Source: Cytobacillus massiliigabonensis
Lineage (GTDB): Bacteria; Bacillota; Bacilli; Bacillales; Cytobacillaceae
NCBI RefSeq assembly: GCF_900199725.1
Contig: NZ_LT904903.1
Location: 180,322-244,321 of the forward strand
Direction: 5' to 3'
DNA: 64,000 nt
The notes under the pieces were generated by a model. It was not told where the DNA came from and did not search any database. It was given only the letters and a program-made list of their open reading frames with translations. The translations under genes were made by a program, and so were the position numbers. Of this stretch, positions 1-64,000 are shown piece after piece; the first letter of the stretch is position 1, and the number at the start of each line of letters is the position of its first letter.

Positions 1-102
1 AGCCTCGATAAAGATGAAGCCAGGAACTATCTTCTGACACACTTTAAAAATATATGTACGAATGAAACATCCGTAAAAAAACTCAAAAAAATTCTTGAGT
101 GA
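1..102 (+). CDS. C-terminal fragment of an unknown protein
   Basis: An open frame runs from the first base of the window to a TGA at 100-102, giving 33 residues that end in a lysine-rich tail (VKKLKKILE). The start lies outside the window. It is followed by the hairpin at 173-217, as expected for a gene end. No family can be recognised from this tail, and the frame could be chance, although its lysine and glutamate content looks like real Bacillus coding sequence. Confidence 0.5.
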   Translation, partial: SLDKDEARNYLLTHFKNICTNETSVKKLKKILE

Positions 103-172
103 TATAGGAAACATGCTATTTATCATGAAAGTCTTTGATAAACCATTTAATTGCAAAAAAATGTTTAAAAGG

Positions 173-217
173 AACACGCCTTCGATTATAATCAACATAA
201 TCGAACGTGTGTTTTTT
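173..217 (+). terminator. Rho-independent terminator
   Basis: The arms ACACG..TTCGATTAT and ATAATCGAACGTGT pair around a short loop (AATCAAC) and are followed by a run of seven T. It ends transcription from the upstream fragment. A TTG at 217 that could extend the next gene lies in this T-run, which argues against that start. Confidence 0.75.
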
Positions 218-276
218 TGTGGCAATTTTTATACAAATTGGCCGGACAGTTTCTAAGGGAAAGGGATACGTACATA

Positions 277-1485
277 ATGAAAACGACAAAATCATTCCAC
301 ATTCTTGTTTGGGTTATTCTTGGGGGCACGGTTTTTACGAGAATAGCAAGTTTTATGGCTATTCCGTTTTTGGCCCTATATTTGCATAATACGCAGGATG
401 TTCATCCGATATTAATCGGACTTACCGTAGGGGTCGCACCGCTCGTTTCAACAATCGGCGGTTTTATTGGCGGGTATTTAACAGATCGATTTGGTCGGAA
501 AAAGGTGATTCTCGCAACCATTTTTGTCTGGAGTTTCGTTTTTATTGGTTTTGGTTTAGCTAAAAGTATTTACTTGTTTATTTTCCTGAATGCCTTAAAT
601 GGTTTATGCCGTTCGTTTTTTGAGCCATCGACACAAGCGTTAATGATTGACTTCACTGAACCTAATCAGCGTAAAAGGATGTTTACGCTTCGGTATACAG
701 CCATTAATATTGCTGGTGTCATCGGTCCGTTGCTTGGGGCGTACATTGCAACTGTTTCAACGCAAAGCATCCCATTTTTTATTACAGGTTTTATGTATTG
801 TGTGTATGGCGTTTTTCTCTTCATTATTTTAAATCGCTATACGATGCGGCAAGTAATAAGCAAGTCACCGGTTCATATTTATCAAATGCTGAAAATTGTA
901 TCCTCTAATCGCGCACTTGTTTTCTTTATTTTAGGGGCGATCTTTATTAATATTGGATATTCTCAATTGGATTCCACTATTCCGCAATTTTTAGAAATGA
1001 ACTTCGAAAATGGGGTATATTTATATTCAGTCATTATTTCGTTAAACGCTGCGATCGTCATTCTGCTGCAATTTCCAATTAGTCTTTGGAGTGAAAAATT
1101 ATCGGCTGTCAATTCAATGACCATCGGGATTCTCTTTTTTGTTGCGGGCTATATACTTTTTATTTTTGGAACAAATCTCCCTATGCTTATTGTGGCAATC
1201 ACAGTCATAACATTAGGTGAAATTTTCACATTTCCTTCTATGAATATTCTTATTGATCAAATTGCACCAGATGATCAAAAGGGTACCTTTCTAGGGGCAG
1301 CACAATTTAGAAATATCGGCAGCTTTGCCGGTCCCATAATCGGCGGCTGGCTATTGACGTTTGGCAGCGGCGCCTATTTATTTGGCACAATGGCTTTGCT
1401 TGTATTGCTTAGTATAATTTTTTATCGGGCGGGCGACCATGTTGCCAAATCTGCTAAAGAAGTACAGAGATTTGAGGCGCTATAG
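277..1485 (+). CDS. MFS transporter (drug/sugar efflux type, 12 TM)
   Basis: A 402-residue major facilitator that should export or import a small solute across the cell membrane; the substrate is unknown. Hydrophobic segments alternate with short loops. The loop after TM2 has the classical MFS motif (GGYLTDRFGRKK, about residues 68-80). A second repeat begins near residue 205 after a basic loop. ATG 277 is chosen because an AAGGGAAAGGG ribosome site lies about 10 bases upstream; the longer TTG start at 217 falls inside the terminator. It is single-standing. The IS element begins 30 bp past its stop and leaves the gene intact. It resembles MdtG/YfiS-type proteins, but the resemblance is too general for a name. 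Confidence 0.85.
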   Translation: MKTTKSFHILVWVILGGTVFTRIASFMAIPFLALYLHNTQDVHPILIGLTVGVAPLVSTIGGFIGGYLTDRFGRKKVILATIFVWSFVFIGFGLAKSIYLFIFLNALNGLCRSFFEPSTQALMIDFTEPNQRKRMFTLRYTAINIAGVIGPLLGAYIATVSTQSIPFFITGFMYCVYGVFLFIILNRYTMRQVISKSPVHIYQMLKIVSSNRALVFFILGAIFINIGYSQLDSTIPQFLEMNFENGVYLYSVIISLNAAIVILLQFPISLWSEKLSAVNSMTIGILFFVAGYILFIFGTNLPMLIVAITVITLGEIFTFPSMNILIDQIAPDDQKGTFLGAAQFRNIGSFAGPIIGGWLLTFGSGAYLFGTMALLVLLSIIFYRAGDHVAKSAKEVQRFEAL

Positions 1486-1549
1486 AAAAAATAAGGGGCG
1501 AGGGGACAGGTAAAGTGTACCCTTTGTAAAGGACATTTTGAAAAAAGGC

Positions 1550-2410
1550 TTAGGCAACCTGAAGAAGATGATTTCTGTATTGTACAGGAGTCATCTTTTT
1601 TAGATTCCATTGATATCTAGTTTGGTTATAATGGTGGATATATTTATTAATTTCCCGTTGAAGTTCCTCAATTGTTTTACATACCTTTATATCAACTTCG
1701 TCTTTAAGATGACCAAAAAATGACTCGATAGGAGCGTTATCCCAACAGTTCCCTCTTTTAGACATGGATTGGCGCAATCCTAGTTTTCGAACGAGTTTTT
1801 GAAAATCAGGATGCGTGTAATGAGTACCTTGATCGGAATGGATGAGGGCATCTTTAGCCTGCTTAAAGCTTTTGTTCTTCTTCAGCTTGGTCAAGGTGTT
1901 AGTGGCCAATTCCATGGTGATACGGCTTGACATATAATGTGCTAAAACTTCACCTGTAGACCCATCCTTAATGACGGACAAATAAGCTCTCTGTCCACCG
2001 TAATAGTTTAGGTAAGTGATGTCTGTAAGAAGTACTTTGCCGGGCGTCTCCTGCTTGAATTGACGATTTAGTAGGTTCGGAACGACTCGATGTTCCTGAG
2101 TAGCTTTCATCATTCTCCGGTAAGGATTTGCTTTCCTAATTGGGCAAACGATATCATATTTTTTCATGATTCTACGAATTTTTTTCAAATTGAAGACACA
2201 CTGAAATTGACCCGCCAATGTCATTTTGATTTGACGTGCCCCTTTCTTACGATTATTAAAGTGAAAAGCTTTTAAGATCATGGTTTTTGCCTCTTCATCT
2301 TTCGCTTCTTGGTATTCCCGTCTTTCTTCTGACTTAGCTGAGAAGTAATTGTAGTAACCACTTCTTGACACACCGGCAGCTTCACAGAGGAATTTCACCA
2401 TGTGTTTCAA
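1550..2410 (-). CDS. IS3-family transposase OrfB (DDE integrase catalytic part)
   Basis: A 286-residue integrase-like protein with a DDE catalytic domain: first Asp in LLTDITYL, second in IHSDQGTHYTH, Glu in WDNAPIESFFGHLKDE. An N-terminal helical region (HTH_21 type) precedes it. The ATG at 2410 is probably not the main start. The frame stays open upstream to about 2502, so the active enzyme should be an OrfAB fusion made by a -1 frameshift on A AAA AAG (2500-2506), at the end of OrfA. It cuts and joins the ends of the element at 1516-2981. Confidence 0.9.
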   Translation of the reverse strand: MKHMVKFLCEAAGVSRSGYYNYFSAKSEERREYQEAKDEEAKTMILKAFHFNNRKKGARQIKMTLAGQFQCVFNLKKIRRIMKKYDIVCPIRKANPYRRMMKATQEHRVVPNLLNRQFKQETPGKVLLTDITYLNYYGGQRAYLSVIKDGSTGEVLAHYMSSRITMELATNTLTKLKKNKSFKQAKDALIHSDQGTHYTHPDFQKLVRKLGLRQSMSKRGNCWDNAPIESFFGHLKDEVDIKVCKTIEELQREINKYIHHYNQTRYQWNLKKMTPVQYRNHLLQVA

Positions 2411-2466
2411 GTTATATTTTTCAATAACTTCAAGAATAAGAATGTACTTCTGACTTACAGGAAGCT

Positions 2467-2880
2467 TTACCTTTTCAGCCCCCTTTCTAACATATGAATC
2501 TTTTTTAAGAGTTCATTTTCTGCCTTTACAAGATTCATCTGAGCTTCTAATCTTGCATATTTCTCCTCAATTGTTAGTTCTTTTAATCGTGGCCTTCCGG
2601 AACTATCTTTTCTGGTGTCTTTCAGCCCCAATACGCCTTCAGCTTTATATGTAGCCCTCCAACGTTCGGAAGCAGATTTAATTCTTTGCCTTCCAATGAT
2701 TTCAACGTCAAAACCTGCTTCTTCAAAGATCTGTCTTGAAAACTTCCCCTTACTAAATTCCGAAACAAAATGTTGTTTAAACTCATCAGAATAAGTGATT
2801 CCTTTTGAACTAACAGATTTAACATAGGGGTTTTTAGATAAAATTACGATTTCTTTCTCTGTAAAAGTCTTTTTACTCAT
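2467..2880 (-). CDS. IS3-family transposase OrfA (helix-turn-helix)
   Basis: A 137-residue DNA-binding protein with two HTH-like segments (TYSDEFKQHFVSEF..RQIFEEAGF, about residues 30-60, then a second region with KSASERWRATYK) and a C-terminal leucine-zipper-like helix (LEAQMNLVKAENELLKKI). ATG 2880 follows GGAGACGGAG; the longer frame to 2928 has no ribosome site. The C-terminal codons contain the AAAAAAG slippery heptamer (minus strand, 2500-2506), typical of programmed -1 frameshifting into OrfB. Confidence 0.88.
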   Translation of the reverse strand: MSKKTFTEKEIVILSKNPYVKSVSSKGITYSDEFKQHFVSEFSKGKFSRQIFEEAGFDVEIIGRQRIKSASERWRATYKAEGVLGLKDTRKDSSGRPRLKELTIEEKYARLEAQMNLVKAENELLKKIHMLERGLKR

Positions 2881-2987
2881 GTTTCTCCGTCTCCAGTATG
2901 TCTCTAGTTGTGTTATTAAATTATACAAAAAAAGTACCCTATAGAAAGCACTTTTTTAAAGTGTCTACTCTATAGGGTACATTTTAA

Positions 2988-3051
2988 GGAACCTTGTCCC
3001 TTTAAATTTTGATGCTTATTAAATAAGACAAGGGACCTGTTCCTATGTCCC
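2988..3051. repeat. GGGACA/TGTCCC palindromic repeats, one split by the IS
   Basis: The right half of the IS-interrupted copy (GAACCTTGTCCC, about 2990-3001) is followed by a second copy at 3027-3051 (GGGAC...GTCCC with a CTGTTCCTAT loop). Similar palindromes lie at gene ends near 8953, 14985 and 19327, so this is a dispersed intergenic family that probably works as terminators or 3'-end hairpins. Confidence 0.6.
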
Positions 3052-3055
3052 GCGA

Positions 3056-3094
3056 ATAAAAAGCCGTTCCTCGTTTTAAGCGAGGAACGGCTTT
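3056..3094 (-). terminator. Rho-independent terminator of the DUF5068 lipoprotein gene
   Basis: A perfect 14-bp stem (AAAGCCGTTCCTCG / CGAGGAACGGCTTT) lies 13 bp past the stop codon at 3107 and is followed on the minus strand by TTTTT. Confidence 0.9.
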
Positions 3095-3106
3095 AAAGAG
3101 ATCAAA

Positions 3107-4390
3107 TTATTTTAGAGTGAACGTAACTCTTTTCCCTTTTGAAAGATCTTTTGCTTCTTTATCTTTCATTGGTCCGATTTCAATTTCAAATGATTTATCT
3201 TTCCAAATTTTGTCGTACATTTCTTTTTCTAAAACATAGATTTGCAGCAGTTCACCCGAAGTTCCAGGGGCAATGGCATCATCATATCGATAATTAAGCA
3301 GCATGCCTTCATTAAGCATGTATTGTGTGCCATCATTTACCGTTAGTTTAGAGCTAATTGAACTCTGGGCGATTTCTGAAGACTCTTTATTATCAATATT
3401 AAACTTTACAGTTAATAGAACTACCCCATTATTGAACGCGTCAAATCTTGGTGCTTCCACTTCATTTGGTACAAATTCAGTGAATTGATATCCATCTAAA
3501 GTAACAGTAGCATTTCCTAGTGTTTCACTTTTTCCAATGCCGCTCTTTTCTTCGATCATTGTCTTTGTGCCCCAGTCATCGACAGTTGCCTTATCTTGAT
3601 AGAAGCTCTTATTTCCTTCTACTTTTTTCTCGCCGCTTTCATTGAGAGACAGAGTGAATTGCCCTTCCTTTCCAAATGTAGATGAAAAATCATCCTTCAC
3701 AGATTGAGGAGCAGGGACTTCAATTGCTGCAGTTGTTACATTAAGTACTTGTTTTAAATGATCATCACCAAATGGGTACGTATAATAGCCGGAAATCGTT
3801 TCTCCAGATTTAATTAAGTATCCGTTAGAAGGAGCTAGCTTTGTTGGCAGCTGTTCCTCTTCAGGCAAAAGATCTCTATAATTATTGTATGCCTTTGGAG
3901 CACCTGTAAAATTCAGATAAAACGCAGGCATATAATAGGCATCCTTATCTGTTTCGTTCTTCACAGTATATTTAGCAATGATAACACCGCCATTTGTTTG
4001 ATCATTAAAAGGAATACTAAAATCAGTATGAAAGTCTTTTAATTCAACTAGTTTATATGCGTCTAGTGTAACAGAAACACCTTCCATCTCATGCGTTTGC
4101 GGGGTGTCATTTTCATAAAGGATCTTTGTTGTTCCTTCTGTTTCTTTTTCCATATAACTAATTAATTCTGAAAAGTCACTGGAACTTTCTTTTGTATCAA
4201 CATCTTCTTCCGCTTCTTCTTTATCTTCACTCTCTTTACTTTCTTCCTTTTTATCCGTTTCTTCTACAGCTGGTTCTTTAGAACCTTCTGATTCCTTCTC
4301 CTTAGAAGCTTGCTTATCTCCGCTGCAGCCAGCTAGGACGAATGCAGCTGCCAGCATAGCGAGGAGTAAGGTAAATAGTTTTTTTGGCAT
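3107..4390 (-). CDS. DUF5068-type surface lipoprotein
   Basis: A 427-residue secreted lipoprotein. The signal peptide ends in a lipobox (VLAGC), so the cysteine near residue 22 should be lipidated and held on the outer face of the membrane. A Glu/Lys/Ser-rich linker (about 25-75) is followed by two related beta-rich domains, each with a G(V/N)xVTLD(A/G)Y start and a NNGV(V/I)xxxxV core, as in DUF5068 proteins; they recall DUF4352-type immunoglobulin folds. ATG 4390 follows GGAGG with a 12-base gap; a TTG at 4402 touches the ribosome site and is less likely. It is divergent from the sensor kinase at 4721, so it may be its target or ligand, but no data show this. Confidence 0.85.
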   Translation of the reverse strand: MPKKLFTLLLAMLAAAFVLAGCSGDKQASKEKESEGSKEPAVEETDKKEESKESEDKEEAEEDVDTKESSSDFSELISYMEKETEGTTKILYENDTPQTHEMEGVSVTLDAYKLVELKDFHTDFSIPFNDQTNGGVIIAKYTVKNETDKDAYYMPAFYLNFTGAPKAYNNYRDLLPEEEQLPTKLAPSNGYLIKSGETISGYYTYPFGDDHLKQVLNVTTAAIEVPAPQSVKDDFSSTFGKEGQFTLSLNESGEKKVEGNKSFYQDKATVDDWGTKTMIEEKSGIGKSETLGNATVTLDGYQFTEFVPNEVEAPRFDAFNNGVVLLTVKFNIDNKESSEIAQSSISSKLTVNDGTQYMLNEGMLLNYRYDDAIAPGTSGELLQIYVLEKEMYDKIWKDKSFEIEIGPMKDKEAKDLSKGKRVTFTLK

Positions 4391-4402
4391 AAATCTGAAC
4401 AA

Positions 4403-4720
4403 CCTCCAAATAAAAAATTATTCTCTAATCCTACTATAATATGGTAATCTCACAAGTGTAAAAAGGTCTAATGTTGGCAAAATATGTCTAATGATAAGGA
4501 GAGGGAATCTATTCCGTTTGGTCTAAAAAATGGGAAAAGTACACCGTAATTCTATTTATGTGAATAAATAAAGTGTTAAAAGGCTCAAATATTTACATGA
4601 CAATGGATAGAATTTTTTTAGTTTGTTTTGAAATTCTTTGCAATACGGCTCAAATATTATATATTCGATTTGCCTGCTAAATCACTTTAATAAAAATAAA
4701 CCATAAGGATACTCAAACAA
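4403..4720. promoter_or_regulatory. Divergent intergenic region with a candidate lipoprotein promoter
   Basis: The minus strand carries TTTACA (4457-4462) and TATAGT (4433-4438) with an 18-bp spacer, a credible sigma-A promoter for the lipoprotein gene. The rest, toward the kinase gene, is AT-rich without a clear -35/-10 pair or inverted repeat that I can support. Confidence 0.45.
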
Positions 4721-7700
4721 ATGAAAAATCGCACTTTAAGGATATGTATACCTATTAGTATTTTAATTGTATGTGTAATTGTCTTCTATGGATGGGTAAG
4801 TCAAGAGAAGGCTGTTCAGCCAAAAGCGGTTAATGGAATTTTAGATCTTCGCGATTATGATTTTAGTCAAGAAGAGCCTGTTGAGTTGAATGGAGAGTGG
4901 GAGTTCTTCCCTGGAAAATTGCTAGACTCCATTGAATTTGAAGATGAGACACCTTATCTTGTACAAGTTCCTTCCTTATGGACAAGCTATGACCTAAATG
5001 GGGAAAAAGTGCCTAAATTTACGAGTGGCACATATCGCTTAAAGATCAAGGTTGGTAATACAGAAGAAATATTAGGCATAAAGACAAGCAATATTCGTAT
5101 GTCTAACGCTGTGTATATGAATGGGAAACTGATCGGCCAAAGTGGGAGCCCTGCCGAGGATTCATCGTATACCCCACATAATATCCCATACGTATCCTAT
5201 TTTTCACCTGAAAAGCATGAAATCGAACTCTTAATCCATGTGGCTAATTTTGACTATGCTTCAGGTGGGGGAATATTAGGCTCCATCTTTATGGGTGGAC
5301 AAGAAGGTATTGGTAAAATACGGGAGAGCTCCATCGTTTATGATTGGGTAACAATTGCTGCTTTTTTAACAATGTTTATTTTTTTCTTAGGCACTTATCT
5401 GCATGCGAGGATTGGGGTAGATCAGCTTTTCTTTTCGCTATTTTGTTTTGCAAATGTTTTATATACATTCTCTCATGGAGAAAAGGTTTTTCTTGTTCTT
5501 TTTCCTGATACCCCCTATAAAATATTTGAAAGGATTCAATCACTATCAAGTATTTTAATTGGGTTGCTTGTGCTGTTATATTTTCATTATGCATTAAAGG
5601 AATTTGCTCATCGCAAAATCGTGACCGTACTTAGCAGCATTGGATTTCTATTATTAGGCTCGGCATTGCTGCCAGTGCATATCAACTCTAATTTGCAAAG
5701 TGTTAATTCACTTTATATATTTATTGTTTTAATTTATATCATCTATATCCAAATTATTGCTATTTATAGACAGTCGGTCGGGGCGACGTATTTAATTTTC
5801 ACTTCCCTTACAATATTTGTCTATTTCATCGTTGCAACGCTAAATGTGATGATAGATATCGAATTGAATGCCCTTCCGCCACTTTTTCCTTTTATTTGCT
5901 TAACACTGCTTGCTCTTTATATATCACATCGGTTTACGAATTCGTTTTTGAAAAAGGAAGAGCTTTCAAATGCGCTCTTACACGTTGATAAAGTAAAGGA
6001 TGAATTTCTTGCAAAAACATCACATGAATTTCGAACTCCGCTGCATGGAATCATTGCCATTTCGCAATCGATGTTAGACAGGGATGAAACCTCTTTCACA
6101 AATGATCAAAAGGAAAAAGTAACACTGATTGTTAATATTGCTCAGCGGCTATCTCATCTTGTGAATGATATTCTAGATTTCTCTAAGCTGAAAGTCGGGG
6201 AATTAAAGCTAGTTATTGCTCCAGTAGATTTATTTGCTATTACACATGTCGTAGTAGAAACATTTTCATACATGATAGACAAAGATGTAAAGATTATTAA
6301 TCATATTAAACGGGGGCAATTTGTCTTAGCGGATGAGGAAAGAATCCGGCAAATTTTATATAACTTAATAGAAAATGCGATTAAATATACTCACCAAGGA
6401 AAAGTGGAAATTAATTGCTTCGAACAGGGTGGAAAAGTGGTCATTGAAATAAGTGATACGGGTATTGGCATTCCGCCTGAAAATATAGAGACGCTATTTG
6501 AACCATTCCGGCAATTTGAAAATTCAGTTGGCGGGACTGGTCTAGGTCTCAGTGTGACAAAAGAGCTTGTTAATATTCAGGGCGGAGAAATAACAGTTGA
6601 TTCCATTATCGGAAAGGGAACAACGTTTTCTTTCACCCTTCCTCGTGCAGCAAAAACAGATGGAGACAAGCGAAAGGTTGATAAAAGAGACTATGGAAAA
6701 CAGCGTCCGGTTCAGCTTTCTATTCCTTACCTTGTTAAAAATGAAGGGCAGAAAAAGCTTATACTTGCTGACGATGATCATATTAACCTAAAAGTACTAA
6801 TCGACACGCTTAAACAAGAGGGATATTTTATTATTGCTGTTGACAGTGGAAATGCGGTTCTTGAACAAATTAAAAAACACCCTGATGTGGATCTAGTCAT
6901 TTTGGATATTATGATGCCTGAAATGTCCGGATATGAAGTATGCCAGCAGATAAGAAAATCCTATCCTCTCTCTGAGCTGCCAGTATTAATGCTTACAGCT
7001 GCGATTCGGCCTGAAGATATGGTTGCAGCTTTTCAGTCAGGTGCAAATGATTTTTTGCATAAACCACTCGATGCATCAGAATTGAAAACAAGAATAAGAA
7101 ATCTTATTTTAATGAAGGAATCAGCAGAAACAGCAACAAAAATGGAGGTTGCCTTTTTACAAGCACAAATTAAGCCGCATTTTATTTATAATGTTTTAAA
7201 TTCGATTCTATCCCTTAGCTATCTGGACTTGGACAAGGCAAGAACTATGATTACAGACTTTGCGCATTTCTTAAGAGGAAGCTTTTCTTTTGAAAATACA
7301 AGTACACTGGTGCCGCTAGAAAAGGAAATCTCACTTATTCAATCCTATGTAAATATTCATCTTACGAGATTTCCGGAGCAAATGGAGTTTAATCTGCAAA
7401 TAGAGGAGCCAATTAATTGCTTTATTCCACCTCTGCTGCTGCAGCCGCTTGTAGAAAATGCGATTATCCACGGACTTAAAGCGAAAAAAACAAGCGGAAA
7501 AGTGACACTTGCAATCAAAGAGGAAAATGAGATGGTCATATGCCGAGTTACTGATAATGGAAAGGGAATTTCTGAAAGATGGTTTGAAGAATATAGCAAT
7601 GGAGATAGACCTTTAAAACATGGAGTTGGACTTCATAATATTGCTAAACGGCTAAAATATTATGAGGAAGCCTCTATTCATTTTGAAAGTGAAGAAAATA

Positions 7701-7759
7701 ATGGTACGACAGTTGAAATTAAATTCCCGGTGATTCGTGATGCCAATAGCCATAATTGA
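4721..7759 (+). CDS. Hybrid sensor kinase: 7TMR-DISM, HisKA kinase, receiver, second LytS-type kinase
   Basis: A 1012-residue membrane sensor with an unusual double-kinase build. An N-terminal anchor is followed by an extracellular beta domain (LNGEWEFFPGKLL, about 45-190) typical of 7TMR-DISM sensors, then seven hydrophobic segments (about 205-400). Next come a HisKA module with H435 in SHEFRTPLHG and an ATPase domain (ENAIKY, GTGLGLS), a receiver domain with phospho-acceptor D729 in LDIMMPEMSG, and a second His_kinase module (H820 in QIKPHFIYNVLNS) with its own ATPase domain (LVENAIIHG, HGVGLHN). It should phosphorylate the regulator encoded 80 bp downstream. The signal is unknown. Confidence 0.93.
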   Translation: MKNRTLRICIPISILIVCVIVFYGWVSQEKAVQPKAVNGILDLRDYDFSQEEPVELNGEWEFFPGKLLDSIEFEDETPYLVQVPSLWTSYDLNGEKVPKFTSGTYRLKIKVGNTEEILGIKTSNIRMSNAVYMNGKLIGQSGSPAEDSSYTPHNIPYVSYFSPEKHEIELLIHVANFDYASGGGILGSIFMGGQEGIGKIRESSIVYDWVTIAAFLTMFIFFLGTYLHARIGVDQLFFSLFCFANVLYTFSHGEKVFLVLFPDTPYKIFERIQSLSSILIGLLVLLYFHYALKEFAHRKIVTVLSSIGFLLLGSALLPVHINSNLQSVNSLYIFIVLIYIIYIQIIAIYRQSVGATYLIFTSLTIFVYFIVATLNVMIDIELNALPPLFPFICLTLLALYISHRFTNSFLKKEELSNALLHVDKVKDEFLAKTSHEFRTPLHGIIAISQSMLDRDETSFTNDQKEKVTLIVNIAQRLSHLVNDILDFSKLKVGELKLVIAPVDLFAITHVVVETFSYMIDKDVKIINHIKRGQFVLADEERIRQILYNLIENAIKYTHQGKVEINCFEQGGKVVIEISDTGIGIPPENIETLFEPFRQFENSVGGTGLGLSVTKELVNIQGGEITVDSIIGKGTTFSFTLPRAAKTDGDKRKVDKRDYGKQRPVQLSIPYLVKNEGQKKLILADDDHINLKVLIDTLKQEGYFIIAVDSGNAVLEQIKKHPDVDLVILDIMMPEMSGYEVCQQIRKSYPLSELPVLMLTAAIRPEDMVAAFQSGANDFLHKPLDASELKTRIRNLILMKESAETATKMEVAFLQAQIKPHFIYNVLNSILSLSYLDLDKARTMITDFAHFLRGSFSFENTSTLVPLEKEISLIQSYVNIHLTRFPEQMEFNLQIEEPINCFIPPLLLQPLVENAIIHGLKAKKTSGKVTLAIKEENEMVICRVTDNGKGISERWFEEYSNGDRPLKHGVGLHNIAKRLKYYEEASIHFESEENNGTTVEIKFPVIRDANSHN

Positions 7760-7839
7760 GTGCAGTTTCAGGAATAGATGATCAATTTGGGAGATAGTAG
7801 CCCTTTGTTTGGCTGTCGTTTGGAAAAGAGGTGAAAGCA

Positions 7840-8943
7840 ATGTTAAAAGCTATCTTGGTTGATGATGAGGTATTGGCATTAGATTTATTAGAGGCGATGC
7901 TTAAGGAGATTGGCGGAGTTGATATTGTTGGAAAGTATACAAATCCAATAGAAGGCTTGGAGATGATTGATCATTTTAAGCCTGATATATTGTTTCTTGA
8001 TATTGAAATGCAGGAAATGAATGGCATAAAACTGGCTGAAAAATTGGAAGGAATGGCAGGACAAGCAGAAATTGTATTTGTTACTGCCTATGATCAATAT
8101 GCGCTCGAGGCATTTAATGTCCAAGCAGTTGATTACGTTCTTAAGCCTATTGACAAGGATCGCTTAAATAAAACAGTTCAAAGAATATATCAACGGAGAA
8201 ACCAAGCAAAACAATCAAAACCCAATCAAATCCTAGCAATTAAGGCGTATTTTCTAGGAAGCTTTCGATTAACAGATCTCCAAGGCAAGCAAATAAATTG
8301 GCGAACGAAAAAGGTAAAGGAGCTTTGTGCCTATTTAGTCCATCAAAATGAGCCAGTTCACCGGGATAAAATTATGGAGGAGCTCTGGCCGGATCAATCA
8401 CATGAGAAAGCATCTGCTCTTCTGCATACAAGTGTCTATCATCTTCGAAAGGAATTGAAAAATCGGGGATTTCTAGAAGCAATTAAGTATGTGAATGAGA
8501 GGTATTCTTTTGTCATAGATATAACTAGTGATGTGATGGAAATAAAACGTATTTTGAATCAAAAGCAATATACAAACAACAATGTAAAGGCTCTGCTCTC
8601 TTTCTATAAAGGTGATTATCTAGTAGAAGAAGATTATTATTGGTCGATTAACGAGCGTGAGCAGCTAAGGAAAATGACCACACAATATGTAAGAACCTTT
8701 ATTAAGGGTTCCCCGGATGAAACAAAGTTGGATAACGTTTATAAAGAGGCAATTGAAAAGTTAATTGAGTTAGACCCTTGGGAAGAATATTACACAATGG
8801 AATTAATTCAGTATTACATTCAGCAAGGAAATGAACGCGAGGCAATGAATATCTATGATAAGTATAAAACTTCCCTTTGGATTCAATTGGGCATTATGCC
8901 ACGTGAAAAGTTAGAAGCTATGATAAAAAAGATCAAATCCTAA
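7840..8943 (+). CDS. SARP-type response regulator (receiver, winged helix, BTAD)
   Basis: A 367-residue regulator. The receiver domain (1-120) has the acidic pair DDE, the phospho-acceptor Asp in LFLDIEMQEMNG and a C-terminal KPID lysine. A winged-helix DNA-binding domain of OmpR/SARP type (about 135-225; DKIMEELWPDQ) and a bacterial transcriptional activation domain with TPR-like helices (about 235-365) follow. The receiver resembles LytTR-class regulators, but the output is SARP-like. ATG 7840 is preferred because the GAGGTG ribosome site overlaps the alternative GTG at 7831. It pairs with the kinase at 4721, probably in one operon. Confidence 0.9.
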   Translation: MLKAILVDDEVLALDLLEAMLKEIGGVDIVGKYTNPIEGLEMIDHFKPDILFLDIEMQEMNGIKLAEKLEGMAGQAEIVFVTAYDQYALEAFNVQAVDYVLKPIDKDRLNKTVQRIYQRRNQAKQSKPNQILAIKAYFLGSFRLTDLQGKQINWRTKKVKELCAYLVHQNEPVHRDKIMEELWPDQSHEKASALLHTSVYHLRKELKNRGFLEAIKYVNERYSFVIDITSDVMEIKRILNQKQYTNNNVKALLSFYKGDYLVEEDYYWSINEREQLRKMTTQYVRTFIKGSPDETKLDNVYKEAIEKLIELDPWEEYYTMELIQYYIQQGNEREAMNIYDKYKTSLWIQLGIMPREKLEAMIKKIKS

Positions 8944-8952
8944 AATATAGTA

Positions 8953-8990
8953 AGGGCAAGGGGACATTTTTATTCCCTTGCCCTATTTTT
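8953..8990 (+). terminator. Terminator of the kinase/regulator operon
   Basis: A perfect 10-bp stem AGGGCAAGGG / CCCTTGCCCT with T5 after it, 10 bp past the stop. The loop contains GACA, so it belongs to the GGGACA hairpin family of this window. Confidence 0.85.
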
Positions 8991-9207
8991 ATCTTTTCTT
9001 CTTTTTTGAGTTGTCAATTGGCGTTTTGTTTTTAGTAACCTTTTCTAGGAGAACTTGTACATGGTAACTTTTTTCATCGGAGCTAGAAACGCTTGAAACT
9101 TTACCCTTTCGCCCTTTGATCGTTAAATGATCACCAACAGTAGGAACACGATTAAGCAGCTGGCTTAATAAAAGATTTTTGTTTTCAAAAAAATAAACAG
9201 TAAACAT
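8989..9207 (-). CDS. Small basic protein of unknown function
   Basis: A 72-residue protein with a strong ribosome site (GGGGAGG, five bases before ATG 9207). The middle part (PTVGDHLTIKGRKGKVSSV, 23-41) looks like a small SH3/KOW-type beta barrel, and the end is a lysine-rich tail. It is convergent with the response regulator gene and stands alone. The KOW resemblance hints at nucleic-acid or ribosome contact but is weak evidence. Confidence 0.7.
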   Translation of the reverse strand: MFTVYFFENKNLLLSQLLNRVPTVGDHLTIKGRKGKVSSVSSSDEKSYHVQVLLEKVTKNKTPIDNSKKKKR

Positions 9208-9713
9208 TTCGGCCTCCCCTATTTCATATATAATGTGATATTCTACTTCTCTTAAACTTATGTAAGGAATGGTAGGTAAAGACCAAAATTATATAAAAAG
9301 TTGCCTTTTTTTCATATGCTCCCAAAAAAAAAAATGCCCAAAAAGACCTAGTTCTTTGGTTGTAGAAAAAGGGGTATTTACCAATGTTTTTTAATTGTTA
9401 AAGAGATAAATAGATGAAAAGGTTATTAAATAGTAAAGTGCAAAAGAAGTACCTATTTATACAGAATTAGTTATTTATTAAGGTTTGCAGAGTGTATATA
9501 TAAATAAAAGATAATTACATATCACCTATATTTGAGCAATTAGAACCAGTTGTGGAAACCATTGTCATCGCGTTTGTTAACAATTGTAAAATTTATGTGA
9601 TTATACCCATTTTTTTGCAATGATAGTGTGATAAAATCATGGATGGGTAATTTTGGTAAGTGAATAATATTATAAATTTTTAGTGGATGAGAGATTAGGA
9701 GGAAAACTTTATT
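9208..9713. other. AT-rich 506-bp intergenic region, no gene seen
   Basis: It separates two divergently read genes. A palindrome TTGTTAACAA lies near 9573-9582 and a TAAAAT box near 9632, upstream of the DUF2167 gene, but no -35 with correct spacing is evident. No small ORF with a ribosome site was found. Confidence 0.4.
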
Positions 9714-10577
9714 ATGAAACGACTGTTATTAATGCTGTTCGTACTATGCATGATGTTTAGTACAACAGTTGCAGCAGAGGAAGATTATAATTGGATTGAG
9801 GGAGGCCAAACAGTTGATCTTGGTGGCATTGCGACCGTTGATCTTGATCCGGACTTTGTCTTTCTTGACGCAGAAAATACAAAGAAAATGAGTATGGATT
9901 ATGGTGACCCAGTTACAGGTCTTGAAGTGGGCAGTATCTTTCCAACGGATGAGAATGCAACCTGGGCAGTCTTTTTTGACTATGAAGAGACCGGTCACAT
10001 TAAAGATGCTGAAAAAGAGAAAATTGATGCAAAGGCATTACTAAAGAGCTATAAGGAAGGTACCGAAGAAGCAAACAAAGAGCGCCAGCCAGGTGACCGT
10101 TTCCATGTAACGGGATGGGATATTAAACCTTTCTACGAGAAAAAAACGCATAACCTGACTTGGTCTATGCTGCTTGAAGATGAAAACAAAGAAACATTTT
10201 TAAACTATAATACAAGAATCCTCACAAGAGAGGGAAACATTTCTGTTATTCTTGTAACTGATCCACAAAACAGAGAAGCGGATAAAAAGCTCCTAGACGA
10301 AAAAATCCTTTCAAAGTTCAAGGTAAATGAAGGAAAAAGATATGAAGACTTTGATAAGTCTACTGATAAAGTTGCAGATTACGGTTTAACTGGACTTATT
10401 CTAGGTGGTGCTGGTCTAGCTGTAGCTAAAAAGGCGGGCATTCTTGCGGTTGTTCTTGCATTTGGGAAAAAATTTGGCGTGATTGCAGTAGCGGGTATTG
10501 TAGCTTTATTTGGATTCCTTAGGAAAAAGAAAAGAAATAATCAATCAACTAATTCAGATGATTCCTTAAATCAATAA
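9714..10577 (+). CDS. DUF2167 membrane-anchored protein
   Basis: A 287-residue exported protein. A signal sequence (1-21, ending TVAAEE) leads into a soluble extracytoplasmic domain (22-220) with the DUF2167 pattern (VDLGGIATVDLDPDFVFLD, GSIFP, WAVFFDYEETGHIKD, LTWSMLLED, LNYNTRILTREG). Two glycine/alanine-rich hydrophobic stretches (about 225-265) and a basic cytoplasmic tail (RKKKRNN) follow. AGGAGGAAAA lies 10 bases before the ATG. The family has no settled function. It is monocistronic with its own terminator. Confidence 0.88.
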   Translation: MKRLLLMLFVLCMMFSTTVAAEEDYNWIEGGQTVDLGGIATVDLDPDFVFLDAENTKKMSMDYGDPVTGLEVGSIFPTDENATWAVFFDYEETGHIKDAEKEKIDAKALLKSYKEGTEEANKERQPGDRFHVTGWDIKPFYEKKTHNLTWSMLLEDENKETFLNYNTRILTREGNISVILVTDPQNREADKKLLDEKILSKFKVNEGKRYEDFDKSTDKVADYGLTGLILGGAGLAVAKKAGILAVVLAFGKKFGVIAVAGIVALFGFLRKKKRNNQSTNSDDSLNQ

Positions 10578-10594
10578 ATGATTTAGAAATAAAG

Positions 10595-10627
10595 ACCTCT
10601 TAGGAGCAATGGCCTAAGAGGTTTTTT
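10595..10627 (+). terminator. Rho-independent terminator of the DUF2167 gene
   Basis: ACCTCTTAGG / CCTAAGAGGT stem with an 8-base loop and T6. It may also end the convergent small gene at 10656. Confidence 0.9.
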
Positions 10628-10655
10628 GCTCTTGCATTCAGGCTGCTTTGTTTAA

Positions 10656-10853
10656 TTACAGCCAGCTTTCAGGAGTAAGGAATACTTCAGTAACTACCGA
10701 AAAAAAGACGATTGCTAAAATAGCTACTAGCTTGTATATTCCCTTTTTCGTTAATCTGTTATTTGCTGCGCTATCTTTTCTTGTAATGATAAGGGCCGCA
10801 ATTAATCCAATAATTGTAATTGTTAATGAAAAATAACCAACCACAATGTCCAA
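10656..10853 (-). CDS. Small two-TM membrane protein
   Basis: A 65-residue protein with two hydrophobic helices (about 4-24 and 41-60) joined by a basic loop (TRKDSAANNRLTKKG). AAGGAG stands six bases before ATG 10853, which makes this strand the real one; the overlapping plus-strand frame has no ribosome site. No family is recognised. It is convergent with the DUF2167 gene. Confidence 0.65.
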   Translation of the reverse strand: MDIVVGYFSLTITIIGLIAALIITRKDSAANNRLTKKGIYKLVAILAIVFFSVVTEVFLTPESWL

Positions 10854-11138
10854 CTCCTTGCCTAATAAATTGAGAATGCATGTATGCTATATATCCATTG
10901 CTGAAGCACTTGGGCAACCTTTTCATTTGAGCTGCTTAAATTTTATTTTCAAAAAATATTATAACGTTATTAACCTTATAAAAGAATGGATGATATGTGA
11001 ACAATGGGATTCATTTTTTATTATTAAAAAAGCAGTATTTCCTGGAGAGTGAAAAATTTGAAATAATTCCCGGAAAAATATCATAAGAATGATTGTATGT
11101 GCAAAAAATTTGGAGGGAGAATTATTATTGTCTGACTG
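10854..11138. other. AT-rich intergenic stretch upstream of the bmrCD leader
   Basis: Nothing with coding support was found. A weak frame (10846-11052) overlaps the small membrane gene and lacks a ribosome site. The region ends at the candidate leader promoter at 11139. Confidence 0.4.
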
Positions 11139-11168
11139 TTGACAATTATTAGATAAAAATGGTAATCT
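11139..11168 (+). promoter_or_regulatory. Candidate promoter of the bmrCD leader
   Basis: A perfect -35 (TTGACA, 11139-11144) is followed at 18 bp by a poor -10 (TAATCT, 11163-11168). It would start a transcript about 35 bases before the leader ORF. Confidence 0.45.
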
Positions 11169-11197
11169 TCAAGAACACTAAAAAATTTTTTACTAAG

Positions 11198-11369
11198 GAG
11201 GTATGGACAATGCGAGATCTAAGAATACACTTCATTGATATTAATTTCATACATTGTCCATGCCTCTTCTCTAGTATAATTGTGAATTCCTTTATACGAT
11301 AAAAGGTATAGGTACGACTCCTATGCCTTTTCTAGAGATGCATGCTCTTTCTAGGGTATGCATCTTTTT
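11198..11369 (+). promoter_or_regulatory. Structured bmrCD leader: attenuator with three hairpins
   Basis: Three inverted repeats follow one another. Hairpin 1 pairs 11198-11213 with 11251-11266 (15 of 16 bases) and covers the ribosome site and start of the leader ORF. Hairpin 2 pairs AAAAGGTATAGG (11301-11312) with CCTATGCCTTTT (11320-11331). Hairpin 3 pairs AGATGCAT (11336-11343) with ATGCATCT (11358-11365) and ends in T5, so it is a terminator. TCTCTAG (11268-11274) can instead pair with CTAGAGA (11332-11338), which would break the terminator arm. In B. subtilis, bmrCD is known to be controlled by ribosome-mediated attenuation through the leader bmrB; this region looks like the equivalent. 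Confidence 0.7.
11210..11302 (+). CDS. Leader peptide of bmrCD (30 aa)
   Basis: A 30-codon frame with an excellent ribosome site (AAGGAGG, eight bases before ATG). The peptide starts MRDLRIHFID, contains HCPC and ends NSFIR. Its stop overlaps the first bases of hairpin 2, and its coding part forms the 3' arm of hairpin 1, so ribosome position would decide which hairpins form. It is placed like BmrB of B. subtilis, although I cannot align the two. Ribosomes slowed by antibiotics would be the sensed signal (inference from the known system). Confidence 0.65.
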   Translation: MRDLRIHFIDINFIHCPCLFSSIIVNSFIR

Positions 11370-11414
11370 GTTGATGGAGTTTTTTAGTGGAAAAATTATA
11401 AGGAGTCGAGGACG

Positions 11415-11471
11415 ATGTGGAGCAGATTAAGATTATTGATTTTTAATGGTGAGTTGCTGGATAGTGGGTAG
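11415..11471 (+). CDS. Possible second leader ORF (18 aa)
   Basis: AAGGAG stands nine bases before an ATG that opens an 18-codon frame (MWSRLRLLIF...). It lies between the attenuator terminator and bmrC, ending 38 bp before the bmrC start. It may couple translation into the operon or may be chance. Confidence 0.4.
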   Translation: MWSRLRLLIFNGELLDSG

Positions 11472-11509
11472 CGATTGTACAAAGCTTGAGGGGAAAGAGG
11501 GAATGATAC

Positions 11510-13252
11510 ATGTTTGATGTTTTAGGGAAGCTAGGCTGGTTTTTTAAACAGTATTGGAAGCAGTATACGATTGCGATTATTCTATTAATGATAGCCACCC
11601 TGTTAGAAGTCGTCCCACCATACTTACTTGGTTCTATTATCGACATCATAGCAGCTGGTGATATGACAAAAGCGGTATTAGTCCAATATATACTGATTTT
11701 CGCTGCTATTATTGTCTTTGGCTATTTCTTGAATTTCTTCTGGCAATACCGTTTATTTGAAGGGGCGCTTAATCTTGAAAAATTAATGCGCCGTAAGTTA
11801 ATGCTGCAATTTTTAAAAATGACGCCGACCTTTTACGAAAAAAATCGGACGGGTGACTTAATGGCTCGTGCAACGAATGATTTGAATGCTGTTTCTTTAA
11901 CAGCGGGCTTTGGAATCATGACATTAATGGACTCTACGTTATTTTTAGGTTCGATTATATTTGCCATGGGCTTTATGATTTCATGGAAATTAACGTTCTT
12001 TGCGATGCTGCCTGTACCGATCATGGCCGTTTTAATTCAGTATTTAGGGAAGCTTGTACATGAAAGATATATGAAGGCACAGGATGCATTTGGTGAACTG
12101 AATGATAATGTTTTAGAGTCAATTGCAGGTGTGCGCGTGATTCGTGCCTATGTACAAGAAAGTAAAGATGAAAAGAACTTTGCAGATATGAGTGAGGAAG
12201 TATATAAGAAAAATATGCATACAGCAAAAATTAATGCGTTATTTGGACCGATAACTAAAATTGGAACAGGGATTAGCTTTGTTGTTGCACTTGGTTACGG
12301 TGCATTTCTTGTGTCAAATGGGGAAATGACTGTTGGCCAGCTCGTAACGTTTAATGTCTATTTAGGGCTTGCTGTATGGCCAATCTTTGCTATTGGTGAG
12401 TTGATTAATGTTATGCAGCAGGGGAATGCTTCTTTAGACCGTGTTCAGGAAACGCTTAACTATAAAGCAGATGTACAAAACACGGATGATCCTGTAGTAA
12501 TGAAGTCACCAAGTACGATTGGCTTTGATGACCTGATGTTTCAATACCCAACGAGCCAGGTGAAAAATTTACAGCAAATCTCCTTATCACTGAAGAAGGG
12601 GGAAACGCTTGGGATTGTCGGAAAAACGGGTGCAGGAAAAACAACCTTTCTAAGACAGCTGCTGCGTGAGTATCCGATTGATGAAGGGCAATTAAATATT
12701 GGCGGTATCGATATAGCCTCACAAACAAAGGAGCAGATTCTTGATTGGATAGGTTATGTTCCACAGGATCATGTGCTGTTCTCGCGGACAATACGAGAAA
12801 ATATTTTATTCGGGAAAGAGGATGCGACAGAGGATGATTTAGAGAAAGCTATTCGCCTTGCCTATTTTGAGAAGGATTTGGGAAATTTACCGATGGGGCT
12901 TGAAACCCTTGTTGGGGAAAAAGGCGTTTCTTTATCAGGGGGACAAAAGCAGCGGGTATCAATTGCTCGTGCACTTATCAAAGATCCAGAAATATTAATC
13001 CTAGATGATTCTTTATCAGCAGTTGACGCAAAGACGGAAACGAGGATTATTCAAAACATCCAGAATGAACGAAGCGGGAAGACGACAATCATAACGACTC
13101 ATCGTTTATCTGGTGTACAGCATGCAGATCAGATTATCGTATTAGATGAAGGGCAAATTACAGAGCATGGAACGCATGAAGAGCTGCTCAGACAAAATGG
13201 CTGGTATAAGGAACAATTTGACCGTCAACAGCTAGAAGGAGGCGCGTCATGA
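11510..13252 (+). CDS. bmrC: Multidrug ABC exporter half-transporter, BmrC type
   Basis: A 580-residue half-transporter with an N-terminal six-helix domain (about 15-310) and a C-terminal ATPase (about 335-575). Walker A is GKTGAGKTT, the signature LSGGQ is normal, and the residue after Walker B is Asp instead of the catalytic Glu (LILDDSLSAVD). That makes its ATP site the degenerate one of a heterodimer. The next gene begins in the ATGA overlap at 13249-13252, so the two are co-translated. Length, order and the asymmetric sites match B. subtilis BmrC (YheI). It pumps structurally varied drugs out of the cell with BmrD. Confidence 0.92.
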   Translation: MFDVLGKLGWFFKQYWKQYTIAIILLMIATLLEVVPPYLLGSIIDIIAAGDMTKAVLVQYILIFAAIIVFGYFLNFFWQYRLFEGALNLEKLMRRKLMLQFLKMTPTFYEKNRTGDLMARATNDLNAVSLTAGFGIMTLMDSTLFLGSIIFAMGFMISWKLTFFAMLPVPIMAVLIQYLGKLVHERYMKAQDAFGELNDNVLESIAGVRVIRAYVQESKDEKNFADMSEEVYKKNMHTAKINALFGPITKIGTGISFVVALGYGAFLVSNGEMTVGQLVTFNVYLGLAVWPIFAIGELINVMQQGNASLDRVQETLNYKADVQNTDDPVVMKSPSTIGFDDLMFQYPTSQVKNLQQISLSLKKGETLGIVGKTGAGKTTFLRQLLREYPIDEGQLNIGGIDIASQTKEQILDWIGYVPQDHVLFSRTIRENILFGKEDATEDDLEKAIRLAYFEKDLGNLPMGLETLVGEKGVSLSGGQKQRVSIARALIKDPEILILDDSLSAVDAKTETRIIQNIQNERSGKTTIITTHRLSGVQHADQIIVLDEGQITEHGTHEELLRQNGWYKEQFDRQQLEGGAS

Positions 13253-14985
13253 GCACAAGTAAACGATTAATGAAGTATGCCATGTACTATAAGGGACCTA
13301 TTTTTCTCGGGTTATTTTTCTTAACGGCTGCGGTATTTACCGAGCTTGCAGGTCCATTTATAGCAAAATATATTATTGATGAACATATGACCATTGGGAA
13401 AATTGAAATGGAACCGATAGCCTGGCTGCTTTGTTTATATTTGATCTTAGCGATAGCAACAGCGATTTTGCGTTATTTTATGTATATATATTTGCAAATG
13501 GGTGCGAATCGGGTCGTGCAAAAGCTGCGTAAGGATGTATTTGGGCATATTCAAACATTGCCTATTCAATATTTCGACCACTTGCCAGCAGGGAAAATTG
13601 TTGCACGAGTCACAAATGATACAGAAGCAGTAAGGAATTTATATGTGCAAGTGCTTTCAAATTTCGCGACAAGCTTCATTTCTATTGCTGGAGTGTATAT
13701 TGCGCTGTTTATTTTAAATTGGAAAATGGCACTGATTGCCTTGACCATGATCCCGATTGTTTATCTCTGGATGATATTATACCGAAAATATGCATCACAA
13801 TATAATGAAGTAATTCGTACAAAAATTGCCGATATTAATGCAATGATTAATGAGTCTATTCAAGGAATGACAATCATTCAAGCCTTTCGCCGTGAAAAGC
13901 AAATGACGAATGAATTCGATGAGATGAATGAGGAACATTATGCTTATGGGAGAAAACTATTGTTCTTGGATTCGGCCACCTCATTTAATCTTGTAAATAC
14001 ATTGCGGCTTATTATGTTTACAATATTTATTATCTATTTTGGGACGCAGTCGCTAACAGCTGTTGAGGTGGTATCTGCAGGGACACTTTATGCATTTGTT
14101 GATTATTTAACAAAGTTATTTAATCCAATTACGAATGTCGTTAATCAGTTTTCGCAGCTTGAACGCTCACTTGTAGCTGGGAAGCGTGTGTTTGAGGTGT
14201 TAGATATAACCGGGGAGAATGTTTCACAAGAAACAATGCCAAGATACGCGGGAAATGTTGTATTTGAGGATGTTTCATTTGCCTATAAAGATGACGAATA
14301 TGTTTTGAAGCATTTATCCTTTGAAGCAAAGCGCGGAGAAACAGTTGCACTTGTTGGCCATACAGGGTCAGGAAAAAGTTCGATTATGAATTTGTTATTT
14401 CGTTTCTATGATCCATCGAAAGGGAAAATATATATTGATGGTATAGATGTAACGGCTTTGCCAAGACAAACGATACGACAGCATATGGGTATTGTTTTGC
14501 AGGATCCGTATTTATTTACAGGTACGATTGCATCAAATGTAAGTTTGAATGATCCGAGGATAACAAGAGACACGGTAGAAGAAGCGCTGAAGGCAGTAGG
14601 TGCGGAACGAGTACTTGGTCATCTTGAAAAAGGCATTGACGAACCTGTTATTGAAAAAGGCAGCACGTTATCTTCCGGTCAGCGACAGCTTATATCATTT
14701 GCACGAGCACTTGCCTTTGACCCTGCGATTTTAATATTGGATGAAGCGACATCGAATATTGACACGGAGACAGAAGAAATTATCCAGCATGCGATGGATG
14801 TGTTAAAGAAAGGCCGTACAACATTTATCATTGCACACCGCCTCTCAACCATCAAAAATGCTGATCGCATTCTCGTATTAGACCGCGGGATCATTAAAGA
14901 ACGAGGCACCCATGACGAACTGCTCGCCGAAGGCGGCATCTATAATCAAATGTACCAAATGCAAGCGAAATCACTTCAGGTTTAG
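13249..14985 (+). CDS. bmrD: Multidrug ABC exporter half-transporter, BmrD type
   Basis: A 578-residue partner of BmrC: six-helix domain (about 15-310), then an ATPase with Walker A GHTGSGKSS, Walker B ending LILDEATSNID with the catalytic Glu present, and a changed signature LSSGQ. The normal Walker motifs here pair with the LSGGQ of BmrC to make the active site, while the LSSGQ signature faces the BmrC degenerate site. This is the expected asymmetry of BmrCD-type exporters. The start codon overlaps the bmrC stop by four bases, and a GGGACA-type terminator follows. Confidence 0.92.
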   Translation: MSTSKRLMKYAMYYKGPIFLGLFFLTAAVFTELAGPFIAKYIIDEHMTIGKIEMEPIAWLLCLYLILAIATAILRYFMYIYLQMGANRVVQKLRKDVFGHIQTLPIQYFDHLPAGKIVARVTNDTEAVRNLYVQVLSNFATSFISIAGVYIALFILNWKMALIALTMIPIVYLWMILYRKYASQYNEVIRTKIADINAMINESIQGMTIIQAFRREKQMTNEFDEMNEEHYAYGRKLLFLDSATSFNLVNTLRLIMFTIFIIYFGTQSLTAVEVVSAGTLYAFVDYLTKLFNPITNVVNQFSQLERSLVAGKRVFEVLDITGENVSQETMPRYAGNVVFEDVSFAYKDDEYVLKHLSFEAKRGETVALVGHTGSGKSSIMNLLFRFYDPSKGKIYIDGIDVTALPRQTIRQHMGIVLQDPYLFTGTIASNVSLNDPRITRDTVEEALKAVGAERVLGHLEKGIDEPVIEKGSTLSSGQRQLISFARALAFDPAILILDEATSNIDTETEEIIQHAMDVLKKGRTTFIIAHRLSTIKNADRILVLDRGIIKERGTHDELLAEGGIYNQMYQMQAKSLQV

Positions 14986-15015
14986 GACAGGGGACAGAAA
15001 CCCTGTCCCTTTTTG
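14985..15015 (+). terminator. Terminator of bmrCD (GGGACA family)
   Basis: GGACAGGG / CCCTGTCC stem with an 8-base loop and T5, touching the bmrD stop codon. Confidence 0.85.
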
Positions 15016-15109
15016 TGCGATGGAAGGGGTGAGACAAGAGGATAGGAACCCATCCTGCTAGTGGCACAAAATACCTATTTATACGGAGTGAAAATGCTTT
15101 TAATTAAAA

Positions 15110-15127
15110 TAGTTTAGTGCTAAACTA
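15110..15127. promoter_or_regulatory. Candidate MarR operator
   Basis: TAGTTTAG-TG-CTAAACTA is a perfect 8-bp inverted repeat 36 bp before the SDR start. Size and symmetry fit an operator for the MarR protein encoded at 15946 in the same operon, implying autoregulation. No good -35/-10 pair was identified, so the exact promoter is open. Confidence 0.6.
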
Positions 15128-15162
15128 TATTTGTGGTTAATTTGTAAAAGGGGATGCTTAGG

Positions 15163-15918
15163 ATGGGCAAATTACTAGATAAAGTCGTTATTATTACTGG
15201 CGGTGCAGGCGGCATCGGCAGCGGAATGGCGAAAGCAATGGCAAAAGAAGGGGCAATCGTAACAATTGTAGACTTAAATGAAGAAGCAGGAAAAGCAATG
15301 GAAATGGAATTACAAGCCATTTCTCCAAAATCAATGTTTCTTCAAGCAAATTTAATGGATCGTGAAAATCTTGGGCAAATTATCAAAACTGTTGTTGGTA
15401 AATACGGTAAACTAAATGTATTAGTAAATAATGCACATGCGGCAAAACAGGTAACGATTGAAGAAACAACACAAGCAGATTTAGATTTATCATTTGGTAC
15501 TGGATTTTATCCAACCTTTTATCTAATGCAAGCTGCACTTCCGTATTTAAAGGAATCAAGAGGAAATGTGATTAACTTTGCGTCTGGTGCCGGTCTTGCT
15601 GGGCATGAGACACAAGGTGCTTATGCTGCGGCGAAAGAAGCCATCCGTGGACTTTCACGTGTAGCTGCGAATGAATGGGGACGCTTTGGCATTAATGTAA
15701 ACATTATTAGTCCGCTTGCAGATTCACCAGGTGTACAAGCATGGGCAAAAGCACAACCTGAATATTACGAAGCAGTTAGAAGCAAAATTCCAATGGGACG
15801 CTTTGGTGATGTAGAAAATGATATCGGGCGAGTTGCAGTATTCTTAGCTTCAGAGGATTCACAATACATTACAGGGCAGACGATTATGGTTGATGGTGGA
15901 TCATTAATGCTGCATTAA
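15163..15918 (+). CDS. Short-chain dehydrogenase/reductase
   Basis: A 251-residue classical SDR. The N-terminal Rossmann motif is TGGAGGIGSG (about 13-22), and an acidic residue after beta-2 (VDLNEE) favours NAD(H). NNAH replaces the usual NNAG. The catalytic Ser lies in NFASGAG and YxxxK in AYAAAKEA. The C-terminus (ITGQTIMVDGG) is typical. ATG 15163 is preferred because AAAGGGG lies nine bases before it and touches the alternative ATG at 15154. First gene of an SDR-MarR-SDR operon; the substrate is not evident. Confidence 0.88.
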   Translation: MGKLLDKVVIITGGAGGIGSGMAKAMAKEGAIVTIVDLNEEAGKAMEMELQAISPKSMFLQANLMDRENLGQIIKTVVGKYGKLNVLVNNAHAAKQVTIEETTQADLDLSFGTGFYPTFYLMQAALPYLKESRGNVINFASGAGLAGHETQGAYAAAKEAIRGLSRVAANEWGRFGINVNIISPLADSPGVQAWAKAQPEYYEAVRSKIPMGRFGDVENDIGRVAVFLASEDSQYITGQTIMVDGGSLMLH

Positions 15919-15945
15919 AAATTCTCGGTTTTTAGGAGGAATTTT

Positions 15946-16386
15946 TTGAATCAAACAAATATTTTTAAACTTATTCAAGCAATTGAACAAATGAATAACG
16001 ACAACATCATGAGGTTTACGAAGGCATTTCCGTATCCGATTGGCATATCGCCAATATTGGTACTAAGTGAGCTGCGTATGAAGGGCCCGCAGAAGCAGGT
16101 TGAATTAGCAGAAACGGTTGGCTATACAAAAGGCGCCATGACGAATATTGCAAACAAGCTTGTTGATTTAGGACTTGCTGAGAGGCTGTATGATGAAAAT
16201 GACCGCCGCACCATTCAGCTAAAGATAACAGCTGCTGGGGACCAAGCGCTAACAGAAGCACAGAGAATCGGGCAAGATGTTTTTACTCAACTTTTTGAAG
16301 TATTGAATGAAGAAGAAATTAATCAATATTTACGTATTCAAGAAAAACTAGTAAAGGGCATACAAGATAGAAAAAATCAAAATTAA
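15946..16386 (+). CDS. MarR-family transcriptional regulator
   Basis: A 146-residue winged-helix repressor with a TTG start behind AGGAGGA. The core (QVELAETVGYTKGAMTNIANKLVDLGLAERLYDENDRRTIQLKIT, about 50-95) has the recognition helix and the DRR wing of the family. It sits between two dehydrogenase genes that it probably controls through the palindrome at 15110-15127. The likely signal is a phenolic or other small molecule handled by these enzymes (inference). Confidence 0.9.
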   Translation: MNQTNIFKLIQAIEQMNNDNIMRFTKAFPYPIGISPILVLSELRMKGPQKQVELAETVGYTKGAMTNIANKLVDLGLAERLYDENDRRTIQLKITAAGDQALTEAQRIGQDVFTQLFEVLNEEEINQYLRIQEKLVKGIQDRKNQN

Positions 16387-16405
16387 CATTATTGGAGGAG
16401 TTAGC

Positions 16406-17140
16406 ATGAGCAGATTAAATGGCAAAGTAGCGATTATTACAGGAGGAGCACGTGGGATGGGAGCATCCCATGTACGCTTATTTATAAAAGAAGGCGCAAA
16501 AGTAATGATTGCTGATATTCTTGAACAAGAAGGACAAGCATTAGCTAATGAACTGGGAGAAAATGCGAAATTTATTAAGCTGGATGTAACAAAGGGAGCA
16601 AACTGGGAAGAAGTTGTTGCGGAAACTGAAAAAGCCTTTGGACCAGTTAATGTATTAGTGAATAATGCAGGCATCAGTATGAATAAATCAATTGAAGAAA
16701 CATCAGAAGAGGATTACAGAAGAATTCTTGATATAAATCAAGTTTCTGTATTTCTTGGCATGAAGTCAGTTATCCCTTCAATGAAAAAAGGCAATGGCGG
16801 TTCGATTGTAAATATCTCATCCATTAATGGGCTTGTTGGTGGTGCGATCGGATATACGGATACAAAATTTGCTGTAAGAGGGATGACAAAAGCGGCTGCA
16901 CTAGGATTAGCTCATTACGGCATTCGTGTTAACTCTGTTCATCCAGGAGTGATTGAGACTCCAATGATCGTTCAAGAGGATTCAAAGGATGCGATTAAAG
17001 AATTTGCTAAATATATCCCATCAGGAAGAGTAGCTAAGCCTGAAGAGGTTTCTAATCTTGTTTTATTCCTATCTTCAGATGAATCTAGCTACAGCACAGG
17101 CTCTGAGTTTGTGGTAGATGGCGGATTAACAGCCCAATAA
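16406..17140 (+). CDS. Short-chain dehydrogenase/reductase
   Basis: A 244-residue classical SDR with TGGARGMGASH (about 12-22), ADI after beta-2, NNAGIS, the catalytic Ser in NISSINGLVG, YTDTK as YxxxK, and HPGVIETPM. It resembles 3-alpha/20-beta-hydroxysteroid and glucose 1-dehydrogenase-like members, but the substrate cannot be told. GGAGG lies eight bases before the ATG. Last gene of the SDR-MarR-SDR operon; a terminator follows. Confidence 0.88.
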   Translation: MSRLNGKVAIITGGARGMGASHVRLFIKEGAKVMIADILEQEGQALANELGENAKFIKLDVTKGANWEEVVAETEKAFGPVNVLVNNAGISMNKSIEETSEEDYRRILDINQVSVFLGMKSVIPSMKKGNGGSIVNISSINGLVGGAIGYTDTKFAVRGMTKAAALGLAHYGIRVNSVHPGVIETPMIVQEDSKDAIKEFAKYIPSGRVAKPEEVSNLVLFLSSDESSYSTGSEFVVDGGLTAQ

Positions 17141-17148
17141 GAAATACT

Positions 17149-17187
17149 AAAATGGAGATCCTACTTAAAAGGAGCTCCATTTTTTTG
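17149..17187 (+). terminator. Rho-independent terminator of the SDR operon
   Basis: AAAATGGAG.TCCT ... AGGA.CTCCATTTTT pairs through a two-part stem and ends in T7. Confidence 0.85.
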
Positions 17188-17213
17188 TTTTTCAAAGCGT
17201 GGGGATAAAATAA

Positions 17214-17244
17214 TTGACTCTATAGTTACTATAGGGTTTATATT
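17214..17244 (+). promoter_or_regulatory. bmr promoter with MerR-type 19-bp spacer and operator
   Basis: TTGACT (17214-17219) and TATATT (17239-17244) are separated by 19 bp instead of 17. The spacer holds the dyad CTATAGTTACTATAG (17220-17234). A lengthened spacer filled by a dyad is the hallmark of promoters activated by MerR proteins, here presumably BmrR encoded downstream. Confidence 0.8.
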
Positions 17245-17284
17245 GTTTCTTATACGTTTTGTTTAGAAAGTGAGAAGGAAAAAG

Positions 17285-18466
17285 ATGAAAAATCAAAATA
17301 CAACATTAGCCATATTATTGGTAAATTTATTTATTGCTTTTTTAGGAATTGGACTTGTCATTCCAGTTATGCCCACAATTATGAATGAGCTGCATTTATC
17401 AGGTTCTGTTGTTGGATATATGGTTGCAGCGTTTGCTGTTACACAATTACTTGTATCCCCGCTTGCAGGACGCTGGGCAGACATGTTTGGGCGTAAAAAA
17501 ATGATTATTCTTGGTCTATTATTCTTTAGTGCTTCGGAATTGTTATTTGGAGTAGGAAAAACGGTAGAAGTGCTCTTTATTTCACGGATGCTTGGCGGGG
17601 TAAGTGCAGCGTTTATTATGCCTGCGGTAACCGCGTTTATCGCTGATATTACAACAGTCGAAACGCGTCCGAAAGCATTAGGCTATATGTCAGCAGCTAT
17701 CTCTACCGGTTTCATCATAGGACCGGGAATTGGGGGGTTTTTAGCTGAAATTGGCACGCGTATTCCGTTTTTTTCAGCAGCAGTACTTGCGTTAGTTGCA
17801 GCTATATTATCAATAATTACGCTTCGTGAACCGGAAAGAAACCATGAAGAGCAAGCAGAGGAGCAAAAGTCAGGGATTAAACGAATTTTTTCACCGATGT
17901 ATTTTATTGCCTTTATGATCATTTTAATCTCGGCATTTGGCCTAGCCTCATTTGAATCGTTATTTTCCCTATTTGTTGATCACAAATTTAGCTTTACACC
18001 AAAGGATATTGCAATTGCGATTACAGGAGGAGCGATTATTGGGGCAATTGCACAAGTTGCTTTATTCGACCGGTTAACCTTGTACTTTGGTGAAATCCGT
18101 TTGATTCGCTACTGTCTTATTTTTTCAGCAATCCTTGTGTTAGTCATGACTGTAGCTAGCTCCTACTTCAGCATTTTATTGGTTACCTTTGTTATTTTTG
18201 TTGGCTTTGACCTTATGAGGCCAGCTGTTACTTCATACTTGTCAAAAGTTGCAGGGAACGAGCAAGGATTCGTTGGTGGGATGAACTCTATGTTTACAAG
18301 TATCGGAAATGTGTTTGGTCCTATTGTCGGTGGAATCCTATTTGATGTAGATTTAAATTATCCGTTTTATTTTTCTGCAGTCTTTTTGGTAATTGGTATT
18401 GTTCTTTCAGTTGTTTGGAAGCAGCCAGTACAAATGAAGAAGGGAAAACCACAAGAAATAGGATAG
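17285..18466 (+). CDS. bmr: MFS multidrug efflux transporter, Bmr/Blt type
   Basis: A 393-residue 12-TM drug/proton antiporter. Motif A (GRWADMFGRKK, about 63-73) follows TM2, and the motif-C-like GFIIGPGIGGF (about 142-152) marks an efflux member. The sequence closely recalls B. subtilis Bmr/Blt and staphylococcal NorA (AFLGIGLVIPVMP, SRMLGGVSAAFIMP, GMNSMFTSIGNVFGP). ATG 17285 has AGAAGGA seven bases upstream. It is followed at 17 bp by a MerR regulator in the same direction, which is the bmr-bmrR order of B. subtilis. Exports cationic dyes and fluoroquinolone-like drugs in relatives. Confidence 0.88.
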   Translation: MKNQNTTLAILLVNLFIAFLGIGLVIPVMPTIMNELHLSGSVVGYMVAAFAVTQLLVSPLAGRWADMFGRKKMIILGLLFFSASELLFGVGKTVEVLFISRMLGGVSAAFIMPAVTAFIADITTVETRPKALGYMSAAISTGFIIGPGIGGFLAEIGTRIPFFSAAVLALVAAILSIITLREPERNHEEQAEEQKSGIKRIFSPMYFIAFMIILISAFGLASFESLFSLFVDHKFSFTPKDIAIAITGGAIIGAIAQVALFDRLTLYFGEIRLIRYCLIFSAILVLVMTVASSYFSILLVTFVIFVGFDLMRPAVTSYLSKVAGNEQGFVGGMNSMFTSIGNVFGPIVGGILFDVDLNYPFYFSAVFLVIGIVLSVVWKQPVQMKKGKPQEIG

Positions 18467-18483
18467 AAAAAGGAAATGATGCG

Positions 18484-19317
18484 ATGGAAGAAACTTTATA
18501 TACAATTGGAGAGGTAGCAAAACTGGCAAATGTCTCGATTCAGACACTTCGATACTACGACCAAATTGGTTTATTTAAGCCTGCTTATGTCGATCCGGAA
18601 ACAAATTATCGATATTATAAAGATTTGCAGCTATACCACTTAGATTTAATAAAGTCGCTTAAATATATTGGGACATCGTTAGAGGATATTAAGAAGGTTC
18701 AGAAGTTAAAAAGAGAAGATTTATTGCAGTTTATGAATGAACAGGAGCAGATTATTGAGGCACAGCTAGCCCGTTTAAGGGAGATTCAACAAAATGTCGT
18801 TCATGCGAAAAGACGTATTAAAAAACAGTTAAACTATCCAGTGTTTGGTGAAGTGGTTATTCGGCATGAGGAAGAGATGCGCATCATACAAGCGGCGGCA
18901 AAAAATTTAACTCCTTTAGATCTTTTAAACGCATCGTATAGTGAATTGAAACGAATTGTTGAGGCAGAAGAAGGGGTGATTAATAATAGCTATGGGGCTA
19001 TTATTTCTTATCAGCCATATTCACATATTGACGAAATTACCTATACGAAAATTTTTACGCCAATCTTAACAGATAAACGAATCTCCACAATTTCTACTGA
19101 AATAGAGGTTTCGAAAATACCAGCTGCCCGCTACGCTTGTATTTACTATATTTTTTCACCAGAAGTATATTTTCTAAACTTAAAAAAATTAATGGAATAT
19201 GTAACTGATCATGACCTTCAAGCAACTGGGGATATTTATGAATTATTTACTTCCAGTAATTATTCTCCAAATGAACATGAATATATCGTTGAAATGAAAA
19301 TCCGTATAGATGATTAG
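18484..19317 (+). CDS. bmrR: MerR-family multidrug-binding activator BmrR
   Basis: A 277-residue regulator: N-terminal MerR domain (YTIGEVAKLANVSIQTLRYYDQIGLF, about 5-30), a dimer coiled coil (about 75-120), and a C-terminal GyrI-like drug-binding domain (about 125-277). It matches BmrR in length and in many blocks (NYRYYKDLQL, LIKSLKYIGT, NNSYGA, YACI, VEMKIRI). The Glu in VEMKIRI corresponds to the drug-contacting Glu253 of BmrR. ATG 18484 has AAGGAA upstream. It should activate the promoter at 17214 when drugs bind. Confidence 0.92.
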   Translation: MEETLYTIGEVAKLANVSIQTLRYYDQIGLFKPAYVDPETNYRYYKDLQLYHLDLIKSLKYIGTSLEDIKKVQKLKREDLLQFMNEQEQIIEAQLARLREIQQNVVHAKRRIKKQLNYPVFGEVVIRHEEEMRIIQAAAKNLTPLDLLNASYSELKRIVEAEEGVINNSYGAIISYQPYSHIDEITYTKIFTPILTDKRISTISTEIEVSKIPAARYACIYYIFSPEVYFLNLKKLMEYVTDHDLQATGDIYELFTSSNYSPNEHEYIVEMKIRIDD

Positions 19318-19326
19318 ATGGGAGAA

Positions 19327-19357
19327 GTGGGACAAGGGACCAGTCCCGCTGTCCCAC
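19327..19357. terminator. GGGACA-family hairpin between convergent genes
   Basis: GTGGGACA / TGTCCCAC with an inner GGGAC / GTCCC pair. There is no T-run, so it may terminate weakly in both directions between bmrR and the reductase gene. Confidence 0.55.
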
Positions 19358-19360
19358 TGC

Positions 19361-20287
19361 CTATTTCAAGGACAAGTGACCTATCCCATATACTGCTAAA
19401 TTTGCATATATGGCTGAGAGTAGCGGGGAGTCAATTCCTTTTTCTTTTGCATGCTGGAGGAGATAGCCGAAGAAGTGATCCGCTTCAGTTGGCTGTTGTT
19501 TCTCCATGTCTCTTTGCAGAGAAGATTTCATTCCATAGCTAAGTCCCAGTATTCTATTCATCTGTGTTTCTTCAATATGGTTATCAATAGGGGCATCAAT
19601 CTCCCTCATAATGGCAGCTGTTTCATTTAGGAGATTTTGAACAGTTTTTAGACCGTACTCCTGCTCGCGTATAGGACCGATTGGTGAGCGGAGTAGGGAG
19701 GTAACACCAGAAAAGGTCGTGATAAATAAATATTTATGCCACATATCCTGTTCGATATTTTCAGAAAGAGTAATAGCAGCTTTTGTGTCTGAAAATGATG
19801 CTTGAAGGGAAAGGATGCGATTTGTTTTTTTCCTTGTGCGTTCACCAAATACTAAATCATGGGCGGGACTTGTTTGAAGGATTTTTCCGCTATGATCAAG
19901 TGTGGACTCGATAAAACATAAGCCTCCAAGTACGCGCTCCTCTCCAAATTCACTGATTAATCTATCAAGATGTGCATAGCCATTCAGAAGGGGCAGGATC
20001 ATTGTGTTTTCATTTACATAGGCACGAAAGCCTTCCATTGCATCTTTTAGCTGATAAGCTTTTGTAGAGACAAGAATAACATCAAATGGGTCTGCGCTAT
20101 CTCCGCTCAAAATAGTTTTTGGCTTCAGTTTCAAATCGCCATGAATACTTTCAATTATTAGCCCATCCTGATCAAGCTGCTGCTTTCTTTTTTCTCTAAC
20201 TAGAAAGGTTACGTCCTCTCCCTTTTCTATCAAACGGCCCCCGAAATAACCTCCAATGGCTCCTGCTCCTACGACTAAAATTCTCAT
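19361..20287 (-). CDS. panE: 2-dehydropantoate 2-reductase family protein
   Basis: A 308-residue NADP-dependent ketopantoate reductase-type enzyme, which in coenzyme A synthesis reduces ketopantoate to pantoate. The N-terminal Rossmann motif is GAGAIGGYFGGRL (7-19). The STKAYQ block (about 74-79) and LLNGY (about 99-103) are typical; the family's usual LQNG is LLNG here. The C-terminal helical domain has KYLFITTFSGVTSLLRSPIGPI. GGAGG lies before ATG 20287. Bacilli often have two such paralogues, so whether this one serves pantothenate synthesis is uncertain. Confidence 0.82.
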   Translation of the reverse strand: MRILVVGAGAIGGYFGGRLIEKGEDVTFLVREKRKQQLDQDGLIIESIHGDLKLKPKTILSGDSADPFDVILVSTKAYQLKDAMEGFRAYVNENTMILPLLNGYAHLDRLISEFGEERVLGGLCFIESTLDHSGKILQTSPAHDLVFGERTRKKTNRILSLQASFSDTKAAITLSENIEQDMWHKYLFITTFSGVTSLLRSPIGPIREQEYGLKTVQNLLNETAAIMREIDAPIDNHIEETQMNRILGLSYGMKSSLQRDMEKQQPTEADHFFGYLLQHAKEKGIDSPLLSAIYANLAVYGIGHLSLK

Positions 20288-20312
20288 TCTGATTGCCTCC
20301 TATTTCAATTTA

Positions 20313-20338
20313 AAAGTGCACGTAGTAACGTGCACTTT
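20313..20338 (-). terminator. Hairpin after the cstA operon
   Basis: A perfect AAAGTGCACGT / ACGTGCACTTT stem with a 4-base loop, between the small gene at 20349 and the reductase start. The T-tract is short, so termination may be partial. Confidence 0.6.
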
Positions 20339-20348
20339 AAGTGTTTAA

Positions 20349-20501
20349 CTATACTAAAATAACTGTTAACAAACCTGCGGTAATCGAAATGACTATCATT
20401 ATGATTTTTATAAATAAAGGAAGAGTATCATTTCCTTTGAGGTTCACTTTCTCTTCTTGATCGTTCACCGTCTTACGATAATTAGGATTGCAGCAGCTCA
20501 T
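20349..20501 (-). CDS. Small one-TM protein coupled to the CstA-type transporter (50 aa)
   Basis: The cstA stop TAA overlaps this ATG by one base (TAATG at 20499-20503), so the frame is translationally coupled. The product has 50 residues: a polar N-terminus with a CC pair (MSCCNPNYRKT), an acidic/basic middle and one hydrophobic helix (about 29-50, FIKIIMIVISITAGLLTVIL). It could be a small subunit of the transporter. Enterobacterial cstA and btsT are followed by small ybdD/yjiX genes, but this protein shows no similarity to those that I can see. Confidence 0.7.
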   Translation of the reverse strand: MSCCNPNYRKTVNDQEEKVNLKGNDTLPLFIKIIMIVISITAGLLTVILV

Positions 20502-21952
20502 TAGGCTGCTTTTTTCCAGTTTGATACATCATCCTCGAGGGGAAGGGCAAGTGATCGGTTCTTTTTAGCAGTATGGAAGAATAATGCAACAAGGATGACA
20601 GTGCCGATTGCAGAACCAATCCATGAAGTCGTCATCGATAGACGGAATCCAATTTGAGCATTTAAAATATAGGCTAAAACCATGACTAGCATAAAGGTGC
20701 CAGGTATTAGTGAAACCCAGTAATTTTTCTTAGCGATATATAAGTACATCGCTCCGACGAATAAAGCAATAACGGCTGTCGATTGGTTGGCCCAGCTGAA
20801 ATATCTCCACAAAATATTGAAGTCAATCTGTGTTAATGCCAGTGAAATAACAAATAATGGAACAGCAATCCATAATCGGCTTGATAATTTTTTCTGGGCA
20901 AAGTTAATATAATCTGCGATAATCATACGCGCACTTCGGAAAGCAGTATCACCTGATGTAATTGGCAAGACAACAACCCCAAGAACAGCTAGTGTTCCAC
21001 CAATACCTCCAAGCATCATCTTAGACACTTCGCTTACAATTAGTCCTGGTCCTCCAGCTGCCAACAGATCGTTCAACCCGTTATAGCCATCGAATAGGCT
21101 CATAGCAGCTGCAGCCCAAATCATAGCGATAATTCCTTCTGCAATCATCATGCCATAGAAAATTTTACGGCCTTGATTTTCATTTTGTGTAGTCCGCGAG
21201 ATAATGGGTGTTTGTGTTGCATGGAAGCCTGAAAGGGCGCCACAAGTGATTGTAAAGAATAGTAACGGGAAAATAGGTGCATTGGCAGGATGGAAGTTGC
21301 TTAAAGAAATTTCCGGAATATTGGCGCCTGTTACAAGCAATCCGATAAATACACCAACAGCACTAATTAATAATAATGCTCCAAAATATGGATAAAGGCG
21401 ACCGATAATTTTATCAATTGGTAAAAGTGTAGCTAAAATGTAGTAAATGAAAATGGCTCCGACGATTAGAAATAAGGCTACTTTCCCATCCATTAAGACG
21501 TATAGAAGGTCTGCGGGTGTAGTAACAAATACGGTTCCAACTAATAATAGAAGCAGTAGAGCAAATGCGTTAACGACATGCTTCATCGCTTTCCCAAGAA
21601 ATTTGGTAGCAAGTTCAGGCAGATGAGCCCCGCGGTTGCGAATGGAAATCATTCCAGTTAAATAATCATGAACTGCCCCCGCAAAAATACAGCCTATAAC
21701 GATCCAGATAAAAGCAACAGGTCCATAAAGTGCTCCCATGATTGGACCAAAGATAGGCCCAGTTCCGGCGATATTGAGCAGCTGGATCAATGAATTCTTT
21801 TTTGTGCTCATTGGAATGTAGTCAACACCATCCGCTTGAGTGAGGGCAGGGGTTGGCCGTGCTGCTTTCACGCCAAACATTTTTTCAACATATTTTCCAT
21901 AAGTAAAATAACCAATAATTAAGAGTGCAATACAGCCTAGAAATGTAAACAT
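20501..21952 (-). CDS. cstA: CstA-family carbon starvation/pyruvate transporter
   Basis: A 483-residue polytopic membrane protein of the CstA family, shorter than the roughly 600-700-residue CstA/BtsT forms. Family blocks visible are YGKYVEKMFGV, TPALTQADGVDYIP, LLNIAGTGPIFGPIMGALYGP, GAVHDYLTGMIS, GALSGFHATQTPIISRTTQNE and LPITSGDTAFRSAR. Relatives carry pyruvate or peptides. Upstream lie a LytS/LytT-like system in the same direction (as BtsSR controls BtsT in E. coli and LytST controls pyruvate uptake in B. subtilis), a CRE-like box and a coupled 50-residue partner. Pyruvate uptake is therefore the best guess. Confidence 0.88.
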   Translation of the reverse strand: MFTFLGCIALLIIGYFTYGKYVEKMFGVKAARPTPALTQADGVDYIPMSTKKNSLIQLLNIAGTGPIFGPIMGALYGPVAFIWIVIGCIFAGAVHDYLTGMISIRNRGAHLPELATKFLGKAMKHVVNAFALLLLLLVGTVFVTTPADLLYVLMDGKVALFLIVGAIFIYYILATLLPIDKIIGRLYPYFGALLLISAVGVFIGLLVTGANIPEISLSNFHPANAPIFPLLFFTITCGALSGFHATQTPIISRTTQNENQGRKIFYGMMIAEGIIAMIWAAAAMSLFDGYNGLNDLLAAGGPGLIVSEVSKMMLGGIGGTLAVLGVVVLPITSGDTAFRSARMIIADYINFAQKKLSSRLWIAVPLFVISLALTQIDFNILWRYFSWANQSTAVIALFVGAMYLYIAKKNYWVSLIPGTFMLVMVLAYILNAQIGFRLSMTTSWIGSAIGTVILVALFFHTAKKNRSLALPLEDDVSNWKKAA

Positions 21953-21974
21953 AAAAAACCTCCTTAGGAAAATT

Positions 21975-22010
21975 TGAATACGTTTACATAAAGTATAAAA
22001 GAGCTAGATT
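21975..22010 (-). promoter_or_regulatory. cstA promoter with CRE-like box
   Basis: On the minus strand a -10 TATACT (21992-21997) is followed by TGTAAACGTATTCA (21975-21988), which matches the CcpA CRE consensus except for one base and overlaps the expected start of transcription. There is no good -35, as expected for a LytTR-activated promoter; AGACACA and GGTCACA, 11 bp apart, lie just upstream as possible half-sites. Confidence 0.55.
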
Positions 22011-22110
22011 TATATGTGACCATTTTGTGTCTGAAATGCTAAAATGACAGATTAAAAGGCGGTTAAAGGAGATTAAGATGCAAATAATAATCTGTATAAT
22101 CTGACAACTA

Positions 22111-22842
22111 TCAAATTTCCAATCGTGCTCTTAATGCCTTCACATAGTTTCGGCTGACGGATAGCATTTCCTTTCGATTCTCCAATTCTAGCTGATAGGC
22201 TCCGTTAAACCATGGGGTAAGCCGAGTGATATATTCTAAATTTACAAGATAGCTTTTGTGAATTCGAAAAAAGGAGAATGGGATTAGTCGGCTTTCCAGC
22301 TCTTTAAGTGATATTTTTGTTTCATAATTGCCAGATTTAGCAATGATTTTAGAAACCTTATCATCCCTATACATATAGATGATATCTTTCGGTTCAATAT
22401 AAATAATTTCTCCATCCTCTTCGATGGCAAGTTTTCCTGCTGTTTTAACTGTTTCATGTTTAGCTTTATGAAGTAATTGTTTTTCAATTCGATGGACTGC
22501 TTGCCTCACCATTTCTTCGTCATACGGCTTAAGTAAATAATCGGTTGCCTCATAACGAAATGCTTCCGCAGCAAATTGCGGATAAGCAGTTGCAAAAATG
22601 ATTAAAGGAACTTTTTTCAGTGCCATTAATGATTTAGCCACCTCCATCCCGTTCATTTTAGGCATCTCAACATCCAGAAAAACGACATGAGGCTGAAGGT
22701 GTACGGCCTTCATAATAGCTGCCTCCCCCGATTCTGCTTCATCAATCACCTGTAACGAAGAAAAAGGCTTTAGTAAATGTTTTAATTCATCCCTGCTGTA
22801 TCGTTCATCATCAGCTATTAATACTTTGATTGTTTTTTCCAT
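22111..22842 (-). CDS. LytTR-family response regulator
   Basis: A 243-residue regulator. The receiver (1-120) has DDE near the N-terminus, the phospho-acceptor Asp in VFLDVEMPKMNG and KPYDE. A LytTR DNA-binding domain (about 145-243; IIYIEPKDIIYMYRDDK, FFRIHKSYLVNLEYI) follows. The start overlaps the kinase gene end by 32 bases, with GGAGGAAG six bases upstream. It probably activates the cstA-type gene 158 bp downstream. Confidence 0.93.
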   Translation of the reverse strand: MEKTIKVLIADDERYSRDELKHLLKPFSSLQVIDEAESGEAAIMKAVHLQPHVVFLDVEMPKMNGMEVAKSLMALKKVPLIIFATAYPQFAAEAFRYEATDYLLKPYDEEMVRQAVHRIEKQLLHKAKHETVKTAGKLAIEEDGEIIYIEPKDIIYMYRDDKVSKIIAKSGNYETKISLKELESRLIPFSFFRIHKSYLVNLEYITRLTPWFNGAYQLELENRKEMLSVSRNYVKALRARLEI

Positions 22843-24586
22843 TTAAAACTTCCTCCGCCCGTGGAATAGCAAAGCCAATTGAGGAGCCTTTGCCAAGCTC
22901 ACTTTTAATGGAAAGAGATGAATGGGCTCCGAACATCATTGTCAGTCTCCGATTCACATTATAAAGTGCGAGTCCTGAGCCTGATTCAGATTCAGATTGA
23001 ATGGTTTCTTTGCCAATTCTTTTTATTCTTTCTTCATTTATTCCTTGTCCGTTATCTGTTACCTTAACGTATGTCATTGCCTGTTGTTTTTTAATAGAAA
23101 CCTTAATGATGCAATCGTGATCCTTATCCTTAATTCCGTGCTTAATCGCATTTTCTACAATTGGCTGTAAGGTCAATGGAGGGATTTTTTCTAGAAGAGC
23201 CTCTTCATCAATTTCATAGAAGACCTTCAGTTTATCAACAAAGCGTGTTTCTTCTATCGATAGGTATGCCTTCGTGTGCTTAAGCTCTTGTTCAAGAGTA
23301 GTCATGTTGACGGTCGTTGTTGTTAGATTTTGCCTTAAGAAGTGGGACAGGGAAACGAGAAGCTTTCGAGCTTTATCAGGATCAATTCGAATTAAGGAAA
23401 CAATAATATTTAATGAATTAAATAAAAAGTGAGGACTGATCTGTGCTTGCAGTGCTTTAATCTCTGCTTCCTTTGCCAGCTGGTATGCTTTATCTGCCTC
23501 AGAAATTTCCAGCTGGTTACTTAAAAGTGCGCTAAGACCTGAAATCAGCTCAATAGCTAGGCTTGTTACTTCTTTATCATTGCTGAAATAGAATTTAAGT
23601 GTGCCAATTGTTTCGCTGCGCTGTTTTAAAGGAGCAATGACAGCTGCGCCAAGCGGGCAGCTTTCTACACGGCAATGTATCGTTTGATCGTTGGCTACAA
23701 TTAGCTTGCCGTTTTGGATAACGTCTCTTGTTATCTGAGTCTGAATCGGGCTATTTGGCTTGTGATGATCATCTCCAACTCCTACATGTGCGAGAATATC
23801 GGTCAAATTCGTCAGAGCAACAGCTTTTGTTTGGATTTCGTTATGCAGGATTGTACAAACAGCAAGAGCAGAGTCAATATTAAGGCCTTTACGCAAATAG
23901 ACGAGCGTTTGATCCGCAATCCTTAGTGCTAACTGCGCCTGTGAAGCTCCTGCCTTTTCTTCTTCGGTCATAACATTTTTTATGATAAGCAGGAAAAGTG
24001 CCGAGCCGAGACCATTGGCAATAATCATTGGGAGGCCGATAATTTCAACTAAGGTAAGGGCTTTATCAAATGGCCGTGCAATCAATAGAATTATAAGCAT
24101 CTGTATACTTTCTGCCAAGGCACCTATAAAAAAGGCAGTGGATAGCTTGACATGCTTATTTTTAAAGTGAAAAAATCCAGCAAGGATGCCAGAAATAATC
24201 GTGGCTGATCCACAGGCAATTCCAGTAAATCCTCCTAAAGTAAAGCGGTGAATCCCTGCGATTAAACCAGCTCCAATGCCTACTTTATAGCCCCCAAGCA
24301 GTCCAGCGAGTACAACCCCGATTACTCTTGAATTAGCAAGCGCCTCATTTGAAGAGAGTTCGGTTGCCCAGCGGTTAAAACTTTGGGTATCGGTGTCTAA
24401 GGAAAGACCAGAATAGGTGCCAATAATGCCAAAAAATCCAAAAAATAAAATAGCTGTATATTGCTGTTGTCTATTTAATTTTTCACCATAGATCATATCC
24501 CTGAAAAACTGAAACCGCGTTAAGATAAATGCAATCGTTACGATAATTCCAAGTCGTTCAAGCATAGTCAGCAGCAGTTCGAACAT
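22811..24586 (-). CDS. LytS-family sensor histidine kinase
   Basis: A 591-residue kinase with a 5TMR-LYT membrane domain (about 1-210; GVVLAGLLGGYKVGIGAGLIAGIHRFTLGG), a GAF-like cytosolic domain (about 225-365), a His_kinase domain with phospho-accepting His in QAQISPHFLFNSLNII (about 385) and an ATPase domain (LQPIVENAIKHGI, GSGLALYNVNRRL). AAAGGAG precedes ATG 24586. The domain order is that of LytS and BtsS. With the downstream regulator and the CstA-type transporter it forms a sensing and uptake module, likely for pyruvate. Confidence 0.93.
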   Translation of the reverse strand: MFELLLTMLERLGIIVTIAFILTRFQFFRDMIYGEKLNRQQQYTAILFFGFFGIIGTYSGLSLDTDTQSFNRWATELSSNEALANSRVIGVVLAGLLGGYKVGIGAGLIAGIHRFTLGGFTGIACGSATIISGILAGFFHFKNKHVKLSTAFFIGALAESIQMLIILLIARPFDKALTLVEIIGLPMIIANGLGSALFLLIIKNVMTEEEKAGASQAQLALRIADQTLVYLRKGLNIDSALAVCTILHNEIQTKAVALTNLTDILAHVGVGDDHHKPNSPIQTQITRDVIQNGKLIVANDQTIHCRVESCPLGAAVIAPLKQRSETIGTLKFYFSNDKEVTSLAIELISGLSALLSNQLEISEADKAYQLAKEAEIKALQAQISPHFLFNSLNIIVSLIRIDPDKARKLLVSLSHFLRQNLTTTTVNMTTLEQELKHTKAYLSIEETRFVDKLKVFYEIDEEALLEKIPPLTLQPIVENAIKHGIKDKDHDCIIKVSIKKQQAMTYVKVTDNGQGINEERIKRIGKETIQSESESGSGLALYNVNRRLTMMFGAHSSLSIKSELGKGSSIGFAIPRAEEVLNGKNNQSINS

Positions 24587-24674
24587 GTGAATTCTCCTTT
24601 AGGAAGATACCGTTTATGTTAGATTCTATTTTACTAGAATGTAGAATATTTAGAAATATCTAAATTGAACACGA

Positions 24675-24719
24675 AATAAGAAAGGCAGAATGCAAGGTAA
24701 GCATTCTGCCTTTCTTATT
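24675..24719 (-). terminator. Terminator of the TetR gene
   Basis: A perfect 19-bp stem (AATAAGAAAGGCAGAATGC and its complement) with a 7-base loop overlaps the stop codon at 24715. AT-rich flanks on both sides could make it work in both directions. Confidence 0.85.
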
Positions 24720-25554
24720 TTTCAATCTCATAATATCTAAAAAGTAAATAAGTAATCCACTTACAATGAGGATGATTTCGAATATTCTCAAGCAGGCCTT
24801 TCGCAATCGCGGGGCTTAAAGTTGGTTCCAGCAGATGCTGCTTTAATAGAATTAAAGATTCTTTTTCGATTGGCTCATCTATTTCTTTTAGTACTTGTTC
24901 AATCATTTGTATGATCTGCTCGATTGTTATCTCTTCTTTTATTGGGTGCTTAAGCATCTGGAAATCTTCATGTGTAATAAATGGAACGGTTGTATGGCTT
25001 GCTAAAAGGTTCGTTTTTTCTACAAGTGATTGACAGAGTAACTCTCTATTCAATGGGGCATTATTAAATAAAAACAACCCGGAATAACTGTTCATTAGTC
25101 CTTTGATGCAATAAATTAAATCATATTTTGTACGCTCAACTTTTTCGCCGTATAATCGCTCAATCAATGACAAGATAATGCCCTCCATTAATCGGTCGTA
25201 ATAATGAATTTTCACAATAAGCTCCTCATTGAACGATTGTGTTTGTTCTTTAATGAAGATTTTGGCGAAGTCGGAATGCTTATGAAAAGCATGGAATGTT
25301 GAGTAATAAAAGGTATATAAAAGCTCTTCATCATTTTTTGTGTTGTTGACCATATAGTCAATATCAGAAATAATCTCTTTCATAAAATGGTCAATTAAAG
25401 CGATGATCAGTTCGTCCTTTGACTTGAATGATAGGTAAAAAGCCCCTTTTGAAATGCCGCAATAATCTGTTATTTGTTGAATAGGAGTAGCTTCAATTCC
25501 TTGTTGAGCAAAGAGCTCCAGTGCTTTCTCCATAATTAATTGTTTTTTTATCAT
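24715..25554 (-). CDS. TetR-family regulator of the adjacent RND exporter
   Basis: A 279-residue repressor with an N-terminal TetR helix-turn-helix (MEKALELFAQQGIEATPIQQITDYCGISKGAFYLSFKSKDELI, about 8-50) and a long ligand-binding part of about 230 residues, larger than usual. It is divergent from the swrC-type gene, and the shared region holds a symmetric operator between the exporter -35 and -10. AGGAGCG lies before ATG 25554. Confidence 0.9.
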   Translation of the reverse strand: MIKKQLIMEKALELFAQQGIEATPIQQITDYCGISKGAFYLSFKSKDELIIALIDHFMKEIISDIDYMVNNTKNDEELLYTFYYSTFHAFHKHSDFAKIFIKEQTQSFNEELIVKIHYYDRLMEGIILSLIERLYGEKVERTKYDLIYCIKGLMNSYSGLFLFNNAPLNRELLCQSLVEKTNLLASHTTVPFITHEDFQMLKHPIKEEITIEQIIQMIEQVLKEIDEPIEKESLILLKQHLLEPTLSPAIAKGLLENIRNHPHCKWITYLLFRYYEIEK

Positions 25555-25582
25555 CTATATTAATCGCTCCTAGGCCTATTTG

Positions 25583-25611
25583 TTGACAAATGACTTATTA
25601 GTCATTATTAT
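25583..25611 (+). promoter_or_regulatory. swrC-type promoter with TetR operator in the spacer
   Basis: TTGACA (25583-25588), a 17-bp spacer and TATTAT (25606-25611). The inverted repeat AATGACT-TATT-AGTCATT (25589-25606) fills the spacer, so a bound TetR dimer would block RNA polymerase. Transcription should start near 25618, which rules out the ATG at 25618 as an ordinary start. Confidence 0.85.
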
Positions 25612-25653
25612 AAAAAAATGAGCTTGATAAGTCAATTAAGGGTAGGTGTAAAA

Positions 25654-28600
25654 GTGAAAGGCTTAGTTAATTTTGTTCTGAAGAATAAACTGGCAGTTTG
25701 GTTGCTTACAATAATTATTACCGTATCTGGTATTTATTCGGGTACCCAAATGAAAACGGAGACGATTCCAGATATTTCAATTCCGTATTTAATGGTCATG
25801 GGTGTGTATCCTGGAGCAACTCCTGAACAAGTAATGAATGATATATCGATGCCATTGGAAAAAGCGGTAGAAAACCTTGAAGATGTGAAGGCTGTTTATT
25901 CCAACTCATATTCAAACATGGCAAATATTCAGGTCGAATACGATTATGGAATCGATATGGATGAAGCAAAACGTGCATTAGAATCTGCTATTGATGCAGT
26001 GACTTTACCAGAAGATGCACAAAAGCCGACCATTACAGCAATTAGCATGAATATGATGCCAGTTGTGGCGTTGAGCGTTAGCAGTAAGAAAGAGGATATT
26101 GTTGAACTGACATCAACAGTTGAGGAAATTTTACTTCCGAAAATCGAAAAAATCGATGGAGTTGCCTCTGCTACGATTACTGGTCAGCATATAGAAGAGG
26201 TTCAGCTAACTTATAATGAAGAAAAAATGGCTGAGCTTGGTTTAACGGAAGATAAAGTAAAAGAAATGATTCAAGCAAGTGACTTGGCCGTTTCATTAGG
26301 GCTTTACGAATTTGAAGAAGGTGAACAGGCTGTAGCAATTGATGGAAAGTTCATGACAGCGGATGAATTAAAGGAAATGCTTATTCCTGTAACACCATCT
26401 GCAACCCAGCCTTCTCCTTTTGTGAAGCTAAGCGATATTGCTACTATTGAAGTAGTAGGTAAAGTACAATCTGTTTCACGTACGAACGGTGAAAATGCGA
26501 TTGCGATTCAAATTGTTAAAGGACAGCAAGCAAACACTGTTGATGTTGTTAACAGTGTGAAGGATTTAATTAAGGATGAAGAGAAAAAGATCGATGGCCT
26601 TGTGGTTGATGTCTCGCTTGACCAAGGGAAGCCGATTGAAGATTCCGTTTCAACGATGGTTGAAAAAGCATTATTTGGCGGATTAATCGCTGTATTAATT
26701 ATCCTCCTATTCTTGCGTGACTTTAAATCTACTATTATTTCGATTATTTCCATTCCAGTATCCATTTTTATGGCTTTATTGCTATTGAATTGGCTGGATA
26801 TTACGCTAAATATCATGACGCTTGGAGCGATTACTGTGGCGATCGGCCGTGTAATTGATGACTCCATCGTAGTAGTAGAAAATATTTATCGCCGTTTGCA
26901 TTTAAAAGGGGAGAAATTAACAGGTCGTGCACTTGTACGTGAAGCGACGATTGAAATGTTCAAACCCATTCTGTCATCCACACTAGTAACAGTTGCGGTA
27001 TTTGCTCCGCTTATCTTCGTTGGCGGGATGGTCGGCGAACTGTTTATGCCATTCGCATTAACGATGACATTTGCGCTTGGAGCTTCGTTAATTGTGGCTA
27101 TTACAGTTGTACCCGCGTTATCTCACTTCTTATTTAAGAAGAAGCTATATAGTGAAAAGACAGAAGGAAGTCATAAAGAGGCTGGTAAATTAGCTAAATC
27201 GTACAAAGGTATCTTAAATTGGACTTTGAACCATAAAGTGATAACGTCCATTATTTCCATTGTTTTATTAGCAGGCAGCTTAGCATTAACACCATTAATT
27301 GGCTTTAGCTTTATGGGCAGTGAAGAGGAAAAGGTAATGTACTTAACGTACACTCCAGAAACAGGAGAATTAAAAGAAGATACGTTAGCCAATGTCGCGG
27401 TTGTTGAGGAAGAGATGTTAAAACGAGGTGACATTGATATCGTTCAAGTTTCTGTAACTGAGAGCGGGGATGAGATGTCGGCAATGATGGGCGGCGGCGG
27501 AGGCGGCGCATTAATGTACCTCATCTTTGACCCTGAAATGGAAGATTTCCCAGAAGTGCGTGAGGAAATTGAAGACTATGTGTTTAATATCGGACAATCG
27601 GGCGAATGGAAGAGCCAGAACTTCTCATCCATGTCGATGTCAACAAATGAAGTGAGCTATACTTTCTACAGTGAGGATTTAGATAAACTAAACAGTGCTG
27701 TAAAAATGGTAGAAGATGTAATGAAAGAAACGGATGGATTGGAAGATGTTTCTTCAAGTGCAGAGGATGCTTATGTTGAATATACATTTAAAGTAGAACA
27801 GGATGAGCTGCTGCAGTACGGGTTAACAACTGGTCAAATTGTGATGATGTTGAACCCGAATAAAACACAAGATGTATTAACTACGGTTGAAAAAGACGGA
27901 GATACATTAGAAGTCATCGTTCAGCAAGAACAAACAGAACAGCCAAAATCAGTCGATGATATTTTAGCAACAGAAGTACCAACAGCACTTGGCACGACGA
28001 TGCCGCTTTCTAAACTTGTAACAGTTGAGAAGGGGACAACGTTAAATACCCTTGCGCGCAGTAAAGGGGAATACTATGCAAGTGTTTCTGGAACAATCAT
28101 TGGTGACGATATTTCCAAAGCAACATCTAAAGTAGATAAAGCAATAAATAAATTAGATTTACCTAAAGGTGTAACAGTTGGTGTTGCCGGAGTGCAAGCA
28201 GACATGACTGAAACATTTACACAACTTGGTGTAGCGATGATTGCGGCAGTCGCAATTGTATACTTCATCCTTGTTGTTACATTTGGTGAAGGTGTCGCTC
28301 CATTCTCGATTCTATTCTCATTGCCATTTGCGGTTATTGGTTCATTTGTTGGTTTATTAATCGCGGGTGAAACGATCTCTGTATCTGTCATGATGGGTCT
28401 ACTAATGTTAATAGGTATTGTCGTAACAAATGCGATCGTACTTGTAGACCGAATTATTCACATGGAACGTGATGGATTGACTATGCGTGAAGCAATCCTA
28501 GAAGCGGGTGCAACACGTCTGCGTCCAATCCTAATGACTGCAATTGCAACAATCGGTGCTTTAATTCCATTAGCACTTGGTTCTGGCGGCGGCGGACTCA

Positions 28601-28737
28601 TCTCAAAAGGCCTTGGTATTACAGTTATCGGCGGATTAACAAGTTCAACACTATTAACATTAATCGTTGTACCAATCGTCTATGAAGTGTTATCAAAGCT
28701 ATTTAAGAAGAACCGTAAAGACATTCAGGAAAACTAG
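25654..28737 (+). CDS. swrC: RND-family efflux transporter, SwrC (YerP) type
   Basis: A 1027-residue Gram-positive RND exporter: TM1 near the N-terminus (NFVLKNKLAVWLL), a large extracellular loop, TM2-6 (about 325-510), a second loop and TM8-12 (about 845-1010). Blocks shared with B. subtilis SwrC include NFVLKNK, TLNIMTLGAITVAIGRVIDDSIVVVENIYRR and RPILMTAIATIGALIPLALG; a conserved Asp pair (IDDS) lies in TM4. GTG 25654, with AAGGGTAGGTG upstream, is chosen over ATG 25618, which is at the transcription start. In B. subtilis SwrC exports surfactin and aids swarming. A glycine run (MMGGGGGGAL) sits in the second loop. Confidence 0.93.
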   Translation: MKGLVNFVLKNKLAVWLLTIIITVSGIYSGTQMKTETIPDISIPYLMVMGVYPGATPEQVMNDISMPLEKAVENLEDVKAVYSNSYSNMANIQVEYDYGIDMDEAKRALESAIDAVTLPEDAQKPTITAISMNMMPVVALSVSSKKEDIVELTSTVEEILLPKIEKIDGVASATITGQHIEEVQLTYNEEKMAELGLTEDKVKEMIQASDLAVSLGLYEFEEGEQAVAIDGKFMTADELKEMLIPVTPSATQPSPFVKLSDIATIEVVGKVQSVSRTNGENAIAIQIVKGQQANTVDVVNSVKDLIKDEEKKIDGLVVDVSLDQGKPIEDSVSTMVEKALFGGLIAVLIILLFLRDFKSTIISIISIPVSIFMALLLLNWLDITLNIMTLGAITVAIGRVIDDSIVVVENIYRRLHLKGEKLTGRALVREATIEMFKPILSSTLVTVAVFAPLIFVGGMVGELFMPFALTMTFALGASLIVAITVVPALSHFLFKKKLYSEKTEGSHKEAGKLAKSYKGILNWTLNHKVITSIISIVLLAGSLALTPLIGFSFMGSEEEKVMYLTYTPETGELKEDTLANVAVVEEEMLKRGDIDIVQVSVTESGDEMSAMMGGGGGGALMYLIFDPEMEDFPEVREEIEDYVFNIGQSGEWKSQNFSSMSMSTNEVSYTFYSEDLDKLNSAVKMVEDVMKETDGLEDVSSSAEDAYVEYTFKVEQDELLQYGLTTGQIVMMLNPNKTQDVLTTVEKDGDTLEVIVQQEQTEQPKSVDDILATEVPTALGTTMPLSKLVTVEKGTTLNTLARSKGEYYASVSGTIIGDDISKATSKVDKAINKLDLPKGVTVGVAGVQADMTETFTQLGVAMIAAVAIVYFILVVTFGEGVAPFSILFSLPFAVIGSFVGLLIAGETISVSVMMGLLMLIGIVVTNAIVLVDRIIHMERDGLTMREAILEAGATRLRPILMTAIATIGALIPLALGSGGGGLISKGLGITVIGGLTSSTLLTLIVVPIVYEVLSKLFKKNRKDIQEN

Positions 28738-28751
28738 TTCCCATCGAACCA

Positions 28752-28789
28752 AAAACCTGCAAGGCGAAAATAGCCTTGCAGGTTTTTTT
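28752..28789 (+). terminator. Rho-independent terminator of the swrC-type gene
   Basis: AAAACCTGCAAGGC / GCCTTGCAGGTTTT stem with T7. Confidence 0.92.
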
Positions 28790-28905
28790 ATTAACAGTGG
28801 GTTAATATATCGTAAATATTCGGAATTTTTAGTAATAATATTTTACAGATTTATCTTCTATGAGTTATATTATGAATGAAAGAATACTAAAATGAGGTGA
28901 GTCAA

Positions 28906-29325
28906 ATGGGATTGCAAGCAAGGCAACTATATCTAAATTTGCCGGTGAAAGATCTAAATAAATCTGTTGAATTTTTTTCGAAAATTGGATTTGAATTTAA
29001 TGCTCAATTTACCGATGAAAATGCAACCTGCATGGTAATCAACGAGAATACATTTGTGATGTTATTGGTAGAAGACTTCTTTAAGACCTTCACGAAAAAG
29101 AACCTTTCGGATGCGGAAAAAAGTACAGAAGTAATCGTAGCGATATCAGCTGACAGCAGAGAACAAGTAGATGAGATTGTAAACAAGGCATTAGATGCCG
29201 GCGGAAAGCATTCGAATGATCCAACTGACCATGGATTTATGTATGGATGGAGCTTCCAGGATCTTGATGGCCATCTATGGGAGGTTTCCTATATGGATGA
29301 AAGTGCGTTTGGCCAAGAGGGTTAA
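28906..29325 (+). CDS. VOC (glyoxalase/bleomycin-resistance fold) protein
   Basis: A 139-residue protein of the vicinal oxygen chelate fold: two beta-alpha-beta-beta-beta halves (LYLNLPVKDLNKSVEFFSKIGFEF at 8-31; DHGFMYGWSFQDLDGHLWEVSYMD near the C-terminus, with the metal-ligand Glu in WEV). It resembles the extradiol/glyoxalase-like group that bacilli carry in many copies. ATG 28906 is chosen because GAGGTG overlaps the alternative GTG at 28897. Substrate unknown. Confidence 0.85.
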   Translation: MGLQARQLYLNLPVKDLNKSVEFFSKIGFEFNAQFTDENATCMVINENTFVMLLVEDFFKTFTKKNLSDAEKSTEVIVAISADSREQVDEIVNKALDAGGKHSNDPTDHGFMYGWSFQDLDGHLWEVSYMDESAFGQEG

Positions 29326-29349
29326 TTTAAATATTTTAGGAAAATACAG

Positions 29350-29382
29350 AATCCGCGTTGAACTATTTTTTCAATGCGGATT
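29350..29382 (+). terminator. Hairpin after the VOC gene
   Basis: AATCCGCGTTGAA / TTCAATGCGGATT, 12 of 13 pairs, loop of seven, but no T-run after it. Confidence 0.5.
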
Positions 29383-29400
29383 TGGCTTGTAATTAAATAA

Positions 29401-29700
29401 AGTAGATAAGGTTGGCACTCGAACAAGAGGCATAAAAGAGGAACGGGTCGCCAATAAGGGTCATTGGCGACCGAACAATTGAGAAAAAAGAGTTGGCAGT
29501 ATCTAATAAGGGTCATTGGCGACCGAACAATCGAGAAAAAAGAGTTGGCAGTATCTAATAAGGGTCATTAACGACCGGATAAGGAAAGAAAAAAGGAACT
29601 GGGTAGCCAATAGAGGTTATTAGCTACCGTATAACCGAAAAAGTAGATATAAGAGTATCCAATACAAATTATTTCCAATTAAACTCTTGAAGTTCTCGAA
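29401..29700. repeat. 52-bp tandem repeat tract with conserved hairpins
   Basis: The word AATAAGGGTCATT recurs at 29453, 29505 and 29557, and diverged forms follow at 29609 (AATAGAGGTTATT) and 29661 (AATACAAATTATT), always exactly 52 bp apart; a faint copy may start at 29401. The first full unit contains a perfect GGTCGCCAAT / ATTGGCGACC stem, and the 29609 unit has GGTAGC / GCTACC at the same place, a paired change. The tract lies between the 3' ends of two convergent genes. Confidence 0.85.
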
Positions 29701-29707
29701 AATGGGT

Positions 29708-30616
29708 TTACTTATAGTAAGTCCATTGACCATAACCCGTAGCCTGGTAATTTTGCCTTAATATTCTTCCAATCATCTTTTTAGACTGTACTAGTTGACA
29801 CCAATCATAAACCTCGTTAGTCGTAACCTTTTTATCTGGAAAAAGTAATTTGAATTCCTCGACACTGCGAATGATGGCCTCTTGTATATTTTCCTTATGC
29901 CCGCATTGATCACAGAGTGCTATTCTTTCGCCAACAGACAGAAGGAATGATTGGCAAGCTGCACAAGTTATCCCTTTCCGCATCTGGTCATAATGATAAG
30001 TGGGTAGCCGGGTGTAAGGTGATTCTGAGATATGAGCCTGTATTAATAGGTCGGCTAGTTTGCGGTGCAAGCTATTGAGGTTGGATGGTTTCATATTTAA
30101 GTTTTTTATAAAGTAATTTAATTGTGGTGGGAAGATCATTTTCTCATCTTGGGGTGCGTTGTATAAGAAGAATTCGGGGTTAACAAAGGCAAGGTAACCT
30201 TTTATAGAAAAATTGAATCCGTGCTTTTGAAGAAATTGGCGAAGCAGTGTTTCAATGCGATTCAATTGATGCAGTGGATTCGTAATTTCTTTTCCAGTAG
30301 AACAAATATAAAAATTCTTATCTTGGTAATAGTAATTGCCTTCATAATTTTTTACTTCGAAGGGGATGATCGCATCTTGCGTAATGAGTAAAGAATCAAT
30401 TTGAAAGGTAGTTTTGTTGCTTTCAATAAGAAGGTCATTCAATATAAGAAATTTACTATTAAGATTGGAAATTAATGAGTCAAATTTCATTTCTCCTTCA
30501 AGGCCTTTCTTAAGGTTTAAGTGATGCTGTTGTTCACTTCCCGTTAACTTCATTCTGGCATGTAATAATTTTAACATGACTAATTCCATCGATTCATTTC
30601 TATTTTTTATAAGCAT
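29708..30616 (-). CDS. NERD-domain (nuclease-related) protein with C-terminal zinc ribbon
   Basis: A 302-residue protein. The NERD domain (about 38-150) has the restriction-nuclease-like pattern GLEGEMKFD, FQIDSLLIT and PFEVKNYEG, that is the E, D and ExK residues of the PD-(D/E)XK fold. The C-terminal part has a zinc ribbon (CAACQ...CDQCGH, about 222-245) and an HTH-like tail (TTNEVYDWC...GRILRQNY). AAAGGAAG precedes ATG 30616. NERD proteins are thought to act on DNA, but the role of this one is unknown. No restriction or defence partner is nearby. Confidence 0.85.
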   Translation of the reverse strand: MLIKNRNESMELVMLKLLHARMKLTGSEQQHHLNLKKGLEGEMKFDSLISNLNSKFLILNDLLIESNKTTFQIDSLLITQDAIIPFEVKNYEGNYYYQDKNFYICSTGKEITNPLHQLNRIETLLRQFLQKHGFNFSIKGYLAFVNPEFFLYNAPQDEKMIFPPQLNYFIKNLNMKPSNLNSLHRKLADLLIQAHISESPYTRLPTYHYDQMRKGITCAACQSFLLSVGERIALCDQCGHKENIQEAIIRSVEEFKLLFPDKKVTTNEVYDWCQLVQSKKMIGRILRQNYQATGYGQWTYYK

Positions 30617-30773
30617 ATTTCACTTCCTTTCCATCCTGTTATGTTCATTCTATAATAAGTAGAACGAGAATTTTATGGAAAATCCATGAAATTTATTAGC
30701 ATTTATTAATTAAGTATTGGATAACTTTAGTATAGAATATAGATTGATATTGAAAAATAGGGAGGCTGCTAAA

Positions 30774-31241
30774 ATGAGTGAGTTATTATTTAAAAATATG
30801 GAATTAACACGGGGTTTCTTTTTAAAAACTATTGCTGGCTTAAATGAAGAGATTGTAGATGTTCAGCCTGAAGGCTTTAACAATACAATTAAATGGCATA
30901 TTGGCCATGTGCTAACTTCAGCAGAGCAATTTATGTTTGGATATCCTCACAAATCAGCAAGTATCCCTGCGAATTACTTGGAGCTGTTTGCAACTGGTAC
31001 AAAACCTTCAGATTGGCAGGGGGAGGTTCCTTCAGTTTCTGAACTTACAGCACAGTTAAAAGATCAATTACTGCGCATGAAAGAGATTCCAGCAGAACGT
31101 TTTAGTGAAAAATTGTCCACACCTTTTTTGGGTCAGGAAACGTTCGGTGAGATTAGTAATTTTTCATTATTTCACGAATCCATTCATTTTGGTCAAATTC
31201 AAGCGATGAAACGTGTAATAGAAGCAGCACAAGCAAAATAA
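30774..31241 (+). CDS. DinB-family four-helix protein
   Basis: A 155-residue DinB/YfiT-like protein. The likely metal-binding histidines are in IKWHIGHV (about 43-46) and in LFHESIHFGQI (about 133-137), giving the family's three-His arrangement. ATG 30774 follows GGGAGG; the frame start at 30717 lacks a ribosome site. Relatives act as thiol-dependent transferases (bacillithiol in bacilli) or are uncharacterised. Confidence 0.85.
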   Translation: MSELLFKNMELTRGFFLKTIAGLNEEIVDVQPEGFNNTIKWHIGHVLTSAEQFMFGYPHKSASIPANYLELFATGTKPSDWQGEVPSVSELTAQLKDQLLRMKEIPAERFSEKLSTPFLGQETFGEISNFSLFHESIHFGQIQAMKRVIEAAQAK

Positions 31242-31250
31242 AATACATGT

Positions 31251-31297
31251 AAATAGAAAGGGAGGGCTGTATCGCGCTCTCTTTCTATTTATTTTTT
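31251..31297 (+). terminator. Rho-independent terminator of the dinB-like gene
   Basis: AAATAGAAAG.GAG / CTC.CTTTCTATTT stem followed by T6. Confidence 0.85.
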
Positions 31298-31298
31298 G

Positions 31299-31336
31299 TG
31301 CAATCGATTGCATTATTATTGTTTAAATATTAAAAT
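31299..31336 (+). promoter_or_regulatory. Promoter and LacI-type operator of the first glucosidase gene
   Basis: TTGCAT (31308-31313), 17 bp, TAAAAT (31331-31336). The perfect palindrome TGCAATCGATTGCA (31299-31312) covers the -35 and has the central CG of LacI-family operators, so the LacI protein encoded at 37284 is the likely repressor. Confidence 0.7.
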
Positions 31337-31370
31337 AATTCCATCGAAATACTGTAGGTGGTGGAAAGAG

Positions 31371-33062
31371 TTGTCCCAGTCAATAGATCCGTGGTGGAAA
31401 CGCAATGTAGTGTATCAAATTTATCCGAGAAGCTTTAAGGATTCAAATGGAGATGGAATTGGTGACTTGCAGGGAATTATTTCAAAATTAGATTATTTGC
31501 AAAAGCTAGGAATAGATGTTATTTGGCTGAGTCCAATCTATGATTCTCCAAATGATGACAATGGCTATGATATTCGGAATTACCGGAAAATCATGAAAGA
31601 ATTTGGCACAATGGCTGATTTTGAACAATTAGTTAAAGAAGCAAAACAGCGAAGCATTCGAATTGTAATGGATCTCGTTGTGAATCACACATCTGATGAA
31701 CATGCTTGGTTTGTTGAATCACGTTCATCTATAAATTCAAAATATCGGGATTATTACATATGGCGTACAGGGAATGAACACAATCCTCCGAACAATTGGG
31801 GTTCTGTTTTTTCTGGGTCTGCTTGGGAAAAAGATGAAAATACGAATGCGTATTATTTGCATTTATTCTCAAAAAAACAGCCCGATTTGAACTGGGAGCA
31901 TGCACCTCTAAGAAATGAAATTTATGACATTATGACCTATTGGCTGGAAAAGGGAATTGGCGGATTTCGCATGGACGTGATCAACTTTATTTCGAAAGAT
32001 TTGCAATTACCTAATGGAGCAATTCCTCCTAATCAAAAGTATGGAGATGGAAGCCCATTTTATATGAATGGACCAAGGATTCACACGTATTTACGAGAAA
32101 TGAATGAAAGGGTATTACGCCATTATGATGTATTAACAGTAGGAGAAATGCCTGGAGCAACGACTGAGGATGCGCAAATCTATACAAGTCCGGAGAATCA
32201 GGAAGTGAATATGGTATTCACTTTTGAACATATGAATCTCGACAGTGGTCCTTTTGAAAAATGGGATGTTCGGCCATTAAAGTTAAAAGAATTAAAGCGA
32301 AACTTTAAGAAATGGCAGAATAAGCTGCATCATGTTGGATGGAATAGTCTGTATTGGAATAATCATGATCAGCCGCGAATTGTCTCAAGGTTTGGGGATG
32401 ACCAGGTGTATCGGGAGGAATCAGCGAAAATGCTGGCCATTTGTCTGCATATGCTCCAAGGGACTCCATATATTTATCAAGGAGAAGAGCTAGGCATGAC
32501 AAATGTGCAGTTTGATGCGATTGATGATTATCGGGATATTGAAACGCACAATATGTATAAAGAGAAACGGGAACTGGGAATCTCTCATGAAAAAATCATG
32601 GCAAGTATTTATGCGAAAGGGCGGGATAATGCACGTACTCCTATGCAATGGACTGCAGAAGGAGGATTTACAGATGGGGTTCCTTGGATCCGGATGAATC
32701 CGAATACAGTTAGAATAAATTCTGAGGAAGCCATTGCAGATCGATCCTCTATTTTTTATACGTACCAAAAACTGATTCATTTGAGAAAAGAGCATGACAT
32801 CATTTCTAATGGAAGTTTTCAATTGTTATTGCCAGACCATCCATATTTATTTGTTTTTAAAAGGCAAACAAAGGAGGAAGAATGGCTCGTTGCAGCCAAT
32901 TTCTCTAAACAGATGGAGCAGTTAACCTGTGAGGAATGTAATGTCCCAAATTGGAAAGGGAATCTTATCATAGCTAACTATGATACTCTTAAATTAGAAA
33001 AAGAAATAATAAACCTTCGCCCTTATGAGGCGTTTGTGCTTGCTTATGAAAGGAGGCAGTAA
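31371..33062 (+). CDS. malL: GH13 alpha-glucosidase, oligo-1,6-glucosidase type
   Basis: A 563-residue cytoplasmic GH13 enzyme that cleaves terminal glucose from short alpha-glucosides. The (beta/alpha)8 barrel has nucleophile D202 in FRMDVINFI, acid/base E259 in GEMPG and D333 in NNHDQPR. The Val right after the nucleophile is the residue linked to alpha-1,6 (isomaltose) preference. A TTG start at 31371 is chosen: it gives the family N-terminus (WWKRNVVYQIYPRSF), GGTGG lies upstream, and the alternative TTG at 31296 lies before the promoter. The ROK kinase starts one base after the stop codon. Confidence 0.9.
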   Translation: MSQSIDPWWKRNVVYQIYPRSFKDSNGDGIGDLQGIISKLDYLQKLGIDVIWLSPIYDSPNDDNGYDIRNYRKIMKEFGTMADFEQLVKEAKQRSIRIVMDLVVNHTSDEHAWFVESRSSINSKYRDYYIWRTGNEHNPPNNWGSVFSGSAWEKDENTNAYYLHLFSKKQPDLNWEHAPLRNEIYDIMTYWLEKGIGGFRMDVINFISKDLQLPNGAIPPNQKYGDGSPFYMNGPRIHTYLREMNERVLRHYDVLTVGEMPGATTEDAQIYTSPENQEVNMVFTFEHMNLDSGPFEKWDVRPLKLKELKRNFKKWQNKLHHVGWNSLYWNNHDQPRIVSRFGDDQVYREESAKMLAICLHMLQGTPYIYQGEELGMTNVQFDAIDDYRDIETHNMYKEKRELGISHEKIMASIYAKGRDNARTPMQWTAEGGFTDGVPWIRMNPNTVRINSEEAIADRSSIFYTYQKLIHLRKEHDIISNGSFQLLLPDHPYLFVFKRQTKEEEWLVAANFSKQMEQLTCEECNVPNWKGNLIIANYDTLKLEKEIINLRPYEAFVLAYERRQ

Positions 33063-33063
33063 G

Positions 33064-33951
33064 ATGGGAAAAATAGCTGGTATTGATATTGGAGGAACAA
33101 AAATCCGTTTTGGTATTGTAAATGAGTTAGGCGAAGTATTGGCAGATTGGACGATTCCTACAAAGATTCCTCTATATCCGTATTTAGAAGAACAGATTCT
33201 TAGGATAAAAAAGGATTTTCCAGATCTTTCAGGAATAGGTATTGGTACAAGAGGAATGGTGGATGCAGAGACAGGTATCATCACTTTTGAAAAGGAACTG
33301 GAAGGATGGCAGGGTACTGCGGTTAAATCCCAGTTGGAAGTCGCAACGGGTCTGAGGGTTGAAGTCAATAATGATGCGAACTGTGCAGCTCTTGCGGAAG
33401 TTCATTTAGGAGCAGCAAAAGGTTTTCGAAGGGCTGCATGTTTGACGGTTGGAACAGGACTCGGAGGCGGATTCATTTTCGATGGGCGGATAATGAATGG
33501 GGCCAACGGAGGTGCCGGAGAAGTCGGCCATATGATCTTATATCCAAATGGGCTGCTTTGCGGATGCGGCAGAAAAGGCTGCAGTGAACAATATGTGTCT
33601 GGCACGGCATTGAGAAGGCTCATTCGCGAGGAGAATGTAATCGATCCCGAAACAGGTGAACTTGCAATGCCGCAAAATCTTTTCCGGTTAGCAGTGGATG
33701 GGGTAGCAAGTGCCATCTCGGTTCGCGAACACTTTCTTTCTGATTTTGCTATTGTTATTTCCAGCCTTCAGGCAGTATTGGACATGGACTGTGTCGTAAT
33801 CGGCGGAGGGGTATCAGATTCGGCGGATGATTGGTGGGATCTCCTGCTTGAGAAAGTAGAACCATTAAAGCTTAAACCATTCGAGATGAGGCGGGCTGTT
33901 TTTGGCAATGAGGCAGGAATGCTTGGTGCAGCAATGCTTATTATCGATTAA
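33064..33951 (+). CDS. ROK-family sugar kinase (glucokinase-like)
   Basis: A 295-residue ROK kinase that should phosphorylate the glucose set free by the glucosidases. The ATP site is GIDIGGTKIRFG (about 5-16), and the catalytic Asp lies in NNDANCAALAE. The ROK zinc site is GHMILYPNGLLCGCGRKGC (His and three Cys). A C-terminal glycine-rich IGGGVS follows. GGAGG lies nine bases before ATG 33064, inside the end of the glucosidase gene, so the two are one operon. Confidence 0.88.
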   Translation: MGKIAGIDIGGTKIRFGIVNELGEVLADWTIPTKIPLYPYLEEQILRIKKDFPDLSGIGIGTRGMVDAETGIITFEKELEGWQGTAVKSQLEVATGLRVEVNNDANCAALAEVHLGAAKGFRRAACLTVGTGLGGGFIFDGRIMNGANGGAGEVGHMILYPNGLLCGCGRKGCSEQYVSGTALRRLIREENVIDPETGELAMPQNLFRLAVDGVASAISVREHFLSDFAIVISSLQAVLDMDCVVIGGGVSDSADDWWDLLLEKVEPLKLKPFEMRRAVFGNEAGMLGAAMLIID

Positions 33952-34030
33952 TTTAAATAGAAGGATCGAAAAGTGAATACAAGAAATACTGTGCAAACAA
34001 GGGAGCGAATTTATTTCAGCGTACAGAAAG

Positions 34031-34062
34031 AATTTATAAAAAAACAGAATTTTTTATAAATT
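34031..34062. repeat. AT-only inverted repeat before the sugar ABC operon
   Basis: AATTTATAAAAAA and TTTTTTATAAATT pair perfectly over 13 bp around a short loop. It could weakly end the upstream transcript or feed the adjoining promoter with an UP-like element. Confidence 0.4.
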
Positions 34063-34064
34063 AG

Positions 34065-34168
34065 TTGTAGTAGCCCAGACGATGTGATAGGATAAATTTA
34101 AATCTACATTGCGCAAACGCTTTCATTAGCTTTGCTCTTCTTTTTGTCCATTTGCGCAAACGTTTTCA
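34065..34168 (+). promoter_or_regulatory. Promoter and two operators of the alpha-glucoside ABC operon
   Basis: TTGTAG (34065-34070), 17 bp, TAGGAT (34088-34093). Downstream are two near-identical boxes, TTGCGCAAACGCTTTCA (34109-34125) and TTGCGCAAACGTTTTCA (34152-34168), 43 bp apart. Each contains a CRE-like core with one mismatch (CGCAAACGYTTTCA). They may serve CcpA, the local LacI regulator, or both, as roadblocks. Confidence 0.7.
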
Positions 34169-34197
34169 CAAAATAATAAATTTTGGGGGAGAGAAAA

Positions 34198-35499
34198 ATG
34201 AAAAGGAAATGCCGAGCAGGAATATTGGCGGCTTCAATCGGTTTAGCTGGGTTTTTAACAGGCTGCAGTTCAGACGAGGCAGGCAAATCGGATAATAATT
34301 CGAAAAATGAACAAGTAGCATTAGATATTTTTCAATTTAAAGTAGAATTTAAAGACCAATTCGAGGCAGTTGCAAAAGCGTACGAAGAAGAAAATGAGAA
34401 TGTGAAAATTAATATTACGACTGTTGGCGGAGGAGAAGATTATGGTGCAGCACTTCGTTCGAAGTTTGCTTCCGGCAATGAGCCAGCTATATATAATATT
34501 GGAGGACCGCAGGATGTAGAAGATTGGAAGGATAAATTAGCAGACTTATCCGATTCAGCAGCAGCTGATGCGGCACTAGATGGGACGCTTGATGGGGTCA
34601 CAGTAGATGGGAAAGTGCTAGGACTTCCGTATAATCAGGAAGGCTACGGATTTATATATAACAAAAATATATTCGAAAAAGCTGGAATCGATCCTTCGAC
34701 GATTGTTGACTTTGCTTCTTTAGAGGCAGCGGTTAAAAAACTGGACAGCCAAAAAGGCGAATTAGGTCTTGAAGCAGTATTTGCTCTGCCAGGGAAAGAA
34801 ACGTGGGTAACTGGATTGCATTTATCGAATACGTTTATTGCTCCAGAGTTCGATAGCAATGTATTAAAAGCTTTTGAGTCAAAAAATATTGAATTTCAAT
34901 ATGGGGATGCGTTCCAAAAGGTCCTCGATCTGCAGAATGACTTTTCAGTGCAGCCGACAGTTAGCCTTGATTATTCAAAACAAGTAGAAGAGTTATTCTC
35001 GTTACAAAAAGTGGCGATTATTCAACAAGGAAACTGGGTGTATGGTTCCATTGCAGGGATTGATGAGGAATTTGCTAACAAAGGAATTGGGTTATTACCG
35101 ATTCCAGTGGAAGGGTTCAAAGGAGATCATATTCCAGTAGGGATTCCAATGTACTGGGGAGTAAACAGCAATGCAGACGAAGCTGTTGTTAAAGAGGCGA
35201 AGAAATTCTTGGATTGGCTTTACACTTCAGATAAAGGAAAAGAAACAGTGTTAAATGATTTCAAATTTATACCTGCGTATAACGGCTATGATTCTTCGAA
35301 AATATCAGATCCTCTTTCAAAAGCTGTTTATGAATATGCGGAGAAGGGCAAAACGATTGGCTGGACATTCATGGGATATCCAACTGGTTGGGGACAGGAT
35401 GAATTAGGCGTTGAGATTCAGAAATACTTAAGTGATGAAGCGAGCTGGGAAGACGTGATCGATGCTACGAAAAAGGCATGGGAGTCTTCTCGCCAGTAA
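34198..35499 (+). CDS. Sugar ABC transporter solute-binding lipoprotein
   Basis: A 433-residue binding protein of the maltose-type family. The signal peptide ends in a lipobox (LTGC, Cys near 23), so it is anchored outside the membrane. Typical blocks are the SBP_bac motif VYEFAEKG-like C-terminal region, LPYNQEGYGFIYNKNIFEKAGID (about 140-162) and GNWVYGSI. GGGGGAGAG precedes ATG 34198. Gene order with two glucosidases points to isomaltose, maltose or related alpha-glucosides. A hairpin after the gene should give more binding protein than permease. Confidence 0.9.
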   Translation: MKRKCRAGILAASIGLAGFLTGCSSDEAGKSDNNSKNEQVALDIFQFKVEFKDQFEAVAKAYEEENENVKINITTVGGGEDYGAALRSKFASGNEPAIYNIGGPQDVEDWKDKLADLSDSAAADAALDGTLDGVTVDGKVLGLPYNQEGYGFIYNKNIFEKAGIDPSTIVDFASLEAAVKKLDSQKGELGLEAVFALPGKETWVTGLHLSNTFIAPEFDSNVLKAFESKNIEFQYGDAFQKVLDLQNDFSVQPTVSLDYSKQVEELFSLQKVAIIQQGNWVYGSIAGIDEEFANKGIGLLPIPVEGFKGDHIPVGIPMYWGVNSNADEAVVKEAKKFLDWLYTSDKGKETVLNDFKFIPAYNGYDSSKISDPLSKAVYEYAEKGKTIGWTFMGYPTGWGQDELGVEIQKYLSDEASWEDVIDATKKAWESSRQ

Positions 35500-35516
35500 G
35501 CATACATCTAATTAGA

Positions 35517-35546
35517 AACAAAGTAGCATTCGTGCTACTTTGTTTT
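35517..35546 (+). terminator. Partial terminator/processing hairpin after the binding-protein gene
   Basis: Perfect 12-bp stem AACAAAGTAGCA / TGCTACTTTGTT with a TTCG loop. The T-tract is short. Placed inside the operon, it fits the common pattern that sets the binding protein above the permeases. Confidence 0.7.
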
Positions 35547-35582
35547 GCGAAATAGAATCTTTCATTAAGAAGAGGTGAACAA

Positions 35583-36443
35583 ATGCGTAAACGAGATCTA
35601 TCCTATTGGCTATTTTTAATGCCGGTGCTAGCTGCGCTGCTGCTAGTTGTCATCGCCCCTTTATTGCTTGGGATCTATTATTCATTCACAGACTGGAATG
35701 GCATTCAGACGAAGGGATTCGTAGGTTTTGATAATTATATCGCATTGTTCCAAGACGAGCGTTTCATGGATTCACTTTGGTTCACGGTAAAGTTTTCAAT
35801 CGTTTCTGTGATTCTAATTAATCTAATAGGTTTATCACTTGCTTTAATTGTTACAGCAAAATTAAAAACAAATAAAGCATTGAGGACCATTTTCTTTATG
35901 CCAAATTTAATTGGCGGACTAATTCTAGGATTTATCTGGCAGTTTATTTTTACTAAAGCATTTGCAGGCTTTGGTTCCATTGTGGGAATGGAGAGCTTAC
36001 AAGGCTGGCTTTCAACGCCAGGAACTGGGTTCTGGGGACTTGTTATATTGATGAGCTGGCAAATGTCCGGGTATATTATGGTGATTTATATTGCTTATTT
36101 AGAGGGTGTTTCAAAAGAGTTAATTGAAGCAGCCGAAATCGATGGTGCGAATGCTTTCCAGCGTTTCCGCCATGTTGTGTTTCCGTTAGTTGCTCCAGCG
36201 TTTACGGTAAGTATGTTTTTGACCTTGTCGAATACATTTAAGCTGTATGATCAAAACCTCTCTTTAACAGGTGGGGGCCCATATAATTCAACACAAATGG
36301 TAGCGATGGAGATTTTTAATACAGCTTTCGGCCGTTATGATATGGCCTACGCACAGGCGAAAGCGGTTATCTTTTTCTTAATTGTTGCAGTTATTGCTTT
36401 ACTGCAAGTCTATCTTTCTAAGAAACGTGAGGTGGAAATGTAG
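35583..36443 (+). CDS. Sugar ABC transporter permease (MalF-like)
   Basis: A 286-residue inner-membrane permease with six hydrophobic segments. The EAA loop (EAAEIDGANAFQRFRHVVFPLVAPAF, about 180-205) is the ATPase contact site. GAGGTG lies before the ATG. Its TAG shares one base with the next gene start. It forms the membrane channel with the following permease; no ATPase gene is nearby, so a shared ATPase such as MsmX is probably used. Confidence 0.92.
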   Translation: MRKRDLSYWLFLMPVLAALLLVVIAPLLLGIYYSFTDWNGIQTKGFVGFDNYIALFQDERFMDSLWFTVKFSIVSVILINLIGLSLALIVTAKLKTNKALRTIFFMPNLIGGLILGFIWQFIFTKAFAGFGSIVGMESLQGWLSTPGTGFWGLVILMSWQMSGYIMVIYIAYLEGVSKELIEAAEIDGANAFQRFRHVVFPLVAPAFTVSMFLTLSNTFKLYDQNLSLTGGGPYNSTQMVAMEIFNTAFGRYDMAYAQAKAVIFFLIVAVIALLQVYLSKKREVEM

Positions 36444-37258
36444 TGCGGAAAAAGCATTTAGTTCCCCTAGAGGCAGCTGGGATATTTTTAGCGCTTATTT
36501 GGCTGGCGCCCTTCTATTTAATGATCGTAAACTCGCTGAAAACTAAACGGGAAATTTTTGAGGATACATTGAAGCCGCCTAGTACTGTTACATTTGAAAA
36601 CTATGTGCAGGCATTTTCGGAATTGGATTTTTTAAGAACCTTCTCCAATTCAGTTTTGATTACCGTGCTTAGCGTAGCCATTATCGTTATTTTTTCATCG
36701 ATGGCAGCATATGCCCTTTCACGTGTAAAGAGCCGTCTAAGTACAATTATCTTCTTTGTATTTGTGGCTGCCATGCTCATCCCGTTCCAATCTGTCATGA
36801 TTCCGCTCGTGACAATCTTTGGGAAGTTTGAAATGCTTAATCGGGGCGGATTGATATTTATGTATCTGGGTTTTGGTGCAAGTTTATCGATCTTTTTGTA
36901 TCATGGCGCTCTATCTTCCATTCCTAAATCATTAGATGAGGCTGCTACCATTGATGGAGCGAATAAATTTCAAGTATTTTGGTACATTATTTTCCCAATG
37001 CTAAAGCCGATAACAGTGACTGTTGCCATTTTGAATACGATTTGGATATGGAATGATTACTTGCTTCCATCGCTTGTTATTAACCAGAAAGGGATGGAGA
37101 CCATTCCGTTAAAGATGTTCTTTTTTTTTGGAGAGTATACAAAGCAGTGGCATCTAGCATTGGCTGGGTTAACATTGGCGATCATTCCGGTCATTATCCT
37201 GTATTTCTTTGCTCAAAAAGAAATAATAAAAGGTGTGTCAGAGGGAGCCGTAAAGTAA
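36443..37258 (+). CDS. Sugar ABC transporter permease (MalG-like)
   Basis: A 271-residue permease with six TM segments and the EAA loop EAATIDGANKFQVFWYIIFPMLKPI (about 170-195). It starts with GTG overlapping the previous stop by one base, so the two permeases are translated together. It forms the second half of the alpha-glucoside importer channel. Confidence 0.92.
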   Translation: MRKKHLVPLEAAGIFLALIWLAPFYLMIVNSLKTKREIFEDTLKPPSTVTFENYVQAFSELDFLRTFSNSVLITVLSVAIIVIFSSMAAYALSRVKSRLSTIIFFVFVAAMLIPFQSVMIPLVTIFGKFEMLNRGGLIFMYLGFGASLSIFLYHGALSSIPKSLDEAATIDGANKFQVFWYIIFPMLKPITVTVAILNTIWIWNDYLLPSLVINQKGMETIPLKMFFFFGEYTKQWHLALAGLTLAIIPVIILYFFAQKEIIKGVSEGAVK

Positions 37259-37283
37259 AATGTAAAAAAAGGAGGGTGTTCGA

Positions 37284-38318
37284 ATGACTGTGACAATCAT
37301 TGATGTAGCGAGAGAAGCCAATGTTTCCCCGTCTACCGTTTCCCGTGTCATTGCAGATAGTCCAAGAATTAGTGAACAAACAAAGCGTAAAGTAAGAGAG
37401 GTCATGGAGCGTTTAGCGTATCATCCAAACTTTCAAGCGAGAAACTTAGCTGCAAAAAGCACGAAAACAATTGGCGTGATCATGGCGCACTCTACTTCAC
37501 TGGCATTCCAAAATCCTTTTTTTCCTGAAGTCATTCGTGGGATTTGCACAAGTGCTCATTCAAGCCAATATGGAATTTATTTATCTACAGGCGGTACAGA
37601 GGAAGAGATTTATCAAGAAGTTGTATCAATGGTGCAAGGAAGAAAGGTTGATGGAATTATTCTGCTTTACTCTCGTGTGAATGATCGGACAATGAACTAT
37701 TTAAAGCGTTCAGGCTTTCCGTTTACAATGGTAGGCCGACCGTATCAATACGAGGATGAGATTACATATATAGATAATGATAATAAAAAAATAGCACATG
37801 AGGTCGTTGATTATCTTTTTAGCTTAGGGCACGAAAAGATTGCCTTCATTGGGGGGAATCTCGACTATGTCGTTTCATCTGACCGTTTGGAAGGATACCG
37901 TCAAGCTCTAATAGAGGCTGGTCTTTCTTACTCAGATGCCTATTTTATCCATGATGATGTATTTAAATCACAAGGAAAAGGCTCAGTTCATGAATTGATG
38001 AAGCAAGATGCTCCACCGACTGCCATCGTTGCACATGATGATTTAGTTGCATATGAGATCATACGTTATTTAGAAGAGCTTTCCATTCAAGTTCCTAAGG
38101 ATGTCTCAATCGTGAGCTTTAATAACCACGCACTGTCAGCTTATGTGAAGCCACCTTTAACATCTGTTGACATTTCTATTTTTGAACTAGGCTTTGAAGC
38201 AGCAAACTTTTTATTAGAAATGGTTAGTAATCCAGAGGTGACAGTAAAATCCCATTTTGTGTCAACTACTTTAATTGAAAGAGAATCTTGTAAAAGAATG
38301 AACGGATTGGTTGAATAA
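37284..38318 (+). CDS. LacI-family regulator of the alpha-glucoside operon
   Basis: A 344-residue repressor: N-terminal LacI helix-turn-helix (TIIDVAREANVSPSTVSRVI, about 4-23), a hinge helix region (ARNLAAKSTKTIGV) and a periplasmic-binding-like sugar domain (60-335). GGAGGG precedes the ATG. It resembles MalR-type regulators. Likely operators are the palindrome at 31299-31312 and perhaps the boxes at 34109 and 34152. The inducer is likely an alpha-glucoside taken in by the transporter. Confidence 0.9.
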   Translation: MTVTIIDVAREANVSPSTVSRVIADSPRISEQTKRKVREVMERLAYHPNFQARNLAAKSTKTIGVIMAHSTSLAFQNPFFPEVIRGICTSAHSSQYGIYLSTGGTEEEIYQEVVSMVQGRKVDGIILLYSRVNDRTMNYLKRSGFPFTMVGRPYQYEDEITYIDNDNKKIAHEVVDYLFSLGHEKIAFIGGNLDYVVSSDRLEGYRQALIEAGLSYSDAYFIHDDVFKSQGKGSVHELMKQDAPPTAIVAHDDLVAYEIIRYLEELSIQVPKDVSIVSFNNHALSAYVKPPLTSVDISIFELGFEAANFLLEMVSNPEVTVKSHFVSTTLIERESCKRMNGLVE

Positions 38319-38344
38319 ACAACAGACAGATAAGAGGGATAATT

Positions 38345-40009
38345 ATGAAGAGAATTTGGTGGAAGGAAGTAGTTGCTTATCAGGTGTATCCACGAAGCTT
38401 TCAAGATTCGAATGATGATGGAATTGGAGATTTGCAAGGACTTCTCTCTAGATTAGATTACATTCAGGATTTAGGGATCGATGTCATTTGGATCTGCCCC
38501 ATGTATCAGTCACCGAATGATGATAATGGATACGATATTAGTAATTATCAAGAAATCATGGGAGAATTCGGCACGATGGCTGATTTTGATCAGCTCCTTA
38601 AAGAAGTACATCAGCGCGGTATGAAGATAATAATTGATTTAGTCATTAATCATACGAGTGATGAACATCCTTGGTTTATTGAATCCAGGTCTTCAAGAAG
38701 TTCAGAGAAGCGTGACTGGTATATTTGGAGAGATGGGATCGGCGGGAAAGAGCCGAATAACTGGGGAAGTATTTTTAATGGATCTGCTTGGGAACTTGAT
38801 CAAGAGACGGAGCAATACTACTTACACTTATTTTCGAAGAAGCAGCCTGACTTGAATTGGGAGAATAAGAATGTAAGAGATGCTTTATATGAAATGATCA
38901 AATGGTGGTTAGATAAAGGGATTGATGGATTCCGAGTAGATGCAATCAGTCATATTAAAAAAGACACAACATTTGCTGATATGCCAAATCCAGATCAGCT
39001 TTCTTATGTTCCTGCATGGGAAAAGTATATGAACGTTCCTGGCATCATGAATTTCCTTGAAGAATTAAAACAAGAAACTTTTGCAAAATATGACATTATG
39101 ACTGTAGGAGAAGCAAATGGTGTTGGAACTCAGGATATACATGACTGGGTGGATTGGACAGATGGAAAATTCAATTTGATTTTTCAATTTGAACATCTGA
39201 GTTTATGGGATCCAGAAACAAAGAAAAAGCTCAACATTCAAGAGTTAAAACGTGTTTTAACAAGGTGGCAGAAAGCGTTAGAAGGAAGCGGATGGAATGC
39301 GCTATTTATAGAAAATCATGATCAGGCACGCTGTGTCTCAACTTGGGGAAATGATGGTGAATACTGGAGGGAAAGTGCGACGTCACTTGCAACGATGTAC
39401 TTTTTTATGCAAGGAACGCCTTTTATTTATCAGGGACAGGAATTGGGCATGACCAATGTAAACTACCGGACCATTGAGGAGTACAATGATGTTGCTACAA
39501 GAAATTTATATTCATACCGAATAGAACAAGGAGAATCCTCTGACCAGGTAATGGACGTCATCAGGAAAACAAGCCGAGATAATTCACGTACACCGATGCA
39601 ATGGTCTGCTGAAGAAAATGCCAGCTTTACAAAAGGAATCCCATGGCTCAAAGTAAATCCGAACTATACTAAAATTAATGTAAATACCCAGAAAAAAGAC
39701 CCGCACTCTATATTGAATTATTATAAAAAGATGATTCACTTACGTAAATCCAATGAGGTATTTGTGTATGGTGCATATGATTTAGTGTTAGAGGAGCATC
39801 CATCGCTTTACGCATATACTCGTACATTAGGTCAAGAGAAGGTGCTTGTTTTGTGTAATCTATCGGAAAAGCAGGTGTCTGTTGATCCGGTGGAGGGTAT
39901 TACCTATAAGTGGCCAAATCTAATACTGGCAAATCTTGAAGTAGAGGATCATACCGAGACTGCTACTATTAAGCTTGCCCCATTTGAGGCGAGAATTTAT
40001 AAAGTGTAA
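38345..40009 (+). CDS. GH13 alpha-glucosidase, second paralogue
   Basis: A 554-residue GH13 enzyme related to the one at 31371. Catalytic residues are D199 in FRVDAISHI, E256 in GEANG and D326 in ENHDQAR. Unlike the first enzyme it has Ala after the nucleophile, the residue associated with alpha-1,4 preference in this subfamily, so the two should split alpha-1,6 and alpha-1,4 substrates between them. It is the last gene of the ABC-LacI operon, 26 bp past lacI. Confidence 0.9.
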   Translation: MKRIWWKEVVAYQVYPRSFQDSNDDGIGDLQGLLSRLDYIQDLGIDVIWICPMYQSPNDDNGYDISNYQEIMGEFGTMADFDQLLKEVHQRGMKIIIDLVINHTSDEHPWFIESRSSRSSEKRDWYIWRDGIGGKEPNNWGSIFNGSAWELDQETEQYYLHLFSKKQPDLNWENKNVRDALYEMIKWWLDKGIDGFRVDAISHIKKDTTFADMPNPDQLSYVPAWEKYMNVPGIMNFLEELKQETFAKYDIMTVGEANGVGTQDIHDWVDWTDGKFNLIFQFEHLSLWDPETKKKLNIQELKRVLTRWQKALEGSGWNALFIENHDQARCVSTWGNDGEYWRESATSLATMYFFMQGTPFIYQGQELGMTNVNYRTIEEYNDVATRNLYSYRIEQGESSDQVMDVIRKTSRDNSRTPMQWSAEENASFTKGIPWLKVNPNYTKINVNTQKKDPHSILNYYKKMIHLRKSNEVFVYGAYDLVLEEHPSLYAYTRTLGQEKVLVLCNLSEKQVSVDPVEGITYKWPNLILANLEVEDHTETATIKLAPFEARIYKV

Positions 40010-40032
40010 AGGAATAATAAAAGAACATTTTT

Positions 40033-40060
40033 CGCCCCGTCCTAAAATATAGAACGGGGT
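40033..40060 (+). terminator. Weak hairpin after the glucosidase operon
   Basis: CCCCGT / ACGGGG stem with an AT-rich loop and a poor T-tract. It is the only candidate for the operon end. Confidence 0.4.
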
Positions 40061-40106
40061 ATTCAATTTCTACTATGATAATTTTTAACTCCAGCTACTA
40101 TATATT

Positions 40107-40133
40107 AAAAAAAGGGACCATGAAAAGGTCCCC
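40107..40133 (-). terminator. Terminator of the ald operon
   Basis: On the minus strand GGGGACC / GGTCCC with a 7-base loop and T7, 27 bp past the ald stop. Confidence 0.85.
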
Positions 40134-40159
40134 ATCTATAGCAGTTATGAAAAGACACC

Positions 40160-41293
40160 TCAATTAGTAACTTTTTCTTTCGCTAAAATGTCCATTGGTG
40201 AAACAAAGTCATAGCCGAGATCTTTTGCCACAGCCTCGTATGTGACTTCTCCATTGATTGTGTTTAGTCCTGCTGCAAGAGCAGGGTTTTCGGTCAATGC
40301 TTTCTTTACACCTTTATTAGCAATTTGCAATGCATAGGGCACTGTCGCATTTGTAAGGGCAATAGTTGATGTTTGCGGAACAGCTCCTGGCATGTTTGCC
40401 ACCGCATAATGGATAACACCATGCTTCGTATAAGTGGGGTTATCATGAGTAGTGACTCTGTCAGCAGTCTCGATAATGCCGCCTTGATCAACAGCGACAT
40501 CAACAACGACAGATCCAGCTTCCATTGATTTAATCATTTCTTCTGTCACAAGTCTCGGTGCTTTTGAGCCTGGGATGAGGACAGCCCCAATCACTAAATC
40601 GGATTTAGCAACCGCCTCAGCTATGTTAAATGGATTAGACATTAGTGTTTGGATTTGGTTGCCGAAAATATCATCAATTTGGCGTAAGCGCTCTGGACTT
40701 AAATCGATGATCGTTACATCAGCACCTAGACCCATTGCAATCTTTGCAGCATTTGTTCCTACAACTCCACCGCCGATGACTGTTACTTTGCCACGCTTAA
40801 CGCCAGGTACACCTGCAAGAAGAATTCCCTTCCCGCCTTTTGTTTTCTCTAGAAGCTGGGCACCAATTTGAGCAGACATTCTTCCGGCTACTTCACTCAT
40901 TGGAGTAAGCAGCGGCAGCGTTCTGCCTATTTGAACGGTTTCATATGCAATAGCTGTTACTTCTTTTTCTACTAATGCTTTTGTAAGTTCTGGTTCCGCG
41001 GCTAAATGCAGGTAAGTAAATAAGATAAGACCTTTCCGGAAATATTTATATTCACTTGAGATTGGTTCTTTTACCTTCATAATCATTTCTGCATCTGCCC
41101 AAACTTTTGTTACATCAGCTTCAATTAATGCACCAACCTCTTGGTAGGATTGATCTCCAAATCCACTTCCAAGCCCTGCATTGGTTTCAATAATTACTGT
41201 GTGTCCAGCTTTAATAAGGCTCATAGCACCAGCTGGGGTTAGTGCTACACGATTTTCATTATTTTTAATTTCCTTTGGTACTCCAATAATCAT
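40160..41293 (-). CDS. ald: Alanine dehydrogenase
   Basis: A 377-residue NAD-dependent enzyme that converts L-alanine to pyruvate and ammonia and back. It has the family N-terminus ([20 protein letters not shown]), the KVKEP lysine block (about 72-78), the Rossmann loop [11 protein letters not shown] (about 174-184) and the ending of the family. ATG 41293 has GGAGG eight bases upstream; the longer frame to 41308 does not. It follows an aldehyde dehydrogenase and an aminotransferase in one operon, so it probably regenerates pyruvate, the amino acceptor, from alanine. Confidence 0.95.
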
Positions 41294-41312
41294 TTGAATA
41301 GCCTCCATAAAA

Positions 41313-42737
41313 TTAATTATTATTAAAGATTACTAGCTTTAGCTCTGTCATTTCTTGGATTGCGTATTTAATCCCTTCGCGACCCACGCCGCTTTCTTTT
41401 ACACCGCCATAAGGCATATGATCAACACGGAAGGTTGGTATATCATTGATTAGGACTCCGCCAACATGCAAGTTCTTTGATGCTTGCATGGCCGTATGAA
41501 TATTGTCTGTATAAATTCCAGCCTGCAGCCCATAACGAGAATCATTAACATAATCAATTGCTTCCTCGACAGAGTCAACTTTGTTTATTAATACGATTGG
41601 AGCAAAAACCTCCTGGCATGATACCTTTGATGCAGGATCCACTCCTAATAAAACGGTAGGGAGGAGAACATTGCCTTCACTGATCCCGCCTGCAGCTACG
41701 GTTGCCCCATTTTGTTTAGCTTCAGAAATCCAGTCAAGTGTTCTTTCCACTTCTTTAGGATGAATTAATGCAGAAACATCTGTGTCAGGATTTAAAGGAT
41801 CACCGATCTTTAAGTGTTGTGTTGCCTTAACAAATTTTTCAACGAAGGTGACATAGCTATCCTTATGGACATAAATTCTTTGAAGGGAAATACAAACTTG
41901 GCCCTGAAAACTAAAGGCACCCTCAACACAGCGCTGAATGATTTTGTCGATATTAATATTTTTATCAACAATAAGTGCAGCATTGGATCCTAACTCAAGA
42001 GTCACATGTTTTAGTCCGGCTTTATTTCGAATGCCAATTCCTACTTCAGGGCTGCCTGTAAAGGTAATTTTCTTCACTCGATCATCTGAAATTAACTTTT
42101 CGCCAACGACTGTACCGCTTCCTGTTACTACATTAAAAGCACCTGACGGCAACCCGGCTTTCTGTAAAAGATCAGCAAGAAAATAGGCGGAAAGGGGTGT
42201 CTGGCTTGCAGGCTTTAATACAACTGTGTTTCCAGCAGCTATGGCAGGACCAACTTTATGGGCAACAAGATTCATTGGAAAGTTAAAAGGCGTAATAGCT
42301 CCAATAACTCCAAGCGGTTCTTTAACAGTGTAAGCAAATCTCCCTTCACCGCCAGGAGCTGCATCCAGTGGAATCGTTTCCCCGCTTATTCTCTTAGCTT
42401 CCTCAGCAGCAAATTTATAAGTCTGGATCGTTCTGGACACTTCTCCTTTAGCGGTTTTTAGTGGTTTGGCTGCTTCTAAGGCAAGAATTTCAGCAGCTTG
42501 ATCAAAGTGTGCTTCAAATAGATTAGCAAGGTTTTCAAGGATTTTGGCCCGCTGGTGGCTTGGCATTTCAGCCATACTCGTTCTTGCCTTGTATGCTGCA
42601 TCTATAGCTGAATCGACTTCCTCAACCGCAGCACTTGGGATTTCTGCAATCAGTTCTCTGCTATATGGAGAGAATAGGGGGATATAATGCTTTGCTTCTA
42701 CCCACTCTCCATTGATAAACAAATGATGTTTTTTCAT
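41313..42737 (-). CDS. Aldehyde dehydrogenase (amine-pathway aldehyde)
   Basis: A 474-residue NAD(P)-dependent aldehyde dehydrogenase. Blocks seen are the [13 protein letters not shown] substrate/cofactor motif, the GSPEVG cofactor loop, the Glu in [11 protein letters not shown], and the catalytic Cys in [11 protein letters not shown] (about 280). It belongs to the branch with lactaldehyde, phosphonoacetaldehyde and glyceraldehyde-phosphate dehydrogenase-like members. In this operon it should oxidise the aldehyde made by the upstream aminotransferase. Confidence 0.9.
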
Positions 42738-42794
42738 TAGAATATAACCTCCAAATTTTTGAACCGGCCAATTTTCTTAATAAGAGATAGATGT

Positions 42795-44108
42795 TTATAA
42801 AGTTGTCCCGATTGTATAGATTGCACGGTCAATAATTTCTACTAAACGATCAATCTCCTGCTTATTAATTGAAAGCGGAGGAGCAAATACAAGTATATCC
42901 ATCCCATCGAATACGACAGATCGGCAAATGAGTCCTTGCTTTGCTGCCTCATTTACAATCAGTGGGGCTACAGGCCCTGTTGTTAGTTGCTGGCTATTAA
43001 GCTCAATAGCTCCCATTAGCCCTAATGCCCTAACATTTCTGACAATCTCTCTCTCTCCTTCGATCCATCTAAAGCCCTTAAGTAATTCCTCACCCATATT
43101 TTTAGCGTTTTCGATTAAGTTTTCATTTTCAATAATTTCAATATTTTTTAAGGCTACCGCACAAGCCATTGGATGACCGCTATAAGTATAGCCATGTAAG
43201 AGTGTTCCAGTGGATAATCGTTTAAAATCTTCATATATCTTTTCAGAAATGACAACTCCGCCAAGCTGTGCATACCCGCTAGTCACTCCTTTTGCAAAAC
43301 ACATTAAATCGGGTGCAACCCCGTAATGCTCAATTCCGAAGTATTTTCCTGTCCGGCCAAAACCGGTAATAACTTCATCAGTGATAAATAGAATATTGTA
43401 CTGATCACAAATCGTTCTGACGTTTTTAAAGTAATCCTCAGGAGCGATATGAACTCCGCCAGCTCCTTGTACAGGCTCGGCGATAAAAGCTGCGATTGTA
43501 TCAGGTCCTTCAGAAATAATTACGTCTTCTAGCGCTTTTGCCGACATGTTATCTGTATGATAGAAATCTGGTGCCAAGGAATTCGTGAAATCTCGGAAAG
43601 GCTTTAGACCTGTTGCGCTAGTTGCTCCCATTGCAACCCCATGATAGGATTTTATTCGAGAAATTATTTTCTTTTTCTCTGGCTGCCCTCTTAATATCCA
43701 ATAATGCCTTGCTAACTTATAAGCTGTATCATTGGCTTCTGAACCTCCAGATGTAAAAAAGGTTGTATTTAAATCCCCAGGAGCGACTTCGGCTATTTTT
43801 GCAGCTAATCGAATGGCAGGTTCATTGCTAAATGTTGCGAAACATGAGCTAAAGGCTAACTTATTCATTTGTTCCATGGCTGCAAGACCCAGCTCTTTTC
43901 TCCCATGTCCAATATTTACATTCCAAAGAGAGGACATGCCATCAATCACTTTTTTTCCATGAATATCTTCGAGATATACACCATTTCCTTTTGAAAAAAT
44001 ATAGGCTGGACCATGTTCTTGCTGTTGCTGAATAGGGGAGGTCGGATGCAAAAAGTGCCTTTTGTCCAGTTCCACTAAATCTTGATAAGTACGTTCATTA
44101 GCGATCAT
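42795..44108 (-). CDS. Class III (omega-amino acid:pyruvate) aminotransferase
   Basis: A 437-residue PLP enzyme. FFTSGGSEANDTAYK marks the phosphate-binding loop, the cofactor Asp lies in ITDEVITGFGRTGK, and the Schiff-base Lys lies in MCFAKGVTSGY (about 280). ATG 44108 follows GAGGAGAG. The N-terminus (LDKRHFLHPTSP) is typical of omega-amine:pyruvate enzymes that act on putrescine, beta-alanine or GABA. It heads an aminotransferase-dehydrogenase-ald operon under the sigma-54 promoter at 44214. Confidence 0.9.
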   Translation of the reverse strand: MIANERTYQDLVELDKRHFLHPTSPIQQQQEHGPAYIFSKGNGVYLEDIHGKKVIDGMSSLWNVNIGHGRKELGLAAMEQMNKLAFSSCFATFSNEPAIRLAAKIAEVAPGDLNTTFFTSGGSEANDTAYKLARHYWILRGQPEKKKIISRIKSYHGVAMGATSATGLKPFRDFTNSLAPDFYHTDNMSAKALEDVIISEGPDTIAAFIAEPVQGAGGVHIAPEDYFKNVRTICDQYNILFITDEVITGFGRTGKYFGIEHYGVAPDLMCFAKGVTSGYAQLGGVVISEKIYEDFKRLSTGTLLHGYTYSGHPMACAVALKNIEIIENENLIENAKNMGEELLKGFRWIEGEREIVRNVRALGLMGAIELNSQQLTTGPVAPLIVNEAAKQGLICRSVVFDGMDILVFAPPLSINKQEIDRLVEIIDRAIYTIGTTL

Positions 44109-44213
44109 TATGATTCTCTCCTCATACAAAAAATTTAATTTACAGAAACTTTGTTTCATATGAAACCTATTTTGAAAAATAAAGAATCTTTTCTTCCCTC
44201 TATGTATTTACAA

Positions 44214-44230
44214 TGCAAGGATTGTGCCAA
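44214..44230 (-). promoter_or_regulatory. Sigma-54 promoter of the aminotransferase operon
   Basis: Minus strand TTGGCAC-AATCC-TTGCA is a perfect -24/-12 element with GG and GC 12 bp apart, 106 bp before the start codon. It needs SigL and an activator, most likely the one at 45692. Confidence 0.88.
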
Positions 44231-44263
44231 ATATTATTGTTAAGTCGTTTTTTCGGAGGATTA

Positions 44264-44297
44264 CAAAAAAAGAGCTGAATGATTTAAAATTCAGCTC
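44264..44297 (-). terminator. Terminator of the agmatine deiminase gene
   Basis: GAGCTGAAT / ATTCAGCTC stem followed on the minus strand by T7. It separates aguA from the sigma-54 promoter of the next operon. Confidence 0.88.
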
Positions 44298-44352
44298 GAC
44301 GATTGATATAGAAGATATGAAAATGTTTAGTTCTATTTCGCCAGCACTTTTC

Positions 44353-45450
44353 TTATGGCCAAGGCTGCTGCTGAGTGATACAATGAATATTTCCTCCTCC
44401 GACTGAAACTTCACGTGTGTTAACAGTAACAATTTGGCGGTCTGGAAACAATTTTTGAAAAGCAGCAACAGCATGCTCATCCTGAGGATCATTAAATGTT
44501 GGCAAAATAACTCCGCCATTACATAAATAGCAATTAATATAAGTAGAGATAAAGGTTACATCTGATGAACGTGCGTAACTATGTCTAGAGTAATCAATTT
44601 CAAAACTTTCTGCTTCGCTCAATGTAATTTGCTTCGGCATTTGTATTTTGTGTATTTTTAGCTTTCTGCCTTTTGCATCTGTTGTATTTTTTAGTCTCTC
44701 GTAAGCATCCTGAAGTACTGCAAACTGCGGATGAGCCGGGTCATCTGTCCAGCCCAGGGCAATTTCACCAGGCTTAACAAAAAATAAAACCTCATCCACA
44801 TGCCCATCTGTTTCATCTCCGAGCAGCCCATCCTTTAGCCAGATGATCTTATCTACATTTAGATATTCAATAAGTTTTTCTTCTATCGCTTCTTTTGTCA
44901 AATTTTTATTTCGGTTCTTATTTAAAACACACTGCTCAGTAGTGATTAGTGTGCCTTCACCATCCACGGTAATCGCTCCGCCTTCCAAAACAAAGTCCGT
45001 TGCATCATAGCGGTTAATATGCTCAATTTCCAATACTTTTCGTTTTACCTGAAGATCTAAATCCCACGGGAAATATAATCCCTCTTCAATTCCTCCCCAG
45101 GCATTAAATCCCCAGTCAATTCCGCGAACTTCACCTTGATCGTTTTTTACAAAGGTTGGACCAATATCGCGCATCCAAGCATCATTAGAGGAAATTTCAA
45201 TTACCCGGATATGTTCGGGTAAAAGGGCACGAGCATTTTCGAATTGTTCCGGTCTTACACACATGGTAACAGGTTCAAATTGTGCAATCGCCTTGGCAAC
45301 CTCAACATAAACTTTTTGAGCAGGCTTAGCACCAGCTCTCCAGGTATCCGTTCTAACTGGCCAAAGCATCCATGTCCCCTTATGCTTTTCAAATTCTCCA
45401 GGCATTCTAAAGCCGTCCTTTTTTGGTGTACCATTGATTGTTAATACCAT
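44353..45450 (-). CDS. aguA: Agmatine deiminase
   Basis: A 365-residue enzyme of the agmatine deiminase/peptidyl-arginine deiminase fold that turns agmatine into N-carbamoylputrescine and ammonia. Family marks are MPGEFEKHKGTWMLWP, SSNDAWMRDIGPTFV, a central NAWGG, the GDETDGHVDEV histidine block and the catalytic Cys near the C-terminus (SVGGGNIHCITQQQP, C357). ATG 45450 with GGGGGA upstream fits the family N-terminus. It is transcribed alone from a sigma-54 promoter at 45564. Confidence 0.95.
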   Translation of the reverse strand: MVLTINGTPKKDGFRMPGEFEKHKGTWMLWPVRTDTWRAGAKPAQKVYVEVAKAIAQFEPVTMCVRPEQFENARALLPEHIRVIEISSNDAWMRDIGPTFVKNDQGEVRGIDWGFNAWGGIEEGLYFPWDLDLQVKRKVLEIEHINRYDATDFVLEGGAITVDGEGTLITTEQCVLNKNRNKNLTKEAIEEKLIEYLNVDKIIWLKDGLLGDETDGHVDEVLFFVKPGEIALGWTDDPAHPQFAVLQDAYERLKNTTDAKGRKLKIHKIQMPKQITLSEAESFEIDYSRHSYARSSDVTFISTYINCYLCNGGVILPTFNDPQDEHAVAAFQKLFPDRQIVTVNTREVSVGGGNIHCITQQQPWP

Positions 45451-45563
45451 GTTTATCCCCCTAAACTCAGTAATCATAGTAATAGTTGACAGAGCTTTTA
45501 AATGAAATAAGCAGCGAATGCTTTTAAAAACTCCCTCCTTAAAATGTATTTACTAAGTTTCTG

Positions 45564-45581
45564 TTGCAAGTTCCATGCCAA
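45564..45581 (-). promoter_or_regulatory. Sigma-54 promoter of aguA
   Basis: Minus strand TTGGCATGGAACTTGCAA has GG and GC 12 bp apart, as in -24/-12 promoters. It lies 114 bp before the aguA start. Confidence 0.85.
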
Positions 45582-45668
45582 GTAAAACTAGAGATATAGA
45601 CTCTCTATATACTTTTTTTGCGATGTCCAATTACTAAATCTAATAGTAAATTGAATTTTCGAATAACT

Positions 45669-45684
45669 GAACCGATTGCGAATC
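45669..45684 (-). promoter_or_regulatory. Candidate activator (UAS) box for aguA
   Basis: Minus strand GATTCGCAATCGGTTC shares the frame GATTCG-N5-GGTTC with 47121-47136. Both lie about 90 bp upstream of a sigma-54 promoter, the usual distance for enhancer sites. Confidence 0.55.
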
Positions 45685-45691
45685 AGTCAAT

Positions 45692-47086
45692 TTAAGCTAA
45701 TAAATTATATTTTTGCAGTCTTCTTATAAATGAGGATTGTGTGATTCCAAGCGCTTTAGCCGCTTTTCTAGTAGATGTGTGCTCCTTTTTTGCTTCAATA
45801 ATTAGCTTCTTCTCAATTTCCTCAATATAATCAGGCAGGCTTTGTCCATTTAGATTCATAGGAAATTCACTTTCATTTTGCACTTCCCTCAATACCTTTT
45901 CCGATAGGTCGCTTTTATCAATGATGTTTGACTTGGCGGTAACAACTAGACGTTCCACCATATTCTCTAATTCACGAATATTTCCTGGCCAGCTATAGTT
46001 TTGCAGATACTCAATTAGCTCTTTTCCTAAGACAGATGACTTTCGATACTTTGTTTTGAATAGTTCAAGGTAATGAAAAACCAGAGGAAGTATATCATCC
46101 TTCCTTTCTCTTAGTGCCGGGATCTGAATTGAAACAACGTTCAATCGATAGTATAAATCTTCTCTAAATCGCTTTTCTTGGACCATCTCTAGAAGGTTTT
46201 GGTGGGTAGCAGTAATAATTCGTATATCTACCTGTTTTAATTCAGTGGAGCCGATGGGGAAAAATGATTTTTCCTGCACTAATTGAAGAAGCTTTGGCTG
46301 CAGTGTTAATGGCAATTCTCCAATTTCGTCAAGAAATAAAGTGCCTCCATTTGCTTTTTCTACTAATCCAATTTTCCCGCTACTGTTTGCCCCCGTAAAT
46401 GCTCCTTTTTTATAGCCAAATAATTCAGATTCCAGAAGAGTTTCTGGAATTGCCCCACAATTTATTTGAATAAAGGGTTTATCAGATCGATTGCTCTTTC
46501 GATGGATCTTTGAAGCAATCATACTTTTCCCGACACCAGTCTCTCCAGTTAAGAGGATGGTTACATCTAATGAAGCAATTCTTCCGATTAAATCTAAAAT
46601 CTCTTCATGTCTTTTGCTATTGCCAATAATAACTTGGTTGTTTTTATTTTCCGATTCTTTGAGCTTCATTTCTTGAAGCTCATCCCAATACTTTTGGAGA
46701 AGTATTTCAGCCTTTTCAAGCTGAAGGGAGGACCTGACAGTATCCGTTATATCTTTCACATTGACGAGGACATACTGGGTGTTATCTTCTTTGATTTCAA
46801 CAAAATAGCCAGTGGCTAAGTATTGCCGGCCTTTAGATGTTTGAACCTTTGTCACTGTTTCTTTTTTCTCTAGCACAATTTTCGTAATGGATGGAGTGAA
46901 CAGGCCATCTTTTTCAAGGTCGGATACACTTCTGCCAATTACCTTGGAGCGCGGTGCTCCCATTTGCTTAGAGCTTGTGTCATTAATCCATAGAGCGATG
47001 CCATTATGGTCAGCAATAAAGATCCCATCTTTAAGATAATTAAACATTTGATGAAAATGTTTATCCTCAAAAAACTTTTTGCTCAT
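45692..47086 (-). CDS. Sigma-54-dependent activator with PAS domain
   Basis: A 464-residue enhancer-binding protein. An N-terminal PAS domain (about 10-120; [19 protein letters not shown]) should sense the inducer. The AAA+ domain (about 155-385) has Walker A GETGVGKS, the sigma-54 contact loop GAFTGA, Walker [12 protein letters not shown] and the arginine finger region. A Fis-type helix-turn-helix closes the protein ([22 protein letters not shown]). It lies between two divergent sigma-54 operons that it probably controls. Domain order recalls RocR, the activator of arginine catabolism. Confidence 0.93.
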
Positions 47087-47120
47087 ACTAACGCCCCCAA
47101 AGCATGATCGTTTGAGTATT

Positions 47121-47136
47121 GATTCGTTTTTGGTTC
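47121..47136 (+). promoter_or_regulatory. Candidate activator (UAS) box for the carbamoylase operon
   Basis: GATTCGTTTTTGGTTC, 93 bp before the -24/-12 promoter at 47230 and matching the aguA box in all 11 non-spacer positions. Confidence 0.55.
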
Positions 47137-47229
47137 GGATTGAGTCGAATATGATTCACAATAATTACTATATTATAAATTTTCAGATTAATAGTCAAAT
47201 ATCTTTAGAGTTTTTCAATGAATTGCACT

Positions 47230-47246
47230 TTGGCATAAAAATTGCA
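47230..47246 (+). promoter_or_regulatory. Sigma-54 promoter of the carbamoylase operon
   Basis: TTGGCAT-AAAAA-TTGCA with GG and GC 12 bp apart, 26 bp before the start codon at 47273. Confidence 0.88.
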
Positions 47247-47272
47247 TCAATATTGATTGAGGAGGTAAGTGA

Positions 47273-48511
47273 ATGGAGATAACGAAACTTAGAGTTAACA
47301 GAAAGCGTTTACTTGATACTATTAATGTAAGCTCTTCCATAGGAACATTAGATAATGGGGGGTTAAATCGGCTAGCTTTAACAGAAGAAGATAAAGAGAT
47401 GAGAAACATATTTGTTCAATGGCTGCAAGATGAGAAGTTAGAAGTTCGATATGATGACTTTGGAAATATATACGGAAGAAGAAAAGGGAAGTGGAATGAT
47501 CGTCCAGCCGTAGCAGTCGGCTCACATTTAGATACACAGCCTTGCGGCGGACGCTTTGATGGAGTATTAGGTGTTTTAACTGCATTAGAAGTAATCCGTA
47601 CACTTAACGAGAATAATATTGAGACTGATTATCCGATTGAAATTGTTAATTTTACAAATGAAGAAGGTGCCCGCTTTGAACCGCCGATGCTAGGCTCTGG
47701 TGGTGTTGTAGGAGAATTTACAAAAGACTTTATCTATAGTGCAAAGGATAATGAAGACATTTCATTTCAAGAGGCATTATTAAAAATTCAATACATGGGG
47801 GAAGAAAGGCACAGATTGAGAAATATAAAGAACTTTATCGAGCTCCATGTGGAACAAGGCCCCGTTCTTGAAAATAAGAACAAGTTAATTGGAATTGTTG
47901 AAGGAATTCAAGGAATAAGCTGGCTGAATGTAAAGGTAGTAGGAGAGACAAATCACGCTGGACCTACTCCGATGGAAAACCGCAAAGATGCACTTGCACC
48001 TTCCGCTAAAATGGTCACGAAAGTTTATGAAATAACAAATGAAATGGAAGGTTTAAAAACAACAGTAGGAAAACTTAATGTCAAACCGAATATTACGAAT
48101 GTTATACCCGGTGAAGTTGAATTTATGATTGACGTTCGGCATGAGGATGATGAAGTTAGAGCGAGTGCAATTGATAGACTAAGAGAGCAGTTAAGTACCA
48201 TTGCCGTAATGAATAATGTAGAGGTTACCATTTCAACGGACTGGCATTCAGATACCGTACTATTTTCCTCGAGTGTCATGGATGCTATTAATGAAGCGGC
48301 AGACTTGCTGGGATATTCAAAGACAAGATTATTTAGCGGCCCCGGACATGATGCAAAATATATAAGTAAAATAGCTGATACTGGGATGATTTTTTTACCT
48401 AGTATTAACGGGATAAGCCATAATGAAAAAGAATTGACTCTCGAGGATGATATTGAGAAGGGGGCAAATGTCCTTCTGTACACCATTCTAAAACTTGCAA
48501 TGACCCAATAA
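47273..48511 (+). CDS. M20-family amidohydrolase (N-carbamoyl-amino acid hydrolase/ureidopropionase type)
   Basis: A 412-residue binuclear metal hydrolase that removes carbamoyl groups. Metal ligands are visible in GSHLDTQ, GRFDGVLG, NEEGARF, ELHVEQG and GPGHDAKY. The dimer/lid motif is NHAGPTPM. PNITNVIPG and FMIDVRH carry the Asn and Arg that family members use to bind the substrate carboxylate. GGAGGTAAG precedes the ATG. In this cluster it may act on 4-ureidobutyrate made from N-carbamoylputrescine. It could also be a general carbamoylase or allantoate hydrolase. Confidence 0.88.
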   Translation: MEITKLRVNRKRLLDTINVSSSIGTLDNGGLNRLALTEEDKEMRNIFVQWLQDEKLEVRYDDFGNIYGRRKGKWNDRPAVAVGSHLDTQPCGGRFDGVLGVLTALEVIRTLNENNIETDYPIEIVNFTNEEGARFEPPMLGSGGVVGEFTKDFIYSAKDNEDISFQEALLKIQYMGEERHRLRNIKNFIELHVEQGPVLENKNKLIGIVEGIQGISWLNVKVVGETNHAGPTPMENRKDALAPSAKMVTKVYEITNEMEGLKTTVGKLNVKPNITNVIPGEVEFMIDVRHEDDEVRASAIDRLREQLSTIAVMNNVEVTISTDWHSDTVLFSSSVMDAINEAADLLGYSKTRLFSGPGHDAKYISKIADTGMIFLPSINGISHNEKELTLEDDIEKGANVLLYTILKLAMTQ

Positions 48512-48569
48512 CTTCTAATTTAGTTAAACTGACTTTTATAAAAATATATTTACTGGGGGCATGATTGAA

Positions 48570-49964
48570 ATGAATCAAAATCAAACAATTATTAATGAAA
48601 AGTACAAATCATTGGCAGTTGAACTTTCTGGATTAGACCGTAAACATCTTCTTCACCCATCCACAAATCCAAAATTACAGGCGCAAACTGGTCCCAAACT
48701 TATTTTTACAGGAGGAGAGGGAATTTATCTCCATGATATGAGCGGAAAAAAATATATTGATGGAGTTTCCATGCTTTGGAATGTCAATTTGGGGCATGGA
48801 AACAAAGAATTGGCAGAGGCTGCTTACGATCAGATGGTAAATGTGGCGTATGCTTCTGCATTTTATGGCTATGCAAATGAGCCCACTGTTCGCTTGGCTG
48901 AAAAAATTGCTTCATTAACACCGGGAGATTTAAATACAGTTTTCTTCACTTCCGGAGGATCAGAATCAAATGATACTGCATTTAAATTATCGAGGTTCTA
49001 TTGGCAATTACAAGGATATACAGAGAAAAGAACGATTATTTCATTAAAGAGAGGGTATCACGGTGTAACAGTAGCTGCACAAAGGGCAACTGGCATAGAG
49101 GTTTACCGTGAATTCTCGGGATCAACTGACCCTGATATTGTAAATGCTAAAGCGCATCTGACAGAATGTGAGCTTGGTGACAAAAATCATCCAGAGTATG
49201 AGGGGTGTATTAGAAGCATCATTGAAAAGCTCGGCAAAGATAAGGTTGCGGCTGTTATTTTGGAACCAATTCAAGGTGCTGGCGGAGTTCATATTCCTCC
49301 CGATGGGTATCTTCAGGCGGTTAGAAAACTATGTGATGAGTTTGATATCCATCTTATTGCGGACGAGGTTATTTGTGGCTTTGGACGTACAGGCAAAATG
49401 TTCGGGGTAGATCATTGGGATGTAGTTCCTGACTTTATGTCCATTGCAAAGGGGATCACTAGCGGATACATCCAGCTTGGCGGTGTTGTGATGAGAGAAA
49501 AAATCAGAGATGCTTTCACGTCATATGATGGCATGCTTGCGCATGGTTTCACTTACAGCGGGCATCCAACAGCTTGTGCAGTAGGCTTGAAAAATATTGA
49601 GATATTAGAACGTGACGGCTTAATTGGCAGAACCCAAATATTGGGGGGGCAACTAGAGAAAGGGCTTCGCTATTTAGAAGATAAATATGAATTTGTATCA
49701 GGGTCAAGAGTTAAGGGTTTATTGGCTGGTTTTGATTTAATGAAAGATCCTGATAAACATATTCCTTTCGATGAATCCGTTAAAGCGTCAGTCAGTGTTG
49801 TAGATGAAGCTTATCAAAGGGGCTTATTGATCAGGCCATTTGATTTTGAACCAGGGATGAATATTATCGCGATTGCACCGCCTTTTATCACTACTGATAA
49901 TGAGCTAGAACGAATTATTAATATAGTAGATGATTCTTTAGCGGCCTTTTCAAAAAAGCTTTAA
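48570..49964 (+). CDS. Class III aminotransferase (putrescine/GABA type)
   Basis: A 464-residue PLP enzyme related to the one at 42795. It has FFTSGGSESNDTAFK, the cofactor Asp in IADEVICGFGRTGK and the Schiff-base Lys in SIAKGITSGY (about 295), and the N-terminal block LDRKHLLHPSTNP. ATG 48570 is chosen because GGGGG is only one base from the alternative ATG at 48561. It sits between the carbamoylase and an aldehyde dehydrogenase in the sigma-54 operon and should give the aldehyde for that enzyme. Confidence 0.9.
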   Translation: MNQNQTIINEKYKSLAVELSGLDRKHLLHPSTNPKLQAQTGPKLIFTGGEGIYLHDMSGKKYIDGVSMLWNVNLGHGNKELAEAAYDQMVNVAYASAFYGYANEPTVRLAEKIASLTPGDLNTVFFTSGGSESNDTAFKLSRFYWQLQGYTEKRTIISLKRGYHGVTVAAQRATGIEVYREFSGSTDPDIVNAKAHLTECELGDKNHPEYEGCIRSIIEKLGKDKVAAVILEPIQGAGGVHIPPDGYLQAVRKLCDEFDIHLIADEVICGFGRTGKMFGVDHWDVVPDFMSIAKGITSGYIQLGGVVMREKIRDAFTSYDGMLAHGFTYSGHPTACAVGLKNIEILERDGLIGRTQILGGQLEKGLRYLEDKYEFVSGSRVKGLLAGFDLMKDPDKHIPFDESVKASVSVVDEAYQRGLLIRPFDFEPGMNIIAIAPPFITTDNELERIINIVDDSLAAFSKKL

Positions 49965-49997
49965 GAGAAATTGAAGGGTAGAAAGGAGGCAGTTTAA

Positions 49998-51479
49998 TTG
50001 ATAGGGAACATGGTTCATTTACACCCAAAAGTAGTTGAGTTTTTAAAAGGGCCAAAAAAATTATTTATAAATGGAGAATGGGTTGAATCTGTTGAAGGGG
50101 AAACTTTTCAAACGATTAATCCTGCAACAGGAGAAAAACTAGCAGATGTATATGCGGCATCAGAGAAGGATGTTCATCTAGCTGCCCAAGCTGCTTCAAA
50201 CGCTTTTGAAGAGGGGCCTTGGCCAAACATTTCCTCATCAGAAAGATCGAAACTCATGCATAAACTAGCTGATTTAATGGAGCGGGATATACAGGTGTTT
50301 GCAGAGCTTGATACATTAGATAATGGCAAGCCAATTAAAGAAATGCTAACTGGCGATCTTCCTAATGCAATCGAACAGCTTAGATATTTTGCAGGCTGGA
50401 CGACAAAAATGACTGGTCAGACGATTCCTATTTCAACATCCCATTTAAACTACACCCACCATGAGCCAGTTGGTGTGGTTGGACAGATTATTCCTTGGAA
50501 TTTTCCAATTATGATGGCTCTATGGAAGATTGCCCCTGCTCTTGCAACAGGTTGTACAATCATCCTAAAGCCTGCGGAACAAACCCCTTTATCAGCTTTA
50601 TATTTAGCTAAGTTAATAGAGGAGGCAGGATTTCCTAAAGGAGTTATCAACATTCTTAATGGCTTTGGAAAAATAGCTGGAAATGCGCTAGTCAAACATC
50701 CAAAAGTCAATAAAATTGCTTTCACTGGTTCAACCCCTGTTGGTCAAGCCATTATGAAAGAGGCCGCAAACACAATGAAACGGGTCACGCTGGAGCTTGG
50801 AGGCAAATCACCAAATATAATTTTACCTGATGCGGATCTGGATAAAGCGATTCCAGGTGTATTTTCAGGGATTATGGCAAATCAAGGTCAAGTATGCTGT
50901 GCAGGCTCAAGAGTGTTTATACCAGATCATCTTTATAACGAGGTAATGGATAGATTAGTAGAGTATGCTGGAAAGGTAAAACTAGGAAATGGATTGGAAG
51001 AGTCAACAGAAATGGGTCCTCTCGTCTCTAAAAGGCAGCTAGAAATTGTTACCTCCTATATTGAAAAGGGGATAAAAGAAGGAGCGAATCTTTTAATCGG
51101 CGGGAAGAGCTCTGACAAAGGCTATTTTGTAAAGCCAACCGTATTTGCTGATGTAAAAGATGATATGACCATAGCCAAAGAAGAGATTTTCGGTCCAGTT
51201 GTAGCTGCAATGCCATATAAAAGTATCGATGAAGTTGTACAACGTGCCAACAGCAGCCCATACGGATTAGCAGCAGGTTTGTGGACGGAAAATCTAAAAA
51301 ATGCTCATACGATTTCAAGAAAATTAAAGGCAGGCACTGTCTGGGTTAATTGCTATAACATCACGAATGCAGCTGCTCCTTTTGGAGGGTATAAAGAATC
51401 TGGATTCGGCCGCGAGATGGGATCGTATGCTTTAAATAATTACACAGAAGTGAAAAGCGTATGGGTTAACTTAGAATAA
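49998..51479 (+). CDS. Aldehyde dehydrogenase (betaine/aminobutyraldehyde type)
   Basis: A 493-residue NAD-dependent enzyme: IPWNFPIMMALWKIAPALATG, GSTPVGQ, the Glu in LELGGKSPNI and the catalytic Cys in NQGQVCCAGSR (about 302). It resembles DhaS-like and gamma-aminobutyraldehyde dehydrogenases. A TTG start at 49998 follows AAAGGAGG; ATG 50010 is an alternative. It is the last gene of the carbamoylase-aminotransferase-dehydrogenase operon. Confidence 0.9.
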   Translation: MIGNMVHLHPKVVEFLKGPKKLFINGEWVESVEGETFQTINPATGEKLADVYAASEKDVHLAAQAASNAFEEGPWPNISSSERSKLMHKLADLMERDIQVFAELDTLDNGKPIKEMLTGDLPNAIEQLRYFAGWTTKMTGQTIPISTSHLNYTHHEPVGVVGQIIPWNFPIMMALWKIAPALATGCTIILKPAEQTPLSALYLAKLIEEAGFPKGVINILNGFGKIAGNALVKHPKVNKIAFTGSTPVGQAIMKEAANTMKRVTLELGGKSPNIILPDADLDKAIPGVFSGIMANQGQVCCAGSRVFIPDHLYNEVMDRLVEYAGKVKLGNGLEESTEMGPLVSKRQLEIVTSYIEKGIKEGANLLIGGKSSDKGYFVKPTVFADVKDDMTIAKEEIFGPVVAAMPYKSIDEVVQRANSSPYGLAAGLWTENLKNAHTISRKLKAGTVWVNCYNITNAAAPFGGYKESGFGREMGSYALNNYTEVKSVWVNLE

Positions 51480-51484
51480 AAAGC

Positions 51485-51538
51485 CTTACCTAACAACCCT
51501 CAATTAATAGGATGGGTAATTGAAGGGTGTTAGGTAAG
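51485..51538 (+). terminator. Long inverted repeat after the dehydrogenase gene
   Basis: CTTACCTAACAACCCTCAATTA pairs with its near-complement over 22 bp, with a 10-base loop. There is no T-run, so it may slow or partly end transcription before the permease gene. Confidence 0.65.
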
Positions 51539-51550
51539 ACTGTTAAAAAT

Positions 51551-51564
51551 TGAAAGCGGATTCA
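51551..51564 (+). promoter_or_regulatory. CRE-like box before the permease gene
   Basis: TGAAAGCGGATTCA within AATTGAA...TTCAATT matches the CcpA CRE consensus with one mismatch, 53 bp before the start. No clear promoter was seen next to it. Confidence 0.45.
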
Positions 51565-51616
51565 ATTAAGAGAGAAATTATTTAAACTTAAAGTCTTAGA
51601 GGAAAAGGGTGTTCAT

Positions 51617-52954
51617 ATGGATGAGACGAATCAGCTTCAGAGAAGGCTGAAATTAAAGCATGTTGTCGCAATTGGAATTGCTTATATGTCTCCATTTGCT
51701 GTATTTGATACTTTTGGAATTGCTTCAGACGTGTCTTCAGGACATGTGCCGGCAGCATATATTGTCGTTTTTACGGCAATCCTTTTTACTGCTTTAAGCT
51801 ATGGAAAGTTAGTAAAGAAATATCCGACAGCAGGCTCAGTTTACACATACACTAAAAATATTTTGAATCCATACTTAGGAATAATTGCTGGATGGATCAC
51901 TTTTCTTGCATATTTAGCCTTGCCGATGATCAATGCCTTATTGGCCAAAATCTATTTATCTGCTGCCATGCCTGAAGTGCCTGATTGGGTTTGGATTGTA
52001 GGGTTAATTCTTGTCATTAGTATTTTAAATATTTTCGGGGTTAAGCTGGCGGCTTCTTTAAATATGCTGCTTGTCGCTTTCCAGTTTATTGTTGGGGTCA
52101 TCTTTATTTACCTTAATGTGCGTTCAATTATAAAAGGTCCAGAATCCTTTATTTCTCTTAGTGAATTATTTCCTTCTAGTATGGGGATTTCTGGTCTTTT
52201 TGCAGGTGCTGCGCTTCTAGCTTTATCCTTTATCGGATTTGATGCGATTACTACACTTTCAGAGGAGACGGTTGAACCGAAAAAGACAATTCCAAGGGCA
52301 ATTATTTTAGTAGCGTCAATAGGGGGAATCTTTTTCTTCTTGGTTACTTACTTTATGCAGTCCCTTTTTCCAGATGTATCTGTGTTTAATGATATCGAAG
52401 GTGCCTCTCCAGAGATTGCCTTTACCATTGGAGGAAACCTTTTCTTGTCAATATTCACAGCAGGTGCCATATTCTCCGTATTTGCTTCCGGCTTAGCATC
52501 TCAAGTAAGTGCATCAAGGCTGTTATATGCTATGGGAAGGGATAAGGTTTTGCCTAAACGGTTCTTTGGACATCTTCATTCTAAATTTAATACACCCGTT
52601 CCAAATATTCTATTTATTGGGCTTCTAGCGCTTTCCTCCTTATTTCTAGATTTAACAATGGCAACATCCCTTATAAATGTCGGTGCATTTACCGCGTTTA
52701 GCTTTGTAAATATCTGTGTAATTGTAGATTATTTTAAATCCAATATAAAGCGTACGATTGGATTTACCTTTGGAAATTTGATCGGTCCCCTAATTGGACT
52801 GGGCTTCATTATCTATTTATGGAGCAGCCTTGATTTAACTTCAATTATTGTAGGATTAATATGGGCTTTCCTTGGTATCATTTATTTAATCTTCTCAACC
52901 GGCTTCTTCAAGAAAGACCCTCCAAAGATCGACTTTGAAGAGTTAGAAATGTAA
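51617..52954 (+). CDS. APC-family amine permease, PuuP-like
   Basis: A 445-residue, about 12-TM transporter. It strongly recalls the E. coli putrescine importer PuuP, for example in VFDTFGI, SGHVPAAY, LPMINALLAKIYLSAAMPEV, FIGFDAITTLSEET and ASGLASQVSASRLLYAMGRD. AGGAAAAGGG lies before the ATG. Next to agmatine/putrescine catabolic genes, it is the likely uptake system for putrescine or agmatine. Confidence 0.88.
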   Translation: MDETNQLQRRLKLKHVVAIGIAYMSPFAVFDTFGIASDVSSGHVPAAYIVVFTAILFTALSYGKLVKKYPTAGSVYTYTKNILNPYLGIIAGWITFLAYLALPMINALLAKIYLSAAMPEVPDWVWIVGLILVISILNIFGVKLAASLNMLLVAFQFIVGVIFIYLNVRSIIKGPESFISLSELFPSSMGISGLFAGAALLALSFIGFDAITTLSEETVEPKKTIPRAIILVASIGGIFFFLVTYFMQSLFPDVSVFNDIEGASPEIAFTIGGNLFLSIFTAGAIFSVFASGLASQVSASRLLYAMGRDKVLPKRFFGHLHSKFNTPVPNILFIGLLALSSLFLDLTMATSLINVGAFTAFSFVNICVIVDYFKSNIKRTIGFTFGNLIGPLIGLGFIIYLWSSLDLTSIIVGLIWAFLGIIYLIFSTGFFKKDPPKIDFEELEM

Positions 52955-53017
52955 CCTTAAAATCCCTACTTTCTAATATTGGCATGTTTAAAATATCCAA
53001 AAACAATAAGGAGTGAA

Positions 53018-54823
53018 ATGTTTATGAATAGTGTTTTGCGCAGCAAGCTGCTTTTTTTGATCTTCATCCTTATTCCGTTTGTTTTCATGCTAGGTGCTTG
53101 TACTGAGAAATCAGATGTAACCCCCCAAAAGAAAACAGATTCTACAGGTAAAAAGAACGAGGAGGCATCTGATGATCAAGCCACACTCGTATTAAAAAAT
53201 GGGATCGTTTACACCATGGAGGAAGATCAGCCAATTGCTGAAGCGGTCGCCGTAAAAGATGGAGAAATCCAGTTTGTAGGAAGCAGTTCTGATGTAGAAA
53301 AGTATGTAGGAGACGACACGGAGGTCATTGATCTGGAAGACAAGATGGTATCACCTGGTTTTATAGATGGGCATACTCATCCGCCAGGCATTTGGACCTC
53401 TAAACTTTTTGAAGTAGAACTTACTAGTCTTAACACGCATGAAGACTATTTGAAAGCTGTTGCTGATTTTCAGAAGAAAAACCCTAATGCAGAAATCATC
53501 CTTGGCGGCGGCTGGAAATATGGGCCATATGAACAGTCGGATGGTACGAATCTTGGACCGACAAAAGAAGAATTAGATGAGATTGTTCCAGATATTCCTG
53601 TCATTCTCGTATCTATCGACCGCCACGCTGTATGGGCTAACTCTAAGGCGTTTGAGTTGGCTGGAATTGAAGAAAATACACCGAATCCTAAAGGTGGCGA
53701 GATCGTACGCAATCCAGATGGAACTCCCCGCGGTGTTGTGCGCGAAGAAGGAGATTTATTCAATAAAGTACTAGATATGGCTCCGCCACTTACTAAAGAG
53801 CAAAGAAAAGAAGCGATGTTAAAGTATATGGAAGAAGCAAACAGCTTCGGTATTACTGGTGTGCAAAATATTGGCGGTGTTGAAATGTGGGAGGAAATAA
53901 GACAGGAAGGAAAGTTAACAATGCGAGTCGCTGGTGCGCCATTCATTGACCCGGGAATGAAGCCGGAGGATGCTGTTCAACAAATACTGGCTGATCGAGA
54001 AACGTACAAATCAGATTGGATTATGGTAAATACAGCAAAAATATTTGCCGATGGTGTCACCGAAGCGGCGACAGCTCTCTACCTTGAACCCTATGGCTCA
54101 GGCGCTAACAAAGGGCATGATCATCATGGAGATACGTCATGGGAGACTGACACACTTAATGAAATGGTCGCTGCGCTTGATAAGGAAGGTGTACAGGCGC
54201 ATATACATGCGATCGGTGATGGGGCTGTCAATATGAGTCTTGATGCATATGAGTTTGCTGCCAATGCTAACGGAAAAAGGGATTCTCGGCATACCATTAC
54301 TCATATTAGTGCAATTCGTGATAGCGAAATCTCACGCATGGCAAAAATGAATGTCATTGCCTCAATGCAACCATTCTGGTTTTATAAGGATCAGTACTAT
54401 GATGCAGAAAAGGCGATGCTAGGGGAGGAACGTGCGCTTGCTATGTATCCAACTCGAGAAATGTGGGATGCTGGCGTAACGATTGCTAGCAGCAGCGATT
54501 ATCCGCCTACCCCTGATTACCGCCCATTGAACGCGATAGAAACCGGAGTTACAAGAAACAGCCCATATCCAGAAGAGCAAGATACTGATTTGGTGCGTAA
54601 CATTGATCAAGCGCTAACTGTAAAGGAAATGCTGCAGTCATACACAAAGAATGCTGCTTATCAAATATTCCGCGAAAATGACTTAGGTTCCCTTAAAATT
54701 GGTAAAAAGGCGGATATGGTTGTTCTTGGAGAGGACCTTACAAAGATTGAACCAAAAATCATTTCTGAAACTTCTATTGTTTACACAATAGTTGATGGGA
54801 AGATTGTATATAAAGGAAAATAA
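53018..54823 (+). CDS. Secreted lipoprotein amidohydrolase (YtcJ-like, metal-dependent)
   Basis: A 601-residue enzyme of the amidohydrolase_3 group. A signal peptide ending in a lipobox (MLGAC, Cys near 28) and a Lys/Glu/Thr linker place it outside the membrane, unusual for this family. Core marks are SPGFIDGHTHPPG (metal His pair), HIHAIGDGAVNMSLDAYE, ITHIS and the C-terminal LKIGKKADMVVLGED. ATG 53018 follows AAGGAG; ATG 53024 is also possible. It follows the amine permease by 63 bp, so it may release a substrate for uptake, but the substrate is unknown. Confidence 0.88.
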   Translation: MFMNSVLRSKLLFLIFILIPFVFMLGACTEKSDVTPQKKTDSTGKKNEEASDDQATLVLKNGIVYTMEEDQPIAEAVAVKDGEIQFVGSSSDVEKYVGDDTEVIDLEDKMVSPGFIDGHTHPPGIWTSKLFEVELTSLNTHEDYLKAVADFQKKNPNAEIILGGGWKYGPYEQSDGTNLGPTKEELDEIVPDIPVILVSIDRHAVWANSKAFELAGIEENTPNPKGGEIVRNPDGTPRGVVREEGDLFNKVLDMAPPLTKEQRKEAMLKYMEEANSFGITGVQNIGGVEMWEEIRQEGKLTMRVAGAPFIDPGMKPEDAVQQILADRETYKSDWIMVNTAKIFADGVTEAATALYLEPYGSGANKGHDHHGDTSWETDTLNEMVAALDKEGVQAHIHAIGDGAVNMSLDAYEFAANANGKRDSRHTITHISAIRDSEISRMAKMNVIASMQPFWFYKDQYYDAEKAMLGEERALAMYPTREMWDAGVTIASSSDYPPTPDYRPLNAIETGVTRNSPYPEEQDTDLVRNIDQALTVKEMLQSYTKNAAYQIFRENDLGSLKIGKKADMVVLGEDLTKIEPKIISETSIVYTIVDGKIVYKGK

Positions 54824-54886
54824 GAGCGGGAAGGGAGGTTAATTTCTTTTTAGCTATTGTAAATGATCTGAAAAAAATTAAGCCGG

Positions 54887-54920
54887 AAAAAAGATGTCCA
54901 ATTTACTGGACATCTTTTTT
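54887..54920 (+). terminator. Rho-independent terminator of the permease/amidohydrolase genes
   Basis: Perfect AAAAAAGATGTCCA / TGGACATCTTTTTT stem with a 6-base loop. Confidence 0.92.
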
Positions 54921-54967
54921 ATTCATATTATATCTTTTAAATAAGAAAAATACTGAGGTGTTTATTT

Positions 54968-55549
54968 ATGAGTAAGTTCCAGTCAAATTATATGATTACA
55001 ATGAAAGATATAGTTCAAGAAGGGACAGATGTATTACGAGTAAAAACGAAAGAGGTGAACATCCCGCTTTTAGAAGAGGATAGAGAAGCTTTATTATGTA
55101 TGCTTCAATATTTGAAAAACAGTCAGGAGCCTTCAATCGCAAAAAAATATAAATTACGTCCTGGATCCGGATTATCTGCTAACCAAATCGGTCTTGATAA
55201 GCGGATGTTTGCTGCACTTTTTACTAATGAAAGAAACGAAGAAGCTGAATACATGATGATTAACCCAAGGATTGTTAGTCATTCTGTAAATATGATTTAT
55301 CTACCTGAAGGGGAAGGGTGTCTCTCAGTAGATCGGGATGTGAAGGGGTATGTACCTAGATATGAACGAATCAAGGTAAAAGCGTATGATATTAATGGGC
55401 AAGAAGTTGAATACAAATTGAAAGGCTATGGTTCAATCGTAGTTCAGCATGAAATGGATCATTTAAACGGTATCATGTTTTATGATCGTATCAATAAAGA
55501 AAATCCCTTTAAATTACCAGAAAATGTAGAGATACGCAGCTTGTATTAA
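54968..55549 (+). CDS. defB: Peptide deformylase (type 2, DefB-like)
   Basis: A 193-residue metalloenzyme that removes the formyl group from new proteins. Motif 1 is GSGLSANQIG (usual form GxGLAAxQ, here Ser-Ala-Asn), motif 2 EGCLSV carries the metal Cys and motif 3 QHEMDHLNG the two His and catalytic Glu. It resembles B. subtilis DefB (YkrB) in the ITMxDIV start and ENPFK end. GAGGTG lies seven bases before the ATG. It is not next to fmt or priA, so it is likely a second deformylase. Confidence 0.93.
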   Translation: MSKFQSNYMITMKDIVQEGTDVLRVKTKEVNIPLLEEDREALLCMLQYLKNSQEPSIAKKYKLRPGSGLSANQIGLDKRMFAALFTNERNEEAEYMMINPRIVSHSVNMIYLPEGEGCLSVDRDVKGYVPRYERIKVKAYDINGQEVEYKLKGYGSIVVQHEMDHLNGIMFYDRINKENPFKLPENVEIRSLY

Positions 55550-55576
55550 TACGTGAGAGGAAGTGTACGTGCTTTT

Positions 55577-56419
55577 ATGAAAAAGAATACAATTCCCGAT
55601 GAGTTGCGTTCAGATTGTAAAAATTGTTTCGGCTTGTGCTGTGTTGCTCTCCCTTACGCAAAATCGGCTGATTTTGCTTTTAATAAGGATGGGGGAGCTC
55701 CATGTCCTAACCTGCAAGCAGATTTTCGCTGTGGGATTCATAACCAGCTTAGGGAGAAAGGATTTCGTGGCTGTGTATCCTATGAGTGTTTTGGTGCAGG
55801 GCAGAAGGTGTCACAAGTGACTTATCATGGAAACGACTGGCGTGATCATCCAGCATTAGCTAAGGAAATGTTTGATGTTTTACCGCGCATGCAGCAGCTA
55901 CATGAAATGCTTTATTACTTAAATGAAGCCCTTTGTCAGGAAGAAGCCAAATCAATCTATAGAGAATTGCAGACTGCTGTAGAAGAAACAGAACTTCTGA
56001 CAAACCTAAACTCTGAATCTATCTTAAGCCTCGATATACCAGCCCACAGGATGAAAGTGAATGAATTGCTTCTTCGAACAAGTGAACTAGTACGAGCAAA
56101 AGTCACCTTAAAGAAGAATCAAAAGAAGCACAGCAAAATAGGCAGGGGAAGTGACCTGATCGCGGCAAAATTAAGAGGGGTTGATCTTAGAGGCGCCAAT
56201 TTAAGGGGAGCTTTGTTAATCGCAGCAGACTTAAGAGATGCTGATATGAGAGATGCAGACTTAATTGGTGCGGACTTTAGAGATGCTGATTTAAGCGGGG
56301 CTAATCTCACAGGGAGTCTTTTTCTTACTCAAGCTCAAGTGAATGCGGCCAGAGGAGATATTCATACGAAACTGCCTTCTGCCTTACAAGCTCCCGAGCA
56401 TTGGAAGGAAGTAGGATAA
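55577..56419 (+). CDS. YkgJ-like Cys cluster fused to pentapeptide repeats
   Basis: A 280-residue protein of two parts. The N-terminus has eight or more cysteines (CKNCFGLCC at about 14-22, then CPN, CGI, CVSYECFG) in the style of the YkgJ/FliB zinc- or iron-chelating domain. After a helical middle, the C-terminus (about 197-255) has A(D/N)(L/M/F)xx pentapeptide repeats that build a four-sided beta helix. The start is unsure: ATG 55577 is the first in-frame ATG, with AGAGGAAG about 13 bases upstream, and GTG 55553 is possible. Only a few bases separate it from defB, so they may share a transcript. No known function. Confidence 0.78.
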   Translation: MKKNTIPDELRSDCKNCFGLCCVALPYAKSADFAFNKDGGAPCPNLQADFRCGIHNQLREKGFRGCVSYECFGAGQKVSQVTYHGNDWRDHPALAKEMFDVLPRMQQLHEMLYYLNEALCQEEAKSIYRELQTAVEETELLTNLNSESILSLDIPAHRMKVNELLLRTSELVRAKVTLKKNQKKHSKIGRGSDLIAAKLRGVDLRGANLRGALLIAADLRDADMRDADLIGADFRDADLSGANLTGSLFLTQAQVNAARGDIHTKLPSALQAPEHWKEVG

Positions 56420-56483
56420 CTACAAATGAATGAGTGAATTTGGCAGTTGATAAAAAAGAGCAATGAAAAGGTAAATAGATGAG

Positions 56484-56527
56484 GAGCGTGTTTTGAAAAA
56501 TCTTTCTCAAATTACGCTCTATTTTTC
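56484..56527 (+). terminator. Rho-independent terminator
   Basis: GAGCGTGTTTTGA / TCAAATTACGCTC stem (two mismatches), 10-base loop and T5. Confidence 0.7.
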
Positions 56528-56535
56528 ACCTTTTT

Positions 56536-57156
56536 CTATAAATTGTTGCTGTGCATATTAATTTTGCTTCCTTTAATACAAAGCCACTTCTTATTTTCAT
56601 GTTCATAAAACATTATTGCATTAAAGCCAGTTCTTTTTAACAATTGTTCCATTTCCTTTTTTGTTTTATAAGTTTCCATATGATAATTAACTTTATATAT
56701 TTCGGCAATTATTAAGAGTTCCCCGTCGTGTTTAAGTACCCTATAAATTTCTTTTGCTGCGCTTTCTATGTCCGGCCAGAAGTAGTGGGTTTGAAAAGCT
56801 GTAATCGTATCAAATGTATTTTCTGAAAAGGGAATGCTGGTGACGCTTGCTTGTTGAATTCTCACTTTTCCTAATTCTACATCTTGTTTATTTGTTCTTA
56901 TAGAATCTTTTACTGCTTGATTTGAATAATCAATTCCGTATATTTTTCCTTCTGCATTCATTTTGGACAATAATTGAATTGTTCTTCCCCCGCCACAGCC
57001 TAAGTCCAAAATGACTGCTTCTTTTTTCAGCTTTATCTTTTCTAAAGCCCATTTATTCATTCCAGAATGGGCAGAATTCATTATCCTCAACATAAATGAA
57101 CCTGTAATTCCCTTTGGGTTTTTAGCTTGCTCTATTAATCTTTTTAACAGGTTCAA
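56536..57156 (-). CDS. Class I SAM-dependent methyltransferase
   Basis: A 206-residue methyltransferase. The SAM site is VILDLGCGGGRTIQLLSKM (about 49-67), followed by GIDYSNQAV, the FDTITAFQTHYFWPD block and EIYRVLKHDGELLI. TTG 57156 is proposed because AAAGGATGG lies seven bases upstream and the family-like start MNLLKRLIEQAKNP follows; the longer frame to 57201 has no ribosome site. The substrate is unknown, and it resembles UbiE/Coq5-like small-molecule enzymes. Confidence 0.8.
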   Translation of the reverse strand: MNLLKRLIEQAKNPKGITGSFMLRIMNSAHSGMNKWALEKIKLKKEAVILDLGCGGGRTIQLLSKMNAEGKIYGIDYSNQAVKDSIRTNKQDVELGKVRIQQASVTSIPFSENTFDTITAFQTHYFWPDIESAAKEIYRVLKHDGELLIIAEIYKVNYHMETYKTKKEMEQLLKRTGFNAIMFYEHENKKWLCIKGSKINMHSNNL

Positions 57157-57266
57157 TTCTATACCATCCTTTAAATTTACTTTTTTATTAATTATAACCA
57201 AATGGGTGAAGAGGATGTTAATTTTTTCTTATAGTATGGATAAAATTATCTATCAGGAGGAGTAAA

Positions 57267-57881
57267 ATGTTAGAAGCAATTCTTCATGGGCTTATTTTAG
57301 CATTTGGGTTAATCTTGCCATTAGGTGTGCAGAATGTATTTGTTTTTAATCAAGGTGCGGTTCAGCCTCAGTTTCGAAGGGCACTGCCAGTTATTTTGAC
57401 TGCCTCTATTTGTGATACGCTATTAATTTCCCTAGCTGTTTTAGGGGTGTCGGTTGTTGTTCTTGAATACATTTGGTTAAAAGCTATACTTCTCACTGCC
57501 GGTTTTTTGTTTTTAATCTATATGGGTTTTATTACTTGGAGAAGTAAACCGGAGAGTGATGAACAAGCAGCGATTGTTTCGTTCACTCCGAAAAAGCAAA
57601 TTGCATTTGCCATGTCAGTCTCACTGCTAAATCCACATGCCATTCTAGATACAGTCGGTGTAATAGGTACGAGCTCATTAAAGTATGCAGGAAACGAAAA
57701 GACAGCATTTGCTGTTATATGCATCCTTGTTTCCTGGGCATGGTTTATGGGGTTAGGTGTTGCTGGAAGAATTACAGGGAAGCTGGATAAATCAGGAAGG
57801 CTGCTATTGATATTAAATAAAGTATCGGCAATCGTCATGTGGGGAACAGCTATTTATATTGGGTCATCGCTTATCATATGA
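57267..57881 (+). CDS. LysE/ArgO-family amino acid exporter
   Basis: A 204-residue transporter with about six hydrophobic helices. The family N-terminus HGLILAFGLILPLGVQNVFVFNQGA (8-32) and the LLNPHAILDTVGVIG block (about 120-134) match LysE/ArgO. AGGAGGAG lies six bases before the ATG. It probably exports basic amino acids such as lysine or arginine. Confidence 0.9.
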   Translation: MLEAILHGLILAFGLILPLGVQNVFVFNQGAVQPQFRRALPVILTASICDTLLISLAVLGVSVVVLEYIWLKAILLTAGFLFLIYMGFITWRSKPESDEQAAIVSFTPKKQIAFAMSVSLLNPHAILDTVGVIGTSSLKYAGNEKTAFAVICILVSWAWFMGLGVAGRITGKLDKSGRLLLILNKVSAIVMWGTAIYIGSSLII

Positions 57882-57950
57882 ATCTTGTTAAGAGGATTTC
57901 CATATGAATAGACGAAATAGTTATATATATTTTAAGAGGGAGTTACCAGG

Positions 57951-58517
57951 ATGCTTAAAAGTAAAGAAGATATCATTGCAGTAATTGAAGAAGACCTATG
58001 GATGATGGAGCTTTTACGGACTGCAAAGGAATTGAAATTGCCTGATTGGTGGATTTGCGCCGGGTTTGTACGATCAAAAATTTGGGATGTGCTTCATGGC
58101 TTTAGTGAGAGAACGAGAATACCAGATATAGATGTTATCTACTTTGATCAGACGAATCTGGATGAATCGGAGGAAAAGAGGCTTGAAAAAGAGCTTCATT
58201 CACGTCTGCCGTTTATTCCTTGGTCGGTAAAGAACCAAGCGAGAATGCACGTTATTAATCATTTTCCTCCGTATCTATCTTCCGTTGATGCAATTTCGAA
58301 ATTTCCTGAAACAGTTACTGCACTAGGAGTTAAGCTTGATGATAGTGACAACCTGATCTTGACAGCACCTTGTGGAATTAAGGATGTATTAATGATGGAG
58401 GTAAATCCTACTCCTTTTTTCAAAGAAACGAAAGAGCTTGCGTTAATATACGAGCAGCGGCTGAAGAAAAAGAACTGGAGCTCTGTTTGGAATAAGATAA
58501 CAGTCACCCATATATAG
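57951..58517 (+). CDS. DUF925-type nucleotidyltransferase family protein
   Basis: A 188-residue protein of the NTP_transf_6 (DUF925) group. WWICAGFVRSKIWDVLHG (about 33-50) and IPDIDVIYFD (about 58-67, paired Asp) form the nucleotidyltransferase-like core, and LTAPCGIKDVLMMEVNPTP near the end is typical. GGGAG lies before the ATG. The biochemical role of the family is not established. Confidence 0.85.
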   Translation: MLKSKEDIIAVIEEDLWMMELLRTAKELKLPDWWICAGFVRSKIWDVLHGFSERTRIPDIDVIYFDQTNLDESEEKRLEKELHSRLPFIPWSVKNQARMHVINHFPPYLSSVDAISKFPETVTALGVKLDDSDNLILTAPCGIKDVLMMEVNPTPFFKETKELALIYEQRLKKKNWSSVWNKITVTHI

Positions 58518-58533
58518 AGGAGGTACATGACGG

Positions 58534-59547
58534 TTGAAGCTGAAACAGAAATTAAATAACCAATTCCAGTCTGTTGAATTACATGCTAGAAATACATCTA
58601 ACATGGTTGATTGTTCCGGTGCAAGTGTAATGGTTATTCACAATGACCAAATTGTTACAGAAGCATACTGGGGAAAACACTCGAAAGCACCTGATGCACG
58701 CCCGATTCAAGAGGATTCCCAATTTCATGTAGCGTCTGTCCGAAAAAGTTATATCGGTTTTGCAGCTGCATACGCGATACATAATGGTTACATCGATTCA
58801 ATTGATGATGAAGTAACGAAATATCTGCCTAATGTAAATACTGAACTTTTCGCTATAACGACGATTAGGCACCTGCTAACACATAGCCATGGATTACAGA
58901 CACTTGAAGGGATAATCATTCGGGAATTTCCGCCGGGGCAGAGCTGGGCATACCGTGATATAAGCATAGAAATTTTGACTCAGCTGATCCGCTGTGCCAC
59001 TGGAAAAACTATTGCAGAAATCCTTAAAGAACAAGTTTTTAATCCTTTAGGATTTAATGAAACGGGCTGGTATGATGACCAAAATGAGAAATTAGCGGAA
59101 GTGATCAGAGACAGAGATAACAAGTTTTGGTCTCTTGATAAAGGGACGGATGGAAATAAAAAAAACATGTATGTATCCACAAGAGAGCTTGCTTACTGGG
59201 GATATCTTCATTTAAAGCAAGGACGTATTGATGGAAAGCAAGTCGTGGCAAAGGAGATCATTCAGCTGGCTACCTCTCTGCAAAGTCCTGGCTTAATAAA
59301 TATGGATCTTCCTCAAAACGGATTTTTATGGTTTGTAAAGGATCTGCCTGCGAAGAAGACGGAAATAGGGGAACTCGTGCCAGGGGGTTCTTTTCAAATC
59401 CTAGGATATACAAGTGTAGCGGTATTGGTAATTCCTAAGCGCAATATCGTTGCGGTTCGCATGTTTAATAGCTTTGGTTCCCCTCCTGGGTACGATTATT
59501 TAGCAGATATTCGCGCATTTGGGGATACGGTAATGAAATGTGTATAG
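58534..59547 (+). CDS. Serine hydrolase, class C beta-lactamase/penicillin-binding fold
   Basis: A 337-residue protein with the catalytic SxxK as SVRK (about 69-72), a Tyr motif YRDIS in place of YxN (about 141) and GGSF near the C-terminus in place of KTG. There is no signal peptide, so it should be cytosolic, unlike true beta-lactamases. It starts at TTG 58534 with GAGGAGG upstream and 16 bp after the previous gene. It may act as an esterase or peptidase. Confidence 0.83.
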   Translation: MKLKQKLNNQFQSVELHARNTSNMVDCSGASVMVIHNDQIVTEAYWGKHSKAPDARPIQEDSQFHVASVRKSYIGFAAAYAIHNGYIDSIDDEVTKYLPNVNTELFAITTIRHLLTHSHGLQTLEGIIIREFPPGQSWAYRDISIEILTQLIRCATGKTIAEILKEQVFNPLGFNETGWYDDQNEKLAEVIRDRDNKFWSLDKGTDGNKKNMYVSTRELAYWGYLHLKQGRIDGKQVVAKEIIQLATSLQSPGLINMDLPQNGFLWFVKDLPAKKTEIGELVPGGSFQILGYTSVAVLVIPKRNIVAVRMFNSFGSPPGYDYLADIRAFGDTVMKCV

Positions 59548-59571
59548 AGAATCATTGTGCACATCATGATT

Positions 59572-59662
59572 TATCTGCGAAAATTGACTATTTATCTACG
59601 AAATTTAGAATATATCTACGATAATGACTCACATATCTACGAAATTAAGGATATATCGATTT
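59572..59662. repeat. 20/21-bp tandem repeats (TATCTACGAAA units)
   Basis: TATCTGCG/TATCTACG begins at 59572, 59593, 59613 and 59634, with a broken unit (TATCGA) at 59654, a steady 20-21 bp step. It lies directly after the serine hydrolase gene and before the acetyltransferase gene. Confidence 0.8.
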
Positions 59663-59773
59663 TTCGACAAAATTGCTGCAATTCGTTCCAAATATTTATA
59701 ATTTTTATGAAATTGCTTGTGCGATCAGAGTGAATTCGTTATAACTATATAAAATGCTAAAAGGATGAGGTCT

Positions 59774-60334
59774 ATGAATCCATTACTATTTGATTTTCCA
59801 GATGAATTTGAAACAGACAGATTAATCATTCGGACGCCAAGACCAGGAGATGGAAAGACAGTCTATGAATCTATTAAAGCTTCAATAACTGAGCTGAAGC
59901 CATGGATGCCGTTTGCGCAGAAAGAACAGTCGGAAACCGATGTAGAAGTCAATATTAGAGAATCATATATTAACTTTTTAAAAAGAGTTGACTTAAGATT
60001 GCTGGTTTTCTTAAAAGAAACAGGAGAATTTATCGCTTCCTCTGGCTTGCATAAAATCGATTGGTCGATACCCAAGTTTGAAATCGGCTACTGGATTGAT
60101 ACAAGACATAGCGGCAAAGGATATATGACAGAGGCTGTTCAAGGCATTACAGACTTTGCGGTAAATGAGCTAAAGGCTCGAAGAATAGAAATACGCTGTG
60201 AATCAACAAACATAAAAAGCCGTGCAATTCCGGAAAGATTGGGCTTTGTATTGGAAGGCATTCTAAGGAACGAAGGATTATCTGCTGAAACGAATGAATT
60301 AAGAGATACTTGTGTATACGTCAAAGTAATATAA
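59774..60334 (+). CDS. GNAT N-acetyltransferase, RimJ/RimL type
   Basis: A 186-residue acetyltransferase. It starts with the family pattern FETDRLIIRTPRPGDG (about 11-26), has EIGYWIDTRHSGKGYMTEAV (acetyl-CoA loop, about 99-118) and ends with NIKSRAIPERLGFVLEGILRN. ATG 59774 is preferred over 59765 because AGGATGAGG precedes it. It may acetylate ribosomal proteins, drugs or small amines; the target is not evident. Confidence 0.88.
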   Translation: MNPLLFDFPDEFETDRLIIRTPRPGDGKTVYESIKASITELKPWMPFAQKEQSETDVEVNIRESYINFLKRVDLRLLVFLKETGEFIASSGLHKIDWSIPKFEIGYWIDTRHSGKGYMTEAVQGITDFAVNELKARRIEIRCESTNIKSRAIPERLGFVLEGILRNEGLSAETNELRDTCVYVKVI

Positions 60335-60406
60335 ATGGGATAGAATCTAAGGCTGTCGAAAGGCGGTCTTCTTTCGTTTATTAAAAAGTAAAACATGGAG
60401 GCTATT

Positions 60407-60967
60407 ATGAAATTTGTGCTGATTTTCGGTCCGCAGGCAGTTGGGAAAATGACTGTTGGACAAGAATTAGAAAAAATGACTGATATGAAACTGTTTCATA
60501 ACCATATGACGATTGAATTAGTTAATCAATTTTTTTCATATGGAACGAAAGAAGGGAATCGATTAGTAAGCTTATTTCGCCAAGAAATATTTGAAGAAGT
60601 ATCCAAGAGCAATTTATACGGACTAATTTTCACCTATGTTTGGGCGTTTGATCTGCAATCGGATTGGGATTATATCGATAAAGTCTGTAAACTTTTTGAA
60701 TCTAATGGCGGAACTGTTTACTTTGTAGAACTTGAAGCTGAAATGGAAGAAAGATTGGAGCGGAACAAAAGTTTTAATAGACTGGAGCATAAACCTTCAA
60801 AGAGAGACATAGAGTGGTCTGAACGAGATTTAATCTCTACGATGGAAAAGCACCGGTTAAATTCAGTCGAGGGAGAAATGACAAGAGAAAATTATATAAA
60901 AATAAATAATACATCCATTAGTTCAGCAGAAGCTGCCCATATCATTAAAGAAAAGTTTCAATTATAA
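60407..60967 (+). CDS. P-loop kinase-like protein of unknown function
   Basis: A 186-residue nucleotide-binding protein. Walker A is GPQAVGKMTVG (about 7-17); HNHMTIELVNQFF and a helical lid with conserved basic residues (RNKSFNRLEHKPSKRD) recall small kinases such as shikimate or nucleoside kinases. TGGAG lies before ATG 60407. Substrate unknown. Confidence 0.78.
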   Translation: MKFVLIFGPQAVGKMTVGQELEKMTDMKLFHNHMTIELVNQFFSYGTKEGNRLVSLFRQEIFEEVSKSNLYGLIFTYVWAFDLQSDWDYIDKVCKLFESNGGTVYFVELEAEMEERLERNKSFNRLEHKPSKRDIEWSERDLISTMEKHRLNSVEGEMTRENYIKINNTSISSAEAAHIIKEKFQL

Positions 60968-61007
60968 AACAATTACTATTTGAAATCTAATGAAAGCGGG
61001 AACGGAA

Positions 61008-61682
61008 ATGATTAAAGCGGTTGTATTTGATTTAGATGGTACGTTGTTAAATCGGGATGCATCGTTAAAAAATTTTTTAGATGAACAATACAAGCGGTTA
61101 TATCAATATTTAGGACATATTCAAATTGAGAAGTATACTTCAAGATTTATAGAATTAGATCAGCGAGGATATGTTGGAAAGGATTTGGTATATCAGCAAT
61201 TGATCGGTGAATTTAATATTAGCGGAATATCCCAGGAGAGCTTACATCAGGACTATATAAATGAATTTAGCAGCTGCTGTGTTCCCTTTTCTAATCTCCT
61301 AAACATATTAGAAAGCTTAAAAGAAAGATCCATTCGCTTAGGAATCATTACGAATGGAAAAGGAAAATTTCAAATGGATAATATTAAGGCTTTAGGGATA
61401 GAAAGCTATTTTGATGCCATTCTCATTTCTGAAAGGGAAGGAATAAAAAAGCCAAATCCTGAAATATTTAAGAAGGCTATAAGTAAATTGGATGCAGCAG
61501 CCTATGAAAGTATGTATGTGGGTGACCATCCAGAAAATGATGTGCTGGGATCTAAAAATATAGGAATGTCAGCAGTATGGAAAAAAGACATGTACTGGGG
61601 ACATGCTGAAGCAGATTTTGTTATTAATGATTTAATGGAACTGCTTAAAATTGTTGAATCCCAAGAAGGAAGGACTTATTAG
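61008..61682 (+). CDS. HAD-family hydrolase
   Basis: A 224-residue phosphatase of the haloacid dehalogenase group: motif I VVFDLDGTLLNRD (nucleophile D8), motif II IITNGK, motif III Lys in GIKKPNPEIF, motif IV VGDHPENDVLG. A helical cap domain (about 15-85) marks subclass I. ATG 61008 is chosen because AACGGAA precedes it. Substrate unknown. Confidence 0.88.
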   Translation: MIKAVVFDLDGTLLNRDASLKNFLDEQYKRLYQYLGHIQIEKYTSRFIELDQRGYVGKDLVYQQLIGEFNISGISQESLHQDYINEFSSCCVPFSNLLNILESLKERSIRLGIITNGKGKFQMDNIKALGIESYFDAILISEREGIKKPNPEIFKKAISKLDAAAYESMYVGDHPENDVLGSKNIGMSAVWKKDMYWGHAEADFVINDLMELLKIVESQEGRTY

Positions 61683-61687
61683 CAATT

Positions 61688-62899
61688 ATGAATTCTCTAC
61701 AACAAATCCAGGTCAAGAAACCATTAGCGAAAGTATGGATGGTCCTTATATTGGGCTCCTTAACAGCCTTTGGTCCATTATCGCTAGATATGTATTTGCC
61801 ATCCTTGCCCATTGTGGCTGATGATTTGCATACAACAGCTTCTCTTGCACAATTGAGTTTAACCTTTTGTTTATTAGGGCTGGCCTTAGGGCAATTATTT
61901 TTTGGACCGTTAAGTGATATACAGGGGAGGCGGAGACCGCTTGTACTGACTTTAATCATTTATTCGGTTTCGTCTATTTTGTGCGCTTTTAGTCCAAATG
62001 TATGGATCCTTGTTTCGCTCCGTTTTATTCAAGGTCTGACTGGTGCCGCAGGAATTGTCATTGCTCGGGCAACCGCACGAGATCAATATACGGGCAAAGA
62101 TTTAACGAAGTTTGTTTCACTCTTAGCACTCGTTAACGGTGCGGCACCGATTCTTGCACCTATTTCGGGTGGGGTTATTTTGCAGTTTGCTAGTTGGCAA
62201 ACCGTGTTTATTATTCTAGGAATTATCGGATTATTGATGTTTATTGTTGTTGCACTTTTTCTTCCAGAAACATTGCCTGAAGAGAAAAGGTCAGAGGGCA
62301 GTATGCTGGCTACACTAAAGACGTTCCGCAATCTTATTAAGGATCGCGTGTTTATAGGATTTGCGCTGACGCAAGCCTTTATTTCAACAAGCATGTTTGC
62401 ATATATTGCGGGCTCTCCCTTTGTGCTGCAAAACCTTTACAATGTAACACCACAGCAATTTAGCTTATTATTTGCGCTGAATGGAATCGGAATTATACTA
62501 TTTGCCCAAATCACAGGGCGTTTAGCTAGTACCATTAGTGAAGTAAAATTACTAATGAGCGGCATTGTTATCGCAGCTGCAGGAAGTATGCTTTTGCTTA
62601 TCGTTACCTTTTTACATCTTTCTTTATTTGCTATGGCAATTGCGTTATTTCTAGTTGTGGCAAGTGTTGGGATTGTATCGACAACTTCCTTTTCTTTATC
62701 TATGCAAAGTCAAGGAAGGTCTGCGGGAAGCGCTTCTGCACTGCTGGGATTATTGCCGTTTATAGGGGGAGCCATTGTTTCTCCATTAGTAGGTGTCGCT
62801 GGTGAACAAAGTGCTGTTCCAATGACAATTATTATTGCGATTTTTAATCTGGGTGCTTTGCTTTTATATAGCATTCTTTTGCAAAAGCGAAACAAATAG
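61688..62899 (+). CDS. MFS drug transporter, Bcr/CflA type
   Basis: A 403-residue 12-TM exporter of the Bcr/CflA group: TAFGPLSLDMYLPSLP (TM1), GPLSDIQGRRRPL (motif A, about 78-90), RFIQGLTGAAGIVIARATARD and LAPISGGVI. The ribosome site AAGGAAGG lies in the end of the HAD gene, so they are cotranscribed. Relatives export bicyclomycin, sulfonamides or chloramphenicol. Confidence 0.9.
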   Translation: MNSLQQIQVKKPLAKVWMVLILGSLTAFGPLSLDMYLPSLPIVADDLHTTASLAQLSLTFCLLGLALGQLFFGPLSDIQGRRRPLVLTLIIYSVSSILCAFSPNVWILVSLRFIQGLTGAAGIVIARATARDQYTGKDLTKFVSLLALVNGAAPILAPISGGVILQFASWQTVFIILGIIGLLMFIVVALFLPETLPEEKRSEGSMLATLKTFRNLIKDRVFIGFALTQAFISTSMFAYIAGSPFVLQNLYNVTPQQFSLLFALNGIGIILFAQITGRLASTISEVKLLMSGIVIAAAGSMLLLIVTFLHLSLFAMAIALFLVVASVGIVSTTSFSLSMQSQGRSAGSASALLGLLPFIGGAIVSPLVGVAGEQSAVPMTIIIAIFNLGALLLYSILLQKRNK

Positions 62900-62970
62900 C
62901 AATTTGTAATAGTAAATTTAGATAGAATTGGGCAGAAAGAATATAGAATTTCCTTGAAAAAGGAGGGAAG

Positions 62971-63438
62971 ATGTTGGATAAGAAAGATATCAATTACTAT
63001 CAGACATTTATAACCGTTTCACCAGATTGTCCGGCAAAGGAAGGAATTGTGCCTCCTCTTCGAAAGGGAGGTGCAACCAAATCTCGGATTGAATATGATC
63101 TTCTCTCAAGCCAACCATATACATACACTCAGAAGGATCTTATTTTTGAGGTATATATACGCCATAAATTGATTCCAGAGGAAGAGCTGCAGGCAAGAGG
63201 AAATCAGATTAGAGAAGAGCTATTTCAAAAATCCCAAGCTTGTTTAAGAGCCTCAATGCTTCCCAAAAAATATGGATGGGGCCTTCATTTTGATCGTGCA
63301 GGGAAAATAGCCCTCTACGGTGTTGAATCTTCTGAATATCAAAGGTACTTTTTGAACGAAGGAAATGAACTAAAGTTACTGCCTGCTATGCGAAACAGCC
63401 GTTTGCGTCCTAAGACCAGCAATATTATTGATGAATAG
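62971..63438 (+). CDS. DUF6157-type protein
   Basis: A 155-residue cytosolic protein with NYYQTFITVSPDCPAKEGIVPP (8-29), YTYTQKDLIFEVYIRH and a C-terminal YGWGLHFDRAGKIALYGVESSEY block, which I recognise as the DUF6157 pattern. AGGAGGG lies before the ATG. Function unknown. It stands alone, with a terminator after it. Confidence 0.75.
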   Translation: MLDKKDINYYQTFITVSPDCPAKEGIVPPLRKGGATKSRIEYDLLSSQPYTYTQKDLIFEVYIRHKLIPEEELQARGNQIREELFQKSQACLRASMLPKKYGWGLHFDRAGKIALYGVESSEYQRYFLNEGNELKLLPAMRNSRLRPKTSNIIDE

Positions 63439-63450
63439 AGGAAGATCAAG

Positions 63451-63477
63451 AACGGGCATTGTCATGCTCGTTTTATT
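63451..63477 (+). terminator. Rho-independent terminator
   Basis: AACGGGCA / TGCTCGTT stem with a 6-base loop and a TTTATTATTT tail. Confidence 0.75.
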
Positions 63478-63539
63478 ATTTATTAAAGGAATTATTATCC
63501 TTATGCTGCCTTATAAGTCAGTCTATTCAGATTTATCTA

Positions 63540-63570
63540 TAGACTTTTTATTACAAATCAACTATAGTTG
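63540..63570 (+). promoter_or_regulatory. Candidate promoter of the TrmB-like gene
   Basis: TAGACT (63540-63545), 17 bp, TATAGT (63563-63568). The palindrome CAACTATAGTTG (63559-63570) covers the -10 and could be an operator for autoregulation. Confidence 0.55.
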
Positions 63571-63601
63571 TTGTTAATATAACTACTATTGTGGAGGGCT
63601 T

Positions 63602-64000
63602 ATGGAGGACAAAGCAATTATTGAATTGCAAAAACATGGTTTTTCGAAGTATGAATGCAAAGCATACATAGGTTTATTGAAATCACCCGCTGTTACCGGT
63701 TATGAATTAAGCAAACGTTCTGGCGTTCCGAGGTCTATGATATATGAAGTACTGGGAAAACTTCTTGATAAGGGAGCAATCCAAACAGTTCCTTCTGATC
63801 CTATTGTTTATAAACCAGTTGAGCCGAAACAACTGCTTTCTCGTCTAAAAGAAGAAATGAATACATCTTTAGAATGGCTGGAATCATCGCTAACCATGTT
63901 TGAAAGTGACCAGAAAGTGGATGTGGTGACAAGGATTGTCCATTATGAGCATATTGTACAAGAAATGATTTCTATGATTCGACTCTCGAAAAAGGCGATT
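63602..64000 (+). CDS. TrmB-family transcriptional regulator (truncated by window end)
   Basis: The first 133 residues are present. The N-terminal winged helix (LQKHGFSKYECKAYIGLLKSPAVTGYELSKRSGVPRSMIYEVLGKLLDKGAI, about 8-60) and the YKPVEPKQLLSRLK linker are typical of TrmB/sugar-sensing regulators. GGAGG precedes the ATG. It likely controls a neighbouring transporter outside the window. Confidence 0.85.
   Translation, partial: MEDKAIIELQKHGFSKYECKAYIGLLKSPAVTGYELSKRSGVPRSMIYEVLGKLLDKGAIQTVPSDPIVYKPVEPKQLLSRLKEEMNTSLEWLESSLTMFESDQKVDVVTRIVHYEHIVQEMISMIRLSKKAI

Follow-up and report, generated by a model that had tools for sequence, protein, structure and literature searches.

Is the synthesis of the BmrC–BmrD-type exporter of Cytobacillus massiliigabonensis set by a ribosome translating a short ORF ahead of the genes and, if so, what does that ribosome report? 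The question is posed by a 64,000-nucleotide stretch of contig NZ_LT904903.1 (the window, to which all coordinates refer), where the original prediction had placed an attenuator with a 30-codon leader ORF at 11139–11369, before bmrCD. The position is borne out by the gene products. The best match in the Protein Data Bank is YheI/BmrC for the product of the first gene (11510–13252, + strand; 777 bits) and YheH/BmrD for that of the second (13249–14985, + strand; 707 bits), whereas the next-best solved structures of other molecules score 470 and 486 bits, respectively. Judged by these sequence matches, the pair are orthologues of Bacillus subtilis yheI and yheH, and the leader stands directly 5′ of them, as is expected of a bmrB-type leader. 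The window BmrC shares 97% identity with the Cytobacillus praedii protein. The same genome contains another ABC exporter gene that is SmdA-like (G000 contig C6, 19310–21055; L139); an SmdA model scores its product at 736 bits and bmrC at 553 bits. We set this exporter aside as the true BmrC, on the window protein alone, because the latter matches YheI far above any other solved structure. Farther upstream, at 9714–10577, lies a 287-residue ORF whose product, by reading, has a signal-like N-terminus and a hydrophobic C-terminal stretch; no NCBIfam model matched it at an E value of 0.001.

The elements of the leader, all on the + strand, are as follows. The promoter (11139–11168), similar in relatives, comprises a −35 box TTGACA (11139–11144) and a −10 box TAATCT (11163–11168) with an 18-nt spacer and a TG at 11160–11161; from this spacing, transcription is predicted to start at ~11175. 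A Shine–Dalgarno (SD) sequence, AAGGAGGT (11195–11202), which is kept in relatives, precedes leader ORF 1 (11210–11302; ATG 11210–11212, TAA ending at 11302), whose 30 codons specify MRDLRIHFIDINFIHCPCLFSSIIVNSFIR. The SD and start codon form one arm (11198–11212) of a hairpin, HP1 (11198–11266), the other arm being their antisense within the leader codons (11252–11266). These features can be read directly in the sequence, the leader ORF and the hairpin over its start among them as first described. The second hairpin of the original prediction, here T1 (11301–11331; 11301–11312 pairing with 11320–11331), is terminator-like with CCUUUU on its 3′ side, and is followed by T2 (11334–11372), a strong intrinsic-terminator hairpin (11334–11347 pairing with 11354–11367) with a U-run. 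Two further elements lie partly or wholly beyond the region first described and were absent from that account. One is a helix, P1, joining the predicted 5′ end of the transcript (11176–11184) to bases just 3′ of T2 (11381–11389). The other is a second ORF, ORF2 (11415–11471), of 18 codons (MWSRLRLLIFNGELLDSG-TAG) with the SD sequence AAGGAG at 11400–11405; its stop codon is 38 nt 5′ of the bmrC ATG.

Two observations concern the promoter region. An imperfect inverted repeat, TATTATTGTC (11123–11132) and GACAATTATT (11141–11150), overlaps the −35 box and is a possible operator; TTGTC...GACAA is also seen in loci L003, L010, L012 and L016. In L212, from a genome of the same genus (G029 C1 274900–277400), the leader SD is about 1.8 kb away from the conserved promoter, the two being split by an ORF at 261–1538, which we take from its sequence to encode an IS110-type transposase.

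The RNA spanning 11120–11375 is predicted to fold with a minimum free energy of −78.2 kcal/mol, compared with a mean of −47.0 kcal/mol (s.d. 5.0) for dinucleotide shuffles (z = −6.25), none of 200 of which is as stable. The leader DNA itself found matches in 16 of 61 genomes, that of the window included; three of these (in G004, G039 and G058) are shorter than 30 nt with E values above 0.002 and are probably due to chance, leaving 13 genomes. Covariation, the check proposed with the original prediction, was analysed in an alignment of 36 leaders, namely that of the window and the 35 alignable ones from the best 80 of 153 bmrC relatives. The four-helix structure made up of P1, HP1, T1 and T2 is paired in 85.8% of cells, with changes on both sides in 24 of its 50 pairs, and its covariation score of 0.271 is reached by none of 500 shuffles (0.163 in shuffles); versions slid out of register score 0.077–0.102 with 40–51% of cells paired. 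By helix, P1 is paired in 87.8% of cells (both-side changes in five of nine pairs), HP1 in 79.3% (5 of 15), T1 in 79.8% (6 of 12) and T2, the best kept, in 96.4% (8 of 14). In Lysinibacillus, P1 is formed by CACUAUAAC with GUUGUAGUG. When arms were swapped among the 36 leaders, the pairing of the native arms equalled or exceeded that of the median swapped partner in 34 leaders for HP1 and in 33 for T1. The hairpin and T-tailed terminator first proposed from the letters are thus present and both covary, and fold and covariation together predict two intrinsic terminators, T1 and T2, between the promoter and bmrC, as in a bmrB-type leader.

The structure was not identified as a known RNA family. 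No Rfam model reached its gathering score in the window or in five B. subtilis-group loci, and a permissive scan of 11100–11520 gave six weak matches, every one under its gathering score (ncr1241 at 11300–11371, 21.2 bits against a gathering score of 60). T2 is kept in sequence as well as in pairing in leaders of the Cytobacillus/Neobacillus type, its loop and wobble pairs included, a degree of conservation that seems to exceed the needs of a plain terminator. In the Sutcliffiella loci L070 and L074, the first strong terminator-like hairpin has in its 5′ arm ACAGGUCAC, the complement of the leader codons GUGACCUGU, and a second such hairpin follows; by reading, the plan is alike and the sequence different. 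Leader 1 lies ~115 nt farther from bmrC in L007 and L008 than in the other leaders, with the leader and ORF2 intact; the extra sequence, placed after T2, reads as rich in inverted repeats and resembles a small repeat element.

To see how far the occlusion of the leader start extends, we turned to the regions upstream of bmrCD relatives. The set of 175 regions (from which L001, L094–L098 and L139–L144 were left out) was reduced to 155 loci by dropping those identical in the last 330 nt; L134, L154, L161 and L162 were dropped for want of a gene start. These 155 loci remain related to one another; 148 of them contain a leader candidate led by an SD. In 121 loci, no more than 5 of 100 shuffles pair with the SD and start codon as well as the native sequence does (p ≤ 0.05), single p values that are optimistic since the best-pairing candidate was picked at each locus and the shuffles preserve only mononucleotide composition. 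Permutation of the arms of these same chosen candidates among 98 representatives gave a mean of −11.10 kcal/mol (s.d. 0.28) against −16.71 kcal/mol for the native arms, a value reached in none of 2000 permutations. On average, 0.74 of the bases of the SD core and 0.67 of those of the start codon are paired in the representatives, with at least one start-codon base paired in 78 of the 98. By these comparisons, a leader that hides its own start is widespread among bmrCD leaders. At 10 of the 148 loci, which count against the model proposed below, the SD/AUG arm pairs best with a segment more than 90 nt away from the AUG.

The known relative of this leader is bmrB of B. subtilis, described by Reilman et al. 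2014 (PMC4191407). There, a translated leader lies 5′ of an intrinsic terminator in the orthologous operon, anti-antiterminator, antiterminator and terminator structures have been proposed, and the read-through induced by lincomycin requires translation of the leader; lincomycin, erythromycin and chloramphenicol are reported as inducers, and kanamycin and gentamycin as non-inducers (PMC4191407). The annotated bmrB differs in layout, being a 53-codon ORF with a GTG start whose coding region contains the terminator (PMC4191407). This layout is not shared by the window, where the 30-codon AUG leader ends at 11302, at the base of T1 and before the T1 loop and T2, its own SD and AUG form the first hairpin, and two terminator hairpins are followed by ORF2. 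The original statement that peptide and RNA look different from those of B. subtilis is correct for the annotated ORF. It does not extend to the B. subtilis-type genome itself, which has an AUG leader of the same kind. At that locus, L165, BmrC matches the YheI sequence with 100% identity and a GTG-start frame of 53 residues fits the printed description of bmrB (GTG start, 53 residues; PMC4191407). An AUG ORF of 23 residues, MPRNLRVYQTVSYWRGKPFVLFS, with the SD sequence GGAGGG, starts 16 bases 5′ of this GTG and out of frame with it, and its SD pairs with the ORF's own codons. ORF2 is also found there, with 26 codons, a GTG start, a weak SD and the ending KEKIEGG, its stop codon 17 nt before bmrC.

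An SD-led AUG ORF occupies the corresponding place in all 17 loci of the genus Bacillus. The annotated bmrB frame (GTG or TTG start, at least 50 codons) is intact in eight of them (L165, L166, L170, L171, L145, L177, L147 and L178) and is short or has no start codon in nine, including L167, L168, L169 and L172, whose BmrC proteins are 94 to 96% identical. Because the AUG ORF is out of frame with bmrB and the annotated frame is lost in nine loci, the B. subtilis leader ORF may have been misassigned, the AUG ORF being the true leader; on that reading, the window leader may be typical and the bmrB annotation misleading. Counter-evidence to such a reassignment is that a plasmid-borne in-frame bmrB fusion fluoresced (PMC4191407). 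The published construct lacking the bmrB start carries four additional changes in the 5′-UTR (PMC4191407), by which the AUG leader may have been lost.

The original prediction included an alternative pairing of TCTCTAG (11268–11274) with CTAGAGA (11332–11338). The two segments are indeed perfect 7-bp complements, and across the 36 leaders their pairing (65.0% of cells, covariation 0.150) exceeds that in shuffles (58.4% and 0.097; 0 of 500 reach either value), but a version slid by two columns does equally well or better (66.1% and 0.173), and one of the seven pairs has its letters only in the window. We accordingly rejected this pairing as the antiterminator. A candidate that we consider better, with moderate to low confidence, joins the 3′ arm of HP1 (11258–11266) to the 5′ arm of T1 (11303–11311). 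It is paired in 79.7% of cells, compared with 22–46% for slid versions; its covariation is within the range of the shuffles (74 of 500), and in the swap test the native arms equal or exceed the median partner in 20 of 36 leaders, about chance, and are no better in 16. A result at chance level can be expected if the antiterminator arises because the T1 5′ arm resembles the SD/AUG arm, and is not positive evidence for it. This register gives a weak pairing in L021 (−7.8) and none in L041 (−1.8). A second antiterminator between the 3′ arms of T1 and T2, seen by eye, was judged not to be kept in the Lysinibacillus alignment.

Folding of the growing transcript was modelled with the start region masked or free. 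With the mask, the candidate antiterminator has a probability of 0.99 in transcripts ending at 11312–11324; without it, HP1 has a probability of 1.00 and T1 forms. At equilibrium, T1 displaces the antiterminator once 11328 has been transcribed, masked or not, so that the antiterminator would have to act kinetically at T1. A ribosome modelled on the antisense arm allows T1 to form, HP1 persists with one at about codon 10, and placing one at the leader stop codon blocks T1 without any drug while T2 still forms. T2 has a probability of 1.00 at 11369 in all five modelled states. Among nine start-masked consensus folds, the antiterminator appears in one, that of Lysinibacillus with the full 3′ end, and neither these folds nor the pairing tests revealed a conserved partner for the T2 arms.

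The leader is built like a transcription attenuator under ribosome control, as claimed at the outset, and its elements, their conservation and covariation, and the coding signature of ORF2 described below are there in the sequence. From these we hold with high confidence that an attenuator with a self-hiding leader precedes bmrCD. That it is driven by a ribosome with only a brief chance to load on the leader ORF is, in our view, probable. The SD and AUG of leader 1 would stay accessible just until the antisense arm, ~40 nt downstream of the AUG, has been transcribed, a timing that we infer; HP1, the structure backed by covariation, would then close and bar further ribosome loading. We propose that HP1 thereby acts both as anti-antiterminator and as the means of self-occlusion. 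If no ribosome has loaded, HP1 would stand, T1 and T2 would form and transcription would stop. A ribosome passing quickly over the antisense arm would likewise allow T1 to form, and one waiting at the leader stop would, as in the model, block T1 and leave T2 to form. A ribosome held by a drug at the first codons would occupy the SD/AUG arm and free the antisense arm, which could then capture the emerging T1 5′ arm before the T1 3′ arm exists, so favouring read-through into bmrCD. Since the stall site would be the start region, the sequence of the peptide would be largely free. The mRNA produced by read-through would close its 5′ end through P1 and carry ORF2. That the switch responds to ribosome-targeting drugs we infer by analogy with the orthologous B. 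subtilis operon.

The nearest known logic is that of the vmlR and tlrB leaders, in which, as far as the published descriptions go, translation of the leader must start before a hairpin shuts it. In the vmlR leader, a short ORF is present, and it has been proposed that drugs stalling ribosomes at initiation keep an anti-antiterminator from forming and allow an antiterminator instead; the uORF variants MDN, MDK and MRK stay inducible (PMC9226507). Its SD is single-stranded before the first stem–loop and its ORF has three codons (PMC9226507), whereas in the window the SD and AUG form one hairpin arm and the ORF has 30 codons, so that the leader is not of the vmlR type in layout; by analogy, it may nevertheless work in the same way. 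For the tlrB (yxjB) leader, translation must begin before RNA polymerase completes the shutting hairpin, the stall site is an RYR motif and the hairpin conceals the main gene's SD (PMC6851288). In the window, it is the SD and AUG of the leader itself that are hidden, and the bmrC SD lacks excess pairing.

Points against this mechanism are that escape from T2 is not accounted for in the modelled states and that read-through of T1 depends on the order of events during transcription. We regard as possible but somewhat doubtful an alternative in which T2 alone is the relevant terminator, T1 is a spacer or an anti-antiterminator, and a pairing or pause that we have not found governs T2. The T1 U-run is short (CCUUUUCUAG), T2 is U-rich as well as the best-kept helix (96.4%), and bmrCD would not be expressed by passing T1 alone; moreover, a single strong terminator follows HP1 in the fold of L165, with weaker hairpins in the intervening RNA. 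Set against this, the first strong hairpin of L070 and L074 combines a long U-run with 9 nt complementary to leader codons, as would be expected for a regulated terminator, and the tests made here yielded no conserved T2 partner.

The brief-loading mechanism must also be weighed against readings in which something other than the start-bound ribosome is sensed. A peptide-specific drug sensor like ErmCL or MsrDL, in which a given nascent peptide together with a drug stalls the ribosome, would account for the start MRDL in several Cytobacillus/Neobacillus leaders and for the recurrence of stretches resembling NFIHCPYL. This stretch is, however, antisense to the SD and start codon of the leader itself, and in Lysinibacillus the same RNA is translated in another frame, as YIVHV; the antisense arm occurs in all three frames (46, 29 and 23 of the 98 representatives, rough figures since the arm ends vary). 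It seems from the antisense relationship and the frame change that the RNA, and not the peptide, is conserved in leader 1. We set aside stalling on NFIHCPYL on account of the frame change, and no motif common to the genera was noticed on reading the leader peptides by eye; a peptide sensor is on these grounds improbable. Very improbable indeed is a ligand-binding riboswitch, in which a multi-hairpin domain closed by P1 would sense a small molecule and leader ORF 1 would be incidental. P1, HP1, T1 and T2 do form one covarying closed domain, but the SD-led candidate at 148 of 155 loci, its significant self-pairing in 121 and the lack of an Rfam match speak against it.

ORF2 is the part of the finding most likely to be new. 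An ORF ending [DEN][SGDNC]G-stop, the Gly before the stop being required by the search pattern, is present in 133 of the 155 loci. It mostly has 18 codons, is preceded by an SD match of at least 5 nt in 122 of the 133, terminates at TAG (101), TGA (18) or TAA (14), and has its stop codon 16–45 nt 5′ of the bmrC start. The narrower ending [DE][SG]G-stop accounts for 124 loci (49 EGG, 31 ESG, 30 DSG and 14 DGG) and occurs in 2 of 1273 other open stretches of at least 12 codons in the same leaders; 77 other start-bearing ORFs that end in the same interval do not fit the ORF2 pattern. The 22 misses include L155 and L156, where the gene start is misplaced and the ORFs end in ESG and NSG, and eight variant endings (L015, YSG; L036, HSG; L081, KGG; L066 and L135, LFG; L117 and L133, NST; L127, DGT). 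ORF2 was not seen in the other 12 of the 155 loci, L159, L160 and L164 among them. In 59 representatives less than 75% identical, codons −3 and −1 have 1.88–2.00 bits at each of their first two positions, compared with 0.60 and 0.22 bits at the third positions; the search pattern partly fixes the first two positions and not the third. From this pattern, the last codons of ORF2 are judged to carry a coding signature.

The motif was also sought before other genes. The pattern SD-ATG-[GAN][RGN][GGN]-TAG matched in 16 of 41 genomes, with 21 rows that represent 18 distinct places, and a backward control pattern gave six matches in the same 41; in the window's genome, each occurs once, the former at ORF2. 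Ten of 12 places examined are followed by an ORF that is bmrC-like when read from its N-terminus and two (L191 and L209) are not, and we rejected the idea of a general motif before other genes. Five further places (L192, L193, L195, L200 and L204) adjoin leader-DNA matches. Nothing resembling ORF2 was noticed in the 260 nt read by eye upstream of the second exporter gene on contig C6.

What ORF2 does is suggested by its ending, and we consider that it would most likely act through slow release of the peptide at its stop codon. Reportedly, TnaC is a short ORF in which the nascent chain and termination both matter, and it offers a possible parallel. MsrDL (PMC10314930) is another such case. Compared with these, ORF2 keeps only [DE][SG]G-stop, and arrest at its stop codon is putative. 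Slow release has been reported where the peptide has a C-terminal Gly or Pro (Pierson et al. 2016, cited in PMC7246954), and ORFs with strong apidaecin stalling at the stop codon are enriched for a C-terminal Gly (PMC7544508). Control of translation through a hairpin over the bmrC SD finds no support, since this SD shows no excess pairing (0.54 unpaired, 0.56 in shuffles). ORF2 may instead serve reinitiation or coupling, supplying bmrC with ribosomes, or encode a small peptide acting on the BmrCD pump. In favour of this, its stop lies 16–45 nt from the bmrC start in the 133 loci and 17 nt from it in the B. subtilis-type genome, but coupling alone fails to explain why the last three residues are conserved while the third codon positions are free. 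In the open-access literature, which does not take in subscription papers or supplements, we found no paper describing a second ORF before bmrC or an AUG leader in B. subtilis, and the main text of the uORF4u paper (PMC10219788) makes no mention of bmrC or bmrB.

Taken in its widest form, the proposal would give bmrCD leaders two sensors, leader 1 and ORF2, with the corollary that bmrB is annotated in the wrong frame; we think this unlikely as a whole, and set it out for what it would imply. The self-occluded leader 1 would sample whether a ribosome is held at the first codons and open transcription accordingly. ORF2, present on read-through RNA only, would sample the speed of peptide release through its [DE][SG]G-stop ending, so that drugs or conditions hindering termination could tune the synthesis of the pump or the lifetime of its mRNA. 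If this is true, the current view of how a well-known drug-response leader of Bacillus works would have to be revised, in that sensing would fall to a short AUG ORF that hides its own start and not to the annotated bmrB, with a peptide that matters little to the switch. Stalling close to the start would fit drugs that catch ribosomes early, while the Gly-stop of ORF2 raises the question of whether termination is monitored when the cell decides on the synthesis of a multidrug exporter. Both would provide new handles on how such multidrug pumps are switched on.
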